From Arabidopsis thaliana (taxonomy: Eukaryota; Streptophyta; Magnoliopsida; Brassicales; Brassicaceae): a DNA stretch of 64,000 nucleotides. Below, piece after piece: positions 1 to 64,000 of the stretch. Within the stretch, counting starts at the first letter, position 1. Each line of letters begins with the position of its first letter. The notes under the pieces were generated by a model. That model saw only the letters and a list, made by a program, of their open reading frames with translations, searched no databases and had not been told where the DNA came from. The stretch spans positions 2,356,101-2,420,100 of the forward strand of contig NC_003074.8 in NCBI RefSeq assembly GCF_000001735.4. Direction: 5' to 3'. The translations under genes and the position numbers were made by a program.

Positions 1-513
1 AACAAAGTACTTATAGGGAAGTCCGGAATCCTGAAACCGCTTATCGATCTCCTAGAAGAAGGGAATCCATTAGCTATCAAAGACGTAGCTGCAGCGATCT
101 TCACTCTTTGTATAGCCCATGAGAACAGGAGTAGAGCTGTGAGAGACGGAGCTGTTAGGGTTTTAGGTAAGAAAATCTCGAATGGGTTGTACGTTGATGA
201 GCTTTTAGCTATATTGGCAATGCTTGTTACTCACTGGAAGGCTGTGGAGGAATTGGGTGAGCTCGGTGGGGTTTCATGGTTGCTGAAGATAACTCGAGAG
301 AGCGAGTGCAAGCGAAACAAAGAGAATGCGATAGTGATACTGCATACTATATGTTTCAGCGACAGGACAAAGTGGAAGGAGATCAAAGAAGAGGAGAATG
401 CTCATGGAACGATAACAAAGCTTTCGCGTGAAGGAACTTCAAGGGCGCAGAGGAAAGCAAACGGGATATTGGACAGACTGAGAAAAGCTATGAATCTCAC
501 TCATACAGCCTGA
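1..513 (+). CDS. PUB9: Plant U-box E3 ligase, C-terminal ARM-repeat part (partial)
   Basis: An open frame runs from the first base of the window to a TGA at 511-513, about 170 residues, with no start or U-box inside the window, so the 5' part lies upstream. The sequence is helical and ARM-repeat-like (segments resembling GILKPLIDLLEEGNPLAIKD and VAAAIFTLCIAHENR are typical), as in plant U-box proteins that carry an N-terminal U-box and C-terminal ARM repeats. Such proteins bind an E2 through the U-box and substrate or receptor kinases through the ARM domain. The symbol rests on gene order (the neighbour is CHIP) and remembered sequence; another PUB-ARM paralogue cannot be fully excluded. Confidence 0.82.
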   Translation, partial: NKVLIGKSGILKPLIDLLEEGNPLAIKDVAAAIFTLCIAHENRSRAVRDGAVRVLGKKISNGLYVDELLAILAMLVTHWKAVEELGELGGVSWLLKITRESECKRNKENAIVILHTICFSDRTKWKEIKEEENAHGTITKLSREGTSRAQRKANGILDRLRKAMNLTHTA

Positions 514-2222
514 GAAAAGCCTTGAAATCTGCAATGTAAATTACCTAAAATCTTGTTTCTTTTTTTTACTTTATTTGGCTGTAAGAATTTTTGTAAATTA
601 TTCATATCTTTAGGATCTGAATGGTTATTGGTTTTCGTATGTGAGATGTAAGTAGAAATCTGTGTGAATAGTTTTTGCGTTTGATGTTTCTGGAGAAATC
701 AATCAATAAAATCAATGTTGGTGGCTTTATTCAGCTGTGAAAGCCTTGGTCAACAAGTAACAGTGTGTAGCTTTTCGTCTGTTTCTGTGTATAAATAAGT
801 AGATTATTAAAAATACATAGAAAGGCTGTCATGTCGTGTTCCTCACATCACTGATAAACCACAAAGCAAATCAATCTAATTCCACTCTCTCTGGAAAAAG
901 AGTTTATTACAGAGTCACGAGTTTTCCATTGATGTGATTTTTTCTCTATGTAATGTAACGTGACGATGTGATTCCTATTGTCGTGTTAGAAAAAAACAGT
1001 ACTTTTAAGTTTATTTATATATAAATAAATACTCATCAAAGCTTATAAATAAATTTCGACTATCACTGATGAATTATAAGTTTTGTTAGAAAACATAACG
1101 GAGTAGTTTTGTAATATATTTCTAAAAAATGTTCTAGACAAGGCAAGAAGCATGTAAGTAATGATAAAAATCACATGTATTTGGTTGGTTGGATTGCTTG
1201 GAAGTTAGAATTGAATCACGAAATTGCTAAAACTCGTGATTCGTAATAATTACAGGTCAACATATCGTGAGAAAGTTGAAAAAATGGAATATTTAATAGA
1301 GAGGATAGAATATGGATTCGTCCTAAACCACTCTTTGGTGTTATTCCTCACCAAACTTTCACAGAAAAGCCAAGAAAAGAAAGAATTTGATGCTTTCTTT
1401 TTAACTTTTTATCCCCAAGAAGTAACGTTTACAATTCATTGGATACAAAAAAAGAAATAAATCCCATAAAGGAAGAAAAAGAATCGTAATAATCCACAAC
1501 CACAATGGTGGGTTTACCTTTTATGTGTCCCCAGTGGAAATCATATAGATAAAGAAAATAGTAGTTTTATTTCTATTTAAAAGACCCCAAGATTTACGCC
1601 TTATTAGGCAGAATTCATTCAATACTTTGAATACCTTATGATGGCCCATGTCTTTTGCTTTCTTTCAACTTTGATGAACATTCAACTAAATCATTGTTTT
1701 TCTACACTATTGCATGACAACTTTTTGTTTTTATATTGAATTTTCAGGCTTTCAGTTTTATTTTAGATGATTAATCACACAATCCAGATTTTTTTCATGG
1801 CACAGAACCGGAGTGGTCCAAGAAGGTTTCAAAAAATACTTAAGCATGCCTTGGACTACATCCTAATGAGATACAATTCATCAATCTTGTTGACGTCAGA
1901 GAACTGCATCTAAATCTGTCTGTTATTGGGCTTTTCTCAATGATAAACAATATCTGTATGTATGTTATTGGGCTTTCCTCAATAGTAAATAAATTCTGTA
2001 TGTGTGTTATATAGGCTAAGCCATATGGCCAATGTGTACAGAGTGCACAAAAAAACATTGTAATATATACACAGGGCAGAGAATCTTACACTGAAAACAT
2101 CGGCAACAACAAACACAAATGTGAAAAAAGGTAAACGCACCCATCTGTTTTGTTCGGTCACCTGAGTAGTTAACCTCAATTTCTCATCCGCTTCATTGTG
2201 TTTATGTTAATCCCCATTTCGA
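514..2222. other. Intergenic region PUB9-CHIP (tail-to-tail)
   Basis: AT-rich DNA holding the 3' UTR of PUB9 (a likely end near 780) and, at the right, the 3' UTR of CHIP on the minus strand. A 78-codon frame at 1224-1460 has no recognisable domain or good gene context. The only structure I see is a short imperfect direct repeat near 1919-2005. Confidence 0.6.
1919..2005. repeat. Imperfect tandem repeat, two copies of about 44 bp
   Basis: Two adjacent copies share the core TGTTATTGGGCTTT, then C/T-rich and TCAAT blocks, then TCTGTATGT. The copies differ by a few substitutions and a small indel. They lie in the probable 3' UTR of CHIP. Confidence 0.7.
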
Positions 2223-4201
2223 TCAACAACCCATCTTGTAAGCCCAGACGTGTTTTTCTAGATATGCTGCCACTGCCTCTTTGATAGCCAGATTTGGAAC
2301 GAGATTAGCCGGGTCGATTTTTTCACGAGTTATAGGATCAAACTTCCCCACCTATCAAGTGGTGTAAACGATCAAACCTTAACAGGAATGAGGAATATTT
2401 TTTATAGAGATTAAGGCTACAAGAAAAGAGCGATGATAATGCAAACCTTCTTGAGATGTTCAAGGATTGCTGCTCTTTCATATGTAACCCCACTTGGAGA
2501 AATTACAGGATCTCGGAAAATCTCAAGAGTTATATTGCAACATAAATAATCTGGCACCTGAAAAGAAAAACCAGAAATGTATTTGACCTCAAATATAAAT
2601 GAACGATGGGTCTTAAAAGCTTTTAAAGAAAATTTAATGCACCTCAGTTGGTTTATCTTCTTCTGCAGCTTTCTTAAACACTCGTTCAAGAGCTTTCAAA
2701 CGCTCAGTATGGGCAGTATATGCTTCGTCTGAGGACTCTTCTGTTCGAGACATATCTAAAGCACGTTGTTGATTAAGAGCAGCCTCACAAGTTTCCCTAA
2801 CACAAACATGAATAGTTCCATAAAGCCACAAAAGCACAGTTCCAAGTCGAATGATAGCACTGGATTAAGAAAGTTACAGAACCTACTTCAAACTATTCAG
2901 TTCCCATGACCGCATTGCAGAAACCAGTTCCCACTCCATGTATTTTGCTTTAGAAAGCTCTTCCCATATTTCTTCTACCATATATCCTGTTGGATTCGAG
3001 CATCTTCCAAGATCTAAAGCCTATATGAAACGTAGCTACATGAAGTTAACAGGAAACAGGTATCAAACCAAAATTTGTTTGCAGTATTTGATGGCATAAA
3101 CAAACCAACCCATCTCTAGTGATTTTTCTAACTAAAACAAGTGTCCACAGTATCCACTTAGACATCTTTCAAAAGGAAAAAGATGGAGATTCAAGTGGTG
3201 CCTCACATCTTCATTAAGATGCTTGGAAACTACACTACTTAGGTCTCAACGTTACGACTTAAACAATCATGTCCACTGATAAATTTTACAGAAAAAAGCT
3301 TAGGACTAACAAAGATCCTTACCCTTTGCAATTCTTTGACTCCATTAGTAAATTCTTTCTTCTGCAATAATGCAAGTCCTAGCATGTAGTGTGCCTGCCA
3401 CAGAACATAATTGTAAAATCCTCATATGATGGAGAAGAAAGGATCAAAGAAGGCCAAGAAAAGATAAAACAAAACAAAAAACTTGACATATTCCATACAT
3501 AGCACACCAAGCAAAAGAATTCCATTTAGATATAATCAAAAGAGTCAAACCTTGACGGAATTGTGGACAAGCTGAATAGCTTTGCGACAATCCTCTTCAA
3601 CCTTAGTCCAATCCCTAAATTTGATGCAAGCAAAGAAGCCAAACATGAACCATAAAGTATTTGGGCATTAGGATTGCCTAATCAGAAGTATGTATAAAAT
3701 TTGCTTGACAGAACAATACTCACTTTCGCTTCATGTGGCAAAGTGCTCGATTGGTCCAATAAGCAGGAACATTTGGAGACAAAGCTATTGCCTACTCAAT
3801 TACACAAAAAAAAAATGATAAGAAAAACCACTACAATTGAATAAGCCTGAAGTTTCTTGATGACTTATAACGATGAGCACATAAAAGATTCATAAATTCC
3901 ATCAAATGTCTATTCTCGAATTGTACACTCCATCAAAACCTAATTTGGATGCAATTAAGTTCTGATTCACAAACGAATTGTCCAATTTCGAAATTATAAT
4001 CAAGGGTTTATTACTCTACGCAGATCTCAATCAAAATCTCGGAAAACACAAAACCCTAACGATGAAATTGAGAGAAGGAGAGTGAGAACCATGTACCTCG
4101 GTATAAGCATCAATGGCAGCACCAAAACGTTCTTTCTTAAAGCAATTGTTTCCGTCTTCCTTTAACCGCTCCGCCATGGCGGAAGCCACGCCTGTAACCA
4201 T
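2223..4201 (-). CDS. CHIP: CHIP co-chaperone E3 ubiquitin ligase (TPR + U-box)
   Basis: Eight exons on the minus strand: 4097-4201, 3724-3791, 3551-3614, 3323-3394, 2887-3020, 2643-2796, 2447-2557, 2223-2351. All junctions are GT-AG and phases close, giving 278 residues. The N-terminal half (about residues 10-115) is a three-repeat TPR domain that in CHIP proteins clamps the EEVD tails of Hsp70/Hsp90. A charged helical middle follows, then a U-box from about residue 200 (DYLCCNITLEIFRDPVI onward) that recruits an E2. The role is ubiquitination of chaperone clients in protein quality control. The start used is the only in-frame ATG directly before the TPR; the ATG at codon 9 is an alternative. 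Plant CHIP also acts on chloroplast proteases and phosphatase subunits (known for the family). Confidence 0.96.
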
Positions 4202-5053
4202 ATCTACGGCACCCCAGAAAACCAAGTCTTTATCCTTTCCAACACTCCTCTGTAACTTGTGCGACGGCGCGTCCCGGTGCGTTTCAGAAGAGAAGTAGCC
4301 GCGAAATTTCTCGATGAAAGGAGAGAGAAAAGTAAGCAAAAGGGAATTTTAAATGAATCGGTTATCGAAAGAGATTAGTCTCTTTACCGGGTCAGCTCGA
4401 TGAGACTTGGATCATAATCCGGATCTTATAGTCATTCTTTTTGTTTACTACCATAAACCGGTCATTGGGTTAATTGTAAATTATTTATACAACTAGGATT
4501 AAACCCGCGGTTTCCCGTCGCGCGAAGGCTTTTATAAATTTTTTATTAAATAAATTAGTGTGTGTTATATTAAAAAATAGTAACATATATTTAGTTTTTT
4601 TAAAACTGGTATAAATAATGATTGGAATCTTTTATTAGTATGGAGACTATTTACTGATTAGAATCATGTATTTTATTGTGTTTAAAGTTGTGTATCAATT
4701 ACTAAATGTGTATTTGATATAAGTAAAATGGTGACAAAAATATAATATAATGATAGATGGTGTAATTATTTTGTTGATTATAAGATCTTTAAAAACCAAA
4801 GTTGGTATGTTTTATCTTTTATTTTTGGCAAAACAAAGATAATAACATTTATGAGGAGACCTTTTTTCTAAATCATACAGAATATTTATACTAAAGAGTA
4901 TTTTGAAGCTGTATTAATGATCCCATTACCCAAATTATATGATACAATAAAAGAATATACCCCCAAAAGAAAACAATGCAAAGTAAATCATCTTAACACC
5001 TAATTCTTCTTTCTAAAGATTGATTAGATTCACTATTCATGTTTTTCATCTCT
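4202..5053. other. CHIP promoter side and AT-rich interval
   Basis: The first 200 bases are the CHIP leader and promoter (minus strand). From 4493 a CTAG followed by a GC-rich hairpin-like patch and very AT-rich DNA suggests a Helitron end (see separate entry). No coding potential seen. Confidence 0.5.
4493..4560 (-). mobile_element. Possible Helitron 3' terminus (ATREP-like)
   Basis: Read on the minus strand, a GC-rich patch able to fold (CGCGCGACGGGAAACCGCGG) is followed about 9 bases later by CTAG and then T. This is the usual Arabidopsis Helitron 3' end: hairpin, then CTAG, inserted before T. The DNA inward to about 4980 is AT-rich, as expected of non-autonomous ATREP elements, but I cannot place the 5' TC end. 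The hairpin is imperfect. Confidence 0.42.
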
Positions 5054-5985
5054 TCATTGTCTTGTCCGTAGCAGCCGATCACCAATCGTTCTCAACTCGA
5101 ACGTTCTCACAGCAAGGCCAACATCACGGATTGTAGTGTCTAGCACATAAGGAGTGCGTGCTCGCGGCGCTGAGAGATCGAACCATGGTAATGGAAGTAA
5201 CGGATTTTGCTCTCAGCCTTGTGCTATGTCTTCCCTTGTAGATTCTGAGACATGTGTACGCCTATCGCGAATACATTCTCCGGCTGGACCGCGTATTTCC
5301 GATCCCGTCTTGGAACCTTCTTGACGTCTCTATATGCCAGTTTCTCAATTCCCCATTTTCTGAAACACAAAACCAAAATACCATTTAGATTAGTCCCTGA
5401 ACTAAACCAAATCAATAACCGATATGTTCCCTCCTAAAAACAGAAAATATACAAACCAATTACAATTCAATATTTGGTACAAACAAAAGAAATAATCTTT
5501 ACAACATTTCTCACTAATATCATGTGATGTTCAATAAAAGCAAAGATCGTGACCGACATAGGAGACTAATACAGAATGCACAAAGACTTTTACAGGCCAA
5601 GTGTTGACAGAATCAGATGCTTATTGATATTATATGTCACCTTCAAAAAACTTGTGACTAATATTCTAAGTCACTCAATAAACAACACATGGGCTTTGGT
5701 TAACGTTCAATCATTAAAATCAACAAAGTTATGAATGTTACCTGTAAGTTCTGGCCGGGCCATCACCGGAATAACAAACCTGACTACTCATAGGCATCAG
5801 TTCAATAGTAAACTGAAAATATTCCTCCAAAGATTCCATCACAGACGAAATCGTCTCTTTCACCGGAACATGTAAAAACTCATCAACATCAACGAAGAAC
5901 ATCCACTTCGTCATGAATACTTATGCAAACAATCATTCACTATCATGAATTGATTATGATAATAACCATCGAATCGTTCTTGATC
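5054..5985 (-). pseudogene. Decayed GT92 (DUF23, galactan-synthase-like) glycosyltransferase
   Basis: Minus-strand translation gives conserved GT92 blocks in order: RFDGYYHNQFMIVNDCLHKY, then TKWMFFVDVDEFLHVP with the DVD metal-binding motif, then TIELMPMSSQVCYSGDGPAR. After a clean intron (GT at 5741-5740, AG at 5361-5360) comes KWGIEKLAYRDVKKV, then RRDRKYAVQPENVFAIGVHM and SKIRYFHYH. A C-terminal block PYVLDTTIRDVGLAV ends near 5054. The frame is broken: one frameshift before TKWM, an in-frame TAG after LQGKT where relatives continue LHK, and another shift before PYVL. Only the central and C-terminal parts remain; N-terminal transmembrane and stem parts are absent. GT92 enzymes add galactose to wall glycans. 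A short protein of about 100 residues may be annotated here. Confidence 0.85.
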
Positions 5986-8945
5986 TCAATTTGGTTTGTG
6001 ATGAGAATGACTTTGATATTTATAGTGATGAAGGAGGCTAGGGTTGTTGGATCTAATATTTTCAAAAATATTCGAAAATATCTTGCAGGATAAGTTGCAA
6101 ATCAAAGATTGGATCCTCACTAATGATTCGAATTTGGTTTAGTTCATAATGATTGGCTATATTTAGATAAGTGGTAAATATTGTTTAGTTGATTATGGTT
6201 AGTTTTAAATTTAAGAGAATAAATTTATAAGATTTTTTTCTAATTTATGGAATGTATTATCGTGTTATGGTAGTTAGAAGAATCGAATAAACTCGTCTAT
6301 GCCGATTTTATAGTGATTAGTGAGGAGGGTGAATATATGATTGAAGATTCTTAAAATCGTAATTAAATATGCAGACTATTTTGATGGAATATGCGTGTAT
6401 TAGATACTAAAAATTGTTGAGATATACAACTAATCGTGTTATGGCTAAGATTGCATTACTTGATGGTAACCCATTATGTAGTTTTACATGTGATCAAAAG
6501 CCCATTAAACATAACTCACCCGTCTATGTAAAACGCGGATCCTGTTTAATTTAATTATTTGGTTTGGACGATTTTACCCTTGATAAGGAAGAACAAAATT
6601 CAAAATTGAAATCAAAATTGAGGCTAAATTAGACAAAAATTCAATTTGTACTTCTCTTTTAATAATAAGAGGATATCTATCTACCATATTCAATAAAACG
6701 AATCTTATCAATCCAAGTTGTAGAAATTTTAATGCAGTCAAACAATATTTATTTATCCTTTTTAATTTGGTCAAAGAAAAATATAATTATCTTATTAATT
6801 GAATTTGGATGCACTCTTCTATCATATTTAGACAATTTAAAGTAGATGATAAAAAAATTGATTTGATTAGTTTCAAACATTTGTGCCAGTACATTTCAAG
6901 AGAGTTAACACATGATGCTAATCCCAAGACAAAATAATCAAAATCTTCAAAAACAGACATTTAAAGGTAAAAGTAATCTCTTTCTCATTTTTAGTGAGCT
7001 GCTGGTAAGATATACTGTGATGGAACCAGGTGACGTGAGGGGAGAACTCGACGTTCAATATTTTGAGAATGTCTATAAATGAGAGCCCAACACAGATATG
7101 GGCCCAAAGCCATTAGGTTTGCCTTCTGAAGACAAATAATTAAACAAAGAAAGACAAACAATATACATGGAATTTTGAAAATAACGACCTCGTGCACAAA
7201 AAATAGAATAGGTAGCCATGATTAGAGACTAATGACGTTCGTACAATAAAGTAAAAGAACAAAAGCGTGTGCAATTTCTTCTAACCCTTTTTCACCCAAT
7301 CTTCCTCCCAAATCTATGGATGCTAACTTTATATGACGTCGTTAGGTCTCTTTTGGTGAGACTCGTGTATACTTTTGTATATACTTCTTTTTGCGTTTTT
7401 GTGATTGTACTTAATACTTAATGTTTCTATATGATTGTTATAGTCTCTTATTAAATTCTTAATTATCACTCTGTTTCTTTCTAGTTTCATATCATTATAG
7501 CAATATATCATCATATGTGATATCGTGATATGTACATAATAAAAATGTTTCAATAGTTTCTCTTATATCTGTAAATAATGAAAATGTTCACAGTCAACGT
7601 TTTCAAAAGTAAAAAAATAAAAACAGAAACATATATTCTAAAAAATGAAAAATCGAGACACACAATTGTTGACAAAATACTGATCATTTAATTTCCAAGA
7701 CCAAATTTATCAAATCTAGACAGATGTTTGTTCCAAATTTATCAAAGCTCGAATACATAAAATCTTTATCGTATAAAGAATACTTGTTTTAATCATATGA
7801 CCGAGAGATATTCAGTTCAGAACTCAGACTATCTGAAGCGTTAATAATTTTTAAATCACATGATTCGATAAGAACCAAATATATAAATATATCTAAGCAA
7901 GAAAATACTATAAGCTTTGGTTTTAATATAGTTCCTAGGGTGGATATAAAATATCAGGATAGATACTAAAAGTAGGAGGACAATATTATATTTTTCCACA
8001 AGCCACGTGAACAAGAAGAGACACATAGGGACTCTGTATAAAAACGTCACGTATGCGATAATGCTTATGTAAGCTTCCTTTATATGTCTTCTTCCTCCCA
8101 TCTTTTGTCTACTCCTCATGAAAATTCGGAACAAAAAGAGAGGACCATTTCCATTTTTTAATGGACGAAAAGAACTTCGACTTTTCACCTAGAGATAGGT
8201 ATATATTAAAGCAGAGAGAATTGCGGGAACATTTTACAGAAATTTGGTGTTGACATTTTGTTATTGTGGGTCTCTCTATATGCCTAGTTTTAATAATAAA
8301 ACGATTCTAGAATAATATCATGAGAAAAGAGTAATTGAGGTAGACGGGCATTGGTATATATTCAAAGTTGCCCAACAACTAGGAAATTAAAGAAAGAAGA
8401 AAATAACAGAAAAGAAATGAATTTTGGCTCATAACCAATTCTCATGAAATGACCTCAAGGAAAATTCCGATATTACCCGCCATTGTTCCACGTTATTGAC
8501 GCTGTGTCGTTTGGAGAAAATCAAATATCTCGTCCCTAGACACACATTATTCCTTTCCAAATTCGAAATTGAATGTAAGCTGTAACTAACAAAACTTGTA
8601 TTATTTGGAAAATTATCGATCTTTTTTTTTTGTTAAAGGAAAATTATCGATCTTAATTTATCGATCTTAATTTATTTTCTCACATTGCCCACCTCTATAA
8701 ATTTCACACACTTCAAAACTAGTATAATTTATCAATTTTACTTTAACACTGGAATATTTTCATCTTATACAGACTTCGATAACAAAAGAATATATACTAA
8801 TTTTAAACGAAAGACTTTTCCAACGAAGCTACAATGAAAAAAGTCATGCATGTAAACAAAAAAATAAATTTCAACCCCTTTGACTGATGACAATATATAC
8901 ACAAGAAACAGGTTGACATATATGATGAGTATATGACTTCTATCT

Positions 8946-8966
8946 ATATATATATATATATATATT
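8946..8966. repeat. (TA)n microsatellite
   Basis: A run of about ten uninterrupted TA units. Confidence 0.9.
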
Positions 8967-9246
8967 TAACACATGTAAATATATTTCTATAATTCTTAAT
9001 AAATTGAAAAAAATATTTTCTTCTAAATAAAACTATTAATAAAATAAAAAAACATACGATTTCTTACCTAGCGATGCAGTGAAAATATGAGAGACGCCAG
9101 TTGCAGTCAACTTCCAAAAGAACACGCACTCTCCACATGCTCTACCCAAATTCCTCCTTACCTATTATAATCACCTCCGACTTTTAATTATAACAAACCA
9201 ATTCACATCGTGAACGTGACTTTTCTATAGCTAGTGGTCAACTCGA

Positions 9247-9252
9247 CACGTG
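9247..9252 (+). promoter_or_regulatory. G-box CACGTG in AIR12 promoter
   Basis: A perfect CACGTG within the context ACACGTGGC, an ABRE-like arrangement bound by bZIP/bHLH factors, 163 bases before the AIR12 start codon. Function is inferred from sequence only. Confidence 0.5.
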
Positions 9253-9337
9253 GCATCATCTCAACGGTCTCCTTGATTCTCTCGTCATAGAAACGATGCA
9301 CTGAATCAATCTCCATAACTTCAGGGCATTGCCCTTC

Positions 9338-9345
9338 TATATAAA
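9338..9345 (+). promoter_or_regulatory. TATA box of AIR12
   Basis: TATATAAA lies 70 bases before the start codon, the expected spacing for a short plant leader. Confidence 0.7.
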
Positions 9346-9414
9346 CATCACATGTCCCTGTGTCTTAAAATACCTCTTATCAAACACCAAACCACACCAG
9401 AACAGAACTCAGCC

Positions 9415-10173
9415 ATGGCTTCTTCTTCTTCTTCTCTTCTAATCCTAGCCGTTGCTTGTTTCGTCTCGCTAATCTCACCGGCGATTTCACAACAGGCTTG
9501 CAAATCACAGAACTTGAACTCCGCCGGTCCGTTCGATAGTTGCGAAGACCTTCCGGTACTCAATTCCTACCTCCATTACACCTACAATTCCTCAAATTCA
9601 TCTCTCTCCGTCGCTTTCGTCGCCACTCCATCTCAAGCCAACGGTGGCTGGGTCGCTTGGGCTATTAACCCTACGGGGACTAAGATGGCTGGTTCTCAAG
9701 CCTTCCTCGCTTACAGATCCGGCGGTGGTGCGGCTCCGGTCGTGAAGACGTACAACATTAGCAGCTACAGCAGTCTCGTCGAAGGTAAACTTGCTTTTGA
9801 TTTTTGGAATCTACGCGCCGAGTCGTTAAGCGGCGGTAGGATCGCCATTTTCACGACGGTTAAGGTTCCGGCGGGAGCTGATAGTGTGAATCAGGTATGG
9901 CAGATCGGCGGCAATGTTACCAACGGTCGTCCCGGTGTACATCCTTTCGGTCCTGATAATTTGGGCTCCCACCGTGTGTTGAGTTTCACAGAAGATGCAG
10001 CACCGGGCTCTGCTCCTTCGCCGGGATCTGCTCCGGCGCCGGGCACCAGTGGCTCGACTACCCCAGGAACAGCGGCGGGAGGTCCAGGGAACGCGGGGTC
10101 ATTGACGAGGAACGTAAATTTTGGGGTCAATTTGGGAATTTTGGTTTTGTTGGGTTCTATTTTTATTTTCTGA
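9415..10173 (+). CDS. AIR12: AIR12: GPI-anchored apoplastic DOMON cytochrome b
   Basis: Intronless, 252 residues from the ATG at 9415, which follows GCC and directly begins a signal peptide (MASSSSSLLILAVACF). The open frame extends 21 codons further up, but that part is leader. The mature part is one DOMON domain (about residues 30-190, with blocks such as GGWVAWAINPTGTKMAGSQA) that in this family binds a single b-type haem. A Pro/Ser/Gly/Thr-rich linker rich in SPGSAPAPG follows, and a hydrophobic tail (LGILVLLGSIFIF) serves as GPI-attachment signal. The family acts on the outer plasma membrane in ascorbate-reducible redox reactions and was found as auxin-induced in root cultures. Unlike the gene at the right end of the window it has no b561 membrane domain. 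Confidence 0.97.
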   Translation: MASSSSSLLILAVACFVSLISPAISQQACKSQNLNSAGPFDSCEDLPVLNSYLHYTYNSSNSSLSVAFVATPSQANGGWVAWAINPTGTKMAGSQAFLAYRSGGGAAPVVKTYNISSYSSLVEGKLAFDFWNLRAESLSGGRIAIFTTVKVPAGADSVNQVWQIGGNVTNGRPGVHPFGPDNLGSHRVLSFTEDAAPGSAPSPGSAPAPGTSGSTTPGTAAGGPGNAGSLTRNVNFGVNLGILVLLGSIFIF

Positions 10174-11355
10174 ATGGGGATCTCTCTCTAGTCTCTCTTC
10201 TCTTCTTGAGTCTCTCTCTATTTTTTTTTTTTTTTGGTTTGTTCGAACAATAATGGTGCCCCATACTTTTGTACTGTTTTAGTCTTAGGGCCATTTACTT
10301 TGTTTCACCACATTACTTAGAGTTATTGGATTGTATGGACCATTACTATCATGAGATTGAGATCATCTTATCTTCTTAAAATATCTATTTGCCATCCACT
10401 GTACTATTTTCATTAATCTAATTAGTCGACATGTATTTGAAAAAATAAATAATTCAATTGACAAACCAAACAACACAAGAAATTTTTATTACTACCGTGT
10501 TCCTTGTTAAGGAGACAATCAAGGAGTTGATTATGTCAATTTATTTCAATCAAATATTCTGTAATTATGTCTGATTAGGGCAACATTAGACTCTCTAGCT
10601 TGTGAATCATTCGGTAATAAAATCACCCGATTCTATCCTGTGTTTCTTTTATTTCATTTGGTGATATATATATATTGAAGCTTTAGAACAAAAAGTTATT
10701 GTTTGTTCTATTTGCTGTTGTCCACAATAAACATCCATAAGTGATAAAGAAATATTCGTTTTGTTATTGTTGGTTCAAAAGTGTGCTGACAACGTTCTAA
10801 TTTCACAACGAAGTTTTCATCCTTGGTTAGAAGAAAAAACTAGAAAAGTTTACTAGTGTTTAATTTTAATTTAGCTAGCTAAACTTGCCACTGAATGTAT
10901 CAATGAACTAAACGTTCAAATTTTCAACTCTTAAAATATTTGGTCACTAGTATTCCAAAGTTTTCGTCGAATTATGTTTGCTAAATCAAAACATAAATAA
11001 AATCCTAAAACTTGTTCCCGCGGGACCATCTATACAAAATAATTTGGGCCTAAAGCCCAATAGTAAGATAAGTAACAAGACCCAAGAAGTATAGACAGTT
11101 TCGAACAAGGAGACGCATATGCGCGTTTTGATGCTCAAAATCTCTCTCTCTCTCTCTCTCATCCCTCTGCTTCACGTTCGCGACATTACTCTCTTTTAAG
11201 GCGCTTCCTTAATTTTATCATCTTCTCAAATCTCACCCTGAGTATTCCCATTTTCAAATTTCGACGCGGTTTCAATACTCAAAACTCAAGCGCTCCAAAC
11301 TAATTCCGGTCTTTACTTTCGATTTAGAGGTGGGTATTGACCAAAGGTTGTAGTA
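10174..11355. other. AIR12 3' UTR and lipase promoter
   Basis: The 3' UTR of AIR12 (likely ending before about 10400) is followed by AT-rich DNA without coding signal. A CT-rich tract at about 11141-11160 and a leader precede the lipase ATG. Confidence 0.6.
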
Positions 11356-14300
11356 ATGGAGTCGATACAGAGCCGAGTGGAATCGTGGATCAGAGACCAG
11401 AGGGCAAGGTTCTTACGGGTTTCGTGGGGACCGATTCAATGGAGGTTCCGGTGGCCACCATGGAACGGAGGAGATGCGGATCAAAGGATTAAGATCCGTC
11501 GGGAATACGAGAAGCGCAAAAAGCAAATTGAGGATCTCTGTCTCGCACTTAAATCAGAGTCTGTCGAAGATTTACAAGACATACTCTGTTGCATGGTACT
11601 CTCCGAGTGTGTTTACAAGGTGATTAATCTTATTCTTTCATTAACCTTTTATATAATGTTAATCAATTTAGTCTCGTTGAATTACAAGGAACAATTAATT
11701 AGTTAACTAAGAGGTTCTGTTAGTTAGTTAGTTACAAGGCTGGTCTAACTAGTTCATATATATGTATACATCTGTGTTCTCTTTATTCGAATTATTACTT
11801 AAAATGTAACTTTGTAATGAGATATATAGGTAGAGAAATTTAGAGAAGCTCTGTTTATGCTATTGCATTGTTATTTTAATGGGGGTTGTATTATGATAGA
11901 GACCTGCAAGTGAGATGGTTCGAGCTGTTAACAAATTTAAAGCGGACTTCGGTGGCCAATTTATTTCGTTGGAGAGAGTTCAACCTTCATCAGATCACGT
12001 TCCTCACAGGTAACTATGTAGTTGGAATGATTTTGTAACTTCCTATAAATGTATTTTTTGCGCTCTTTAGTTTCTACTTTACAGAAATATTTTGTGTTTA
12101 TTGAGTGAGTGATTGATTATTAATTTTGCTCTTTATGCTCAAAGTTGGTTTCATTTATTTGGAAATTAACTTAAAAGAAACTATCTTAATGCAGGTATCT
12201 ACTTGCTGAGGCAGGTGATACATTGTTTGCATCCTTTGTTGGAACTAGGCAATATAAGTAAGTCTTGGAGTTTTCTATTCCCTGGAAAACAAAATAGGTC
12301 AGATGTTAAAGGTGTGTGTTTTCATTCGTGGGTGTGTTCTAGGGACATCATGGCCGATGCAAATATACTTCAAGGACACATATTTCACGATGATGTCGCA
12401 GAGGATGAATGTATCGAAGCATCTGAGCCTATACAGAGTGAACCACTTAAGAATAATGGAGAGGGTTTGCGGAATCCTAAGCAACTTAGACAGAAGCCCA
12501 AACCTGCTGCTCATCGGGTATGCTTGTGGCATGTTGAAGTAGATTTCTTTTCTTTTGTATTTTCAGTACACTGTGATTTTTTGCAAGAATGTGTTCTTAT
12601 TTTGTAAATCTCCTTAAATTTTAACAACTAGGGGTTCTTGGCTCGTGCAAAGGGGATTCCTGCTCTGGAACTTTATAGGCTTGCTCAGAAAAAGAAACGA
12701 AAACTTGTATTATGTGGACACTCACTTGGTGGAGCTGTAAGTCTGATTGCTTTAGATGTTCTTACCTTTGTAGCTCATTGTCTATATCTGTCTCTTTGTT
12801 GATTCCCGGGTGTTAATATACGTAGGTAGCTGCGTTGGCTACACTCGCCATATTGAGGGTTGTTGCTGCATCTTCAAAGAGAGGAAATGAAAATATTCAT
12901 GTCAAATGTATAACCTTTTCCCAACCTCCTGTTGGAAATGCTGCGTTGAGAGAGTATGTTTTTGGAGCACTAGTTAAACATACAGCTGGGATTAGTAATA
13001 GCATTCTCATAACGTTTGCCTCGCTTGGTTTTGTTTTTTGCAGTTATGTTCATGAAAAAGGGTGGCATCATTATTTCAAAAGCTACTGCATTCCTGAAGA
13101 TTTGGTCCCGAGGATATTATCTCCTGCATATTTTCATCATTACAATGAACAAAGAATCTCAATGGCTGGAGAGACTGAAGCCACAAATGGCCAGGGCGTA
13201 ACATCAGAGGCAGAAAAGAGAAAAACTAAGGAGCACGAGCAGTTGGTCATTGGTGTTGGCCCTGTTCAGAACTCATTCTGGAGGCTTTCAAAACTTGTCC
13301 CCCTAGAGGCTGTTAAGAAACAATTGGATAGGTACATAGGAAAGAAAGAGGATCCTGCAGAGACGTCTACTGCAAATGAATCCGCAGTGTTAGCTCCTAT
13401 TAGAGACGTGGTTATTGAACCACAATCTCTTGAAATAGAAGAGGGTAAGGATGGTATATCTCTCAAGCCATTGCCAGATGCTGGTAATGGACCAACAGTT
13501 AGTGGAAGAAGTGGAGGAAAGACCAATTCGCCTAATGGGTTCAGGGTTCCTTATCTACCCTCTTACGTTCCATTTGGAGAGGTAGATATTATTACTAATT
13601 TATAAACGTGATAAGCTATAGGAATACGATAGTACTTAATCTACTTGACTTTGCCAAGCTTGGAAATGCTAATTGTAGCTATCTTTCAATGGCATATAAT
13701 CTGCTTTGATGGTTCTTTTTTTCAGTAGAATCATTATTCATGAGGCCTTGAGAAAAATTGACAGCTCATTAAGTTTGTTTTGTGTATTACAGCTATATCT
13801 CTTGGGAACTGCATCTGTAGAATCACTTTCAGAAGGAGAGTACTCTAAATTGACATCGGTACGAGCTTCTTTTCCTCATAAATAATAAGTGAATTTATCC
13901 AAACAATCTAAGGCCTACTAGATCAAGTTCCTTTGATTTTGGAGTTCTCTAACTTAAAGTACTTGTATATTCGGATGCTTGATATCTTGATGCTCAATTT
14001 TGTAGTATGTTTGGTTTCTGCCGTTATGTACTTATTTTCATATTGAAGTTCTCTTATTTGGTTGCATTTTTTTGGCAAAGATATTTTCAGGTCAGATCTG
14101 TGATAACCGAACTGAGAGAACGTCTTCAGTCACATTCTATGAAGTCCTATAGGTCTCGCTTCCAGAGGTGATAGTTCCTCTCTAGTCCGGATTTTCAGAT
14201 GTGGGCTGGTTACCTCTTGATTCATGCATAAGGAGGTGACTAGTTTTGGTATGCTTTTTCACTGAAATGCTTCTCTCTTCTTGTAGAATACATGACCTCT

Positions 14301-16138
14301 GCATGGATGTTGATGGTTTTTTTGGAGTGGATCAACAGAAGCAGTTTCCACATCTACAACAGTGGCTTGGACTTGCTGTCGGTGGTAGCATAGAACTTGG
14401 GCACATTGTTGAATCACCGGTTATTAGAACCGCCACTTCTATCGCTCCTCTTGGCTGGAAAGGCGTTCCGGGTGATAAGAATGCAGAACTTCTAAAGGTT
14501 GATATCACTGGATTTGGCTTGCATTTGTGTTCTTTTGTACATGCACAAGTGAATGGCAACTGGTATGACGCTTTTTCTTTCTTTTCTGATTGATGACCTA
14601 TATATGTGATACAATTGTTAAGTATCAGTAATGATCTCTCTCTAGGTGCTCAACTACTGTGGAATCTTTCCCTACAACACCTGCTTATTCTTCAGATAAT
14701 GTAGAACAGACAGAACTACAGAAAATTAGGGTGGTCATTGGAGCTCCTCTGAAACGACCTCCAAGCAATCAGATAGTTGAAGATCCTTTGGTTCCTATGT
14801 TCTCGTCTGTTGATTCGAAAACCGGTTTTCCAAAGGAAGGAATCAACCTAGGATTTTTTCAAGAGGACAAGTTTGTCCGTCCTGAAGGTTTGGAAGACTT
14901 GTATATATTCTGCACTAGTGATTTCGCTACTGTAGCTAAGGAAGTTGAGGTCAGAACACGGAGGGTGAGACTACTCGGGCTTGAGGTACTTCCATTTCTT
15001 GCTTGATTGGGATAACATTTCTTGCTTTCATACATTGCATGTAATTGTAAAGTCTGGCTCATTTGTCTGCGTAGGGTGCTGGTAAAACCTCTCTATTCCG
15101 CGCTATACTGGGCCAAAGCATGCTAAGTTCGATGACTCATGTGGAAAATCTTCAGATACAATCTGATGTTCAAGAATGTATTATTGGTGGTGTTTGCTAC
15201 TCGGACACTGTGGGCGTAAACCTGCAGGTTGATTTCTTCACATTCTGGTTCCACGTGTTTTAAGTTACATTTTTTTCACATAACTGTGAAATTCTTTTTG
15301 GTATCCTGATGCAGGAGCTGCACTTAGAGGCATCTCGCTTCAGAGAAGAACTATGGAAAGGAGTTCGTAATCTAAGTAAAAAGATAGATTTAATTATTCT
15401 TGTGCACAATCTCTCTCACAGAATACCACGTTACCAAAACTCAACAACACTACTGCAGCAACAGCAACCAGCACTTGCTCTTCTGTTAGATGAGGTTAAA
15501 TCTCTTGGTATCCCTTGGGTCCTCGCCATAACAAACAAGTTCTCAGTCAGTGCCCATCAGCAGAAATCCGCTATCGAAGCTGTACTTCAGGCATACCAAG
15601 CGTCTCCAAACACAACCGGAATTGTCAACTCTATCCCTTATATTATTTCTGGCTCTGGAACTTCCTCATTGCCTTGGGCAGCTGTGAATGCGGGAAATGA
15701 CGGATCAGTAGGCGTACCGAAGATGATATTCGCTCCACTCGACCTTGTCAAAAAGCCGTTTCAGAGAAAAGACACTGTTTTTCCAGTGGATGGTGTGAAT
15801 TCTCTTTGCGAGCTTGTCCATCGTGTCCTTCAAACTCAAGAAGAAGCTTGCTTTGAGGTATTATTACTCTCTTACCTGATTCAGTGCTTAATGAAAATAA
15901 TGATATTGATGTCGTTGTAATGCCCAAGTCACTTCAATTTTATATCTCTCCATTAAACTTTCAGGAACTTGCTAGAGACAGACTGCTGGTGGAACTAGCC
16001 AAAGACCGTGTCGTAGATGGTTCACAGGCCAAGTCATCATCAATGTCAGCAGCAGCTGTAGGTGCTTCACTTGGAGCTGGTCTTGGCCTTGTCTTGGCAG
16101 TAGTAATGGGTGCTGGTTCCGCTTTACGAAAACCCTGA
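11356..16138 (+). CDS. Class 3 lipase fused to a P-loop GTPase-like domain
   Basis: Fourteen exons: 11356-11619, 11900-12009, 12195-12257, 12343-12517, 12632-12736, 12826-12953, 13044-13581, 13793-13858, 14091-14167, 14287-14562, 14646-14985, 15075-15227, 15315-15857, 15965-16138; phases close to about 1003 residues. Residues 233-239 are GHSLGGA, the lipase nucleophile elbow with Ser about 235, so the N-terminal half is a class 3 (DAG/TAG-type) alpha/beta hydrolase. From about residue 708 the chain reads RLLGLEGAGKTSLFRAILGQ, a Walker A/G1 loop. It is followed by DTVG (G3-like) and AITNKFS (G4-like, lacking the usual Asp), so a second, GTPase-like domain is present. A glycine/alanine-rich hydrophobic segment just before the C-terminus (AAAVGASLGAGLGLVLAVVM) may insert in membrane. 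The substrate is unknown. Confidence 0.93.
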
Positions 16139-16384
16139 TTGTACTTGATCAACCATTCCATCTGTTAATGTTATATATTTTTCTATGTACATAACTCCCA
16201 CTAAAGTTCATGTTTTCGCCATTTTCTCTATTCGGTCAGGTCATTTTTGTTTAATCCCTCGGCCAGAACCAATGTGTAGTATCAAGACAAAACAGATTGC
16301 AAGTATCTTATTATAAGTCTGACTTCATAAATGATAATTATAACCTTATAAAGCTTTCTCTGGTAAAAACAAGATTGATTGAAA
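16139..16384. other. Convergent 3' ends, lipase and RABA5b
   Basis: 246 bases between the two stop codons; the 3' UTRs of the opposing genes must abut or overlap here. Confidence 0.7.
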
Positions 16385-17382
16385 TCATCGGGAGCAACAA
16401 GACGGATTCCGCCAAGAGCTCTCGGAGCCATCTTGGTTGTTGACAAGGCTGACCCGGTTAACGGAAAGCTCTGCTTTGTAAGCATCAGAGTTGAGAAGTT
16501 TGCGGCTGACATTGTTGAAGATCTCTCTGATAACGATCTCAAAGGCTTTGTCTACATTTGTGGCGTCCAGAGCCGATGTTTCCATAAAGAACAATCCTTC
16601 TTCCTCCGCAAGAGCTTTCCCTTCCTCCACACTCACCGCTCTTATATCCTCCAAATCGCATTTATTCCCAACTAGCATTTGTGCCACTGCCGTGTCACAA
16701 TGAGCTTGCGAGGTAACAAAACAAAGTGTTAGGGATTTGTCTTGAATTCACAAACAAATAATCTTAAACTTGAGGAACAAAACAGAGTATCTTCTCAGCT
16801 CAGTGAAACCAATCACCTCTCACTGCCTCAAGCTAAAAATAGAATCAATGAAGAATGACCCAGATTCATAGCAGCAGAATCCACTAATGGTGATCAATTC
16901 TAAGTGTTTGGATTCACAAACTCCAAAAGATTGTTCCAAAACAGAGAGAGAATAAGAGCACCTTAGTCATTTATAGAATCCATCAATGGTGCTCAACGAC
17001 ATCAACAGATTTCCTCAGAGAAAAGAGTGAGAAGGGAAGAAGACTTACTGTTGAGTTCCTGGAGCCAACGTTTAACGCTTTCGAAAGTGTCACCTCGAGT
17101 GATGTCATAAACGATGAGAGCACCAAAAGCACCTCTGTAATAAGCAGAAGTGACAGCTCTAAACCTCTCTTGACCAGCAGTGTCCCAGATCTGAGCTTTC
17201 ACTTCTTTCCCTTCGATTTCAACCAGCTGCGTCTGAAATTCCACTCCGATTGTCGCTTTTGAGTTCGTGTCGAACTCATCCCGCGAAAATCGAGACAGCA
17301 AGTTCGATTTTCCGACAGCGGAATCGCCGATTAGGACAATCTTGAACAGGTACTCTTCTCCTCGGTCATCTTCCTTACCCAT
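16385..17382 (-). CDS. RABA5b: Rab GTPase RABA5b (Rab11 class)
   Basis: Two exons, 17049-17382 and 16385-16704, split within the codon for Thr in the sequence WLQELNT/HCDTAV; 217 residues. All Rab motifs are intact: GDSAVGKS at residues 19-26, effector TIGVEF, WDTAGQE, NKCD and ETSA. The C-terminus ends in CCSR, a double-cysteine geranylgeranylation signal. RabA/Rab11 GTPases act in trans-Golgi, recycling-endosome and cell-plate traffic. Assignment to A5b rather than another A5 member is from remembered sequence and gene order. Confidence 0.93.
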
Positions 17383-18078
17383 CTTCTTCTACTTCTTCGA
17401 GACTGTGGAGAATTTTTTGCAAGCTTTGAAGAAGCTTTGATAAGTGGTAAAGTGGTGACAGACAAGCTGCGTGATTGGCGGGGTTTCCTATAGACAAACT
17501 CATTAAATTCTTAATTAATTACGTTTAAAGATTTTGATTAGTGCCAAAGTTTAGGCTTTTTTAATTTTGCTAAAATTCGAAAACACCTAATCCTCTTAAA
17601 ATTTGCTAGATAACATTTAATTTTCTGAAAATAAGTTTCTATTAAATGAAGAAAAAAATATACATTTCTCAACTACATTTCCATAGTTTCCTCATATTTA
17701 TTTCAACCACCATATTCAAAATTCAAACTATATTTCAAAAGCTTACAAAAACCTTTATCAAAAAAGAAAGAAAGAAAGAGTCAAAAACTGCTACCAGCCA
17801 GTTTTATACATCTGACTACACAAAATTGACTAGTGAGGGAATCACACAGAAATTGTGTGGCTGGATAACTATTTTTGAATCAACTATAGAACATCAAATC
17901 TAGTCGCAGTGAGTACAATTTTGAGTAGATATGTTATCAATACAAATATACTAAAACTTGGTATAGGATTATGAACAATTTGGTATAGGGGTTCCTTATT
18001 ATTTCACACCCAAGTATGGTTACAGAGAATACACAACAATGTAACTTCAAGTTTGTACATAAATAGCTTGAGGCTGCT
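17383..18078. other. RABA5b promoter and SYNC2 3' UTR
   Basis: AT-rich. An 85-codon frame at 17646-17903 is lysine/isoleucine-rich low complexity with an AAAG run near 17764-17781 and has no gene support. Confidence 0.6.
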
Positions 18079-20544
18079 TTAATTGTTTGCTTTGCCCCAA
18101 CTTCTTGGGAAAGGAATGGCATCTTTGATATCAGGAAGCCCGGTCGCATACAGAAGCATTTGTTCCATGCTTAGGCTTATTCCTGAATGTTTCACTGTCC
18201 CATGCCTCCTTAAATCTAAGTACCACTCGAACTTCTCCCTCGTGAATCCGGATTCCCCGATCCTCGCATCCAGAATCTCAAACCGTTCTTCGTTTTGGCT
18301 CCCGGTGATCACAACACCAACCTGTAAAAAACGTGAAGACTTTTGACCCTGCAACGTCCTAATTTTTGATAAAAGTGTTGTTTGGTTCAGTTCTTACCTT
18401 TGGTACGACCAGATCAAACGCTGCTACAGTCTTCTTATCATCATTCAACCTTACGTAAAACTGTTTAATTGCTTTCGGGTAGGTATGTACAATTACAGGA
18501 CCTTTGTAGATCTCATCAGTCAGATAACTGCAACATTGAACGATACACAGAGAATTTAAATCGGATCTTGAAACAAAGACTCAATTGGCAAAAACAATAC
18601 CTTAGATGCTCTGTTGTTAAAGCAACTCCCCACTCAGGCTTGGTTTCAAATTTTGTAGTGGTTGCCTGTTTTAGAGAATCAGATCATTATGGTATAGCAA
18701 CACACCAGCATATAGGAACTGTATGGGATTTGAGAGTGATTTACCTTTTGCAGAAGACTAATCACTTCGGTATAGGAGAATCTCAAAAGGGAGCTGGATG
18801 CTGTTGCTTCGAGACGTGTGGTGATGGTCTTGTCAACTCGTTTTGATATGAATTTCATGTCTTCATCGCGATTTTCCAGAACATATTTGCAGAGGAACTT
18901 GAAGTATTCATCAGCACAATCCATAGCATCCTGTAACAGTCAAACGAAACAAGTTACCATTTGTTAAATATCATTGAATAGCATCTACCGAAAATCAGTG
19001 TTATAAGAATCTTACATCCAATTCCGCGAAAGCCATTTCGGTTTCCACATTCCACTTCTCTGCCAAATGCCTTGCATTGTCAATTTTATCAGCTATGAAT
19101 CTTGGTCCAAAGGTATAAACTTTTCCAAGTGCAGAAGCATAGCTCTCAAGATGAAACCTCCCAGAAGCAGTCAGATAAGTGTCGCGACCAAAGAAATCTT
19201 TCGAGAAATCAAGCTTCTCAGGTTTGACCAAAGTTCCTGTTTTGGATTTTTGTTTCATCTCAATCTGCGATGCAAGATCGTTCGTTTTCTTCAAGTCGTG
19301 TACAGCAGCAACCACGGTTTCTCGGTTGCTGTCGGATCTCTTGAGGTGATCAATAAGCCTCGTCTTTTCCTTTATCACAGCCTTTACGGTGTCAATGCTA
19401 AATCCATCTTTTTCTTGGACAGGAGGCTTCTTCTCCTCTTTATCATCAGTTTTACCTAAAAGAGTAGTGACCCTAAACATTTCGCCAAATCCAGTGGTTG
19501 TTGTGATGACTGGTACTTGAACATACTGAAACCCATGGTATTGAAGGAATGTGTGGCTTGCTAAGGTTAGCGCACTGTGGACTCGAGTCACCGACCCAAC
19601 CTTCACCAACAATAGAAGAGAAATATATATTAACCTCATTGCCCTTTCATGACATAGTTAGATAAAAAAAGAAGAACATAAAACCAGAGTCCTAAGATCA
19701 TCTGAGAAAAATGTTAAAATATAGTTATACCGTAGTTGTGCGGGGACGGAAATGAGAGAAGTCTCTAAGCATATGCAGAGGAAGCTGTTTCTTCGAGAGT
19801 GGATACTTCTCTGGATCCACTGTTCCAACATGAAGAAGCTTCTCTGCCTCAAGCTCAATTACATGTTTTGCAGAAGCAGCCAATGGTAGTCTTAACACAC
19901 CTTCAGCTACAATACAAGTCCCTAGAGCCATAAGCTGAGTTGCTGGAACAGTTGACAACGCAGAATCAACAACAACCTGAGAGGGGAATAAACAAAGTTA
20001 GACTCTTAAAAAAGTTCTAATTGGCATTTCATCGAACATCTTATGCGCCAAAAATGTATTGAAATCAAACATCATAACCTACCTGGAGACTGGAGATGGA
20101 GGAGCCATCACTGATCAAGAAGTAAAAAACATACTCCGGTGGTGGCACGGCCTTCTGACCGGCGAGTTCTGTCTTATCAAAGATTGGATAAGTCTTACCA
20201 CCACCGCTCAGTACATCGAAAAATCTCTTGAAAATATTCATTTTCGATTGGATTATCTCCGTGCACCTAATGTTGGCCGTCGTATGAGCTTGATCCCCAC
20301 CACTCGACGGCGAAGGGGCGGCAACTACAGGCAGAGGAGGAGGAGGAGAATTTTTCTTAACCGCTCTAGCAGACTTAACCCAACCACCAATCACAACCCT
20401 TTTCCCAGCCAATCCTGCGCCGCGGTCGCTCCGATCAAGCAGAGTCTTTAACTCGACCCGTTTCGAATACTTTGACAACGTTATGGGTTTCGGAGAGAGA
20501 TCATTATCGTGCTCTTTCTGATGGGTTTTTCCATGAGATTCCAT
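18079..20544 (-). CDS. SYNC2: Cytosolic-type asparaginyl-tRNA synthetase 2
   Basis: Seven exons: 20083-20544, 19731-19976, 19016-19600, 18745-18930, 18601-18665, 18398-18527, 18079-18321; phases close to 638 residues. Class IIb synthetase: an N-terminal OB-fold begins near residue 50 ([13 protein letters not shown]) and resumes after residue 150 ([13 protein letters not shown]). Catalytic core blocks include [38 protein letters not shown] and, near the end, [16 protein letters not shown] (motif 3 region). Two insertions are notable: a Pro-rich and Lys-rich stretch of about 70 residues inside the OB-fold, and a WHEP-like helical hairpin at about residues 306-361 within the catalytic domain. 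It charges tRNA(Asn). Confidence 0.95.
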
Positions 20545-22249
20545 TTTGGGTATTTTAGAGTAATCCGATAAATCGGAAGGTTGAGGAAGAAGAGTGGGAG
20601 AAACTGAGAGGAAGATTTGAGTTTAGTGAGGTTCCTTGAGTTGGATAAATCAAAAGAGAAGAAGAGATTATATATAAACATGATGATTACTTGAAGATAA
20701 TTGAATTTGAGAGATTAGAGGAAGTTTAGATTGTTGGAACAAGGAAAAGGATTGTTTCAGTGTTGCGGAGAGAAGCCAGAGAGAGCAGAGAAGGAGAGAG
20801 AGAAAGGCAAAGTTTGGTATTCTTCAAGGTTTGGATATTCGCGGGAACTGTGTCTCAAACAGTTCATATTGAGGGTTTTAAACCTGAATAATTGTAATTT
20901 TGAGGCCCAAATGGCCCAATAGATTTTTGATTAATTTGCAATTCACACCCTGGCGCTCACATATATGTCGAAATTCAACTAGTATTTTTCGTTTCTTCTG
21001 AAATTCTACTAGTATTTAGATTAACAACTGATTTTGTTCCAAAAAAAATATGTTAAAATGAATGATCCAACAATACATGATTTTGGTTGTATTTCCAAAG
21101 TATTTATTAACCACTTATTCTCTAAAGTTACTATCCTAAAGTATATAACTGAATGTCCAATTTAAATGGTCTATACCTTATGGTTGGTTATAAATGAATT
21201 TAGCTAGGTAATGAAAAATAAACCGAATAAATCCCCAGTTATTTTAATAAATCGGTTTATTTCAAATGCCTCTTATTTTTTAATTGTGATCTTATTTGCC
21301 TAAAACCATTTTGATTTTTGAGAAAGTTAAAACGGCCAGTTGTATTGTATCGATTGTAATTAGGTACGAATCTTGTCATTAAGCATTAAGCAGTTGGAAA
21401 AAGAAAAGGAGAATGGAATGGGGTCACATGTACACGAATTGTAATGATGGTTAGCACGAGAGGTACAAAACCTATGGCCGAATAAATCACTATTAAGATA
21501 ATTAACCTTTTGATAAGAAATAGTATTTCTCCCAACTAAACGTAGGCTTGAGGTCTAGAATTTGCAGACGAAAGCAACATGTTTTAATAATCCCCCTGTT
21601 GTTACAAAAGAAACTGTATTACCCTAACAGACTTTATAGACTATCGTAGAGTGGCCAATGATCCAACAAAATGCCAATATTATCTTCCAAGTTCTTACTA
21701 AACTAATGGAAACTTTGTATAAGTCTTGAAAACTTTCGGCTAAAACATTAGAATTAAGCTAGGGGACTTATACTTCCTCATTTATCTCTCAACCAATAAA
21801 ATCTCAAGTCCAAGGAATTCCACTAACTATGGAATTTCTAATTCAGAAATTGAAGAAGTTAGAGTATGTGTCACCAAAAATTAGTTTTACGATCCCCAAA
21901 ACTCAAAATGTATTTGTAAGGCTGAAATTATTGTGGATCAGTTTGACTTAGATTTATGATCTATCTTTAACTTGATTAGTATAGTATTTGAGAGATTGAA
22001 ATGGAATATTATTCAAAAAGGTTAACCTCCTATCCTACTCACCATAGGCCTTCATGATGCTCATAATCATTGCCTCTTCAATGATTTAAAGCTCTTTTGA
22101 TCCCGAGCTTTACACATCATCGATCATCACTCACTCACTTCTTCTTCTACTTATATAAATCCACGTTCAAGAACTTGCAAATTAGAGAACCAAACTTTGA
22201 TATTTAAATCAAATCCGAAAGACATAATAAAAAAGAAGAAGAAGGAAAT
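20545..22249. other. SYNC2 leader and intergenic region
   Basis: SYNC2 5' leader to about 20700, then AT-rich DNA. A 63-codon frame at 20731-20922 lies in this head region and looks like chance. A diverged repeat of about 28 bases ending in CTAGTATTT occurs at about 20969-21018. The right end holds the promoter of the small gene at 22250. Confidence 0.6.
22152..22159 (+). promoter_or_regulatory. TATA box of small basic protein gene
   Basis: TATATAAA about 98 bases before the ATG at 22250, preceded by a pyrimidine-rich patch; supports that the short frame is a real gene. Confidence 0.6.
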
Positions 22250-22546
22250 ATGGTAAGAAGAAACGCAGTTCATGCCATGTCAAGTCTTCCGTCAAGGTCC
22301 TGGTGGCCGCAACAACGAAGGAAAGGAAAACGAGTCGTCGTGCGGTTAGGAAACCGGCGACGAGGGTTTTTGGTGGGGCCACCGCGGATGGTTATGCAGA
22401 GATGGAGGATGAACATGGGAAAGCCGATGAAGATGATGAGAAGTATCATTTTGGGGATACTCTCAAATGGTGGAAATGTTAAGTTCTTAGATGCTTACCT
22501 TTGGTCTTTACCAATCTTACGTCCTCACTTGTTTCCACTGTGTTGA
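22250..22546 (+). CDS. Small basic plant protein, function unknown
   Basis: Intronless frame of 98 codons. The N-terminal half is very basic (RRKGKRVVVRLGNRRRGFLVG), the middle is Met-rich, and the C-terminus is hydrophobic with aromatic residues and ends LWSLPILRPHLFPLC. I believe this RRGF...LRPxLFPLC layout recurs in a small Brassicaceae protein family, but that is memory. Support: good TATA box upstream, isolated position, and A/T-rich 3' flank with AATAAA-like signals. No signal peptide or known domain. Confidence 0.62.
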   Translation: MVRRNAVHAMSSLPSRSWWPQQRRKGKRVVVRLGNRRRGFLVGPPRMVMQRWRMNMGKPMKMMRSIILGILSNGGNVKFLDAYLWSLPILRPHLFPLC

Positions 22547-23150
22547 TTTTTGTAATACCAATTTCTACTTGTGAGACTGTAATATTTATTTATCTTGTTC
22601 TTATTTTTTTTGTGTGAATCAAAATAATCGGCTTCATAATAAATCTTTATTCTTGCTAGCTTCTTCTTTAAGAGTCGAGGTTAATGAAAACAACTAGTTT
22701 TGAGTTTTTTTTTTTGTGTGTCATGGATTACTAATTTACTACCAACAACAAAGTAAATATTATGCTAGTGAAAGAAAAAGAAAAAAATGATGCATGAATT
22801 CTTAAATTTTGACAATATTAAACATGAAATTGACCAAATATTTCATTTTTCTCAAAAATAAGAATTTTAGTTTGTGTATATATAGAATTTAGTTAACAAT
22901 TATGTATAACAACAAAAATGCTAAAAATCTATATAAAAGTTACTATTAGTTTAAAAAAAAAAATAGTATTAGTTATTTAAAAGTTATTACTTATTAGTGT
23001 TTATTTACAAATAGTATTAATGATTTAAAAGGATGAAAGATATAATTCTTATTAAAGGACGAAAATAATAATTTTGGACAGATTTGGGTTTTATATCTGA
23101 AAGACTCAAAAACCTATCGTCATTTATCTTCAACAGGCGGAATAACGGAG
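22547..23150. other. Intergenic AT-rich region
   Basis: 3' UTR of the small gene, then very AT-rich DNA with A/T homopolymers and repeated TAGTATTA-type words; nothing coding. Confidence 0.6.
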
Positions 23151-23849
23151 ATGGCCGCCATTACAGCTCTCACTCTCCGCTCTCCTGTTTATCTCCCATC
23201 ATCTGCCACAAGCCCTAGATTCCATGGCTTCACCAATCAACCACCACCAGCTCGTCTCTTCTTTCCTCTTAACCCCTTCCCTTCTCTATCAATCCAAAAC
23301 CCTAAATCCATCCGAATTTCCGCATCCGCTTCGCCGATAACAACACCAATCCTCCAGACGGAGAAGTCAACAGCTCGGTCATCGACACTCACCGGGTCCA
23401 CTCGGTCTCTCGCTACTCTCGCGGCTTTAGCAATCGCTGTAACCAGAGTCCTAGCTCAGAAACTCTCTCTCGCAATCCAGACTTCAAGTCCCGTAATCGC
23501 CGACGGGTTACGATTCTCTCTCAGTACCGCCGGACCTGTCTTCTTCGCGTCTCTCCGGGATCGTCCTCCGGGATACTTGAACACGCCGCTGACGGTTGTT
23601 GCGGTGGGGATAAAGAAGTGGCTAGACATTTACAGTGGGGTATTGATGGTTAGGGTTTTGCTGAGTTGGTTCCCTAATATCCCTTGGGAAAGACAGCCTT
23701 TGTCTGCCATTAGAGATCTCTGTGATCCTTACTTGAATCTCTTCAGAAACATCATTCCTCCTATCTTCGATACGCTTGATGTTAGTCCATTGCTTGCTTT
23801 CGCGGTTCTTGGTACACTTGGATCGATTGTTCATGGCAGCACTGGGTAG
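23151..23849 (+). CDS. YLMG1-1: YlmG/YGGT-family chloroplast membrane protein
   Basis: Intronless, 232 residues. The first 60-70 residues are Ser/Thr/Pro/Arg-rich with few acidic residues, a typical chloroplast transit peptide. A hydrophobic middle and a C-terminal YGGT domain follow (VRVLLSWFPNIPWERQPLSA, then DPYLNLFRNIIPPIFDTLDV and SPLLAFAVLGTLGS), giving two conserved transmembrane helices with the Pro-rich loop between them. YlmG proteins are cyanobacterial in origin and affect nucleoid partitioning and thylakoid/photosystem assembly. The ATG lies in ATGGCCGCC context. Confidence 0.95.
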   Translation: MAAITALTLRSPVYLPSSATSPRFHGFTNQPPPARLFFPLNPFPSLSIQNPKSIRISASASPITTPILQTEKSTARSSTLTGSTRSLATLAALAIAVTRVLAQKLSLAIQTSSPVIADGLRFSLSTAGPVFFASLRDRPPGYLNTPLTVVAVGIKKWLDIYSGVLMVRVLLSWFPNIPWERQPLSAIRDLCDPYLNLFRNIIPPIFDTLDVSPLLAFAVLGTLGSIVHGSTG

Positions 23850-24453
23850 AAATTGGAAGACTTGAGCTAATGGTTTTGTTGAAACGTTCAATTGGGAAAT
23901 TTCTGCAACTTGTTTCCCAAGATTAGGGAAAAATCAGAATTTGATGCTGTGTTGGATGCTCGATGAGAGTTGTGAGCTTTATCGTTTTTGTTGTTCTCTT
24001 TTTGACTTTGATTCTGAATAATGAGATTTTGGGTTGTTGTTTATCTCCTAATTACATGTTCAGACTACCGTTTATTGATGGATTATCTGCGTTCTCTCAA
24101 CTGTTGACATTGATTAAGAACCAGAAAGTTAAGTATTGTAGAAGAATAGGCATGTTGTGTTATCTGCATTATTTTTAGATTTTCGATATCTAGTTTAATA
24201 TGTAGTAGAATTTATCATTTGTATCTAATCCAGATGATGACATGTATGTGAATCTGGCATGAGATTTGAGGTGTTTGGAGATAAGTTCAGTATTTGCGTG
24301 TAACACCTTGTCCTAGGCCGAGAACATGGTGTTCTTTAATGTTACTTCTTCTTCTTCGTTGGTTAATAAAATGTTTAGTGTGGATAGAATTGGTATAGAG
24401 TTTTGAGTAGAGTTCAGAGTCTTATTGTTTAGGCAAAAGCAAGTTCAAGGTTT

Positions 24454-24556
24454 CATTGAAACTCCAAGGGAATAAGTAATCTTAAGTTCAAGGTTTCAAT
24501 GACACTGTTTCTCGAGGAAAGAAAGAAAGAAATCAGACTCTTTGGAGTTTCAATAA
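24454..24556. repeat. Inverted repeat with GAAA-rich loop
   Basis: TCATTGAAACTCCAA at the left and its near complement TTGGAGTTTCAATAA at the right could form a 13-15 bp stem around about 70 bases. The loop holds GAAAGAAAGAAA. Confidence 0.5.
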
Positions 24557-24636
24557 AAGGTCAATGAAAGAAAGAAAGAAACTAGAAGTTTGAATTGGAT
24601 CACACCATTTGCCAATTCAATTATAAAATTATGTAC

Positions 24637-25221
24637 GATCTGACAAAATCAAACTCGTTGAACTCTAACATGACCAAAATCTCCCCAAATCCAAATACCG
24701 TAATCAGACATGGTCATCATACAATGCGAAAAAAATAGTACAACCGAGTTAGATTCAATTTCGGTTCATAACCGGTTTAGAAACCGTAATCGGACAATGG
24801 ACATGGTCTCATCACAGTGCAGTTAATCTTTGAACTACAATCTTACAAAATCACACAAGTTCGTTAAGTTCTAACCAGACCCGGCCCAATTGGGTAGGGC
24901 AAGGTGCAAGTGTATAAGGCTCATTTCCTTTTTAAAAACAATTCATATAAGACCCAATATTTTTTAAAAATACAGTAAAGATCCAATTTTGTTTTTATTA
25001 TGAATCTAGAGCCCAAAACAATTAAAACTGTAACATAATGAAAAGTCCAAAGCAAAAAAACACAAGTTTTTTCCCTAATACTTTTATATTTATTGGGCCG
25101 GGGCTGGCTCTATCATGACTAAACTCAACCTCAAATCCAGAAATCGTAACCAGACATGAAATCACAAGAGAATTAGGAAAACCGAGTAACGTTCAATTTC
25201 GGTTCATAACTGGTTTAGAAA
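24637..25221. repeat. Diverged tandem duplication (two copies of about 150 bp)
   Basis: Copy A (24637-24784) and copy B (about 24838-25221, interrupted by the MITE) share in order: ACAAAATC, GTT(G/A)A, a TCTAAC/ATGAC junction, CCAAATCC-type block, CGTAA(T/C)CAGACATG, ACCGAGT, TTCAATTTCGGTTCATAAC and GGTTTAGAAA. Divergence is substantial, so the event is not recent. Confidence 0.75.
24876..25106. mobile_element. hAT-type MITE, 231 bp
   Basis: The left end is CAGACCCGGCCCAA; the right end, read on the opposite strand, is CAGCCCCGGCCCAA, 13 of 14 bases identical. The CAGNNCCGGCCC terminus resembles many Arabidopsis hAT elements. Flanks are an 8-base target duplication, GTTCTAAC left and GCTCTATC right (6 of 8 identical). 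Copy A of the surrounding duplication carries an uninterrupted site here (CTCTAACATGAC), which is the expected empty site. No coding capacity; the interior is AT-rich. Confidence 0.85.
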
Positions 25222-25310
25222 GCAGCTCTGGTATAGGTCGTTTTAGCTTCCCGACTTCACTTCTAATCTCAGACTCTGCGACGCTCTTTACAAACCGCCG
25301 GAAAACCGCC

Positions 25311-26802
25311 ATGAACTTTGTCGTCAGACGGGTAGGCTCCATTTTGCCGTCGATACGTCACGGCGGCGTTTCCCAGATTCGACTCGCGAGAACAGAGGCA
25401 GGTCAGCCGAGACGGCGAAACAAGTTGCCTTCTCTTCCGCTAAAGAAGAAGGAAGAGAAATCCGAGTGGTGGATAGTAGACGGAGAGATGCACGAGATCG
25501 GTGATCACGTCCCTCCTCGTGAGCGTTTCACAATCCCCAGGGACAACATTCCGAACAAACGCCGTAAGCAGCTCCGTGACCAGTTCATGCGCCGCACTCG
25601 CCTCGTCCTTAAAGAATCGGTCAGTTCCTTTCACAAAGTTTAAGTTTTTTCAATCTTCACTGTTTAATTGTTCTGTGTTGTAGTTCAATTGGAAAAAAAT
25701 CTGTTAAACCATTGCAATGATAGGAACATGAGCCATGGTGCAAAAAGTATATGGAACTATATAACGAGCTTAGAGAAAACTGGGAGAGGCTTTATTGGGA
25801 TGAAGGGTATTCAAAGAAACTCGCAAGTGATCATGCAAATTATGAATCCGCTGAAGAAGACGATGAAGATTTTAATCCATACAGGTTTAATCCCTGACTA
25901 TATTCTTATAATGATATTTAGGTGTGGATGGGTGGTTTTGTGATTGGTTGATCTTCTTAATCATTGCAGGAACAGGCGGTCTTTCAGCGATCAAACAAAG
26001 GTAACAACTTTATTATGTTTTTTGTAGTGAGTAGATTTGAGATCTTGTTGTGGTTCACTTCTGTCTAATTTCATTGTTTTCCCTGATTTTGTTTTGTGTT
26101 ATCTGTAAAACTTGAGTCTGATTTTTGTGAGAATCGGAAATGAAAGCAGGAGCAAGGGTTTAATAGAACTACACAAGGTGATAATTGGGAGAAAGTCAGT
26201 CAAATCAGGGATAAGTTTGAGTATGATAGAGAAAGGAGGATGAGAGATAAAGGTGAGTTTTCATCACCAACATAAGTGTAATGGTACTTTTATATACTCT
26301 TCAGCATTTTACTGCATGAACTGATGAACAGAATTAGTTTGAAAATTATTTGGTGTAATGGAAAGTTAAAGTTGCATCATCATCATGTGCTCTGTTTTGT
26401 TGAATAGGAACTCTTAACATATTATTACCTGAAATATATCAGAAAATTGGGGAAATGCTTTAAAACATGTCGTTTGCAAATTGAAGAGAGGTAAATAGAT
26501 AAGATAGAGCGCAAGGGATGAATTTAGATGAATGTCGCTTATTGTCTACCATCTTGACCGTGTATATTTGACATGCTAATTGAGCCGAGCATCTTGCATG
26601 AATCTAGCTAGAGTCATGTGGTGGGTGATATGTGTGTGCTGTATTCTGCTTTTACTGTAGTTTCTCAGCTGTCTTGAACAATCTCTCTGTCGTTGCAGCC
26701 TTTGCACCAATGAATGCAGCACCAGAATCTCAAGAATCTAGGGACTTGAATTGGAATGCACAAAGACGGCCATTTGATCCTGATAGATTCGCAAGGGATT
26801 GA
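25311..26802 (+). CDS. Conserved plant protein of unknown function
   Basis: Five exons: 25311-25619, 25724-25884, 25970-26000, 26150-26252, 26699-26802; phases close to 235 residues. The N-terminus (MNFVVRRVGSILPSIRHGG) is rich in Arg, Ser and hydrophobics without acids, suggesting a mitochondrial presequence. The middle has a basic segment (PRDNIPNKRRKQLRDQFMRR), then a tryptophan-rich helical block (EPWCKKYMELYNELRENWER and LYWDEGYSKKLA), an acidic ESAEEDDEDF run and a C-terminus ending RRPFDPDRFARD. I do not recognise a catalytic motif. A basic, organelle-targeted helical protein could be a ribosome or complex accessory factor, but this is speculation. Confidence 0.85.
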
Positions 26803-27509
26803 ATACCCTTAACATCACATGGTGAGAGCAAGTAGATGAAATGGAGCTTGACGTTACTTGTACTCTATATAAATATCCAATGTTTTTTCTCTGATTTCAG
26901 GTAGAGCAGGCGAAGAATGAGCAGGCTGCTCTGAAGAAATAGAATAATATAAGTTTGTGTTTAGTTTTTACTTTATGCAGTGAATATACTTTCATGTAAG
27001 CAAATTGCGTGCTGCAGATTTTTCCAAGTTTTACTGTATTAGTTTATATAGAGAGGCGCCGTATTGCTCTCTCCACCCAACGACACCAAAATAAACGAAA
27101 TGTGAGGTTAACCCACAAAGTCCGATGCAACTAGATGCTAGGAAAAGGCTGCAGAACCATATGCGTATAGAAACTGAGAATGTTTTGTATGTGTAAGTGC
27201 GAAACAACAAGTCAAGTGAAATATTAGCTGCATATGAAGATACAAGCTGATGCAGCGCACCTTTAGTAGTTTTAGGGATTTTATCAAACACTCGTATTGG
27301 GAGTGTTCGACAAGTAACGGGTTTTAGTTTTATTTTACTTAGCGTTTCCTTTATTGAAGGGAAAATTACCCATCTCTTGTAGATTACATTAGGATTATTC
27401 TTCTAGGTTTTATCTGTATCTCTTATATATAGTGATCCTAAAGAAACTTTGTCATTTTGTGATTTTCTAGAGAAATTATTCCAAATAACTGATAACAAGA
27501 GACATGAAA
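26803..27509. other. Convergent 3' region
   Basis: 3' UTR of the unknown gene, then the 3' UTR of the minus-strand LTP gene. No coding signal; the 86-codon minus frame at 27031-27291 has no domain. Confidence 0.55.
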
Positions 27510-27830
27510 TTAATTACATGGAAGAAAATTGGCAGAACATTTTCCAGGTAAATGGAGAGCGAGGGTCCGGTCAACGCCAACGATGGGTGGTCCCTTGGCA
27601 AGAACGCATAAACAAGGTTGACCAAGTGTCTTGATGGCAGCGCAACATAGCCCGTTCGGAGGCAATGTGCTAAACGGAGCCACTGATGGTCTACACGGCA
27701 CTAGCTGAATCAAAGCCGACAAAAATGTACGACCACATGGGTGTCCCAGCGTCTCTCTCACCAGACCTGACTGGACCATAACCATAAGTAACATCACTGT
27801 AAAAACCTGACTCTTTTTCATTACAATCAT
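27510..27830 (-). CDS. Tapetal-type lipid-transfer / protease-inhibitor-like protein
   Basis: Intronless, 106 residues from the ATG at 27830. The frame extends 30 codons upstream, but a TATA box at about 27880 makes that part untranscribed or leader. A signal peptide (residues about 1-29, VFTVMLLMVMVQSG) precedes an eight-cysteine module in the order C, C, CC, CXC, C, C (from HPCGRTFLSALIQLVPC through LCCAA and PCLCV to KCSANFLPC). That is the bifunctional inhibitor/lipid-transfer/2S albumin fold. Spacing resembles the short anther/tapetum (A9-like) members, which are secreted and linked to pollen-wall formation. The 5' half of this gene is the left end of a tandem duplication (see 27688-32640). 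Confidence 0.9.
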   Translation of the reverse strand: MIVMKKSQVFTVMLLMVMVQSGLVRETLGHPCGRTFLSALIQLVPCRPSVAPFSTLPPNGLCCAAIKTLGQPCLCVLAKGPPIVGVDRTLALHLPGKCSANFLPCN

Positions 27831-27878
27831 CCCTTTTTCTTTTTGTGACAATGTCTTGTACAAAAAAGACGAAAGCTC

Positions 27879-27887
27879 ATATATAAC
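27879..27887 (-). promoter_or_regulatory. TATA box of the LTP gene
   Basis: TTATATATG on the minus strand about 50 bases before the chosen ATG; it decides the start at 27830 over the longer frame. Confidence 0.6.
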
Positions 27888-28222
27888 TTGTACTGAGAGT
27901 GCAAAAGAGAATAATTGCATGAAGAACCTAATGGAGTTGGATTAGATGGATCATGAAACTTGGGTTTTATTGTTTCTAGGCCCACGTTTTCTACGCAATT
28001 AGTTAGATTTTCACATGCATATTGATAACAAGTGATTATCATCTCATATATTAACGTAACACAGAGATGATGGTTTGGAGAAAAGATACGGCATAAGTTT
28101 TTTGATACGGCATAAGTTGTGTAACGTACAACCAATTTAAATTCATGCTTGAAGAAATGTCAAAAATTTATGATATTATACTCTCTTGTGGTTTAGTGTG
28201 CTAAGTAATCTGCTCACTCGTA

Positions 28223-28236
28223 GGGGTCCGGACCCC
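28223..28236. repeat. Perfect 14-bp GC-rich palindrome
   Basis: GGGGTCCGGACCCC is self-complementary and is followed by CACAAAGGGGGAGGG, which can pair with the palindrome's C run instead. It is a sharp GC island in AT-rich DNA. Confidence 0.8.
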
Positions 28237-28736
28237 CACAAAGGGGGAGGGAGTCGACTGAACATCTCAGCCATTGGCGGAAATTTAAGTCTCGTTTATA
28301 TTTTAACATGTGCCCATCCATGAGTCATAATCACACTTATTCGGCTAAATACAAGATTATGTTTATTTATGTCTGTGCTTACATGAGAAAAGTACAAAAC
28401 AGAACAAAAGACAAAAAGAATACAATAATAAACATTCATCACTTCAACCAAATCTGAGCCATTCATTCAACATCTTTTCCAAACCAATCCTGACATCGTT
28501 GTTACCGTCTAACTTCCGCTCACAGATTCTCTCGGTTCTGTCACCCTCGCAATCTGGAGAAAGCAATGCAGAAACAACACTGGGATGGGGGAAGGGAAAG
28601 AATGAAGCATCTGACCATGAATCATGCCTAAGATTTGAGATCAAAACAGTAGAAAGTATCTTCAAGAATAGATGAGAGCATCTATCTATCTTTTCCATCT
28701 TTCTCGTATAGTATAACAACATTTCTTCAACTCCTG

Positions 28737-29517
28737 CTAAACAGTGTTTCTTCCAAGAGTTTGATCTACTTGATACAATGGCAACATCGAAGACTGAACC
28801 TGCAAGAACCATTGAAACACACATTAATTCACTTTGCCATTATATCACTGAATCAAATCTCAACCAAATCAAGAAAGCAATTATACAACTAGGCACATAC
28901 ATTTTGAGTTAGTCCTTCAATAATTAAAGCAATTGCAACACTTAATCCTTCAGCTAATTCCATAAACTTAAAAGGTACTCAGTTCTACAAATCCATACAA
29001 CAGCTCAAACTTTGTGAACAATTCAAAAACAGAAAATTTCTCATACCTTGTTTTCACCAATAAACTCGGCATCGCCACGAACCGCGACACAATCTCTTGG
29101 TGTCTCGAACAAAGACAAAGAGTATTGCTTGCGAAGAACACCAACGTCGAAGAATATAAGACCAGAGCTAGGCACGTCGACTCGGATTCCTTTCACCTGT
29201 AACCACAAGAACAGCTCTTGCGCTGAGATTCCCGATAAATCCCTGATTTGAGCATAACCTATCGTTCCCGAAACAATCTCATCGTAATGCAGCTCTGTCT
29301 CATACTTAGCCTGGCATGACTGATTCAAATAAACCGAGAACCGTCCCGTTTCGCCATTAACGGTAAATCCTTTCACGCCTTTAGGAAATAGCCCCAAAGG
29401 TAATCCATTCGCTAGAAGGATCTCGTCTATAGATTCATTCTCGGCGATCACGGCGGAGATCGAGATCCCGGCGGCGAGAACGAAACAAAGAAGCGTGATT
29501 TGAACTATACGAAGCAT
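28737..29517 (-). CDS. DUF538 secreted protein, copy 1
   Basis: Two exons, 29047-29517 and 28737-28799, giving 177 residues. A signal peptide (LRIVQITLLCFVLAAGIS) is followed by the DUF538 domain: ILLANGLPLGLFPKGVKGFT, then VYLNQSC, YDEIVSGTIGYAQI, LSGISAQELFLWL, VDVPSSGLIFFDVG and SLSLFETPRDC. Exon 2 adds VQSSMLPLYQVDQTLGRNTV. The family is plant-only with a beta-rich (BPI-like) fold and unclear role; some members are stress-induced or wall-associated. An alternative acceptor could enter another frame, giving a longer isoform. It is the tandem paralogue of the gene at 31191. Confidence 0.92.
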
Positions 29518-29837
29518 AGTGGAATGGTTTAATTTGCCAGATCTTATTGCTGGCTATGAAGAAATTGAATTAATGGGTTTAAGCGAGGAAGAAGAAGAAG
29601 ACGACATTTTTATGACAGCTTGAAACAGAGTGGAACAAAATTATTGAAGGCGGAATTTGGAATGAGAGCAGTGATCCTCTGTTTCTCAGGCCATGGTGAG
29701 AGTAACCAATGAATGAAAGCCACGTCTGATTATATCCACCAATAAATTTGTATTTATTTAAATGGTTTCGTTACTATAAGCCATGTTCTAACATTTAACG
29801 AGTTATTGGAAAAGTAGGTGGACCGGACCACATGGGA

Positions 29838-30200
29838 TCATAGAGAGACTTGGGTTTGGGTTTTTAGAGTTGGATCGTGATTTGCGCAAGTAAGATGAGT
29901 GCCTACACGGCACAAGTTGAACCAAAGCCGACAAAAATGTACGACCACATGGCTGTCCCATCTTCTGACTCGACCAAAAACCGCAAGTACTATCACTGTG
30001 TAAGAACCTGAGATTCTTTTCATTACAAATATCTTTTTCTGGTTTTTGAAATTTTTTTTTTTTTTTAATTTTGCTTATAATTAATTATAGTAGGCGAACA
30101 AACGATAAATAATTGCATGAGTTTGATTAGATGGAACGTGAAACTTGGGGCTTATGGCTTGTAGGGTCACATTTTCTATGCAATTAGTTAGATTTGAAAG
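29838..30200 (-). pseudogene. Truncated LTP copy created by the tandem duplication
   Basis: The minus strand reads GQPCGRTFLSALVQLVPCRHS, matching GHPCGRTFLSALIQLVPCRPS of the LTP gene at 27510. Upstream, TTTCATTACAA- and ATAATTGCATGA-type stretches also match. The homology stops abruptly at about 29897, after the second cysteine, where the junction with unit 1's DUF538 promoter lies, so the CC, CXC and final cysteines were never copied. The signal-peptide part is degraded and out of frame with the cysteine part. Not expected to make a folded protein. Confidence 0.85.
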
Positions 30201-31190
30201 TTTGAATATCTGGATCCGATCCATATACAGTATATCAGAGATATATTTATCAATTTTTTTTAATTATAGATCATATATAGTCTTTCGACGAAAAAAAAAT
30301 CGATCATATATAGTCTAGTCTCGTTTATATCTTAACATATGCCCATTGAAGTCATGGGTCTACACCATTTTAAACTTCATGTTTCACCAAAGATGACATA
30401 GTCTGGTGGTGGTGGTGGCTTTAGCTCCTCCTTGTTATTTTCAGTAACAAGGTTCGAAACCATGTAATGTGTGTTTGAAAGTGGATTTTGTAACAATCTT
30501 AAACTATATACCAAAATATAAAATAAATATCTCACAATCTTAAACTAAAGATCCCTCTTAAAATAATGAGACACTAGACAAGTTTCCAAGTCTCCTAAAT
30601 GGACTCATTTTGGCATTACTGTTTCATTGATCCACTGAATCTTCTTAGGACAGTAACTTCCGAAGCCAACTGGAGACAGACTTCCACTTCAGGGTCAGGG
30701 CAGGTCTTTAGAATGACGACGAAATCCTATAATTGTCACAGTTGATTTGACTGTAAAATTTAGATTCATTTACCAAAAACAAAGCAGCCAGATATTCGGT
30801 GAAAGAGAAATGATTGCAAATTGCCAATTTTCTATAACACTTATTTGGCTAAATATAGGATTTATTATATCTGTTTTAGACATGACACAAGAATACAACA
30901 CAAAACATTCATCACCTCACAGTTATCATCACTTCAACAAAATCTGGGCCATCCCTTTAGCATCTTTTCAAAACCACAGATTCTCTCCTCGGTTCAGTCC
31001 CCGGCCTAATCTGAGAACGAATTACAGAAGCAAAACTGGAATGGGGAGGGAAAGAATGAAGCAATTTGATTTTGAATCATGCCTAAGATTTGAGACCAAA
31101 ACAGTTGAAGTATCTTCAAGAATTGATTGATGAGAACATCTATCTTCCTTTCTTTCTGGTATGGTATACAACAATTCTTTAAAACTCTTG
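30201..31190. other. Inter-paralogue region with inserted DNA
   Basis: DNA matching unit 1 is interrupted at about 30363-30832 by sequence absent from unit 1, containing a SINE-like A box/B box pair and a 14-base direct repeat ACAATCTTAAACTA at about 30493 and 30534. The rest is DUF538 3' flank. Confidence 0.6.
30388..30485 (+). mobile_element. Possible tRNA-derived SINE fragment
   Basis: TAGTCTGGTGG (A-box-like) and GGTTCGAAACC (perfect B box) lie about 50 bases apart, the spacing of an internal Pol III promoter. No cloverleaf can be drawn, so it is not a tRNA gene. It lies within DNA absent from the sister duplication unit, consistent with an insertion. No clear tail or target duplication was found. 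Confidence 0.42.
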
Positions 31191-32243
31191 CTAAATGATG
31201 TTTCTCCCAAGATTTTGATCTACTCGGTACAATGGCAACTCAACCTGCAAGAAGACCCATTGAGCACACATTAGCTTATTTTCCATTACATGATTGAATC
31301 TGATCAATGCAAAACTTTCAAAACCATCTTTCCTAGTTCGAAAGATATTCCCAATTTCACAAGTCTAACAGTTCTTCACCGATAAAAAAATCTCAACCAA
31401 TTCAAGAATGGAGAACATAACCCTAAAAAGGAACAATCTTTCCTAGCTCTAAAGATAATTCTTCATGTCACATGTCTAACAGTTCCTGACCAATCAAAAA
31501 TCGCAACCAAGTCAAGAATGGAGAAAAAATGACCATTGAAAGGAATCTCAAAAGTTTCAGATGATGACGAATGAGATAAGCTAAAAAAACTTTGAAAAAG
31601 GATTCTCATTTGAATTCTTAGTGGCAAGCCTGAAACTTGTGAATATTCAAAAGCTCGACATTGAAAAACCACAAAATCCAGCGATAAGAACATTTGAATT
31701 ATCTCTATTCACACTATAGCCCATTAGTATCCTTCAATAATTTTCAAGAACTTTAAAGGTTCAATTGAAAAAACTCATTCTGCATACCTTGTGAATCCCA
31801 CGAACCGGAACGCAATCTCTCGGAGTCTCGAACAAAGACAAAGAATATTGCTTTCGAACAACACCAACGTCGAAGTATATAAGACCAGAACTCGGCACGT
31901 CGACTCGGATTCCTTTAACCGGAAACCACAAGAATAGCTCTTGCGCCGAGATTCCAGACAAATCAGAGATTTGAGCAGAACCTATAGTCCCCGTAATATT
32001 GGCGTCGTAATGTATCTCAGTCTCGTATTTAGCCTCGCATGCCTGATTCAAATAAACCGAGAATCGTCCCGTTTCGACGTCGAAGGTGAATTCTCTGACA
32101 CCTTTCGGGAATATCCCCGAAGGTAATCCGTTTGCCAGGAGGATCTCGTATATAGTCTCAGTCTCTGATATCGCCGTGGAGATCGAGATCCCGGCGACGA
32201 GAACGAGACATAGAAACGCGATTTGAACAATACGAAGCATCAT
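31191..32243 (-). CDS. DUF538 secreted protein, copy 2
   Basis: Two exons, 31788-32243 and 31191-31244, giving 169 residues; the ATG at 32240 is one codon further in. Signal peptide (LRIVQIAFLCLVLVAGIS), then the same DUF538 blocks as copy 1 (ILLANGLPSGIFPKGVREFT, VYLNQAC, LSGISAQELFLWFPVKGIRV, GLIYFDVG, SLFETPRDC). Exon 2 encodes VELPLYRVDQNLGRNII. The intron is 543 bases against 247 in copy 1. Both copies keep an open frame, so both are probably functional. Confidence 0.92.
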
Positions 32244-32925
32244 CGGCTTATTCTTCCCGAATTCACGGTTTGTGATTTTGACAGATCTCTCTCTGCTCGT
32301 TTATCAGGAAATTGAATTAATGGGTTTAAGGGAAGACGAAGAAGGAGAAGAAGAAGAAGACGACATTCTGGTGACAGCTTGAAACAGAGTGGATCAAAAT
32401 TTTATCAAATTATTGAAGGCGGAATTTGGAATGGAGCAGTAATCTTGTGCTTCTCATTCCATAGATGGAACAGACCAATGAACGATAGCCACGTCGGATG
32501 TGTGTCCACCAAGCAGTATTTAGTTAAATGTGGCTTGTTTCGTTAAGCCTTTGGTTCTAACTTCCTAAATTTCTTACGCGTTATTGGAAAAAGTAGGTGG
32601 ACCGTATCACATGGGAACAGAGTGGATCTGGCCGGACTTGCGGCTATTCGAATGTTTATAGATTTTTTTCTGTCTTAAATGCCTCATAAAATACATAGAA
32701 GCAATGTTTTCTTCAACCCAAACTAAACCAAACAAAATATTTGGATTAATATTGACCGGTTCGATTGAACGGTCCAGTTAGAAATTTGGGCTTGTAAGTA
32801 TGTAACTTATCTTTGGGCTTATAAAGAAGCCCATCTCCAAATTAGCGTTTCACCCTCACTCACTTTTCCGGTTTCAACCATTAGCACAAAAAATCTGAGC
32901 TCCGACCAAAAATTGGGGAACGACG
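32244..32925. other. Divergent promoter region
   Basis: Left part is the duplicated DUF538 promoter ending near 32640; right part is the leader of the ferredoxin-like gene. Nothing else seen. Confidence 0.6.
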
Positions 32926-33405
32926 ATGGCGACGACTCTTCAGAAACTCTCCTCTCAAATCCACCGACTCTCTCCATTCACCAGATCTCTAATCGTTCGC
33001 ACATCCGCAACGTCTGCTCCTTCTCCGTCTCTGGGATCGAAGAAAGTCTCTGACCGAATCGTCAAGCTTTCTGCGATCGATCCCGATGGATACAAGCAGG
33101 ACATCATTGGACTCTCTGGCCAGACTCTCCTTCGTGCGCTCACTCACACTGGTCTGATAGATCCAGCATCGCATAGATTGGATGACATCGAGGCTTGCTC
33201 AGCGGAGTGCGAGGTTCAGATCGCAGAGGAATGGCTCGAGAAGCTCCCGCCGCGTACTTACGATGAGGAGTATGTGCTGAAGCGTAGCTCTAGATCCCGT
33301 ATCTTGAACAAGCACTCGCGTCTTGGTTGCCAAGTTGTGTTAACGCAGGAGCTTCAAGGTATGGTCGTCGCTGTCCCTGAAGCTAAGCCTTGGGATATTC
33401 CGTAA
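32926..33405 (+). CDS. C1-FDX: Mitochondrial ferredoxin-like subunit of complex I
   Basis: Intronless in the coding part, 159 residues. The N-terminal 35-40 residues (Arg/Ser/Thr-rich, no acids) form a mitochondrial presequence. The rest follows adrenodoxin-type [2Fe-2S] ferredoxins: GLSGQTLLRALTHTGLID, then ACSAECEV, WLEKLPPRTYDEEYVL and the end motif SRLGCQVVLTQEL. Only three cysteines exist (91, 95, 135): the first of the four usual ligands is missing and the spacing is CX3C instead of CX2C, so a normal cluster is unlikely. This fits my recollection that plant complex I has a ferredoxin-like protein bridging the matrix and membrane arms near the carbonic-anhydrase domain. A GTAAGT overlaps the stop codon. 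Confidence 0.9.
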   Translation: MATTLQKLSSQIHRLSPFTRSLIVRTSATSAPSPSLGSKKVSDRIVKLSAIDPDGYKQDIIGLSGQTLLRALTHTGLIDPASHRLDDIEACSAECEVQIAEEWLEKLPPRTYDEEYVLKRSSRSRILNKHSRLGCQVVLTQELQGMVVAVPEAKPWDIP

Positions 33406-35088
33406 GTTTTTGTTCTTGAGGATCTCATAAATGTTGGGTTCGTTCTCAATTTGGCTAATAAAATTCGCTTTGGAAATTTCGGTACTCTGAAGATAACTCC
33501 ATTTGAATCTGTAATTTTCGTTTGCTTACATTTAAATTTTGTAATGTGGTAAAGAACTCTGCTTGTTTAAACGATTCCCTGCTTCAAGTATGGGTGAATG
33601 TTGTTTTCTTGATTTCATTTTCGTTGCTTCTTCTTCCATTAGATTGGTTAGAGACTATGGTGTTATATCTAGAGATTGGTAAAAGCAATTGGAAAATGCT
33701 AGGAGGTTATTGAACACATTGTGTTGAATTGTGGTTACCTGGTGTTGATATCTGTTGGTCTCGAGCTCAATTTGCCAACAGCTTTAAGCATAGAGAAAGA
33801 GAGTATATAGAATGATGTGACTTCTTAGTACTGGAATGAGATTCTTTTTACAGACCATATAGTAATCTTCCCGGTTTCGGTATGCTTAGGATTAATAGGC
33901 CATCCTTTATATTCTCGGGTCTAATTGTCTAAGGAGGTGTTTCCGTTGAGTTAGAAGAATTAGTGGAGTTTTGATCTTTCATTCTCATAACCACTGCATC
34001 TTTGGTGAGGCTGAGATAACATTAAATATACTCTGAGCATTGTAATCACAGTTTCTGCTTTTAGGGAAAGGGAATAAGGTAGAATGGATCTGGCATCTTA
34101 TACCAATGGTTTAGTAGATTTGATTTGAGCCTTGTAAACAGAAACTCTGTTTGTAGGATCGATTCTTGTTCAGGGTTTGATTCAGTAACAAAACATATTG
34201 AGTATACTGTTTAGATATTATTTTCCTACCAGTAGTTTCTAAACACAGCTTAGGCATCTTTAAATGTTGCGAATAGTTTTCTAATTCTTACTCGTTTTTC
34301 AAAATCCGAAACCAAAGCAAACTGAAAAATGGATGCTCATCTCTATCTACCTGAAAACGTCGATATCAAAATCAATTTCTGCTTGTGGTGCACTTAACAC
34401 AATAATCATTACTCTCAGTCTTATAAGGATGTGCAATACAACATAATTTAAACCTGTTAACAGACTATCAATCTGTTAAGAAGTGATTAAGACCTTGACT
34501 ATTTTAAAGGCTATCTCTTTTATTTTAATTTTATTATTGTTCAAGTTGTCTCTTCTATTTTCGAAACATCGCCATGTTCAAATCGACAAAAAAAGAAGTG
34601 TATAGAACAAATCCACTTAGAATAAGTTACATCTTATGTAGATAAAATAAATAAATAAGTTTTGTAGAAAATTAACCAAACATATACAAACAGACGATAA
34701 GCATTTGAATTGAATTATATTTGTCTATACCATAAATTGAGTCTCAAAAGATTTAACCTGAAATAACTATCCTAACGGAAAACTGTTTTGAAGATGACAA
34801 AATACGAGATAATGTGTAGATTCCGTGTGTATCTCTATTGATAGACTTTAGTTTTTGTGTATTCTTGAAGGACATAAACCTATTTTAAGACCAGTTCAAC
34901 AGAAAACTGGTGCAGACCACGATCACAGTTGTAATGAGTTTTCTAAAATGGTAACCACTCCTTTTCCTTTAAGAAGCAGTCCTTCTTGTCTCCTGCCCTA
35001 ATTCTCTTCTTCTCTATAAACCCATATTCTAGTTTTGTTCTCATTCATTCTCTGTTCAAAGCTCATAAATAATAAACTCCAATTAAGA
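33406..35088. other. Intergenic region, 3' UTR of C1-FDX to CML3 promoter
   Basis: About 1.7 kb with the 3' UTR (perhaps with an intron, given the GTAAGT at the stop codon) and AT-rich DNA. A 63-codon frame at 33522-33713 has no support. CML3 promoter at the right end. Confidence 0.55.
35014..35020 (+). promoter_or_regulatory. TATA box of CML3
   Basis: CTATAAA, 69 bases before the CML3 ATG. Confidence 0.6.
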
Positions 35089-35550
35089 ATGGATCAAGCG
35101 GAGCTTGCCAGGATCTTCCAAATGTTCGACAGGAACGGTGATGGCAAAATCACGAAGCAAGAGCTGAATGATTCATTGGAGAATCTAGGAATCTACATTC
35201 CAGACAAAGACTTGGTGCAGATGATCGAGAAGATTGATCTCAACGGTGATGGGTACGTGGACATCGAAGAGTTTGGAGGGTTGTACCAGACGATAATGGA
35301 GGAAAGAGACGAGGAGGAAGACATGAGAGAGGCTTTCAACGTGTTTGATCAGAACCGGGACGGGTTCATCACGGTGGAAGAGCTAAGGTCTGTGTTAGCT
35401 TCCTTGGGGCTCAAACAAGGAAGAACCCTAGAGGATTGCAAGAGGATGATAAGCAAAGTTGACGTTGATGGAGATGGCATGGTGAATTTCAAAGAGTTTA
35501 AACAAATGATGAAAGGTGGTGGATTTGCCGCCTTAGGATCAAACTTGTAA
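35089..35550 (+). CDS. CML3: Calmodulin-like protein 3, peroxisomal, four EF-hands
   Basis: Intronless, 153 residues from the ATG at 35089; an upstream in-frame ATG at 35035 lies close to the TATA box and would add a non-conserved leader. Four EF-hand loops start at Asp14 ([12 protein letters not shown]), Asp50 ([12 protein letters not shown]), Asp87 ([12 protein letters not shown]) and Asp125 ([12 protein letters not shown]), each with acidic position 12, so all four should bind calcium. The C-terminus is SNL, a plant-type PTS1 peroxisome signal. From memory, CML3 dimerises the peroxisomal processing protease DEG15. The locus has also been labelled AGD11, but there is no ARF-GAP domain. Confidence 0.95.
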
Positions 35551-36286
35551 AAAAAAAACTCATTTTTCGGGTTCGGGTTTGAGACCCAAAATCATTGGGT
35601 ATTTTTTTCTTCGGAATGATTATTAGGGCAAAACCTTGAAAGCGATGATGAATGGATTTGCAAAAGAAAAAAGCTCAACAAACTTTGTGAGCTTTGTTTT
35701 GAATGCTCCTACAAAAATGTTGTTGATGAATTTGCTTTTCGGATTTTGAAACATAACCATGCGAATCTACGGGAACACTTGATGATTCTTTTATTATTTA
35801 TATATTTGGGTGTTGCACTTAAAAAGTTATCACTATCTAGCTTATAATCATAAAATGATGAAAATATATTTGTATTTGTAAATTACAAAGATTAAACACA
35901 AACAAACAATCGAATTTCTACCCAAAAAAACAAACAAACAATCGAATTTATGTCTTTAAAGTGAAGATTTAGGTCAAAGTAATGGAAAAAAGTGTCTCAT
36001 GGAATATGTTAGTCAGGCGGTCAAAGTAAAAAGTAAAAAGAGAAAAAACTATAAACTACATGATGTTTAACTCTTCAAGTGACGTCAAGACATAAACTAC
36101 GTGCCGTTTCGCACTATTCGTAATCCAACGGGCGAGACTGGAATGAATTTATGACCAGATCTTGGTTTTTTCTTGTCGTCTTCTTCACCGCTTACCAGTT
36201 ACTAACTTGAGCTTCAGAGATCATCATCATCATCACTTCCTCTCTCTGAAGAAAACACAATTTGGAGTTTTCTAATCTTCATTCCA
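35551..36286. other. CML3 3' UTR and FRS promoter/leader
   Basis: AT-rich; a small direct repeat (CAAACAATCGAATTT, twice near 35905-35948) and the FRS 5' leader, with a CATCAT run near 36220-36234, at the right end. Confidence 0.6.
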
Positions 36287-37609
36287 AGTGAGTACTTCAA
36301 TCGAATCCCTTTTCTACTATTCAATAATTCAATCTATTATTCAAATTCTCGTCTATCTGTTTCGATGATTTTGAGGTTTTCGCTCCCTTTTGTTATCAAA
36401 TTATGGAATCTGATTCCCAATTTCGCGTTTGTATGTACTCGATTTTCTCTTTTTTCTTGCATGATTACACTTTGGTGAAGTTCAGAATTCGAGTAATATC
36501 ACTTGAAATTGCTACTCTCTGCCTATTCATTAGGGTTTATGAATACATAGTTTAGGGTTTATGTTTCCATTAGTCACTTCTTGAGGACCTGCTTATCTTC
36601 GAGCCATTGTGTATTTGATAAACTTTGGAAGAAGTGTCCACTATATCTAGCGTAGGACTGAATGTAGTAGATTAGAACTGCTAAGAGTTGGTTAGAGAAA
36701 GGGGTGGGTAATTTATAAGGATTTTCTAGGGTTTGGTTAGGTATTCGGTAGAGAGTTTCTGGTTTGGTGAACAAGACATAGCTTTGCATCATTTGTTTTG
36801 AGTTGAGATGTTTGTGTGTTGTGTTGTGGCAGTGGAAGGGAACTCTTTACCCGAAGAAGATGTAGAGATGATGGAGAATTCAGATGTAATGAAGACAGTC
36901 ACAGATGAAGCTTCTCCAATGGTGGAGCCGTTCATTGGTATGGAGTTTGAATCAGAAGAGGCTGCAAAGTCTTTCTATGACAATTACGCTACATGCATGG
37001 GTTTCGTTATGCGAGTGGATGCTTTCAGGAGGTCAATGCGAGATGGGACTGTGGTGTGGCGCAGACTCGTGTGTAATAAAGAAGGATTTCGTAGGTCGAG
37101 ACCTCGGAGAAGCGAGAGTAGAAAGCCTCGGGCTATAACAAGAGAAGGGTGTAAAGCTCTGATTGTTGTGAAAAGAGAGAAATCCGGAACATGGCTTGTT
37201 ACTAAATTTGAGAAAGAGCATAATCATCCTCTCTTGCCTCTCTCCCCTAATGTTCGCCGGAATTTTCAGCTCCCTCAAACACCGGTACGTCTACGCACTT
37301 TTCCTTGGGGTAAAAGTAAAACAGTGATTATTGGCATTGATCTAAGAGTTACCAAGAACATAAAGCTCAAAAAATGATATCGAAATCTTGTACAAATGAA
37401 CTTTTCAGGACGAGAAAGACGCAAAGATTAGGGAGCTGAGTGCAGAGCTGAGCCGAGAGAGAAGGCGTTGTACTGCTTTGCAACAGCAGCTTGATATGGT
37501 CCTTAAGGAGATGGAAGAACATTCCAACCATCTCACCATTAACATCAATAGTGTTATCCAAAGTGTTAGAGACATTGAGTCCAATACTTTCACCAAACAA
37601 CAAACATAA
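36287..37609 (+). CDS. Short FAR1-related (FRS/FRF-type) DNA-binding protein
   Basis: Best model: exons 36287 (single coding base A), 36833-37284 and 37409-37609. The donor at 36288 and acceptor ending 36832 join A to TG, making ATG-GAA-GGG in frame with the rest; 217 residues result. Without that junction, the next in-frame ATG is at 36868 (205 residues). The protein has one FAR1 DNA-binding zinc-finger domain (about residues 30-135: EAAKSFYDNYATCMGFVMRV, RRLVCNKEGFR, REGCKALIVVKRE, TWLVTKFEKEHNHPL), the WRKY-GCM1-like fold derived from Mutator-like transposases. A C-terminal coiled coil rich in Leu/Arg/Gln follows. The transposase core and SWIM domains of full FRS proteins are absent, so it resembles FRF competitor factors. 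Confidence 0.88.
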
Positions 37610-37794
37610 TGCTTCATTTCTGTTCATAAAAGCTTAACATCAAATTCTCATAATCCAATGTTCTGTATCTTGTGATTGATTCTTCATTCTCCGAAACAAA
37701 AAAACAAAAAACTAGATTGGAAGGCATTGATGATGAAATTACACATTGGCTAATCAAAACAAAGCCATGGACATTATCCAATTTTGACATAGCA

Positions 37795-38364
37795 TCAATG
37801 CCAGAAAGCGTAAATGGCGGTAGAGATGTAAATCAGCAGAGCAGAGGAAACCAGAGTGACGAGCGTTGCAACAGCTTGAGCCGCCGATTTGCTGCCGCAA
37901 GAGAGCAAACCAAGACGGATCTGAATCACATTAACCATAGAGAGCATCAAGAAGAGACAGCCCATTACAGATCCGACAGCAGAAGCCATCATTCCCCATC
38001 TCAAAACCTTGATATTGATGTGAGCTCTGAAAATCTCGTTGACGTCTTTGCTATTAAGAAGGTTTAAGGCAAGCTTAAGACCCTGAGCTACAAGAGAGGA
38101 GAAGAGGAAGAAGCTGAAGGAGACGACTTCGAAGACCAGTAGCTTCTTGGCGACGTCAGCACTTGCGTCGCAGCTGGATCGTTGTTCGAGGCTGTGTTGT
38201 CCTGGAGTCGCTAAGGAAAGACCAACGAAGACGGCGATGGTGAAGAGAGAGTTCACGTTCACGAGTCCGTCGAGAGCGCTTACGTGGACACTTGTGGTGG
38301 CGAGGGAGGATGTTGAAGACGCCTCTGGTGACGTCATTCTCACGCCGTTCTCAGCGCCGGTCAT
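37795..38364 (-). CDS. Plant four-span membrane protein, function unknown
   Basis: Intronless, 189 residues. A Ser/Thr-rich N-terminus is followed by four hydrophobic segments: LFTIAVFVGLSLA, FEVVSFSFFLFSSLVA, MMASAVGSVMGCLFLMLSMV and VATLVTLVSSALLIYISTA. The gene is convergent with the FRS gene, with 185 bases between stop codons. It resembles small uncharacterised plant membrane proteins; I recognise no catalytic motif. Confidence 0.85.
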   Translation of the reverse strand: MTGAENGVRMTSPEASSTSSLATTSVHVSALDGLVNVNSLFTIAVFVGLSLATPGQHSLEQRSSCDASADVAKKLLVFEVVSFSFFLFSSLVAQGLKLALNLLNSKDVNEIFRAHINIKVLRWGMMASAVGSVMGCLFLMLSMVNVIQIRLGLLSCGSKSAAQAVATLVTLVSSALLIYISTAIYAFWH

Positions 38365-39020
38365 GTAGTTAACCTTCGGCTCAGATCTGCTCGGAAAGGG
38401 AAAAAAAGAAACGCAATGGTTAAAAAAAAGATAGATTGATTTTAGGGAAGAGAGAGGGTTTGCTTACTCATACATGAGGGAATCTATTTAAGCAATGAGT
38501 TTAGCTTTCCGTCGGGGCTTAGCTTGAAGAAAGAGATGGATTGTCTTAAAGAGAGAGCTTGTCGGAAACACTCTCTCTCTCCCTATCTTTGTACAAACCA
38601 GCTTCTTTGAGGCATTTCTTTTCCACGTCACATTAAGTTGTTGACTTTTTCCGATTTTTCTTCTCTTTTTGAATTTTGTTTTTCTGTATGCAGTCAAATG
38701 TTAATGGATTTTTGGGTGAATTTAAAAGATTTTTTTTAATGATTTACTATTAGCAACACTTCATAAATAATTTGAATGCATTTTTCAAATCACTAATAAG
38801 ATTTTCTCTTAAAATTAATGATTAACTTGAGATTTTTCAATCTAATAAGACAAATCATATAGGATACATTCCCTTTTAAGTACCCAATTCGAAGGTTAAA
38901 GATAAAAAATTGTCTCAAGCTATGGATGGGATTGACACATATAAGCATATAACGATGTACAAAAGGAGAAGAAATATGAGAATTGCATTTCTGAGGTAAG
39001 TGATAAGAAGATGTCAGGCT
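38365..39020. other. Promoter of membrane protein and GLR1.4 3' UTR
   Basis: A CT-rich leader tract near 38567-38582, then AT-rich DNA and the GLR1.4 3' UTR. Nothing else seen. Confidence 0.6.
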
Positions 39021-42000
39021 TCAGATGACTGAATTCTCATTTTGCCTGTTTGGTGTGGTGGGAGAAGGACGAATTTCTCTTGCAAATCGATGACTAACAT
39101 AACGGTGGAAATGTTTAAGCACAACTTGCCTTTGTTCTCGGTTCCAGGGGATTAGATAGACGATGAGAGCAAACGCAAAAGAAACTCCTGTGATCATAAA
39201 CAAACCGCGAAATGTGTATACAGTGAGAGGATGGAACGTATCCTCGCTTGTGGCTGACGTCGTTTGTCTCTGGAACCACCAATTCTCTATGGCTTTTAGC
39301 TTCTCTGTTCTCCTTAGCTTTTCGATTTCTCTTGACACCTTTTGAACCAAAGGAGAACCTTTCTGGAAAGCCTGAGAGAGAGAGATGGATTAAGTCAAAT
39401 AAGTGTGCATACCAATAATGTAATAATAGACGAAAGTTTTGGGGGTAAAAGCTTTACAAATCCAAAGCCGTTGGTTACGCTTTCGGTTTCGACAATGACG
39501 AATTCTGAAGGGTGCTTTGCAACAAAGAGCTTTACATATGGAACTTCATCGACGATAAACGAGATAGTTCCATTCCTTAAAGCATTTGTAAAATCGTCAG
39601 CTGTCTTTAATCCCTTGTATCTCGGTCCTTGGAACGTAGGATTATCATTAACCACATTTGCTGCAATAGAGGCAGAAAAGAAGCCAATGTTTTCGTTTGA
39701 TTTCAACCCGCGTATCTGTTGAACCGTCATCACTGATGTCAACGTTGCAGTGTAATTTGAAGTCAATATAAGCACTGCAAATATCCAAACAATAACTACA
39801 AATCTTGACATATTATGTTGCAGCCTCTCCCCTATATATCAACAATATCAAAGCAAAAAAAATGGTCAGAGAGTTCTTGTAATAGATAAAATCAAGAAGG
39901 CTAATTCGATCTTCTCGTACTTACGATGGGCAAAGACAAGGGTCGAGAACCCAAAACATAGCAATGTTCCAATCTGTTGGAAACAAGAGCCTTGGAAGTC
40001 AGCGTTATCATGCCGCTCTATCAACCAAACTATAGCCCCCGTCAAGATAAAGAAACTTGCAATTGTTAGCCAAAGACTAAGTGTCAAAGGCTTAAAGATA
40101 ATCCACATGCTTTTGTCTTTGGCAGTAACAACTGCGAGTCCCATATCAGTGAAAGGTAATGTAAAATCTACATATAAAGATCTGTTATCAGTAATCGTGA
40201 TATCCCCAACAGCTGCATCGTACTTGTCTTTCTGTGAAAGAAGCAAAACAAATAATTAATGTTATAGTGCATGAAAGTGAAGTTGTATCTAAAATAGTAT
40301 ATGGTGAACATTGGCTTCTCCACTAATTACCAATTAGTTTTGAGTTGAATGCTCATAATTCCCCAAACTTAAAGAGTAATATATAACTAATGATAGACCG
40401 CGATAAGCCACAACAGTGTGTATATATATATTACCTGGCTATACAGTGTGTACACAAGATCGTTGTAGTTCTTGTAGTTAATTGCACCAGGCCAAGGTAT
40501 GTACTCCACTTCATAATTGAAAGGTAGGATTGATGTCTCAAAAACGTCAATACAGTATCCTGTAGCAGCTGTGACTCCAGTTTTAAAATCTGTTTTCACT
40601 TCCAGTATTTGCGGAGTTATGTTTCCTGCTGGTACTAAAACTCTCAGCTTCTTCTTTTTACCATGCCTCTTCTCTTTCAACGAACGGATTTTCGGAATTC
40701 TTGTAGACCCTCCAGGCCAGATGATTGTCTCAAGTGCTTTGGTAGAAGACAAACGTCTTCTTCTATTGCTGATGAAACTACCAGAATTCCAAAGTCCTAC
40801 ACTTCTCTCACCTCTCCCTATCATATTCACAATCTCAAACTTGTCTGAGATAAACTTCTTATCGATGAATTTGATGTCACCACTCAAACCTTTATGCTTA
40901 GCACTCTCTGGAATAGCCTCAAGCAGGTCATATACTGACAAACCTGGTAACTTTGCAACTTCTGCTGCTCTTGCAAGACTCCAAGCTATATCGTGAGCCC
41001 ATATGCTACAAACGCTCATCCTTGTAACTACTTCTTCGAGTCGCAAAGATCTCTTCCATCTCAAAGTAAAGTTGTGAAGCTCCTCAGTCAACGGAATATA
41101 AGACTTGAAACCAATCACACCTTCCATTTCCTCTTTTGCTAAATAATTTGTGTCTTGAAAATTATTCATGCTTCTCGCTGTGAGGATCCAAGCATATCCT
41201 TCCTCCATCATTCCTAACCTCCGAGCACATGGAAAGAGACGATTTGCAATTCGTTCAGAAATGTGCGCAACAAAAATCCTTATCCCCGAGGCCTTAAACT
41301 TTCTTAGCTGCTTCATGATACATTCCTCATTAGATGAGACAGAAAATTCCGCCTTGTACTCAATGTGAATGGCGTTCTGTTGGAAATGTCCAACCAAAGG
41401 TTGTATACTCTCTCTCCAGTCATCATCATCCTCGTAGATAAGAACAGCGGTTCTCCAATCAAAATTGCTGAACAGAGCTGCAATTCCCTTTGCTTCAGAG
41501 GATGTATCATGAGTAGCTTGAATAAAGTAATTATATTTGGCCAAGCTCAACGAGCTAGGAACTTGGAAAGAAGAAATCACTGGAACTTTAGTTTTCTCCC
41601 CAAGCTCTGCTAAATTTTTTGCTTCAAGCAACGATTGTCCACCAACAAGTGCTTCCACTTGTTCAGTTTGCAGGAGGTCCATGGCTGTTTAAAAATTACA
41701 TCTCCATAGAATCAATCAAAATGAGAAATGAACATTTCACCAGGTTAACGAAAATCAGATTGAAATTGCAGTGGCAAGATTCGAATCATGGTCTTAACAG
41801 TTTTAATTATTGCTGCGAGTTGTCTATCTTCAGTGATTCACTGAAACTATGAGCTTCTTGTTCTGAAGAAAACAATCTAGGACGTACCTGCAGCGAGAGC
41901 TTGGAGAGGGTCACCATGAGAGTCTCTGGATAAGACAGAGACTCTTGTTCTATAGCCATTGTTGACATGATAGAAATCAGAAAGCGCCATCGAAATCGAA

Positions 42001-42191
42001 GTTGTCACAAGCTTGCCTTCCATGGAACCCATGTCCACCACCAAACCTATCCGAACATCTTCGTACACTACTGGAAGTCTATCTACGTTATCTTTTTGAT
42101 TAGTTCCGCTGCATGTTACTGCAAATGAAATGAAGGCGAGGAAGAAAATAGTTAGAAAATAACCAGTGTTGCGAATCATACAATTCTCCAT
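39021..42191 (-). CDS. GLR1.4: Glutamate-receptor-like cation channel GLR1.4
   Basis: Five exons: 41888-42191, 40435-41684, 39925-40231, 39458-39831, 39021-39371; phases close to 861 residues. A signal peptide ([16 protein letters not shown]) is followed by a periplasmic-binding-like amino-terminal domain ([16 protein letters not shown] onward to about residue 430). Next come ligand lobe S1 ([30 protein letters not shown]), M1 ([20 protein letters not shown]), a pore loop and M2 ([12 protein letters not shown]), M3 ([20 protein letters not shown]), S2 ([15 protein letters not shown]) and M4 ([20 protein letters not shown]). Plant GLRs are amino-acid-gated cation channels; from memory GLR1.4 responds to methionine and other hydrophobic residues. 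Confidence 0.95.
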
Positions 42192-43176
42192 CTTGGTGAA
42201 GCTTTTGTTCTCTAGCCCCTATTTGTATTATAAGCTATATATCTGACATCTAATTTAGTTCAAGATTCCAAATAATTTTAAACTAATTTACTCTTCAGGT
42301 ACTAATTAAGATTCCAAGGTCATTAAGGTTGTCTTTTATGGAGTTTTTATATCCCATATAATACGGCACATACTTTACTCAAGTCAATCAATCAAACAGC
42401 TGTGTTATTTTTCATTTTCCAAGTCTTCCACTTACTAACAAAATTCCTGGACCAAGTCTTCATTACTCAGTCTACCATTTTCTTCATTGGTTTTCTTGCT
42501 TTGCTTAGTAAAACGTTAGCTTCTTTGACCCCATCTATACTCCAAAAGAACCTTTTCCTCAAGGTTATCAACAAAGCCCGCACTATAAGAAAACAGGATT
42601 TTGCGGCTGCAAACCGGATTTTAGGCATCGCGCATCCAAAGCAAATTAGCAATTTCTGGATAGAAACGTGTTGTCGCAAAGAGCGACATTGCCAGTCGAC
42701 ATTGTCACAAATATTACGACACTATTTTCCGACACAAATATCTGTGGCGTATCTGCGATGGCTGCTGCTGCCATATATTTCGGATACAAACTTTTATTTT
42801 CATAATTTCAATCAAGCTATAAACTGGTTGGTTCTATACAATGAGAGGCATTACAAACTTTACGTAGAAATACTGAAATAGTAAGCCTTTTTTTTAGAAT
42901 CAGCCGTTATGTTACAATTACCCGAAGTGGTGTAAGCAAAATGGTTTGTTGGAAAAAACGAATTCAACTTAAATACCTCAAGAACATAATAGCTAGATTT
43001 GATTACGATGTTTGCAGACTCATGAATTGAAGCCACTCATATGTTAATGAAACTCAAGTTTTTTAGTCCCTAGTTTCTTCTGAAAATTCTTATTCAGAAA
43101 TGCGTACCTTTAAAAGTTGTTGCCGAGGGTTTGGAGCCACTGATACATTATATATTTTGATAACAGAAGATGGCTA
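42192..43176. other. GLR1.4 promoter, CACTA remnant, ATG10 3' UTR
   Basis: Head of GLR1.4 to about 42400, transposon-derived DNA at about 42581-42790, then the ATG10 3' flank. A 159-codon plus frame (42402-42881) runs through the transposon sequence and is not a gene. Confidence 0.65.
42581..42790 (+). mobile_element. CACTA (En/Spm) element remnant, one end
   Basis: Begins CACTATAAGAAAACAGGATT, one base from the common Arabidopsis En/Spm terminus CACTACAAGAAAAC. It continues with decayed subterminal repeats built on TTGCGAC/GCGACA words (CGCAAAGAGCGACATTG, CGACACTATTTTCCGACAC). No opposite terminus (GTTTTCTTGTAGTG-like) is found before 43177, so it is truncated. No transposase frame. Confidence 0.68.
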
Positions 43177-44280
43177 CTAATTCAGCATCTCAAGAGGGAT
43201 CCTAAGACCAACCACCTGCCCGACAACAGAGAACCATGAAACCAAGTACAACACAATTGGCATCTGACATCCAGAAGAGCTGCTACTTTGGGAAAGCAGC
43301 TTGATCCAGTCCTCAGTCCCACAGGGATGTAGCTTGAACCATGGCCTGTTCAAATATGGATGCTCCTGCGATTGATTGTTTGCATAGGGATTCAATACCA
43401 AATAACCATATAATATACTTTAAACGGACATTGTAATGTAGTATTGATTTTGAGAGGATACCTCTTGAGTTATAAAAGTCCACTTAGATTCCAGCAAAAG
43501 ACTAACAGAGCATGAGGGTACATCTTTTTTTATGACATCCAAAGCAAGAGGTTCTCCACCTAAGTGACAACAAAGATGATTTTCAAACTAAACAAAAGAA
43601 CAAACCAAAAAAGTCCAAGCAGGTTATATTGTGACATACCGCTGCAGTATCCGCGAAAATATAGCACAGGAACCTTGTATGATGCACTGTAAACTATATG
43701 GAAATCATAGTAGTGTGCTTCATTTTCCATGGTTGGGACCTAACACAAATAAAAGGGCATCAAGGAAAACAATCTCATGGATTCTAGATACCTGCTTCAG
43801 AGATAGTTAAAATGAGAATTTCTCAAAAGGTTATGTACCAAAATCGTGTGATCAACTGTTTCTTCTTTTTCCAAGCAATCAGTAGCTACATTTAGAGATT
43901 CATCCTCTGGAATTTCCTCCTACACACAAACTTAATTGTGAGAAACAAGAAAAGAAGAACATCACTGTTAAGAGCTGTGAATCTACCTCAAGTGAACTGA
44001 GAATTATGATCTTCTCCAGCGACAAGTAACCTTCCTCCTGCTAATAAAACAACAAGACCAAGGAATTTAAAAAACAGTATCTTAAAGAAGGTTGAATTAT
44101 GGAGAATTGGTGTTCATCAACCTTCTTTGAAACAAGTAGAGTTCGATTGATCAGAGGAACCCAAGACCATGGAGGGAACGATTGGTTATGTATCTTCCAC
44201 TTATCGGCAAAAGCTCGAGAAGCTACAGAGAAACCTTCGACGGTGAGTCTACCATCGCTGACCTCTCGAGCTGAATCCAT
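43177..44280 (-). CDS. ATG10: Autophagy E2-like enzyme ATG10
   Basis: Six exons: 44122-44280, 43987-44037, 43839-43919, 43640-43739, 43462-43559, 43177-43365; phases close to 225 residues. ATG10 takes ATG12 from ATG7 and conjugates it to ATG5, a step needed for autophagosome formation. The catalytic cysteine is Cys178 in the motif FKLHPCGTEDW; the preceding core includes YDFHIVYSASYKVPVLYFRG and an acidic loop (EEEIPEDES). An ATG five codons upstream (44295) is in frame but lies outside the conserved protein. The gene is divergent from the INTS9-like gene. Confidence 0.95.
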
Positions 44281-44692
44281 TGGAGGAGTAAACAAAATCG
44301 CTGATCTCTTCGTCGTCTTTCTCCGGTCTATTATCTCAGCAACATCGTATCAAAGCAACCAACCCGAATTTAGTTTTTGAAAAAATTAACTAATCCAACC
44401 AAACCGAACCGGAGAAATTCGATTTTCGAATCTAAACCAGTTTCGAATTAAATCCGCCGCTTCGTCCTCGACAACCTCCATCGCCGCCTTGCATAAACCT
44501 CCGTACTTTCCTTGCCGCATCTGTTAGTCTCTCTCTAAAAAACAAGACGGAAATTTTTATGGAGTTATACTGAACCTCTTCTATGATACGCATATTTCTG
44601 GCTGTTTTTTTAGGTTGCGTTGTTTGGAAAAGCTCTGAATTTAAACCTCGCTTATTCAGTTTTTTAAACAGATTATACTGTTGTTTGTCTCC
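44281..44692. promoter_or_regulatory. Divergent promoter ATG10 / INTS9-like
   Basis: 412 bases separate the two start codons on opposite strands, so both genes share this short control region. No canonical TATA in proper place for either is obvious, typical of housekeeping genes. Confidence 0.6.
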
Positions 44693-47600
44693 ATGGAATT
44701 GGTGAGTTTCTCTTGGTTAATGAAAGTCTAATACTTTTCGTGTGAGTTATTGAAAACCTCGGGTTGGGTAAGTATGAAAGTTTTGTGTTTTTTTGCAGAC
44801 ATGTCTGAGCAAAGGAGATGGCTTTCACTATCCGCCTTGTCATATGCTGAATCTATGTGGTTTCAGGATTTTAATTGACTGCCCTTTGGACCTTTCGGCA
44901 ATCAAAATCTTCTCTCCTGTTCCATCTGGTGTTGGTTCTGAAGCTTCTGAATATCTATCTGATGAGTCGTTGGATGCTCAGAATCCAATTCAAAAGAAGC
45001 AAAAACTGGAGAGACAGCTAACTTGTGCTGATTTGGTGTGTGAAGAACCGTGGTACAAAACTGTGAAAGCCTTGCATTTGTGGGAGGCTTCTTTCATTGA
45101 TATTGTTCTCATCTCTAACCCTATGGGATTGCTCGGATTGCCATTCCTTACTCAAAACCCTGGATTTTTTGCCAAGGTATACGTGTTCAGGACCTAAAGT
45201 TTTGAGTTTTCTGAATGATTTTTTTTTTCTTGGGGTGTGTATTGTGCTGAGTTGTTATTGTTGCTACGATGTAGATATATATGACTGAAGTAACAGCGAA
45301 GATTGGACAGCTCATGATGGAAGATATTGTCTCGATGCACAAGGAATTCAGATGCTTTCATGGACCTGACAACTCCAGTTTTCCTGGGTGGATAAAGAAT
45401 TTAGATAGTGAACAAGTACCAGCCTTGCTTAAAAAAGTTGTCTTCGGCGAGAGTGGTGATGATCTGGGCAGTTGGATGCGTCTGTACAGGTAACTATTAT
45501 TGGCTTCTCAAACAATATGTTGCTAGATCTTCAAGTACTGTTGATAGCTTCTTTAAGTTTTGTGCAATCTTTTCCACAGTTTAGATGATATAGAGAGTTG
45601 CATGAAGAAGGTTCAAGGCGTAAAGTTTGCAGAAGAAGTTTGTTACAATGGGACCTTAATCATTAAGGCTCTAAGTTCAGGTCTAGATATTGGGGCTTGT
45701 AATTGGTTGATCAACGGACCTAATGGAAGTCTAAGTTATGTGTCAGACTCCATCTTCGTTTCACATCATGCAAGAAGTTTTGATTTCCATGGTCTCAAAG
45801 AAACCGATGTTTTGATTTACTCAGATTTCTCATCCCTCCAATCTGCAGAAGTGACTGAGGATGGTTGTATTTCTCCTGACTCAGATAATAATTATATATC
45901 AACAATCAGGTACTATCATATAAGACCCCTCTTTACATTTATAAGAGGATGTTTGTTTAGATCTTAAAGTGGGGGATCTTTCTTTACTGTTTAACATTTT
46001 TAGCAGTGACAACAAGGATTCATTACTAAACACTGAAGACAGCTTAGAAGAGATGGAGAAACTAGCGTTTGTTTGTTCATGTGCTGCAGAATCTGCTGAT
46101 GCTGGTGGCTCAACCTTGATAACGATTACTAGAATTGGGATAGTTCTGCAGCTCCTAGAGCTATTGTCAAATTCTCTTGAATCCTCGTCTCTAAAGGTTT
46201 GATGTCTCTTTCTTCTTTTTCTTTAGTTTTACTTTCTTGAGGATATGAAGCACAGAAAAAAGTTTATTTTAGTTGAAATGATTCTTAGCTGTGTGAGTCT
46301 AAGTAACTCTAGTTTGGCTCTGGTTAGGTTCCAATCTTTGTAATATCTTCTGTGGCAGAAGAGCTATTGGCATACACAAACACCATACCCGAATGGCTGT
46401 GCGAACAACGACAGGAGAAGGTATACTTCTGCCAATTGTTTGGTTATCAATGACAATATTATTAGAAAAATGAATCAAATAGGATAAGTTTTATTTTATG
46501 GTATTGAAATGTGAATTAAAAGTATGTATATTGATTGATGTTGCAGTTAATTTCAGGAGAACCATCGTTTGGCCATCTTAAATTCATCAAAAACAAGAAG
46601 ATCCATTTGTTTCCTGCCATTCATTCACCCAACTTAATGTAAGAAGAGGTTATAAGTTTTATCTCTTTTATCATTAGTGATGGATTATTTTGCGTAAATG
46701 CATAGTTTGCAAACACATGTCATGAAAATATCATCTCTGTTCACCTTAAATCATTGCTTGGTTCAGAGACATCAGTAATATACCTCACATGGAATCTGCA
46801 AACCTGAATATTGGGATGATGTGATTCTATATCAAGAAGTATGTTACAGCATGCACTGATTTTTTAAGTTATGCGAACAGAACGAGTTGGCAGGAACCAT
46901 GCATCGTATTTGCTTCTCACTGGAGTTTGCGACTTGGCCCTTCTGTCCAACTTCTTCAGCGTTGGCGTGGAGATCCAAAATCATTGCTTGTTCTTGAGGT
47001 TTTTTAATCTCTTTCTCTCTTCCCCATCTCTATCAGATGATCCAGTTTGAATTCAATATATCTGATGATAAATATGTGTTGCAGGATGGGATTAGTTCAG
47101 GTTTAGGACTTCTCCCTTTTAGACCGATAGCGATGAAAATTCTCCAATGTTCATTTCTTTCTGGAATAAGGTAAGGTTTGCTTGGCTTTATGATTAAGAC
47201 TACATTTTATTCTGGTGCTTCGTAGTTGTTTTTTTCTGTCGTCTTGGATCAAGGAATCTGAGTTGTGTCTGCACAAAATAGGAATTAACCTGGGTTCTTG
47301 TGCAAGGGCATACCTTGACTGATAGTATAGATTTGACTCACCACATATGCATTGTTGCTATTTAATGACCAGTAATATCTCACTATATCCCAAAATATTA
47401 GTTTCCAAATATCATGGCAGCTCACAAGTTAAGCTTGTCATCATGTAGTCCAGCGGCCAAATGTGTGATCTAAATTGGCTTGTCTACCATTGCTCAATGC
47501 TGTAGTTTCTTTTGCAGGTTGCAGAAGCTCCCAACACTTGTATCCGTTTTGCAGCCAAAGATTTTCTTGGTAAGTATTCTCTTCCACTCTGGTGAAGAAA

Positions 47601-48180
47601 TATTTACATCCTGCATCTGTCTATATTCTTCTATCTAATACCATATTATGAATAGGTCCCTGATGCTGTCAATCAGAGGATCAGTTTGGCTGCGATAAAG
47701 ACCATCTCAATCCTGAATTACTTTGAGAACAAGACGCTACATGTACCAAGAATTGTAGACAATCCAAGCGTAGAGATTACGACAGACTTGGCCTCCAAAT
47801 TGAGCTGGAGAAAACTGAGGCAACGTGAAAGCTTCGGTATTGCAAGATTGAAAGGTGGGCTTCTGATGGAAGATGGGAAACACAGATTAGTTTCCGGGTT
47901 GGAGCAGGAAGAAAGTTCAGGAAAGGCTCGGCCATTGAGGCATTGGGGCTCAGTGGCTCCGGAATTACTTTTAGACGCATTACTGAAAATGGGAATAAAA
48001 GGATCCATCGAACAGAGTACAGGTGATAATGGATCAGAAGACAAGAGTATAATCCATATAGAAAATCCTAACAGTGGCCTGATAGAGTTCTCAGAGATGG
48101 GTACTGCTATTATAACAGGCGATGAGAATGTAGTCTCTCAGGTCTTCCAGGCGATTGATGGAGTTCTTGACGGTATATAG
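44693..48180 (+). CDS. INTS9: Integrator complex subunit 9-like protein
   Basis: Exons: 44693-44701 (nine bases, Met-Glu-Leu), 44799-45176, 45275-45489, 45580-45909, 46004-46196, 46328-46420, 46547-46638, an exon ending 46998 (start 46881 or 46869), 47085-47170, 47518-47569, 47656-48180. This gives about 696-700 residues. The N-terminus (LTCLSKGD...CHMLNLCGFRILIDCPLD) matches the metallo-beta-lactamase start of INTS9. The middle contains beta-CASP blocks (VPIFVISSVAEELLAYTNTI, SWQEPCIVFASHWSLRLG, LLPFRPIAMKI). As in INTS9, the HxHxDH metal ligands of active nucleases are not evident, so it is probably the inactive partner of INTS11 in snRNA 3' processing. Confidence 0.88.
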
Positions 48181-48662
48181 AGGAAGTATCAAGCATTGAC
48201 TCACCAGAGCTATTAGTGTAATAGAGTGACCAGTTCAGATAAACCTTGTAATTATGATTGGTTCGGAAATACTCTCTGTAACATACTATATATAGAAAAT
48301 AATATAATCTTATGTACTATATGCATGATTAAATGTTAATCATTGTATTCTGTGAGTATTGTTTTGAGATTCATCTTATGTACTTCATATTTCGAGGCTT
48401 GACTGAATATTATTTATTAAGGATTCTTAAAGAACCAGTAAACTAAGAAAATGTAATAAATAACAAAGAAGAAGAATAAAGTGGATCTCTGAGTTTGAGA
48501 TATTATATGGTCTTCAAGCCACTTATATGTTTGTAAAAGCTGCATCTATTTACATACAACGTAGCTCTCCAACGATTCATACAAACATATAAGTACATAA
48601 CTTATAAAGGTAACACAATACATTAGTCTTGGACAGATCCTAGGATCTTTATGACACGACAT
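48181..48662. other. Convergent 3' UTRs, INTS9-like and FH10
   Basis: AT-rich 3' ends of two opposing genes with AATAA-type signals; nothing else. Confidence 0.65.
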
Positions 48663-51364
48663 CTAAGCCAGAGAACTAGTCACCTCCATCTTCTTGCATA
48701 CTCCCTCTAGAATTTTTAAAAAGTCTCTCACGATTACGAATACTTTCAATAGCTGAGCTTCTTCCTTTGCAGGATCAACATGGAAATACTCTGTTATCTT
48801 TTTCACTGCAAAGAGCGTGGAACCTTCTTCTCTTTCAATCTTTTTAATCTCCTCAGCAGCAGTTTCCAAGAATCTGGTCACCGACTCCCTGAATTTCCAC
48901 CATTGGTGTTCCTCACTGTGTCCAGTCTCCTCACACAGTCGCAGAACCTCACTAATTTTCTGAACTTCTTCATAAAGCTTTGACACATTCATTCTTACAA
49001 CACCGTAGTCCAACTCTGCAGATTTCTTGGCATCGTTAAGAACTGAACTGAGATTTCTGACAACTTGTAGCCCTTTGATTCCTTCTGATTCAGTGATCTT
49101 CTGTACAACAGAATCCAAGATACTGGTTCTTCCATCTGACGATTTGATATCGACAAGGCCGAGGAGCGCCTCAAGTTTGAAGTCATGAGCATTCCCGCTC
49201 TTCATTCCAGCCTCCAAGGTAGCTCCAACAAGTCTCAATAACATTCTGCTATTTCGCAGTGCCTCACAAGCAGCCTGCAAAAGAATCATATAGCTTTATG
49301 AGACGTAAGCTTACAACAACATACACATTCATAAATGTCTCTTGTTATCTTCATCTTTGTTTTATACCTGTATAACGCTGAATGATCTTTTCAAGTGTTT
49401 GACTTTGGAGTCAAAACTAGCAACAGAGAGCAATGCATCAACCCGTTTGAACACGAAAGGAACATTAAGCAATTCCTTGAGAAACCTCTCTGATGGAGCA
49501 AGCTTGATCACTGAATCATCACTATAGCTAATCAACTTCTTCTCTTCTTCTTCGCTCGGTGCCACTCTTGCTAAACTCTCAAGAAGCTCAACTCCAAGTG
49601 CATCATAGTGACCTGATGAAATAAAAGACAAGTCAGATTCAACTCGATACAATCCGAATAATGAGAAGAAATTAGCTTTGTCATTGATGATTTACCATCT
49701 CGAAGGGCCTGACAAACATCATTTGTGGTGAGCTTAAGTGTTGTAAGCAGAACAGCAACATTTTGACTCTTCCTTGGATCCAAAACTTTGCTCTCTTGAT
49801 TTAGCATCGGAAGATCACAGCTAAGACTTCTCTGTTTAGAGTTAGCATTTGAAGAGTTGTATGGAAGACGGTCCCAAGTATTTGTCCGACGAGAACTTGG
49901 TCGGACTTTGTCCCAAGGCAAAGGTTTCAGCTTTGGCTTAGGTCGATCTGTTGTTCCTTCCCCACAACTCTGTGGTAACTCCGAGAAAGATAGCTTTTTT
50001 CCAGATTTCTGAACCATAAAAGACTGTGACGGTGGCACAAGAGGAGGTGGCTCAGGCATTGCCGGTGGTGGTCGTTGTGGAGGAGGAAGAGTAACAGCAG
50101 CAGCGGCCGATTCTCTCTGTTGAGTTGTATCAAGCTCTGGTTTTTCCCAAGAAGATTTCAAACTTCTAGAAGATTCAGAGATGTTGATACAAAAATCTCT
50201 AGCAGGTGATGCAGAAGTTGAAGAAAGAAACAAAGACTTGACATTTCGACTGAAATCGTTCCATCTCGGCGGCGAACTATCAAGAACCTTGCGGAAAAAC
50301 CGATCCGGCGTGGTGGAAACTGAAGAGTACATAGAAGAACGAGCATATGCGTCTGGAGTTCTAATCATACCTCTCTCTGGTGAAGTAGAAGCAGAGGAAA
50401 TTCTTGGAAACCCTAGATTTTGATTCCAGAGGCTAAACATTCTCAGCGACTGCCCACCATATCTCTTATTGTTCCTTACTGTTCTCTCCGGCGACGACGG
50501 AGAGTGAGTGTTTTGGTTAGTTGACCAATGTGGAGCCGTCGAGTTCATCGGTGGAGACATCGCAGCTGACGGTGACATTGCCGGAGAATCCGAGTGTGAA
50601 GAGATAGAGCAAGAACAGTTACTGTACGGATTGATTCTCCGGTCTCGTGATTCTTGACCAGCTATAGACGCGAGAGGCGAGTAAAAGTCGTCGTCTTCTT
50701 CTTCTTCATCAAGATTAGCTTCAGAGTGATGTTGCAGGAGGAAGCTACGGGCAGGTAATGGCGGGAGAGGAGAGATATCTGGTGACTCCGGTTTAACAAA
50801 ACCCGACCCGGAGGAAGTGACGACGTTGCCGAGGTAGAGAACATCGGAGGTAGAAGGAGCTACAGAGAGTTTGTTTTGAGTGTTGTTGTTTCTTGGAGGG
50901 GGACATGGAAGAGTTTGTTGTTGGGATTGGCTAATGTCTGAAGCTAAGCTCTTGGATTCATCTTTGAAATGACTGGTTTGCCCTCGCCACCGTCCGTAGA
51001 AGAAAAAGGCCAAGGCGATTAATGTTGCGGCGGCGAGCACGGCGGAGATAGCAGGAATAAGGAGTGTACGGGAAGGAGTTTGCGGTTTAGGGGAGCGAGG
51101 GAGGACGAGAGCGGAGATGTTCGCCGGAAATGTCGCAAAAGTGGGGGCGGGAGGCGGAAGAGGCTGCGGCGGAGAAGGAGGAGGAGGAGGAGAGGTGGAG
51201 CTGTAAAGTGGGAAGAACGGCGGTGAGAATGTGGAAGGATCAGTTACAGGAGCTTGAAGAAGGTGACGGCGACTGAAAGTGGCCGGAGAGGCGTATGATA
51301 AGGGAGAGAAAGCGCAGGATAGCAGGGAGAAGATGATGAAGATGACGTAGCAAAGTCCGTCCAT
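48663..51364 (-). CDS. FH10: Class I formin FH10
   Basis: Three exons: 49696-51364, 49368-49612, 48663-49274; 841 residues. Plant class I layout: signal peptide (YVIFIIFSLLSCAFSPLSYA), a Pro-rich extracellular stretch (STSPPPPPSPPQPLPPPAP), one transmembrane helix (LLIPAISAVLAAATLIALAF), a Ser-rich cytoplasmic linker, an FH1 Pro-rich stretch (LPPPQRPPPAMPEPPPLVPP) and an FH2 domain from about residue 470 (KLKPLPWDKVRPSS...). The FH2 part ends around residue 820. Class I formins nucleate actin at the plasma membrane and link it to the wall. The FH2 domain is somewhat short because the LKxLxWDK segment is followed quickly by the LLTTLKLTTNDVCQALRDG region. Confidence 0.95.
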
Positions 51365-53845
51365 TTTTGGGGTTTTCTTGTAGAGATTTTGTGTTCTGCA
51401 ATGCGCACTATCTGAGGACGAAAGAGTGACTTAATGCTAGTGTTTTTGAATAAAAATCAAGTAGGGAGAGAAGAAGAACGTATATGAAATGCAATAATTA
51501 CGTCAAGTAAATTTGGGTCCTCTCTTTCAAAAGAATCTTTTTGACTTTTGCCTAGTACTATACAAAACACTATCTTCTCTTTTCTATGCAAACCAATTAT
51601 TAAAGTCGAGACTACTATCTTTATCTACGAGGAAAACAACTAGACAACATTTCTATTTGCCAAATATTGTTATTTTGTCTCGTGTTATGGAATACTATGT
51701 AATCCTATTCAAATTAATCAAGAGTAGTATATAGTTGGGCTAAAATGTCTGAAAAAGAAAAAGAAAAAGTAGAACAAGCAATGCAGCATGCTTTGTCTTT
51801 TATTTGTCTTATCCACATTTTTCGTGAATAATAAATATATAATCTCCAAAAAAACTACTACGTAATTATGGAAATTGAATTAACTAGTGCATTAGTTTGA
51901 AACGCCATCAAGCTTTTCAGCTTTTTGGTCAATTAAACTTTTGCATGTTTTTGGGACTTTATTTGAATTTCGATTTAGCTTTCAATGAGAAATGGTGGTG
52001 TGGCATAAATTAATCAGCATAGTTTTTGAGGATGCAAGAGAGTCATATGACGCCTAAGAAGAAAGGCAATAAGAAGAAGGAAGCGTACTGCACAAACAAA
52101 ACAAATAGCGCAATAGCTTCGTTGTAGAGACAAGGACTAGAAATGGAGAAGACTTGGTTTGGCCATATTGAGATTAATTGTTACAACACACCATGTGTTC
52201 ATTCACGTACCTCCATTTTTGGATGTTTAGTAGAAAACAAATGTTATATTTACCAACCAAATTATTACAACAATTGATTTACTACTGGTCATCCCAAAAC
52301 CTTGTTAAAAAAAAACTACAGCTCAACTTTTCTTGTCAAAGAACACAATCACGAAGTTATGTTCTCACGAGGTTGATGAGAGTTCCACGAAGCTCATTTT
52401 CACTCCAAAAAACCAATCTCATAACAATAGACTAGTAAGAAAGATCAGGTTTCGAATGTGAACTGATACTCTGAGCATGAAGACTTTGTTGCGACACTGG
52501 CGGGAGAATTAATATGCAAAAGTCCAACTTCTTCACAACATCCAAGGAGACACTAATTACTAAATAATTGTTTTTATCTCGTGGGTGGGCAACATATATA
52601 GGTTATAATTAAGCCTTGGAACGACAGTGTTCTTTAACATGCGATTCAAGTTAAGAAGATATGATCACGTTTGGTTGAGTCACAACACTTTTGAAAATAC
52701 ACTTAAATATCAGTATGAATGCAAACTTATAAATATATCTAGATAACAAAAAATTAAGATCTCCAAAACTACAAATACACATAGTTAAGACGTAAGACAA
52801 ATTACCTGTCGAATCCAGAGGAAAACAACTCATCTGGTAGCATGTGTCAAATCAGCGGGAACAAAACAAACCTCATCCTAATATCAGCTGGCTTCACACT
52901 TGACAGCCCAATATGTCTTATCAATGAACATTTTTCATCATACGCTTTTTTTTTTCTTGTTTTTTCTCGATGTTGCTACCACTGATGATTTATTTCAGCA
53001 GCATCAGAATTTCCTGTTGGATCCAAAAATTGGTTATCAATTGTTTGGAGCCGATCAGCTCGGATTGCTGCATTTACCTTCTTGTACATCTCTTCCATGT
53101 TGTCTAGCTCAAGACCCTTCTTAAGGTAGTCACTTAAATGAGTTGTCTTCAGAAATTGAGATCATTTATTCATCTCAAGAGATCATTCTCATTCAAGAAA
53201 ATGTGCTTATATGATTTAGGATTGACATTACCCTCATGTATAATCCACAATCCACAATCCACACCACTTGCTAAAGTTACGGTACGGTGACACAACTTCG
53301 GCATAAATCTCAAAAATTGAATAATTTGAAGGATTAGAAAATAAAATAAAAATAATAATATAAACAAATGCGAAAAGAAAAAAAAATCATAGCAAGCAAA
53401 ATTTCTGCTTCAGCGCTCTCGTTCTGTTTTGGTATTTGGATTTTCAATCATGGATTGAGCGATTGTTCTCTTTTTACTTGATTGATTTCTTCGATAAACT
53501 CTGGATCTTTTGTGTGGGTTTTCATAATTTCTTTTTTTCCGATCAATCTAATCCAATCCAGAGATTCTGAGTCTCAAAGTTTTGCTTTTTTGAGTCTGTT
53601 TTCCAAAGACATGTAGGGCTGGATTCTAAGCTTGCAACGTATCCATTTCCCTGGTCTTTCTTGGTGATCCGGAACTGAAGTGAAGGCTCTCTGGATTGCT
53701 TCATTTAGATCAATATAGAGGTTTATCTGACTTAGGTTCTTGATGAGTTTATGTTCTGTATCAGAGTAGATATATGTGGAGGAGATAGTTTTAGTTTTAA
53801 AGATTAGATTTTGCTGTCCATTTTATACAGGAATTGAAGTGAGGC
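51365..53845. other. Intergenic region FH10 to F-box gene
   Basis: About 2.5 kb head-to-head. The left part is the FH10 promoter. A frame at 52178-52435 is not convincing; one small patch in another frame reads VKEHNHE like a FAR1 domain but is isolated. An RPL5 relic lies at about 53050-53280 with an A-rich stretch (minus strand) near 52945-52968. The F-box gene leader with a probable 5' UTR intron fills about 53400-53845. Confidence 0.6.
53050..53280 (-). pseudogene. Relic of ribosomal protein L5 gene
   Basis: The minus strand translates to [18 protein letters not shown] followed by [15 protein letters not shown] (53055-53158), matching the C-terminal part of eukaryotic RPL5 (HFSEYIKKG..., EELYKKVHAAIRADP). 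Further upstream on that strand (about 53238-53278) GVDCGLWIIH weakly resembles the L5 block ALDGGLDIPH. The intervening part is lost and the segment is interrupted by stops; the basic C-terminal tail is missing. No intron is visible within the matching part. Confidence 0.72.
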
Positions 53846-55033
53846 ATGGAAGATGTGTCCGAGTCTGATAATAATGTTGAGACCTCCATTATCCACCTTC
53901 CAGATGATTGCCTTTCCTTTATCTTTCAACGACTTGATAGTGTTGCTGACCATGATTCATTTGGTTTGACTTGTCATCGCTGGCTCAACATCCAAAACAT
54001 TAGCCGTCGCTCTTTACAGTTCCAGTGTTCTTTCTCTGTCCTGAACCCTTCAAGTCTGTCTCAGACAAATCCTGATGTGAGCTCTCATCATCTCCACAGG
54101 CTTCTTACTCGGTTTCAGTGGTTGGAGCATCTTTCGCTTTCTGGCTGCACTGTGCTGAATGATTCGAGTCTCGACTCCCTCAGGTATCCCGGTGCAAGAC
54201 TGCATACTCTTTACTTAGATTGTTGCTTTGGGATTTCTGATGATGGGATCTCCACTATTGCTAGCTTTTGTCCCAATCTAAGTGTGGTTAGTCTTTACCG
54301 CTGCAATATCAGTGACATTGGGTTAGAAACGTTGGCCAGGGCTTCCTTGTCTCTAAAATGCGTGAATCTCTCGTACTGCCCGCTGGTATCTGATTTTGGG
54401 ATAAAAGCGTTGTCACAAGCATGCTTGCAGCTTGAGTCAGTGAAAATCTCAAACTGCAAGAGCATTACCGGTGTTGGCTTTAGTGGCTGTTCTCCAACTC
54501 TAGGCTATGTGGATGCTGACTCTTGTCAGCTTGAGCCGAAGGGTATAACGGGGATCATTAGCGGAGGTGGGATTGAGTTTCTAAACATTTCAGGTGTAAG
54601 TTGCTACATTCGCAAAGATGGGTTGGTACCTATTGGATCTGGAATTGCATCAAAACTTAGAATCTTGAACCTTAGGATGTGCAGAACGGTTGGTGATGAA
54701 TCCATTGAAGCTATAGCAAAAGGTTGTCCATTGCTCCAAGAGTGGAACTTGGCTCTTTGTCATGAAGTTAAGATTTCGGGATGGGAAGCCGTAGGGAAGT
54801 GGTGCCGTAACTTGAAGAAACTCCATGTGAACCGTTGTAGGAACTTATGTGACCAAGGGTTGCTTGCTCTACGATGCGGTTGCATGAACCTCCAGATTCT
54901 CTACATGAACGGGAACGCGAGGCTGACCCCTACAGCAATTGAGATGTTCAGATTACATAGAGCCGATATAACACTAAGAACAGAAGAAATGATGGTCATA
55001 GGACCAGACTGGAGACTATATGCACAAGAATAA
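53846..55033 (+). CDS. FBL12: F-box/LRR protein (FBL type)
   Basis: Intronless coding part, 395 residues. An F-box occupies about residues 15-60 (IIHLPDDCLSFIFQRLDSVA...). It is followed by about ten cysteine-containing leucine-rich repeats (for example LEHLSLSGCTVLNDSSLDSL, LHTLYLDCCFGISDDGISTI, LKCVNLSYCPLVSDFGIKAL, LKKLHVNRCRNLCDQGLLAL). It is presumably the substrate receptor of an SCF ubiquitin ligase with SKP1 and CUL1; the substrate is unknown. The leader has a probable intron ending ...ATACAG just before the start region and several tiny upstream ATGs (at 53449 and 53611) if retained. The symbol is from memory. Confidence 0.92.
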   Translation: MEDVSESDNNVETSIIHLPDDCLSFIFQRLDSVADHDSFGLTCHRWLNIQNISRRSLQFQCSFSVLNPSSLSQTNPDVSSHHLHRLLTRFQWLEHLSLSGCTVLNDSSLDSLRYPGARLHTLYLDCCFGISDDGISTIASFCPNLSVVSLYRCNISDIGLETLARASLSLKCVNLSYCPLVSDFGIKALSQACLQLESVKISNCKSITGVGFSGCSPTLGYVDADSCQLEPKGITGIISGGGIEFLNISGVSCYIRKDGLVPIGSGIASKLRILNLRMCRTVGDESIEAIAKGCPLLQEWNLALCHEVKISGWEAVGKWCRNLKKLHVNRCRNLCDQGLLALRCGCMNLQILYMNGNARLTPTAIEMFRLHRADITLRTEEMMVIGPDWRLYAQE

Positions 55034-55515
55034 AAGCATCAATTTCTATCAACAGTACATGATTCTTTTAAGTTCGTTCATACGACATTTTTGGGACCAA
55101 TGTGTTGGTCTTGTCTAGAGGCAAACTGCAAGAAAAGATGTATTCAAGAATAGGCTTCAAGTTGTTAATAAAGTATCAAAATCGTTTACTGGTCAACAGT
55201 GTTGTTTCAAATCCAGTAAAAGAGGAAGAGAATCGGATATTATAAATATATATCAATAGAAAGGTCTTTAACAAACACTTAAAACTTCACTTTCCATTTT
55301 GTAGAGTACGACATCTATCCTTTACCACACAATCAGAGAATACTGAGAGATAGAGAGAAGAGAAGAAGAGACTCAATTTGCAAACAAACATCTGGTTTTC
55401 GTACATCCCAATCTGTGTTGCAGGCTGCTACACGGTTTATCTTCTATCGGTAACCAACTGGTTGTCATGGTGTTTTAAAGCAATGTTGAAGGATTTGGGT
55501 AATGAAAGAAGTAAC
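55034..55515. other. Convergent 3' region, F-box gene and PEX13
   Basis: 3' UTRs of opposing genes; no coding signal. Confidence 0.65.
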
Positions 55516-57210
55516 TTAGTTGCCCCATACATTGTCCCAACCACCGCCACCACCTGGTGCAGCAGTTTTAGGCCCCTCGAGGTAGTTCTGGTTTCCATGT
55601 GGCTGGTGTGGTAAAGGTAGCCCATTAGGCCCTTGTGGTGGCTGCTGCATCTTTCTAGGCCTTGTTCTCACCCCAAGCATACGCAGTACAAATCTTGCTA
55701 ATTCTCCATATAACATACCACCACGATCAAATAGCTGAGGACAAATAAATGATTGGTTAACATGAGAACAATGAAATGGATCAAGGAACCAGTAAAATAC
55801 GAGTTGGTAGAAGAAAAAAACAGGAAGGAACCTGAAGAAGGGCAGACATGAACATGTGAAAGGCCTGTGTGTTTTGATCTATAAGCATCGCTACACGGCC
55901 AAAGAAATTCACAGCACCTTGCATCTGTCATCAATCAAAACATGAACACTTTATGTTATACAGTACTACCTTATCATTATCAACTTCTTTTATTTCTTAT
56001 ACAAAATAAAGTATGAATAATGAACAATACCACACGGAGAAATGATATCCAGAAGCCTGGTGGAGATGGAGGTTGATTAAAAGGGTCATTTGGATCTTGA
56101 CTACCATAAGGACCACCCATTCCCATTCCCATCCCCATTCCCATTCCCGTTCCCATACCCATACCATAACCACCCATCGTGCCACCATAACCACCCATCG
56201 CACCACCACCATACATGCCTGAACTTCCATAGAGCCCACCACCACCATAACCTCCTCTATACATGCTACTACCTCCATACATCCCACCACCATATGATGA
56301 ACCATACCCACCTAATGCTGAACCATATGTACCTGACCCATACCCAGAGGTCATACCTAGATTTGAACCATAACCTGCCATTCATACAATAAAAGAACTA
56401 AGCTTTATGCAATCTCAGCAACCAAAAAATCTAAGATAACTTGAAAAAATATACCTCCCCCCATAGTGCTCCCATAATTCTGCTGTTCCCAAGGTCTAGC
56501 CGGTACAGGCCTACTGAGTGAATTCATATTAGCAGCTGTATTAGGCCTGTTCACGGGCGGAGGAACTACTTCACCAGGATTAGCTGTGCCAGAAGCCTCA
56601 ACTGAACCAGCCGTGCTAGTATTAGAAGGAGGCCTGAAAGGATTAGGACCAGATGTATTTCCTTCTTTTTCCCAAGGTTTAGGAGGACTGCCACCTACAG
56701 CAGCAGTAAATTGAATTAATTATACGTTTAGTGACATGACAGATAGTATTCTGAAAATAAGACTAAACTTTAATCAGCACAGGCAAACACACACACTAAA
56801 GAGACTTGATGAAAGCAATTGTAAAGATGATTAGGAACAGTATCGGTAACACAAGTGAGGTTATGTGAAAACATCAAAGTAGAACTATGATGTAGAATAA
56901 GAAAAGGCATCAAATTGCAATCCAAAACGAAAGCATCTAATTGAATCAAGAAAATCTAAGGCCAATCAAAGCTAAGCGCAATCCAAAAGCTGATCTCATC
57001 AATTGATTACAACCCTAAATTAAAATCCAATTGTAGGTCGAAAGTTAATCAATTTCACAACTTTCAAATCAAACAACTCGACGGGTCTCATCGAACGTAC
57101 CAAAATTGTAGAAGGAGAATTCAATAAATCGAGACCCTAAAATCTGAATCCTCAAAAAAAAAAAAAAAAAAAGAATTTCAATTGAGCTAACCTGCAGGCT
57201 GAGACGCCAT
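55516..57210 (-). CDS. PEX13: Peroxisomal import docking protein PEX13
   Basis: Five exons: 57192-57210, 56455-56694, 56031-56374, 55832-55924, 55516-55734; phases close to 304 residues. The N-terminal third is Pro/Asn-rich (KPWEKEGNTSGPNPFRPP and ARPWEQQ). The centre is an extreme Gly/Tyr/Ser/Met low-complexity region ending in GMG repeats. The C-terminal part (FWISFLRVMQGAVNFFGRVA, LLQLFDRGGMLYGELARFVL) is the conserved PEX13 membrane region. The C-terminal SH3 domain of yeast and animal PEX13 is absent, as is known for plants. PEX13 with PEX14 docks PEX5/PEX7 receptors at the peroxisome membrane; it is also known as APM2 in Arabidopsis. The gene is divergent from the SANT-like gene. Confidence 0.95.
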
Positions 57211-57722
57211 ATATCAAAGAGACGACGATTGGAGAGAGCTCTTGTTGGTAATCTCCGACGCCAACCTCAAGCGCGGAGAGAGAGAGATAGAGAGACAAGA
57301 GAGGTGGGATGAAGAAGACAGAGGAGAAGGGACCTCGAAAAGAGAGGAAAAAACAAAACAGATTACTTTCTTCTTTTAGGTTATTATGTATCAGCCCCTA
57401 TAGTTATAATCCTTACCCAAAAAGCCTCTTAATTACTAAAATTGACGTATTTGACTCTCAAAAATAGAAAACCAAAATCCGAAAAAGGATAGAGATGAAA
57501 TTATATGTTTATATTATTATAAGCAAAGATTCCATATTTCGAGGGAAGCAGAAGAAGAAGCTCAGTCGGCGGCCGGATTAATCTCCCCATCATCTCTCTC
57601 TCTCCCTCTCTCTGTTCCTATCCCGGCGAATTCATATCTGAATTTCCCAAAATTCAAACTTTTCCGGTGGAATTATTTTAGGAAACCAAGTGACTTCTTA
57701 AGCTCCAAAAATTGGGTATTTA
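57211..57722. promoter_or_regulatory. Divergent promoter PEX13 / SANT-like gene
   Basis: 512 bases between opposite start codons. Contains pyrimidine/purine-rich tracts (GAGAGAGAGATAGAGAGA near 57276-57293 and a CTCTCTC-rich stretch near 57592-57612) flanking both leaders, common in bidirectional plant promoters. Confidence 0.6.
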
Positions 57723-59772
57723 ATGGCGGCGAGCGCGAACCCGTCGGGGAACAATCAGGAAGGTTCGTCGGCGACGCAGAAGGTATCGTCTTCTTCAGCG
57801 GCGGCGGCGAATGGCGCTGCTGTGAATTCCGTCGATAATGGTGGAAATACAGGCGCGGCGGCGGATAATTCACAGACGATTGGCGCGTTGAGGCATAATC
57901 CAGGGATCTCTACCGATTGGACTCTTGAGGAACAATCTCTATTGGAAGATTTGCTTGTCAAGTAATCTTCTCGCTCTCTCTCTGTATGTTTAAGATTTGG
58001 ATTTGCTGTTTTATCCAATGTTCTTTCTATCTGACTAGATGTGACTAGATGTAGTGAATTCTGCGATATGTTATTTTCCATGGCCTTTCAAGCATCATGT
58101 AGCTTGAATCGGAATATGTGTTGAGAATTGTTAGCTTTGGTCGGGTTTTTTGAATTATATCTGAGAAGAGAAACAGTGGTATTTGATTAGCTGATTGTGA
58201 GTTTTGGATGTGGTTTCAAGTATGGTAATAAATAAAATACTAGAAAAATGACTAGCTAGCTAGTGTGGTATCATATTTATGATAGGCTCATTAGTGTTAG
58301 AGCAATGTGAAAATTTTAGGATTTAATTAGAGGATGAGTTGTCTACTTATCTGTAATGACTGGTTGTAAATTTTTGTAGGAGCCTTGTTAAATCCTATCA
58401 CTCTTTTAGTAATTAATCTTTATATAGGTACGCGACAGAACCGTCGGTTTTTCGATATGCGAAGATTGCTATGAAAATGAAAGATAAGACTGTTCGAGAT
58501 GTTGCCCTGCGCTGTAGATGGATGACTGTAAGTTTCTTGATTTTGCTTAATCCGGCGACTTTTTCGTTGTTCTTGATTAACCTTCTTCGTGTATTGGCTT
58601 TATTGATTAGTAAGAATCAACTGACGGTTTTTCACCTCCATGTGGTTGCTGATGGATTGCAGAAAAAGGAAAACGGAAAGCGTAGGAAAGAAGATCATTC
58701 CTCGAGGAAAAGCAAAGATAAGAAAGTATGTGGATTTCAATCCTATTTGCTGCTACTTAGCAATTTCGATACTAGCAAGGCTAAGAAAGATATTTGAAGT
58801 ACAAACCATAAATCAGCTTGATTGAATTCTAATGTGTAACTAGCTTGAACCTTTAGTCATTTACTTGTGAGTTTGGACGGATGAAAGTTCTTGTGTTGTC
58901 TTGTGGATCCATTTATAAGTCTACAAAAACTGATTGATTGTCTTTCACATATCTGTTTAGCAGGAAAAAGCTACAGATTCTTCAGCCAAGTCCTCATCTC
59001 ATTTGAATGTTCATCCTAATGGTCCTTCTTATGCTCCGCCTATGATGCCTATCGATACTGATGATGGTATTTCATATAAAGGTTTGTCTAAGATTCTAGG
59101 CTTTTTCCATTTAAAGGCTAAATCTTCTAGATTGGATTAGAAGGAGCATAAGTGTTTCGGCTTTATTGCAGCTATTGGTGGTGTGAGTGGAGATCTTCTC
59201 GAGCAAAATGCTCAAATGTTCAATCAACTTTCAACAAATTTCTCAGCTTTCCAGGTGAATTCAACTTCCACTTTTCATCTTGTAAGTTTTGTATAATTCG
59301 CTGAGTTTTTTGGACTTGATTTGATTCTCTGCCTTGTGCTGTTGGCTTTTGAGCAATCCAGTGGTTTTATGATTGATTTTGTACTATATCAGCTTAAGTT
59401 TACGTTAGTTCTATCCAATTGTGTACTTATGAAAGATTCTTTCCCATTGCAGCTACATGAGAATGTCAATATCTTGTGCAAAGCTCGAGACAATATCCTT
59501 GCAATCTTGAACGAGTAATACATTTTCCCATATATCTATAGATCATTTCGATGTCATTGACTCACTTTGGGAAATGCCATTCTTTTCCAACAAAGTTTTC
59601 GAGCTATTATAGTGTATCAACTCAAATCTTAACGTGCTTTGCTGATTGAATGGATTGCAGCTTGAATGACATGCCAGAAGTTATGAAGCAGATGCCACCT
59701 CTTCCGGTGAAGTTGAATGAGGAGCTGGCAAATTCGATCCTCCCTCGCCCATCCCATCAAAGGAAGTCATGA
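57723..59772 (+). CDS. SANT/Myb-like nuclear protein (DUF3755 type)
   Basis: Seven exons: 57723-57961, 58428-58527, 58663-58725, 58964-59081, 59172-59254, 59453-59514, 59661-59772; phases close to 258 residues. A Ser/Ala/Asn-rich disordered N-terminus is followed by a SANT-like fold at about residues 60-115 (STDWTLEEQSLLEDLLVKY, VRDVALRCRWMT). A Lys/Arg-rich stretch (KRRKEDHSSRKSKDKK) follows as a probable nuclear signal, then a conserved helical C-terminus (LLEQNAQMFNQLSTNFSAFQ, LCKARDNILAILNDLNDMPE). Exon 4 is preceded by TAGCAGG, a NAGNAG acceptor that would add or omit one Gln. Probably a chromatin-associated factor; function not known to me. Confidence 0.92.
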
Positions 59773-60393
59773 TCGAGGCGATAGATGGTTGGTTCTGACC
59801 AAGGAGTCTCTTTAATCCGGGATCAATGAAGAAAGGAATAAATCGCGGGATAGAGAGAGAGCTCCACTCGTACTGGTTGATAGAATGAGGGGTTTCCCCT
59901 GACTCATAGAGTTATAGTCTCTTTTTACAATTTCCGTCAGTCTCTGAATGTTTTAGCAAATGGTTAATTGATACATGAGTAGGGTCGCGTATCGTTGTTT
60001 AGGATGTGAATAGATTTCAATTGGTATGGTATAAGTCTCTCTGTATAAAATTGGTATCAAGCTGAAAGGTTTGAGATTAGAAAGGGCCTATATCCTAATG
60101 ATGCACACCCGTGATGCATTTCTCTCATACAACCCCTTTTTTAGAATGAAACGAAAGTACTGAACCATTTCTTGTAATAATAAAGCCGACTGTTTTGTAA
60201 CACAAATGTAAGTCTTGCTCGTAGCTTACAGAAGAAATCTCGAGTCAAAAGGTAAGTCAGTTTACAAAAACGAAAAGTTTTCTATTCAGAAGATTATTCC
60301 AAGCATCTTAGAAGTTCCAAGAGAAGATCGTAACTCTCTCACACATCAGCCAAGTCTTTGATTAATTTGCGCTGGTACCACTTGCAGGAGTCT
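59773..60393. other. Convergent 3' region
   Basis: 3' UTR of the SANT-like gene and 3' UTR of the minus-strand 68-residue gene; no other signal. Confidence 0.6.
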
Positions 60394-61652
60394 TCAACTC
60401 TCAACCTACAAGAAGAAGCAATGGTGAGCAAGAAGTTGACCTAGTAAGAAAAAGGATACATAGTGTGAGAGTATGAAACTATTGTGAGATGCTTTCTTTT
60501 ATGAAATCCTTTCATCCTACAACAGAGTGGAATTAATATATGATTGAACAAGTTGATCAAAATGTGAATGAATCGTTTCTAGGTACACAACACTATGAGC
60601 TACCACTAGTAATGTAACTTAAGAAGGTGTGAAACTGCTTTTGTTATTGAAATTCACCAAACTAGAGAGACTCTAAAGTCTCAAGCAATTTGTCCAACCA
60701 AACTCTAGAAAACTCAAGTTAATGGGCAACATTTTGTGGCTTATATAGGCAGTGGTGAAATCTCAATGTCTGAAACTAATTGTTCTTTCATGAGAAGCAG
60801 TACCAGCAAACTATAACACCTCTAGAAATTCTTGAATTCTCCGTAGACTAAACAATTGTGAAGAAATCAATGAACAATGAGAAGTAACCCACCAAACATA
60901 AGAGCTTGCTATGACATTCAGATCACGTGGATAGCTTGATTGATCAACCAGAGTTATGAGATCATCTCACTAACAAACAATCGTTTCAAGATGCATAACA
61001 CTATGAGCTACTACTACCAATGTAACTTCATGTAAGCAGAAGGTGTGAAACTGCTTTTGTTATTGAAATTCTCAAGCAATTTGTCCAACCAAACTTTAGA
61101 AAACTTGTTAAGTAAATTGGCAACATTCTGTGGCTTATACAGGCAGTGGTGAAATTACTACGCTTGCTTGACCTCTCTAGAAATTCTTGAATTCTAAGTT
61201 GATTAAATATCAATGAACAATATCAATGTAACCAACCAAACAAAAAAGCTTTCTGTAAAACTCAGATCATATGAATAGCTTAATTTATCTAAAAGAGTAA
61301 CGAGATTATCTCACTAGCAATCAAATCATAGTTACGAATGGAGGGAGAGAGGTAGAGAAAGAGCTGACCTGAGCTGGATTCGGGTTCTCATAACCACCAG
61401 ACTCCAAACCTGATACTCTACCTTCCAGAGCACTGAATTTCTCCTTCATCTGCAGCATTGGAATTTTGTTAACGATTTGCAGGATATTCGAATGAAAACT
61501 TTCCCAAATGATGAATTTCTAAAACATTGAAAATTTACATCAGAAGAAATAGCGAAACGTTCGGCATAGAGATCACGCCACACGATATGAGCAATGGAAC
61601 CTCCGGTCACGGAAAAACCAAGCGTAAACCAGAGAAGGCGAGTTCTCAACAT
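60394..61652 (-). CDS. Small (68-residue) single-span membrane protein
   Basis: Three exons: 61539-61652, 61369-61449, 60394-60405; spliced frame of 68 codons plus stop. The N-terminus has one hydrophobic segment (LLWFTLGFSVTGGSIAHIVW), then charged residues (RDLYAERFAISSD) and a short coiled-coil-like part (MKEKFSALEGRVSGLE) ending GYENPNPAQVES. This fits a small organelle or ER membrane subunit, with a tail on one side. The last exon codes for only three residues beyond a 963-base intron, which contains a tandem duplication. The first two exons are well supported; the third follows from GT-AG and frame. Confidence 0.8.
60571..61325. repeat. Tandem duplication of about 400 bp inside an intron
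   Basis: Unit 1 is about 60571-60978 and unit 2 about 60979-61325. Shared blocks in order: AATCGTTTC, ACACTATGAGCTAC, AATGTAACTT, GAAGGTGTGAAACTGCTTTT (continuing TGTTATTGAAATTC), CTCAAGCAATTTGTCCAACC, TGTGGCTTATA(T/C)AGGCAGTGGT, CTCTAGAAATTCTTGAATTC, ATCAATGAACAAT, CTCAGATCA/TTCAGATCA and ATCTCACTA. Unit 2 has lost several short stretches. Many blocks are near-identical. Confidence 0.9.
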
Positions 61653-62104
61653 CTCTTTCTTCTTCTTCTTCCAATTTCTGCAATGTCTCTGAATCTCTCT
61701 GACGCATTACCGAGTCGTCAACCATTTTTTCTTTTTGATATGGGCCTTTATATTGGCCCATTAGTTTGCTAAAACAAACTAAAGCATTTAAGTTTTTTAA
61801 TTGAGATGGGCCTTTCTTATATAGAAGTCCAAGCATTTAACTAGTAAAAATGTCTATCGTGGCCCAAAAGACCGTGAAGGTCCGTAGTTGATAGGATATG
61901 AAGCAGATTATAATTTTGTAAATAGTGAAAAAAAAAAAAAAACATTATACACAAATTAATTCTTGTATCAACAAATAGACCTTCAAAAAAAAAAAAAAAC
62001 ATATCATTCAAATGATTAGTCAATAACATGTTCAATACATCACACTGTCCTAACCAAGATAAATATGGTTGCAAGACAATAAAGAGAGATCATTTAAATA
62101 AAAG
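61653..62104. other. Promoter of 68-residue gene and 3' flank of b561 gene
   Basis: Contains two long A runs (near 61928-61942 and 61986-61999) and AT-rich DNA; nothing coding. The ATATGGGCC/TTGGCCCAT words near 61737-61762 are common plant promoter elements (TCP/telobox-like GGCCCA). Confidence 0.55.
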
Positions 62105-64000
62105 TTACTTTTTCAAGAACTTTCTAACTTCTAATCCAATAGCCGTCAAGGCCAAGACCGCGACCGCAAAACCGTAACCACCATTCCAACTAGTTCCAGC
62201 TTTAGCCAAATGAATACCGTAGAAGATGTTAGAAATAGCCAGTATGATCAGAAGTCTTCCTATGTTATGATGATACCAATTCCAATATTTTCTGTATTTC
62301 GATTGCTTATCCGGCCGAGCTAGCAATGCCAGCATCTGAAATATCAATAAACAAAACCATGTAAACATATAATCGTCTTGGGTGTTCTTCGCAGTATATA
62401 CTTCAAATTTTTGAGTGTTATTAGGAAGACGAACCTGAAGAACGCCCATGACAAGTATGGTTATCCCGAGGCCTTTGTGCTTGGAAACATTATTGGCCTT
62501 GAGCCGGTTTTCAAGAACCAAACCGCAAATGACACCAGTTAAACCGAGGAGAAAACCAGTGGTTTGGAGAGCGATATGGGCATAGAACCAAGTGGGGTCC
62601 CATTGCTTCATATGTCGAGCCACTATGGCGCCAACGATAATCAATATTCCCCAGCCGAACATGTTCATTAGCCCATGTGTCTTCTTTAGCTTAGAGTGTG
62701 GTGAAACTTTAACCACACTTTGCGAACCTTTTACATTCATCAATGGAAAACCAAAACATAAATTAGTCCAAGCAACTACGAAACAAGAAGAATTTCTAGA
62801 TTCTAATACAAACTCATGTTCTTTTATTAAGTTTTGTACCCTCCATATCTTGAAAATTTTTAACACTAAGTTTTACTCATGAAAAAGTTAATCTGTTTTT
62901 TCACTGCATCTCACAATCATCAAATCAAACAAACCAAAATAGACAATGATGAGATATTAAAAACAAAAGACCTGTACATCATTTTGTTTTGTCTTTATTA
63001 CCCGAAATATTGTTGAATTGCCATTTGGTACAAAAATCAACTAAAACTTAATTACTACTCCAAGCTACAGCATCTAGACTTCTAGAGAGTCCCATAATCT
63101 CATAATGTGGCTAAATAAATTCAATCGTGTTTTTTGACCAAAAAAAATACAATAAGAAAATTGGAAATTAGTGTTTTGGAAACTATATGAGTAGTAGTAG
63201 CAGTAGTTGGGCAGGGTCGGTATAATGTGAAAATGACTCCAACAAAGAATAATGGTACAATCTTGAACCAGTTCCTAATCGTCATCATCGCATGTGTTTA
63301 ATTTGTTTTGAATTAACTTAGAAAAATATTATGTTGTTGGAAGGCTTACCAAACTAGTGGAGATATAAAATGATTAAGCAGTCAAATAATGGATTAATTC
63401 AAGATTGACTTTAAATAATTAGTCAAGCTGGGTTTTGCTTACCTGTATTATAATTGATGGTCGTGGTGGTCACGAAGCGGTGCTCTCTCAACCTAAAATC
63501 CGGCGAAGATGGGAAGAATCCGGCAGGTCCCACAGCGTAAAGAAGACTCTGCCGCGGCAGCGTCGCCGTCAATTGAAATCTCATGTAAAGACGCGACGAC
63601 ACTGATTCGATCTTCAACGAGCCGTTGACGATCGTTAGATCTCCTTGGTCAGGATTAACCTCTCCGGGAGATTTCCCACCGAGCAAGTACGGTTTCACAG
63701 TCCCGGAACCGCCGTCGGAAGGTATCCAACCAACGATCGCGCTGCTTCCGATCATCTGACCGTTGGTAGAGAATCCGATCCCGATGAAAGCGCTTGAATC
63801 CGGCGCCGATAAGATAAAGCTCCATGTGTTCTCTGCCGTTCTTGCATACTACGCGTGAATATTATTAGAAATTCGGTTTCAATATTTTCAGAGTTGGAAA
63901 TTTGAAAATTAGGAAAATTGACTTACTCGGAGGATGAAATTTTGGGGAGTCCAAGCTTCGGTGCATTGAAGGAGGCTGGTGTTGAAGGTGAGGTCGTTGA
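62105..64000 (-). CDS. DOMON + cytochrome b561 protein (5' part outside window)
   Basis: Exons in window: 62105-62335, 62435-62727, 63443-63848 and 63927 to beyond 64000; the first part of the gene is missing. The N-terminal portion seen (NDLTFNTSLLQCTEAWTPQN, YARTAENTWSFILSAPDSSA, AIVGWIPSDGGSGTVKPYLL) is a DOMON domain. It is followed by a cytochrome b561 core with several membrane spans (KKTHGLMNMFGWGILIIVGA, WFYAHIALQTTGFLLGLTGV, KGLGITILVMGVLQ, WYHHNIGRLLIILAISNIFY, GYGFAVAVLALTAIGLEV). His residues in the HGLMN, AHIAL, KHKG and YHH motifs fit haem ligands. Such CYBDOM proteins carry electrons across the plasma membrane, often using ascorbate. Confidence 0.93.
62728..63442 (-). other. 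Long intron of the DOMON/b561 gene
   Basis: A 715-base intron with donor GT at 63442-63441 and acceptor AG at 62729-62728, separating the DOMON exon from the b561 exon. This placement is consistent with domain fusion of two modules. No other feature seen inside. Confidence 0.8.

Follow-up and report, generated by a model that had tools for sequence, protein, structure and literature searches.

A predicted start codon split by an intron in a short FAR1-domain gene of Arabidopsis thaliana and in two of its paralogues

A gene for a short, transcription-factor-like protein with a FAR1 domain, located in a 64,000-nucleotide stretch of the Arabidopsis thaliana genome (NC_003074.8, positions 2,356,101 to 2,420,100; hereafter the window), appears to have a leader intron lying inside its start codon. 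The A at 36287 and the TG at 36833-36834 flank a 545-base GT-AG intron, and splicing would bring them together as an ATG that opens a protein of 217 aa. The same A/TGGA split, the slash marking the junction, is found in two of the three paralogues of the gene in the same genome. Both the sequence and these two paralogues give the split start codon good support, and the junction is presumably used in RNA. Taken as a whole, we read the arrangement with good confidence as an ordinary inherited leader intron inside a start codon, which would be constitutively spliced and followed by translation from the split AUG.

The gene and its predicted split start codon

The gene model joins A36287 to 36833-37284 and 37409-37609 on the plus strand, giving 217 aa and a stop codon. 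The product has a single Pfam domain above cut-off, FAR1 (PF03101), at residues 47-136 (E 1.6e-33; 115.7 bits against a cut-off of 28.1), and no transposase or SWIM family appears among the eight Pfam matches listed at E up to 1. The gene is probably At3g07500, which encodes an FRS-RELATED FACTOR (FRF). As a short FAR1-only protein, with no core transposase or SWIM domain, its predicted product fits the FRF subgroup (subgroup 6) of the FRS-FRF family. In the excerpted text of PMC6000157, FRFs are described as short proteins with the FAR1 DNA-binding domain only, and four are counted for Arabidopsis. The window protein is alike in this respect, and the number of short FAR1-only loci found here is also four; the four loci called FRF below are presumably the same four genes.

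The features of the window referred to in the text are as follows.

35089..35550, plus strand: adjacent calmodulin-like EF-hand gene
36152..36287, plus strand: ATG-free stretch ending in exon 1 of the leader; the nearest upstream ATG in any frame is at 36151
36287..36287, plus strand: first base (A) of the predicted split start codon, from sequence geometry and the coding sequence model
36288..36832, plus strand: predicted first intron, 545 bases, GTGAGT...GGCAG, after base 1 of the start codon
36808..36810, plus strand: in-frame ATG inside the first intron, open into the coding sequence if the intron is retained
36833..37284, plus strand: exon 2, with the TG of the predicted start codon, the N-terminal region and the FAR1 domain
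36860..36865, plus strand: out-of-frame ATG-TAG minimal open reading frame, between the split start and codon 13
36868..36873, plus strand: contiguous in-frame ATGATG, codons 13-14, a possible downstream start
37285..37408, plus strand: second intron, phase 0, from its phase and the verified coding sequence
37409..37609, plus strand: exon 3, with the C-terminal region and the stop codon, from the verified coding sequence

Exon 1 ends at A36287 with CATTCCAA, which is followed directly by the donor GTGAGT; the intron ends in GTGTTGTGGCAG and exon 2 begins at 36833 with TGGAAGGGAAC, so that the spliced context at the start codon would be ATTCCAATGGAAGGG. The preliminary description had placed an A/TG junction at 36287/36833 across 545 bases, had put the resulting ATG in frame with the whole protein and had read codon 1 of the unspliced DNA as GTG. 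All of these coordinates are exact at the level of sequence, the frame is open through exons 2 and 3 to 217 aa and takes in FAR1, and the unspliced DNA at codon 1 (36832-36834) is indeed GTG. In the upstream DNA an in-frame TAA lies 28 codons 5' of the junction, and no ATG in this frame separates the two; in a spliced leader reaching back to 36151 the split ATG would be the first AUG. Two ATGs, at 36143 and 36151, lie 5' of this leader and would open short upstream frames if transcription begins before them.

The splice sites themselves were compared with neighbouring candidates by simple home-made scores, which were not trained. The window acceptor ranks first of 49 AGs, and first of 72 in a wider stretch. 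The window donor has the most matches to CAG/GTAAGT (seven of nine) and is the single best donor by this count in the wider stretch, yet it is sixth of 46 by U1 duplex energy.

How much weight a junction of this kind can bear depends on how often it would arise by accident. At the base frequencies of the window (A before GTRAG in 55/191 cases, and TG after a T-rich [TG]CAG in 17/168), an in-frame A/TG is expected at about 1% of random junctions. A single A/TG is therefore weak evidence; indeed, single cases must occur, since Arabidopsis has 4,240 5'UTR introns according to the excerpted text of PMC1482700. It could accordingly be proposed that the junction in the window is a product of chance, the gene having its true first exon or acceptor at some other place; an exon beginning at 36803, at the acceptor ranked second (after TTTTGAG), would for example take in the ATG at 36808. 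Against this stands the identical geometry of three paralogous genes, and we regard a chance junction as very improbable. The weight of the evidence lies in the recurrence of the split in two paralogues and not in the single junction of the window.

Recurrence among FAR1 loci

A search of the genome (119.66 Mb in seven contigs) gave 24 FAR1 matches, from which 18 loci were examined; two of the remaining matches are second domains of included genes and four, being weak or partial, were excluded. Among the 18 loci, three have an in-frame CAG/TGGA with a matching ...A/GT donor upstream: the window gene and the two FRF genes listed here, one on C2 and the other, C3b, on the same contig as the window gene.

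C3:21980528/21980132, minus strand: C3b FRF gene with predicted split start, 395-base intron, protein beginning MDFRIDNG, 263 aa
C2:17989739/17990138, plus strand: C2 FRF gene with predicted split start, 398-base intron, protein beginning MEDEDDPT, 206 aa

All three thus have a GT-AG intron between bases 1 and 2 of an ATG. In the three genes in-frame stops are found 28, 5 and 17 codons 5' of the junction, and the intervening DNA holds no ATG in that frame; when all frames are counted, the closest ATG begins 136, 509 and 179 bases 5' of the junction. In all three models the second intron is in phase 0.

In the narrower search the acceptor is top-scoring in all three genes, that of C2 being tied with one other AG, and no donor in any of the three has more consensus matches than the one proposed, with some ties. 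By U1 duplex energy the donors of the two paralogues rank 2/21 and 6/28. In the wider stretch the C3b acceptor remains first of 62 and the C2 acceptor is third of 48 (a 1-kb stretch), while the donors of both genes tie with other sites on match count. The 1-kb stretch at C2 contains four donors, its own included, with at least six of nine consensus matches, and one of the others also has A at -1.

Fourteen of the 18 loci have a contiguous in-frame ATG 5' of the domain. These comprise the FRF gene on C4 and 13 FRS-like loci, the latter scored simply for the presence of such an ATG, which need not be the true start; the one remaining locus, L021, has a broken frame and neither feature. Two of the three split genes, window and C3b, also carry contiguous in-frame ATGs further downstream. 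The C2 gene has its first contiguous in-frame ATG at codon -1 of the Pfam match, after a conserved EPxxGxxFES segment. Because no other in-frame ATG precedes this segment and the domain, a C2 protein resembling its relatives must begin either at the split ATG or in an unseen upstream exon, and the split ATG is the sole start candidate found in this gene. The C4 gene (L012, G000:C4:7537137 region) begins MMTGDLKLDEP and has neither the longer N-terminal region nor the split start; its second intron, at 657 bases in the model, is longer than those of the other FRFs.

Some in-frame AG/TG is present 5' of the domain in four of the 13 FRS-like loci, where the acceptors rank low (24/64, 15/70, 33/62 and 11/66), and a split start in those four is conceivable from the sequence. 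The best of them is L024 (G000:C4:8613000-8616000), in which an in-frame TTAG/TG lies nine codons before the contiguous ATG (MDLQENL) and a possible A/GTAAGA donor is found 731 bases upstream, making it a weak split-start candidate.

No retrocopy of the spliced form was found in the genome: the DNA of exon 2 matches only itself, and the spliced junction pattern is absent with up to three mismatches allowed. Pattern matches sought as relatives in viral contigs (128) and in prokaryote genomes (67) yielded none that could be confirmed.

Intron retention and the choice of start

By the first-AUG rule, a spliced message should initiate at its first AUG, and it is for this reason that the spliced message is expected to start at the split ATG. 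Constitutive splicing of an ordinary kind, the most likely case, would create this AUG at the junction and translation would proceed from MEGNSLPEED.

A different view is that the contiguous ATGATG of codons 13-14 is the main site of initiation, in which case the intron would be a plain 5'UTR intron and the A/TG minor or incidental. Position -3 is C at the split ATG (context ATTCCAATGG) but A at the ATG of 36871, which also has G at +4. The two ATGs of the ATGATG lie, in the window gene and C3b alike, exactly 36 and 39 bases downstream of the split A (36868-36873; L010 reverse complement 4404-4412). Initiation at codon 13 would nevertheless have to pass over the first AUG of the leader as well as the out-of-frame ATG-TAG at 36860, and the C2 paralogue has the split but no such downstream ATG. 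We therefore consider a main start at codon 13 unlikely, and the split AUG the probable main start. The tandem ATGs shared by the window gene and C3b, which were spotted post hoc, may represent a common second start or a coincidence.

It had also been proposed that retention of the intron would remove the split ATG, so that splicing could gate translation or shift initiation 12 codons downstream. The removal stands. The simple shift does not, because the ATG at 36808 is in frame within the retained intron and open into the coding sequence: it gives MFVCCVVA-VEGNSLPEED..., with no stop before the coding sequence is reached. Seven other intronic ATGs precede it, the frames of which all stop before the coding sequence, and the ATG-TAG at 36860 in turn precedes 36868. 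The paralogues behave differently, in that no intronic ATG of C2 or C3b reaches the coding sequence in frame.

Could the split start nonetheless be a regulatory gate, with the start codon lost on retention and the protein switched off or altered, and has the arrangement been kept for that reason? The split persists in three FRF genes although precise intron loss would give a contiguous ATG. Retention in C2 would leave no in-frame ATG that reaches the coding sequence before the border of the FAR1 match, there being no later ATG before the domain either, and the logic of a gate fits C2 best; in C3b a TGA is present just upstream in the junction frame. On the other hand, intron positions persist through descent without any such role, and the C4 copy manages without the split. 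The standard set in this analysis for a gate was a retained form without any in-frame start 5' of the normal one, and the window gene has such a start at 36808. Since the outcome of retention differs between paralogues, a conserved switch is argued against, and we consider the gate quite unlikely. The broader proposal, that the FRF clade has kept a splicing-completed start through ancient duplications as a family-wide translation checkpoint, two of its members having codon 13 as a second start, is similarly hard to credit.

The intron has more plausibly been kept in the gene for ordinary first-intron reasons than as a switch. One such reason, compatible with the preferred reading of an inherited and constitutively spliced leader intron, is intron-mediated enhancement, with the position in the start codon being incidental. 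TTNGATYTG and CGATT are motifs of enhancing introns. The former is absent from all three first introns, and the latter exceeds its frequency in shuffled sequence in only one of them, C3b (8/1000 shuffles reach the count), and not in the window gene (442/1000) or C2 (353/1000). In favour of enhancement, the first introns (545, 398 and 395 bases) are longer than the second introns (124 bases at 37285-37408, 104 and 243), and Arabidopsis 5'UTR introns in general are long and near the ATG (excerpted text of PMC1482700). Enhancement is accordingly a possibility to be held tentatively.

Family history and comparison with other plant introns

The ancestral gene from which the FRFs of this genome descend probably already carried the intron, which would have passed to three of the four copies and been lost in the fourth. 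Each of the four FRFs has, no more than about 9 kb away, a gene from a single six-member calmodulin-like clade, the members of which are 70-75% identical to the window copy, the next best genomic match being 45%. The members near an FRF are the window copy at 35089..35550, C4:7538447, C2:17991311 and C3:21970570; two further members, C1:1818588 and C4:1442813, have no FAR1 match nearby. It is this shared neighbourhood that points to an inherited leader intron, lost once. The calmodulin-like gene of the window lies 5' of the FRF on the same strand, whereas at the other three loci (L010, L011 and L012) it is downstream and convergent; from this difference in order the window pair seems to have been rearranged. 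At C3b the calmodulin-like gene and the FRF flank a partial calmodulin-like match (G000:C3:21974762-21974914; residues 97-147, 61% identity), which is perhaps a decayed or multi-exon copy.

The FRF domains are pairwise 49.5-58.7% identical. In a tree of 15 FAR1 domains, from which three of the 18 loci (L015, L020 and L021) were left out, the C2 and C4 FRFs are grouped with support of 86/79 and the deeper branches are weakly resolved. FRF status requires three changes on this tree, and only 5% of 200 bootstrap trees unite the FRFs. As the C2 and C4 FRFs group together, the absence of a split start in C4 is read as a loss, and one ancestral split start with loss in C4 would be the simplest reading. 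Apart from the FRF and calmodulin-like genes, none of the reading frames of the window finds a counterpart (E 1e-6) in the 80-kb blocks surrounding C2 and C3b, so that this pair is all that links these loci to the window; the C2 and C3b blocks have one further gene family in common.

Introns that disrupt the start codon, in phase 1 or 2 of codon 1, are a known and rare class in plants (Nielsen and Wernersson 2006, PMC1626468). The FRF intron resembles that class in being a phase-1 intron in codon 1. It differs in that its position is common to three paralogous genes, and the excerpted text of PMC1626468 names no genes of the class. Arabidopsis 5'UTR introns are longer than coding introns and commoner than expected 1-40 bases before the start codon (excerpted text of PMC1482700); the FRF intron is likewise a long intron at the end of the leader, but lies inside the codon and not before it. 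In the plant BTL ubiquitin ligases, conserved 5'UTR introns are reported to be required for expression of two tested genes, and there too a leader intron has been kept across related plant genes, although in the excerpted text of PMC4225707 these introns are not described as lying inside the start codon, as the FRF intron does. The words "intron", "start codon" and "splic" do not occur in the main text of PMC6000157, where a split start in FRFs thus goes unmentioned, and phrase searches on split start codons found no published account of one in the literature searched here. The kind of intron is already known; its recurrence in a small gene clade is the part not found in print in that literature.

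If the shared split start is real in RNA, this rare type of intron seems to have survived several rounds of gene duplication, and the three genes would be natural tests of whether a start codon made by splicing controls translation. Gene models would be affected as well, since automated calls may settle on the split ATG for certain copies and on a downstream ATG for others.

Elsewhere in the window, the minus-strand frames at 29041-29553 and 31761-32300 encode similar, secreted-looking proteins (MLRIVQITLLCFVLAAG and MLRIVQIAFLCLVLVAG, respectively), which are perhaps the result of a local duplication.
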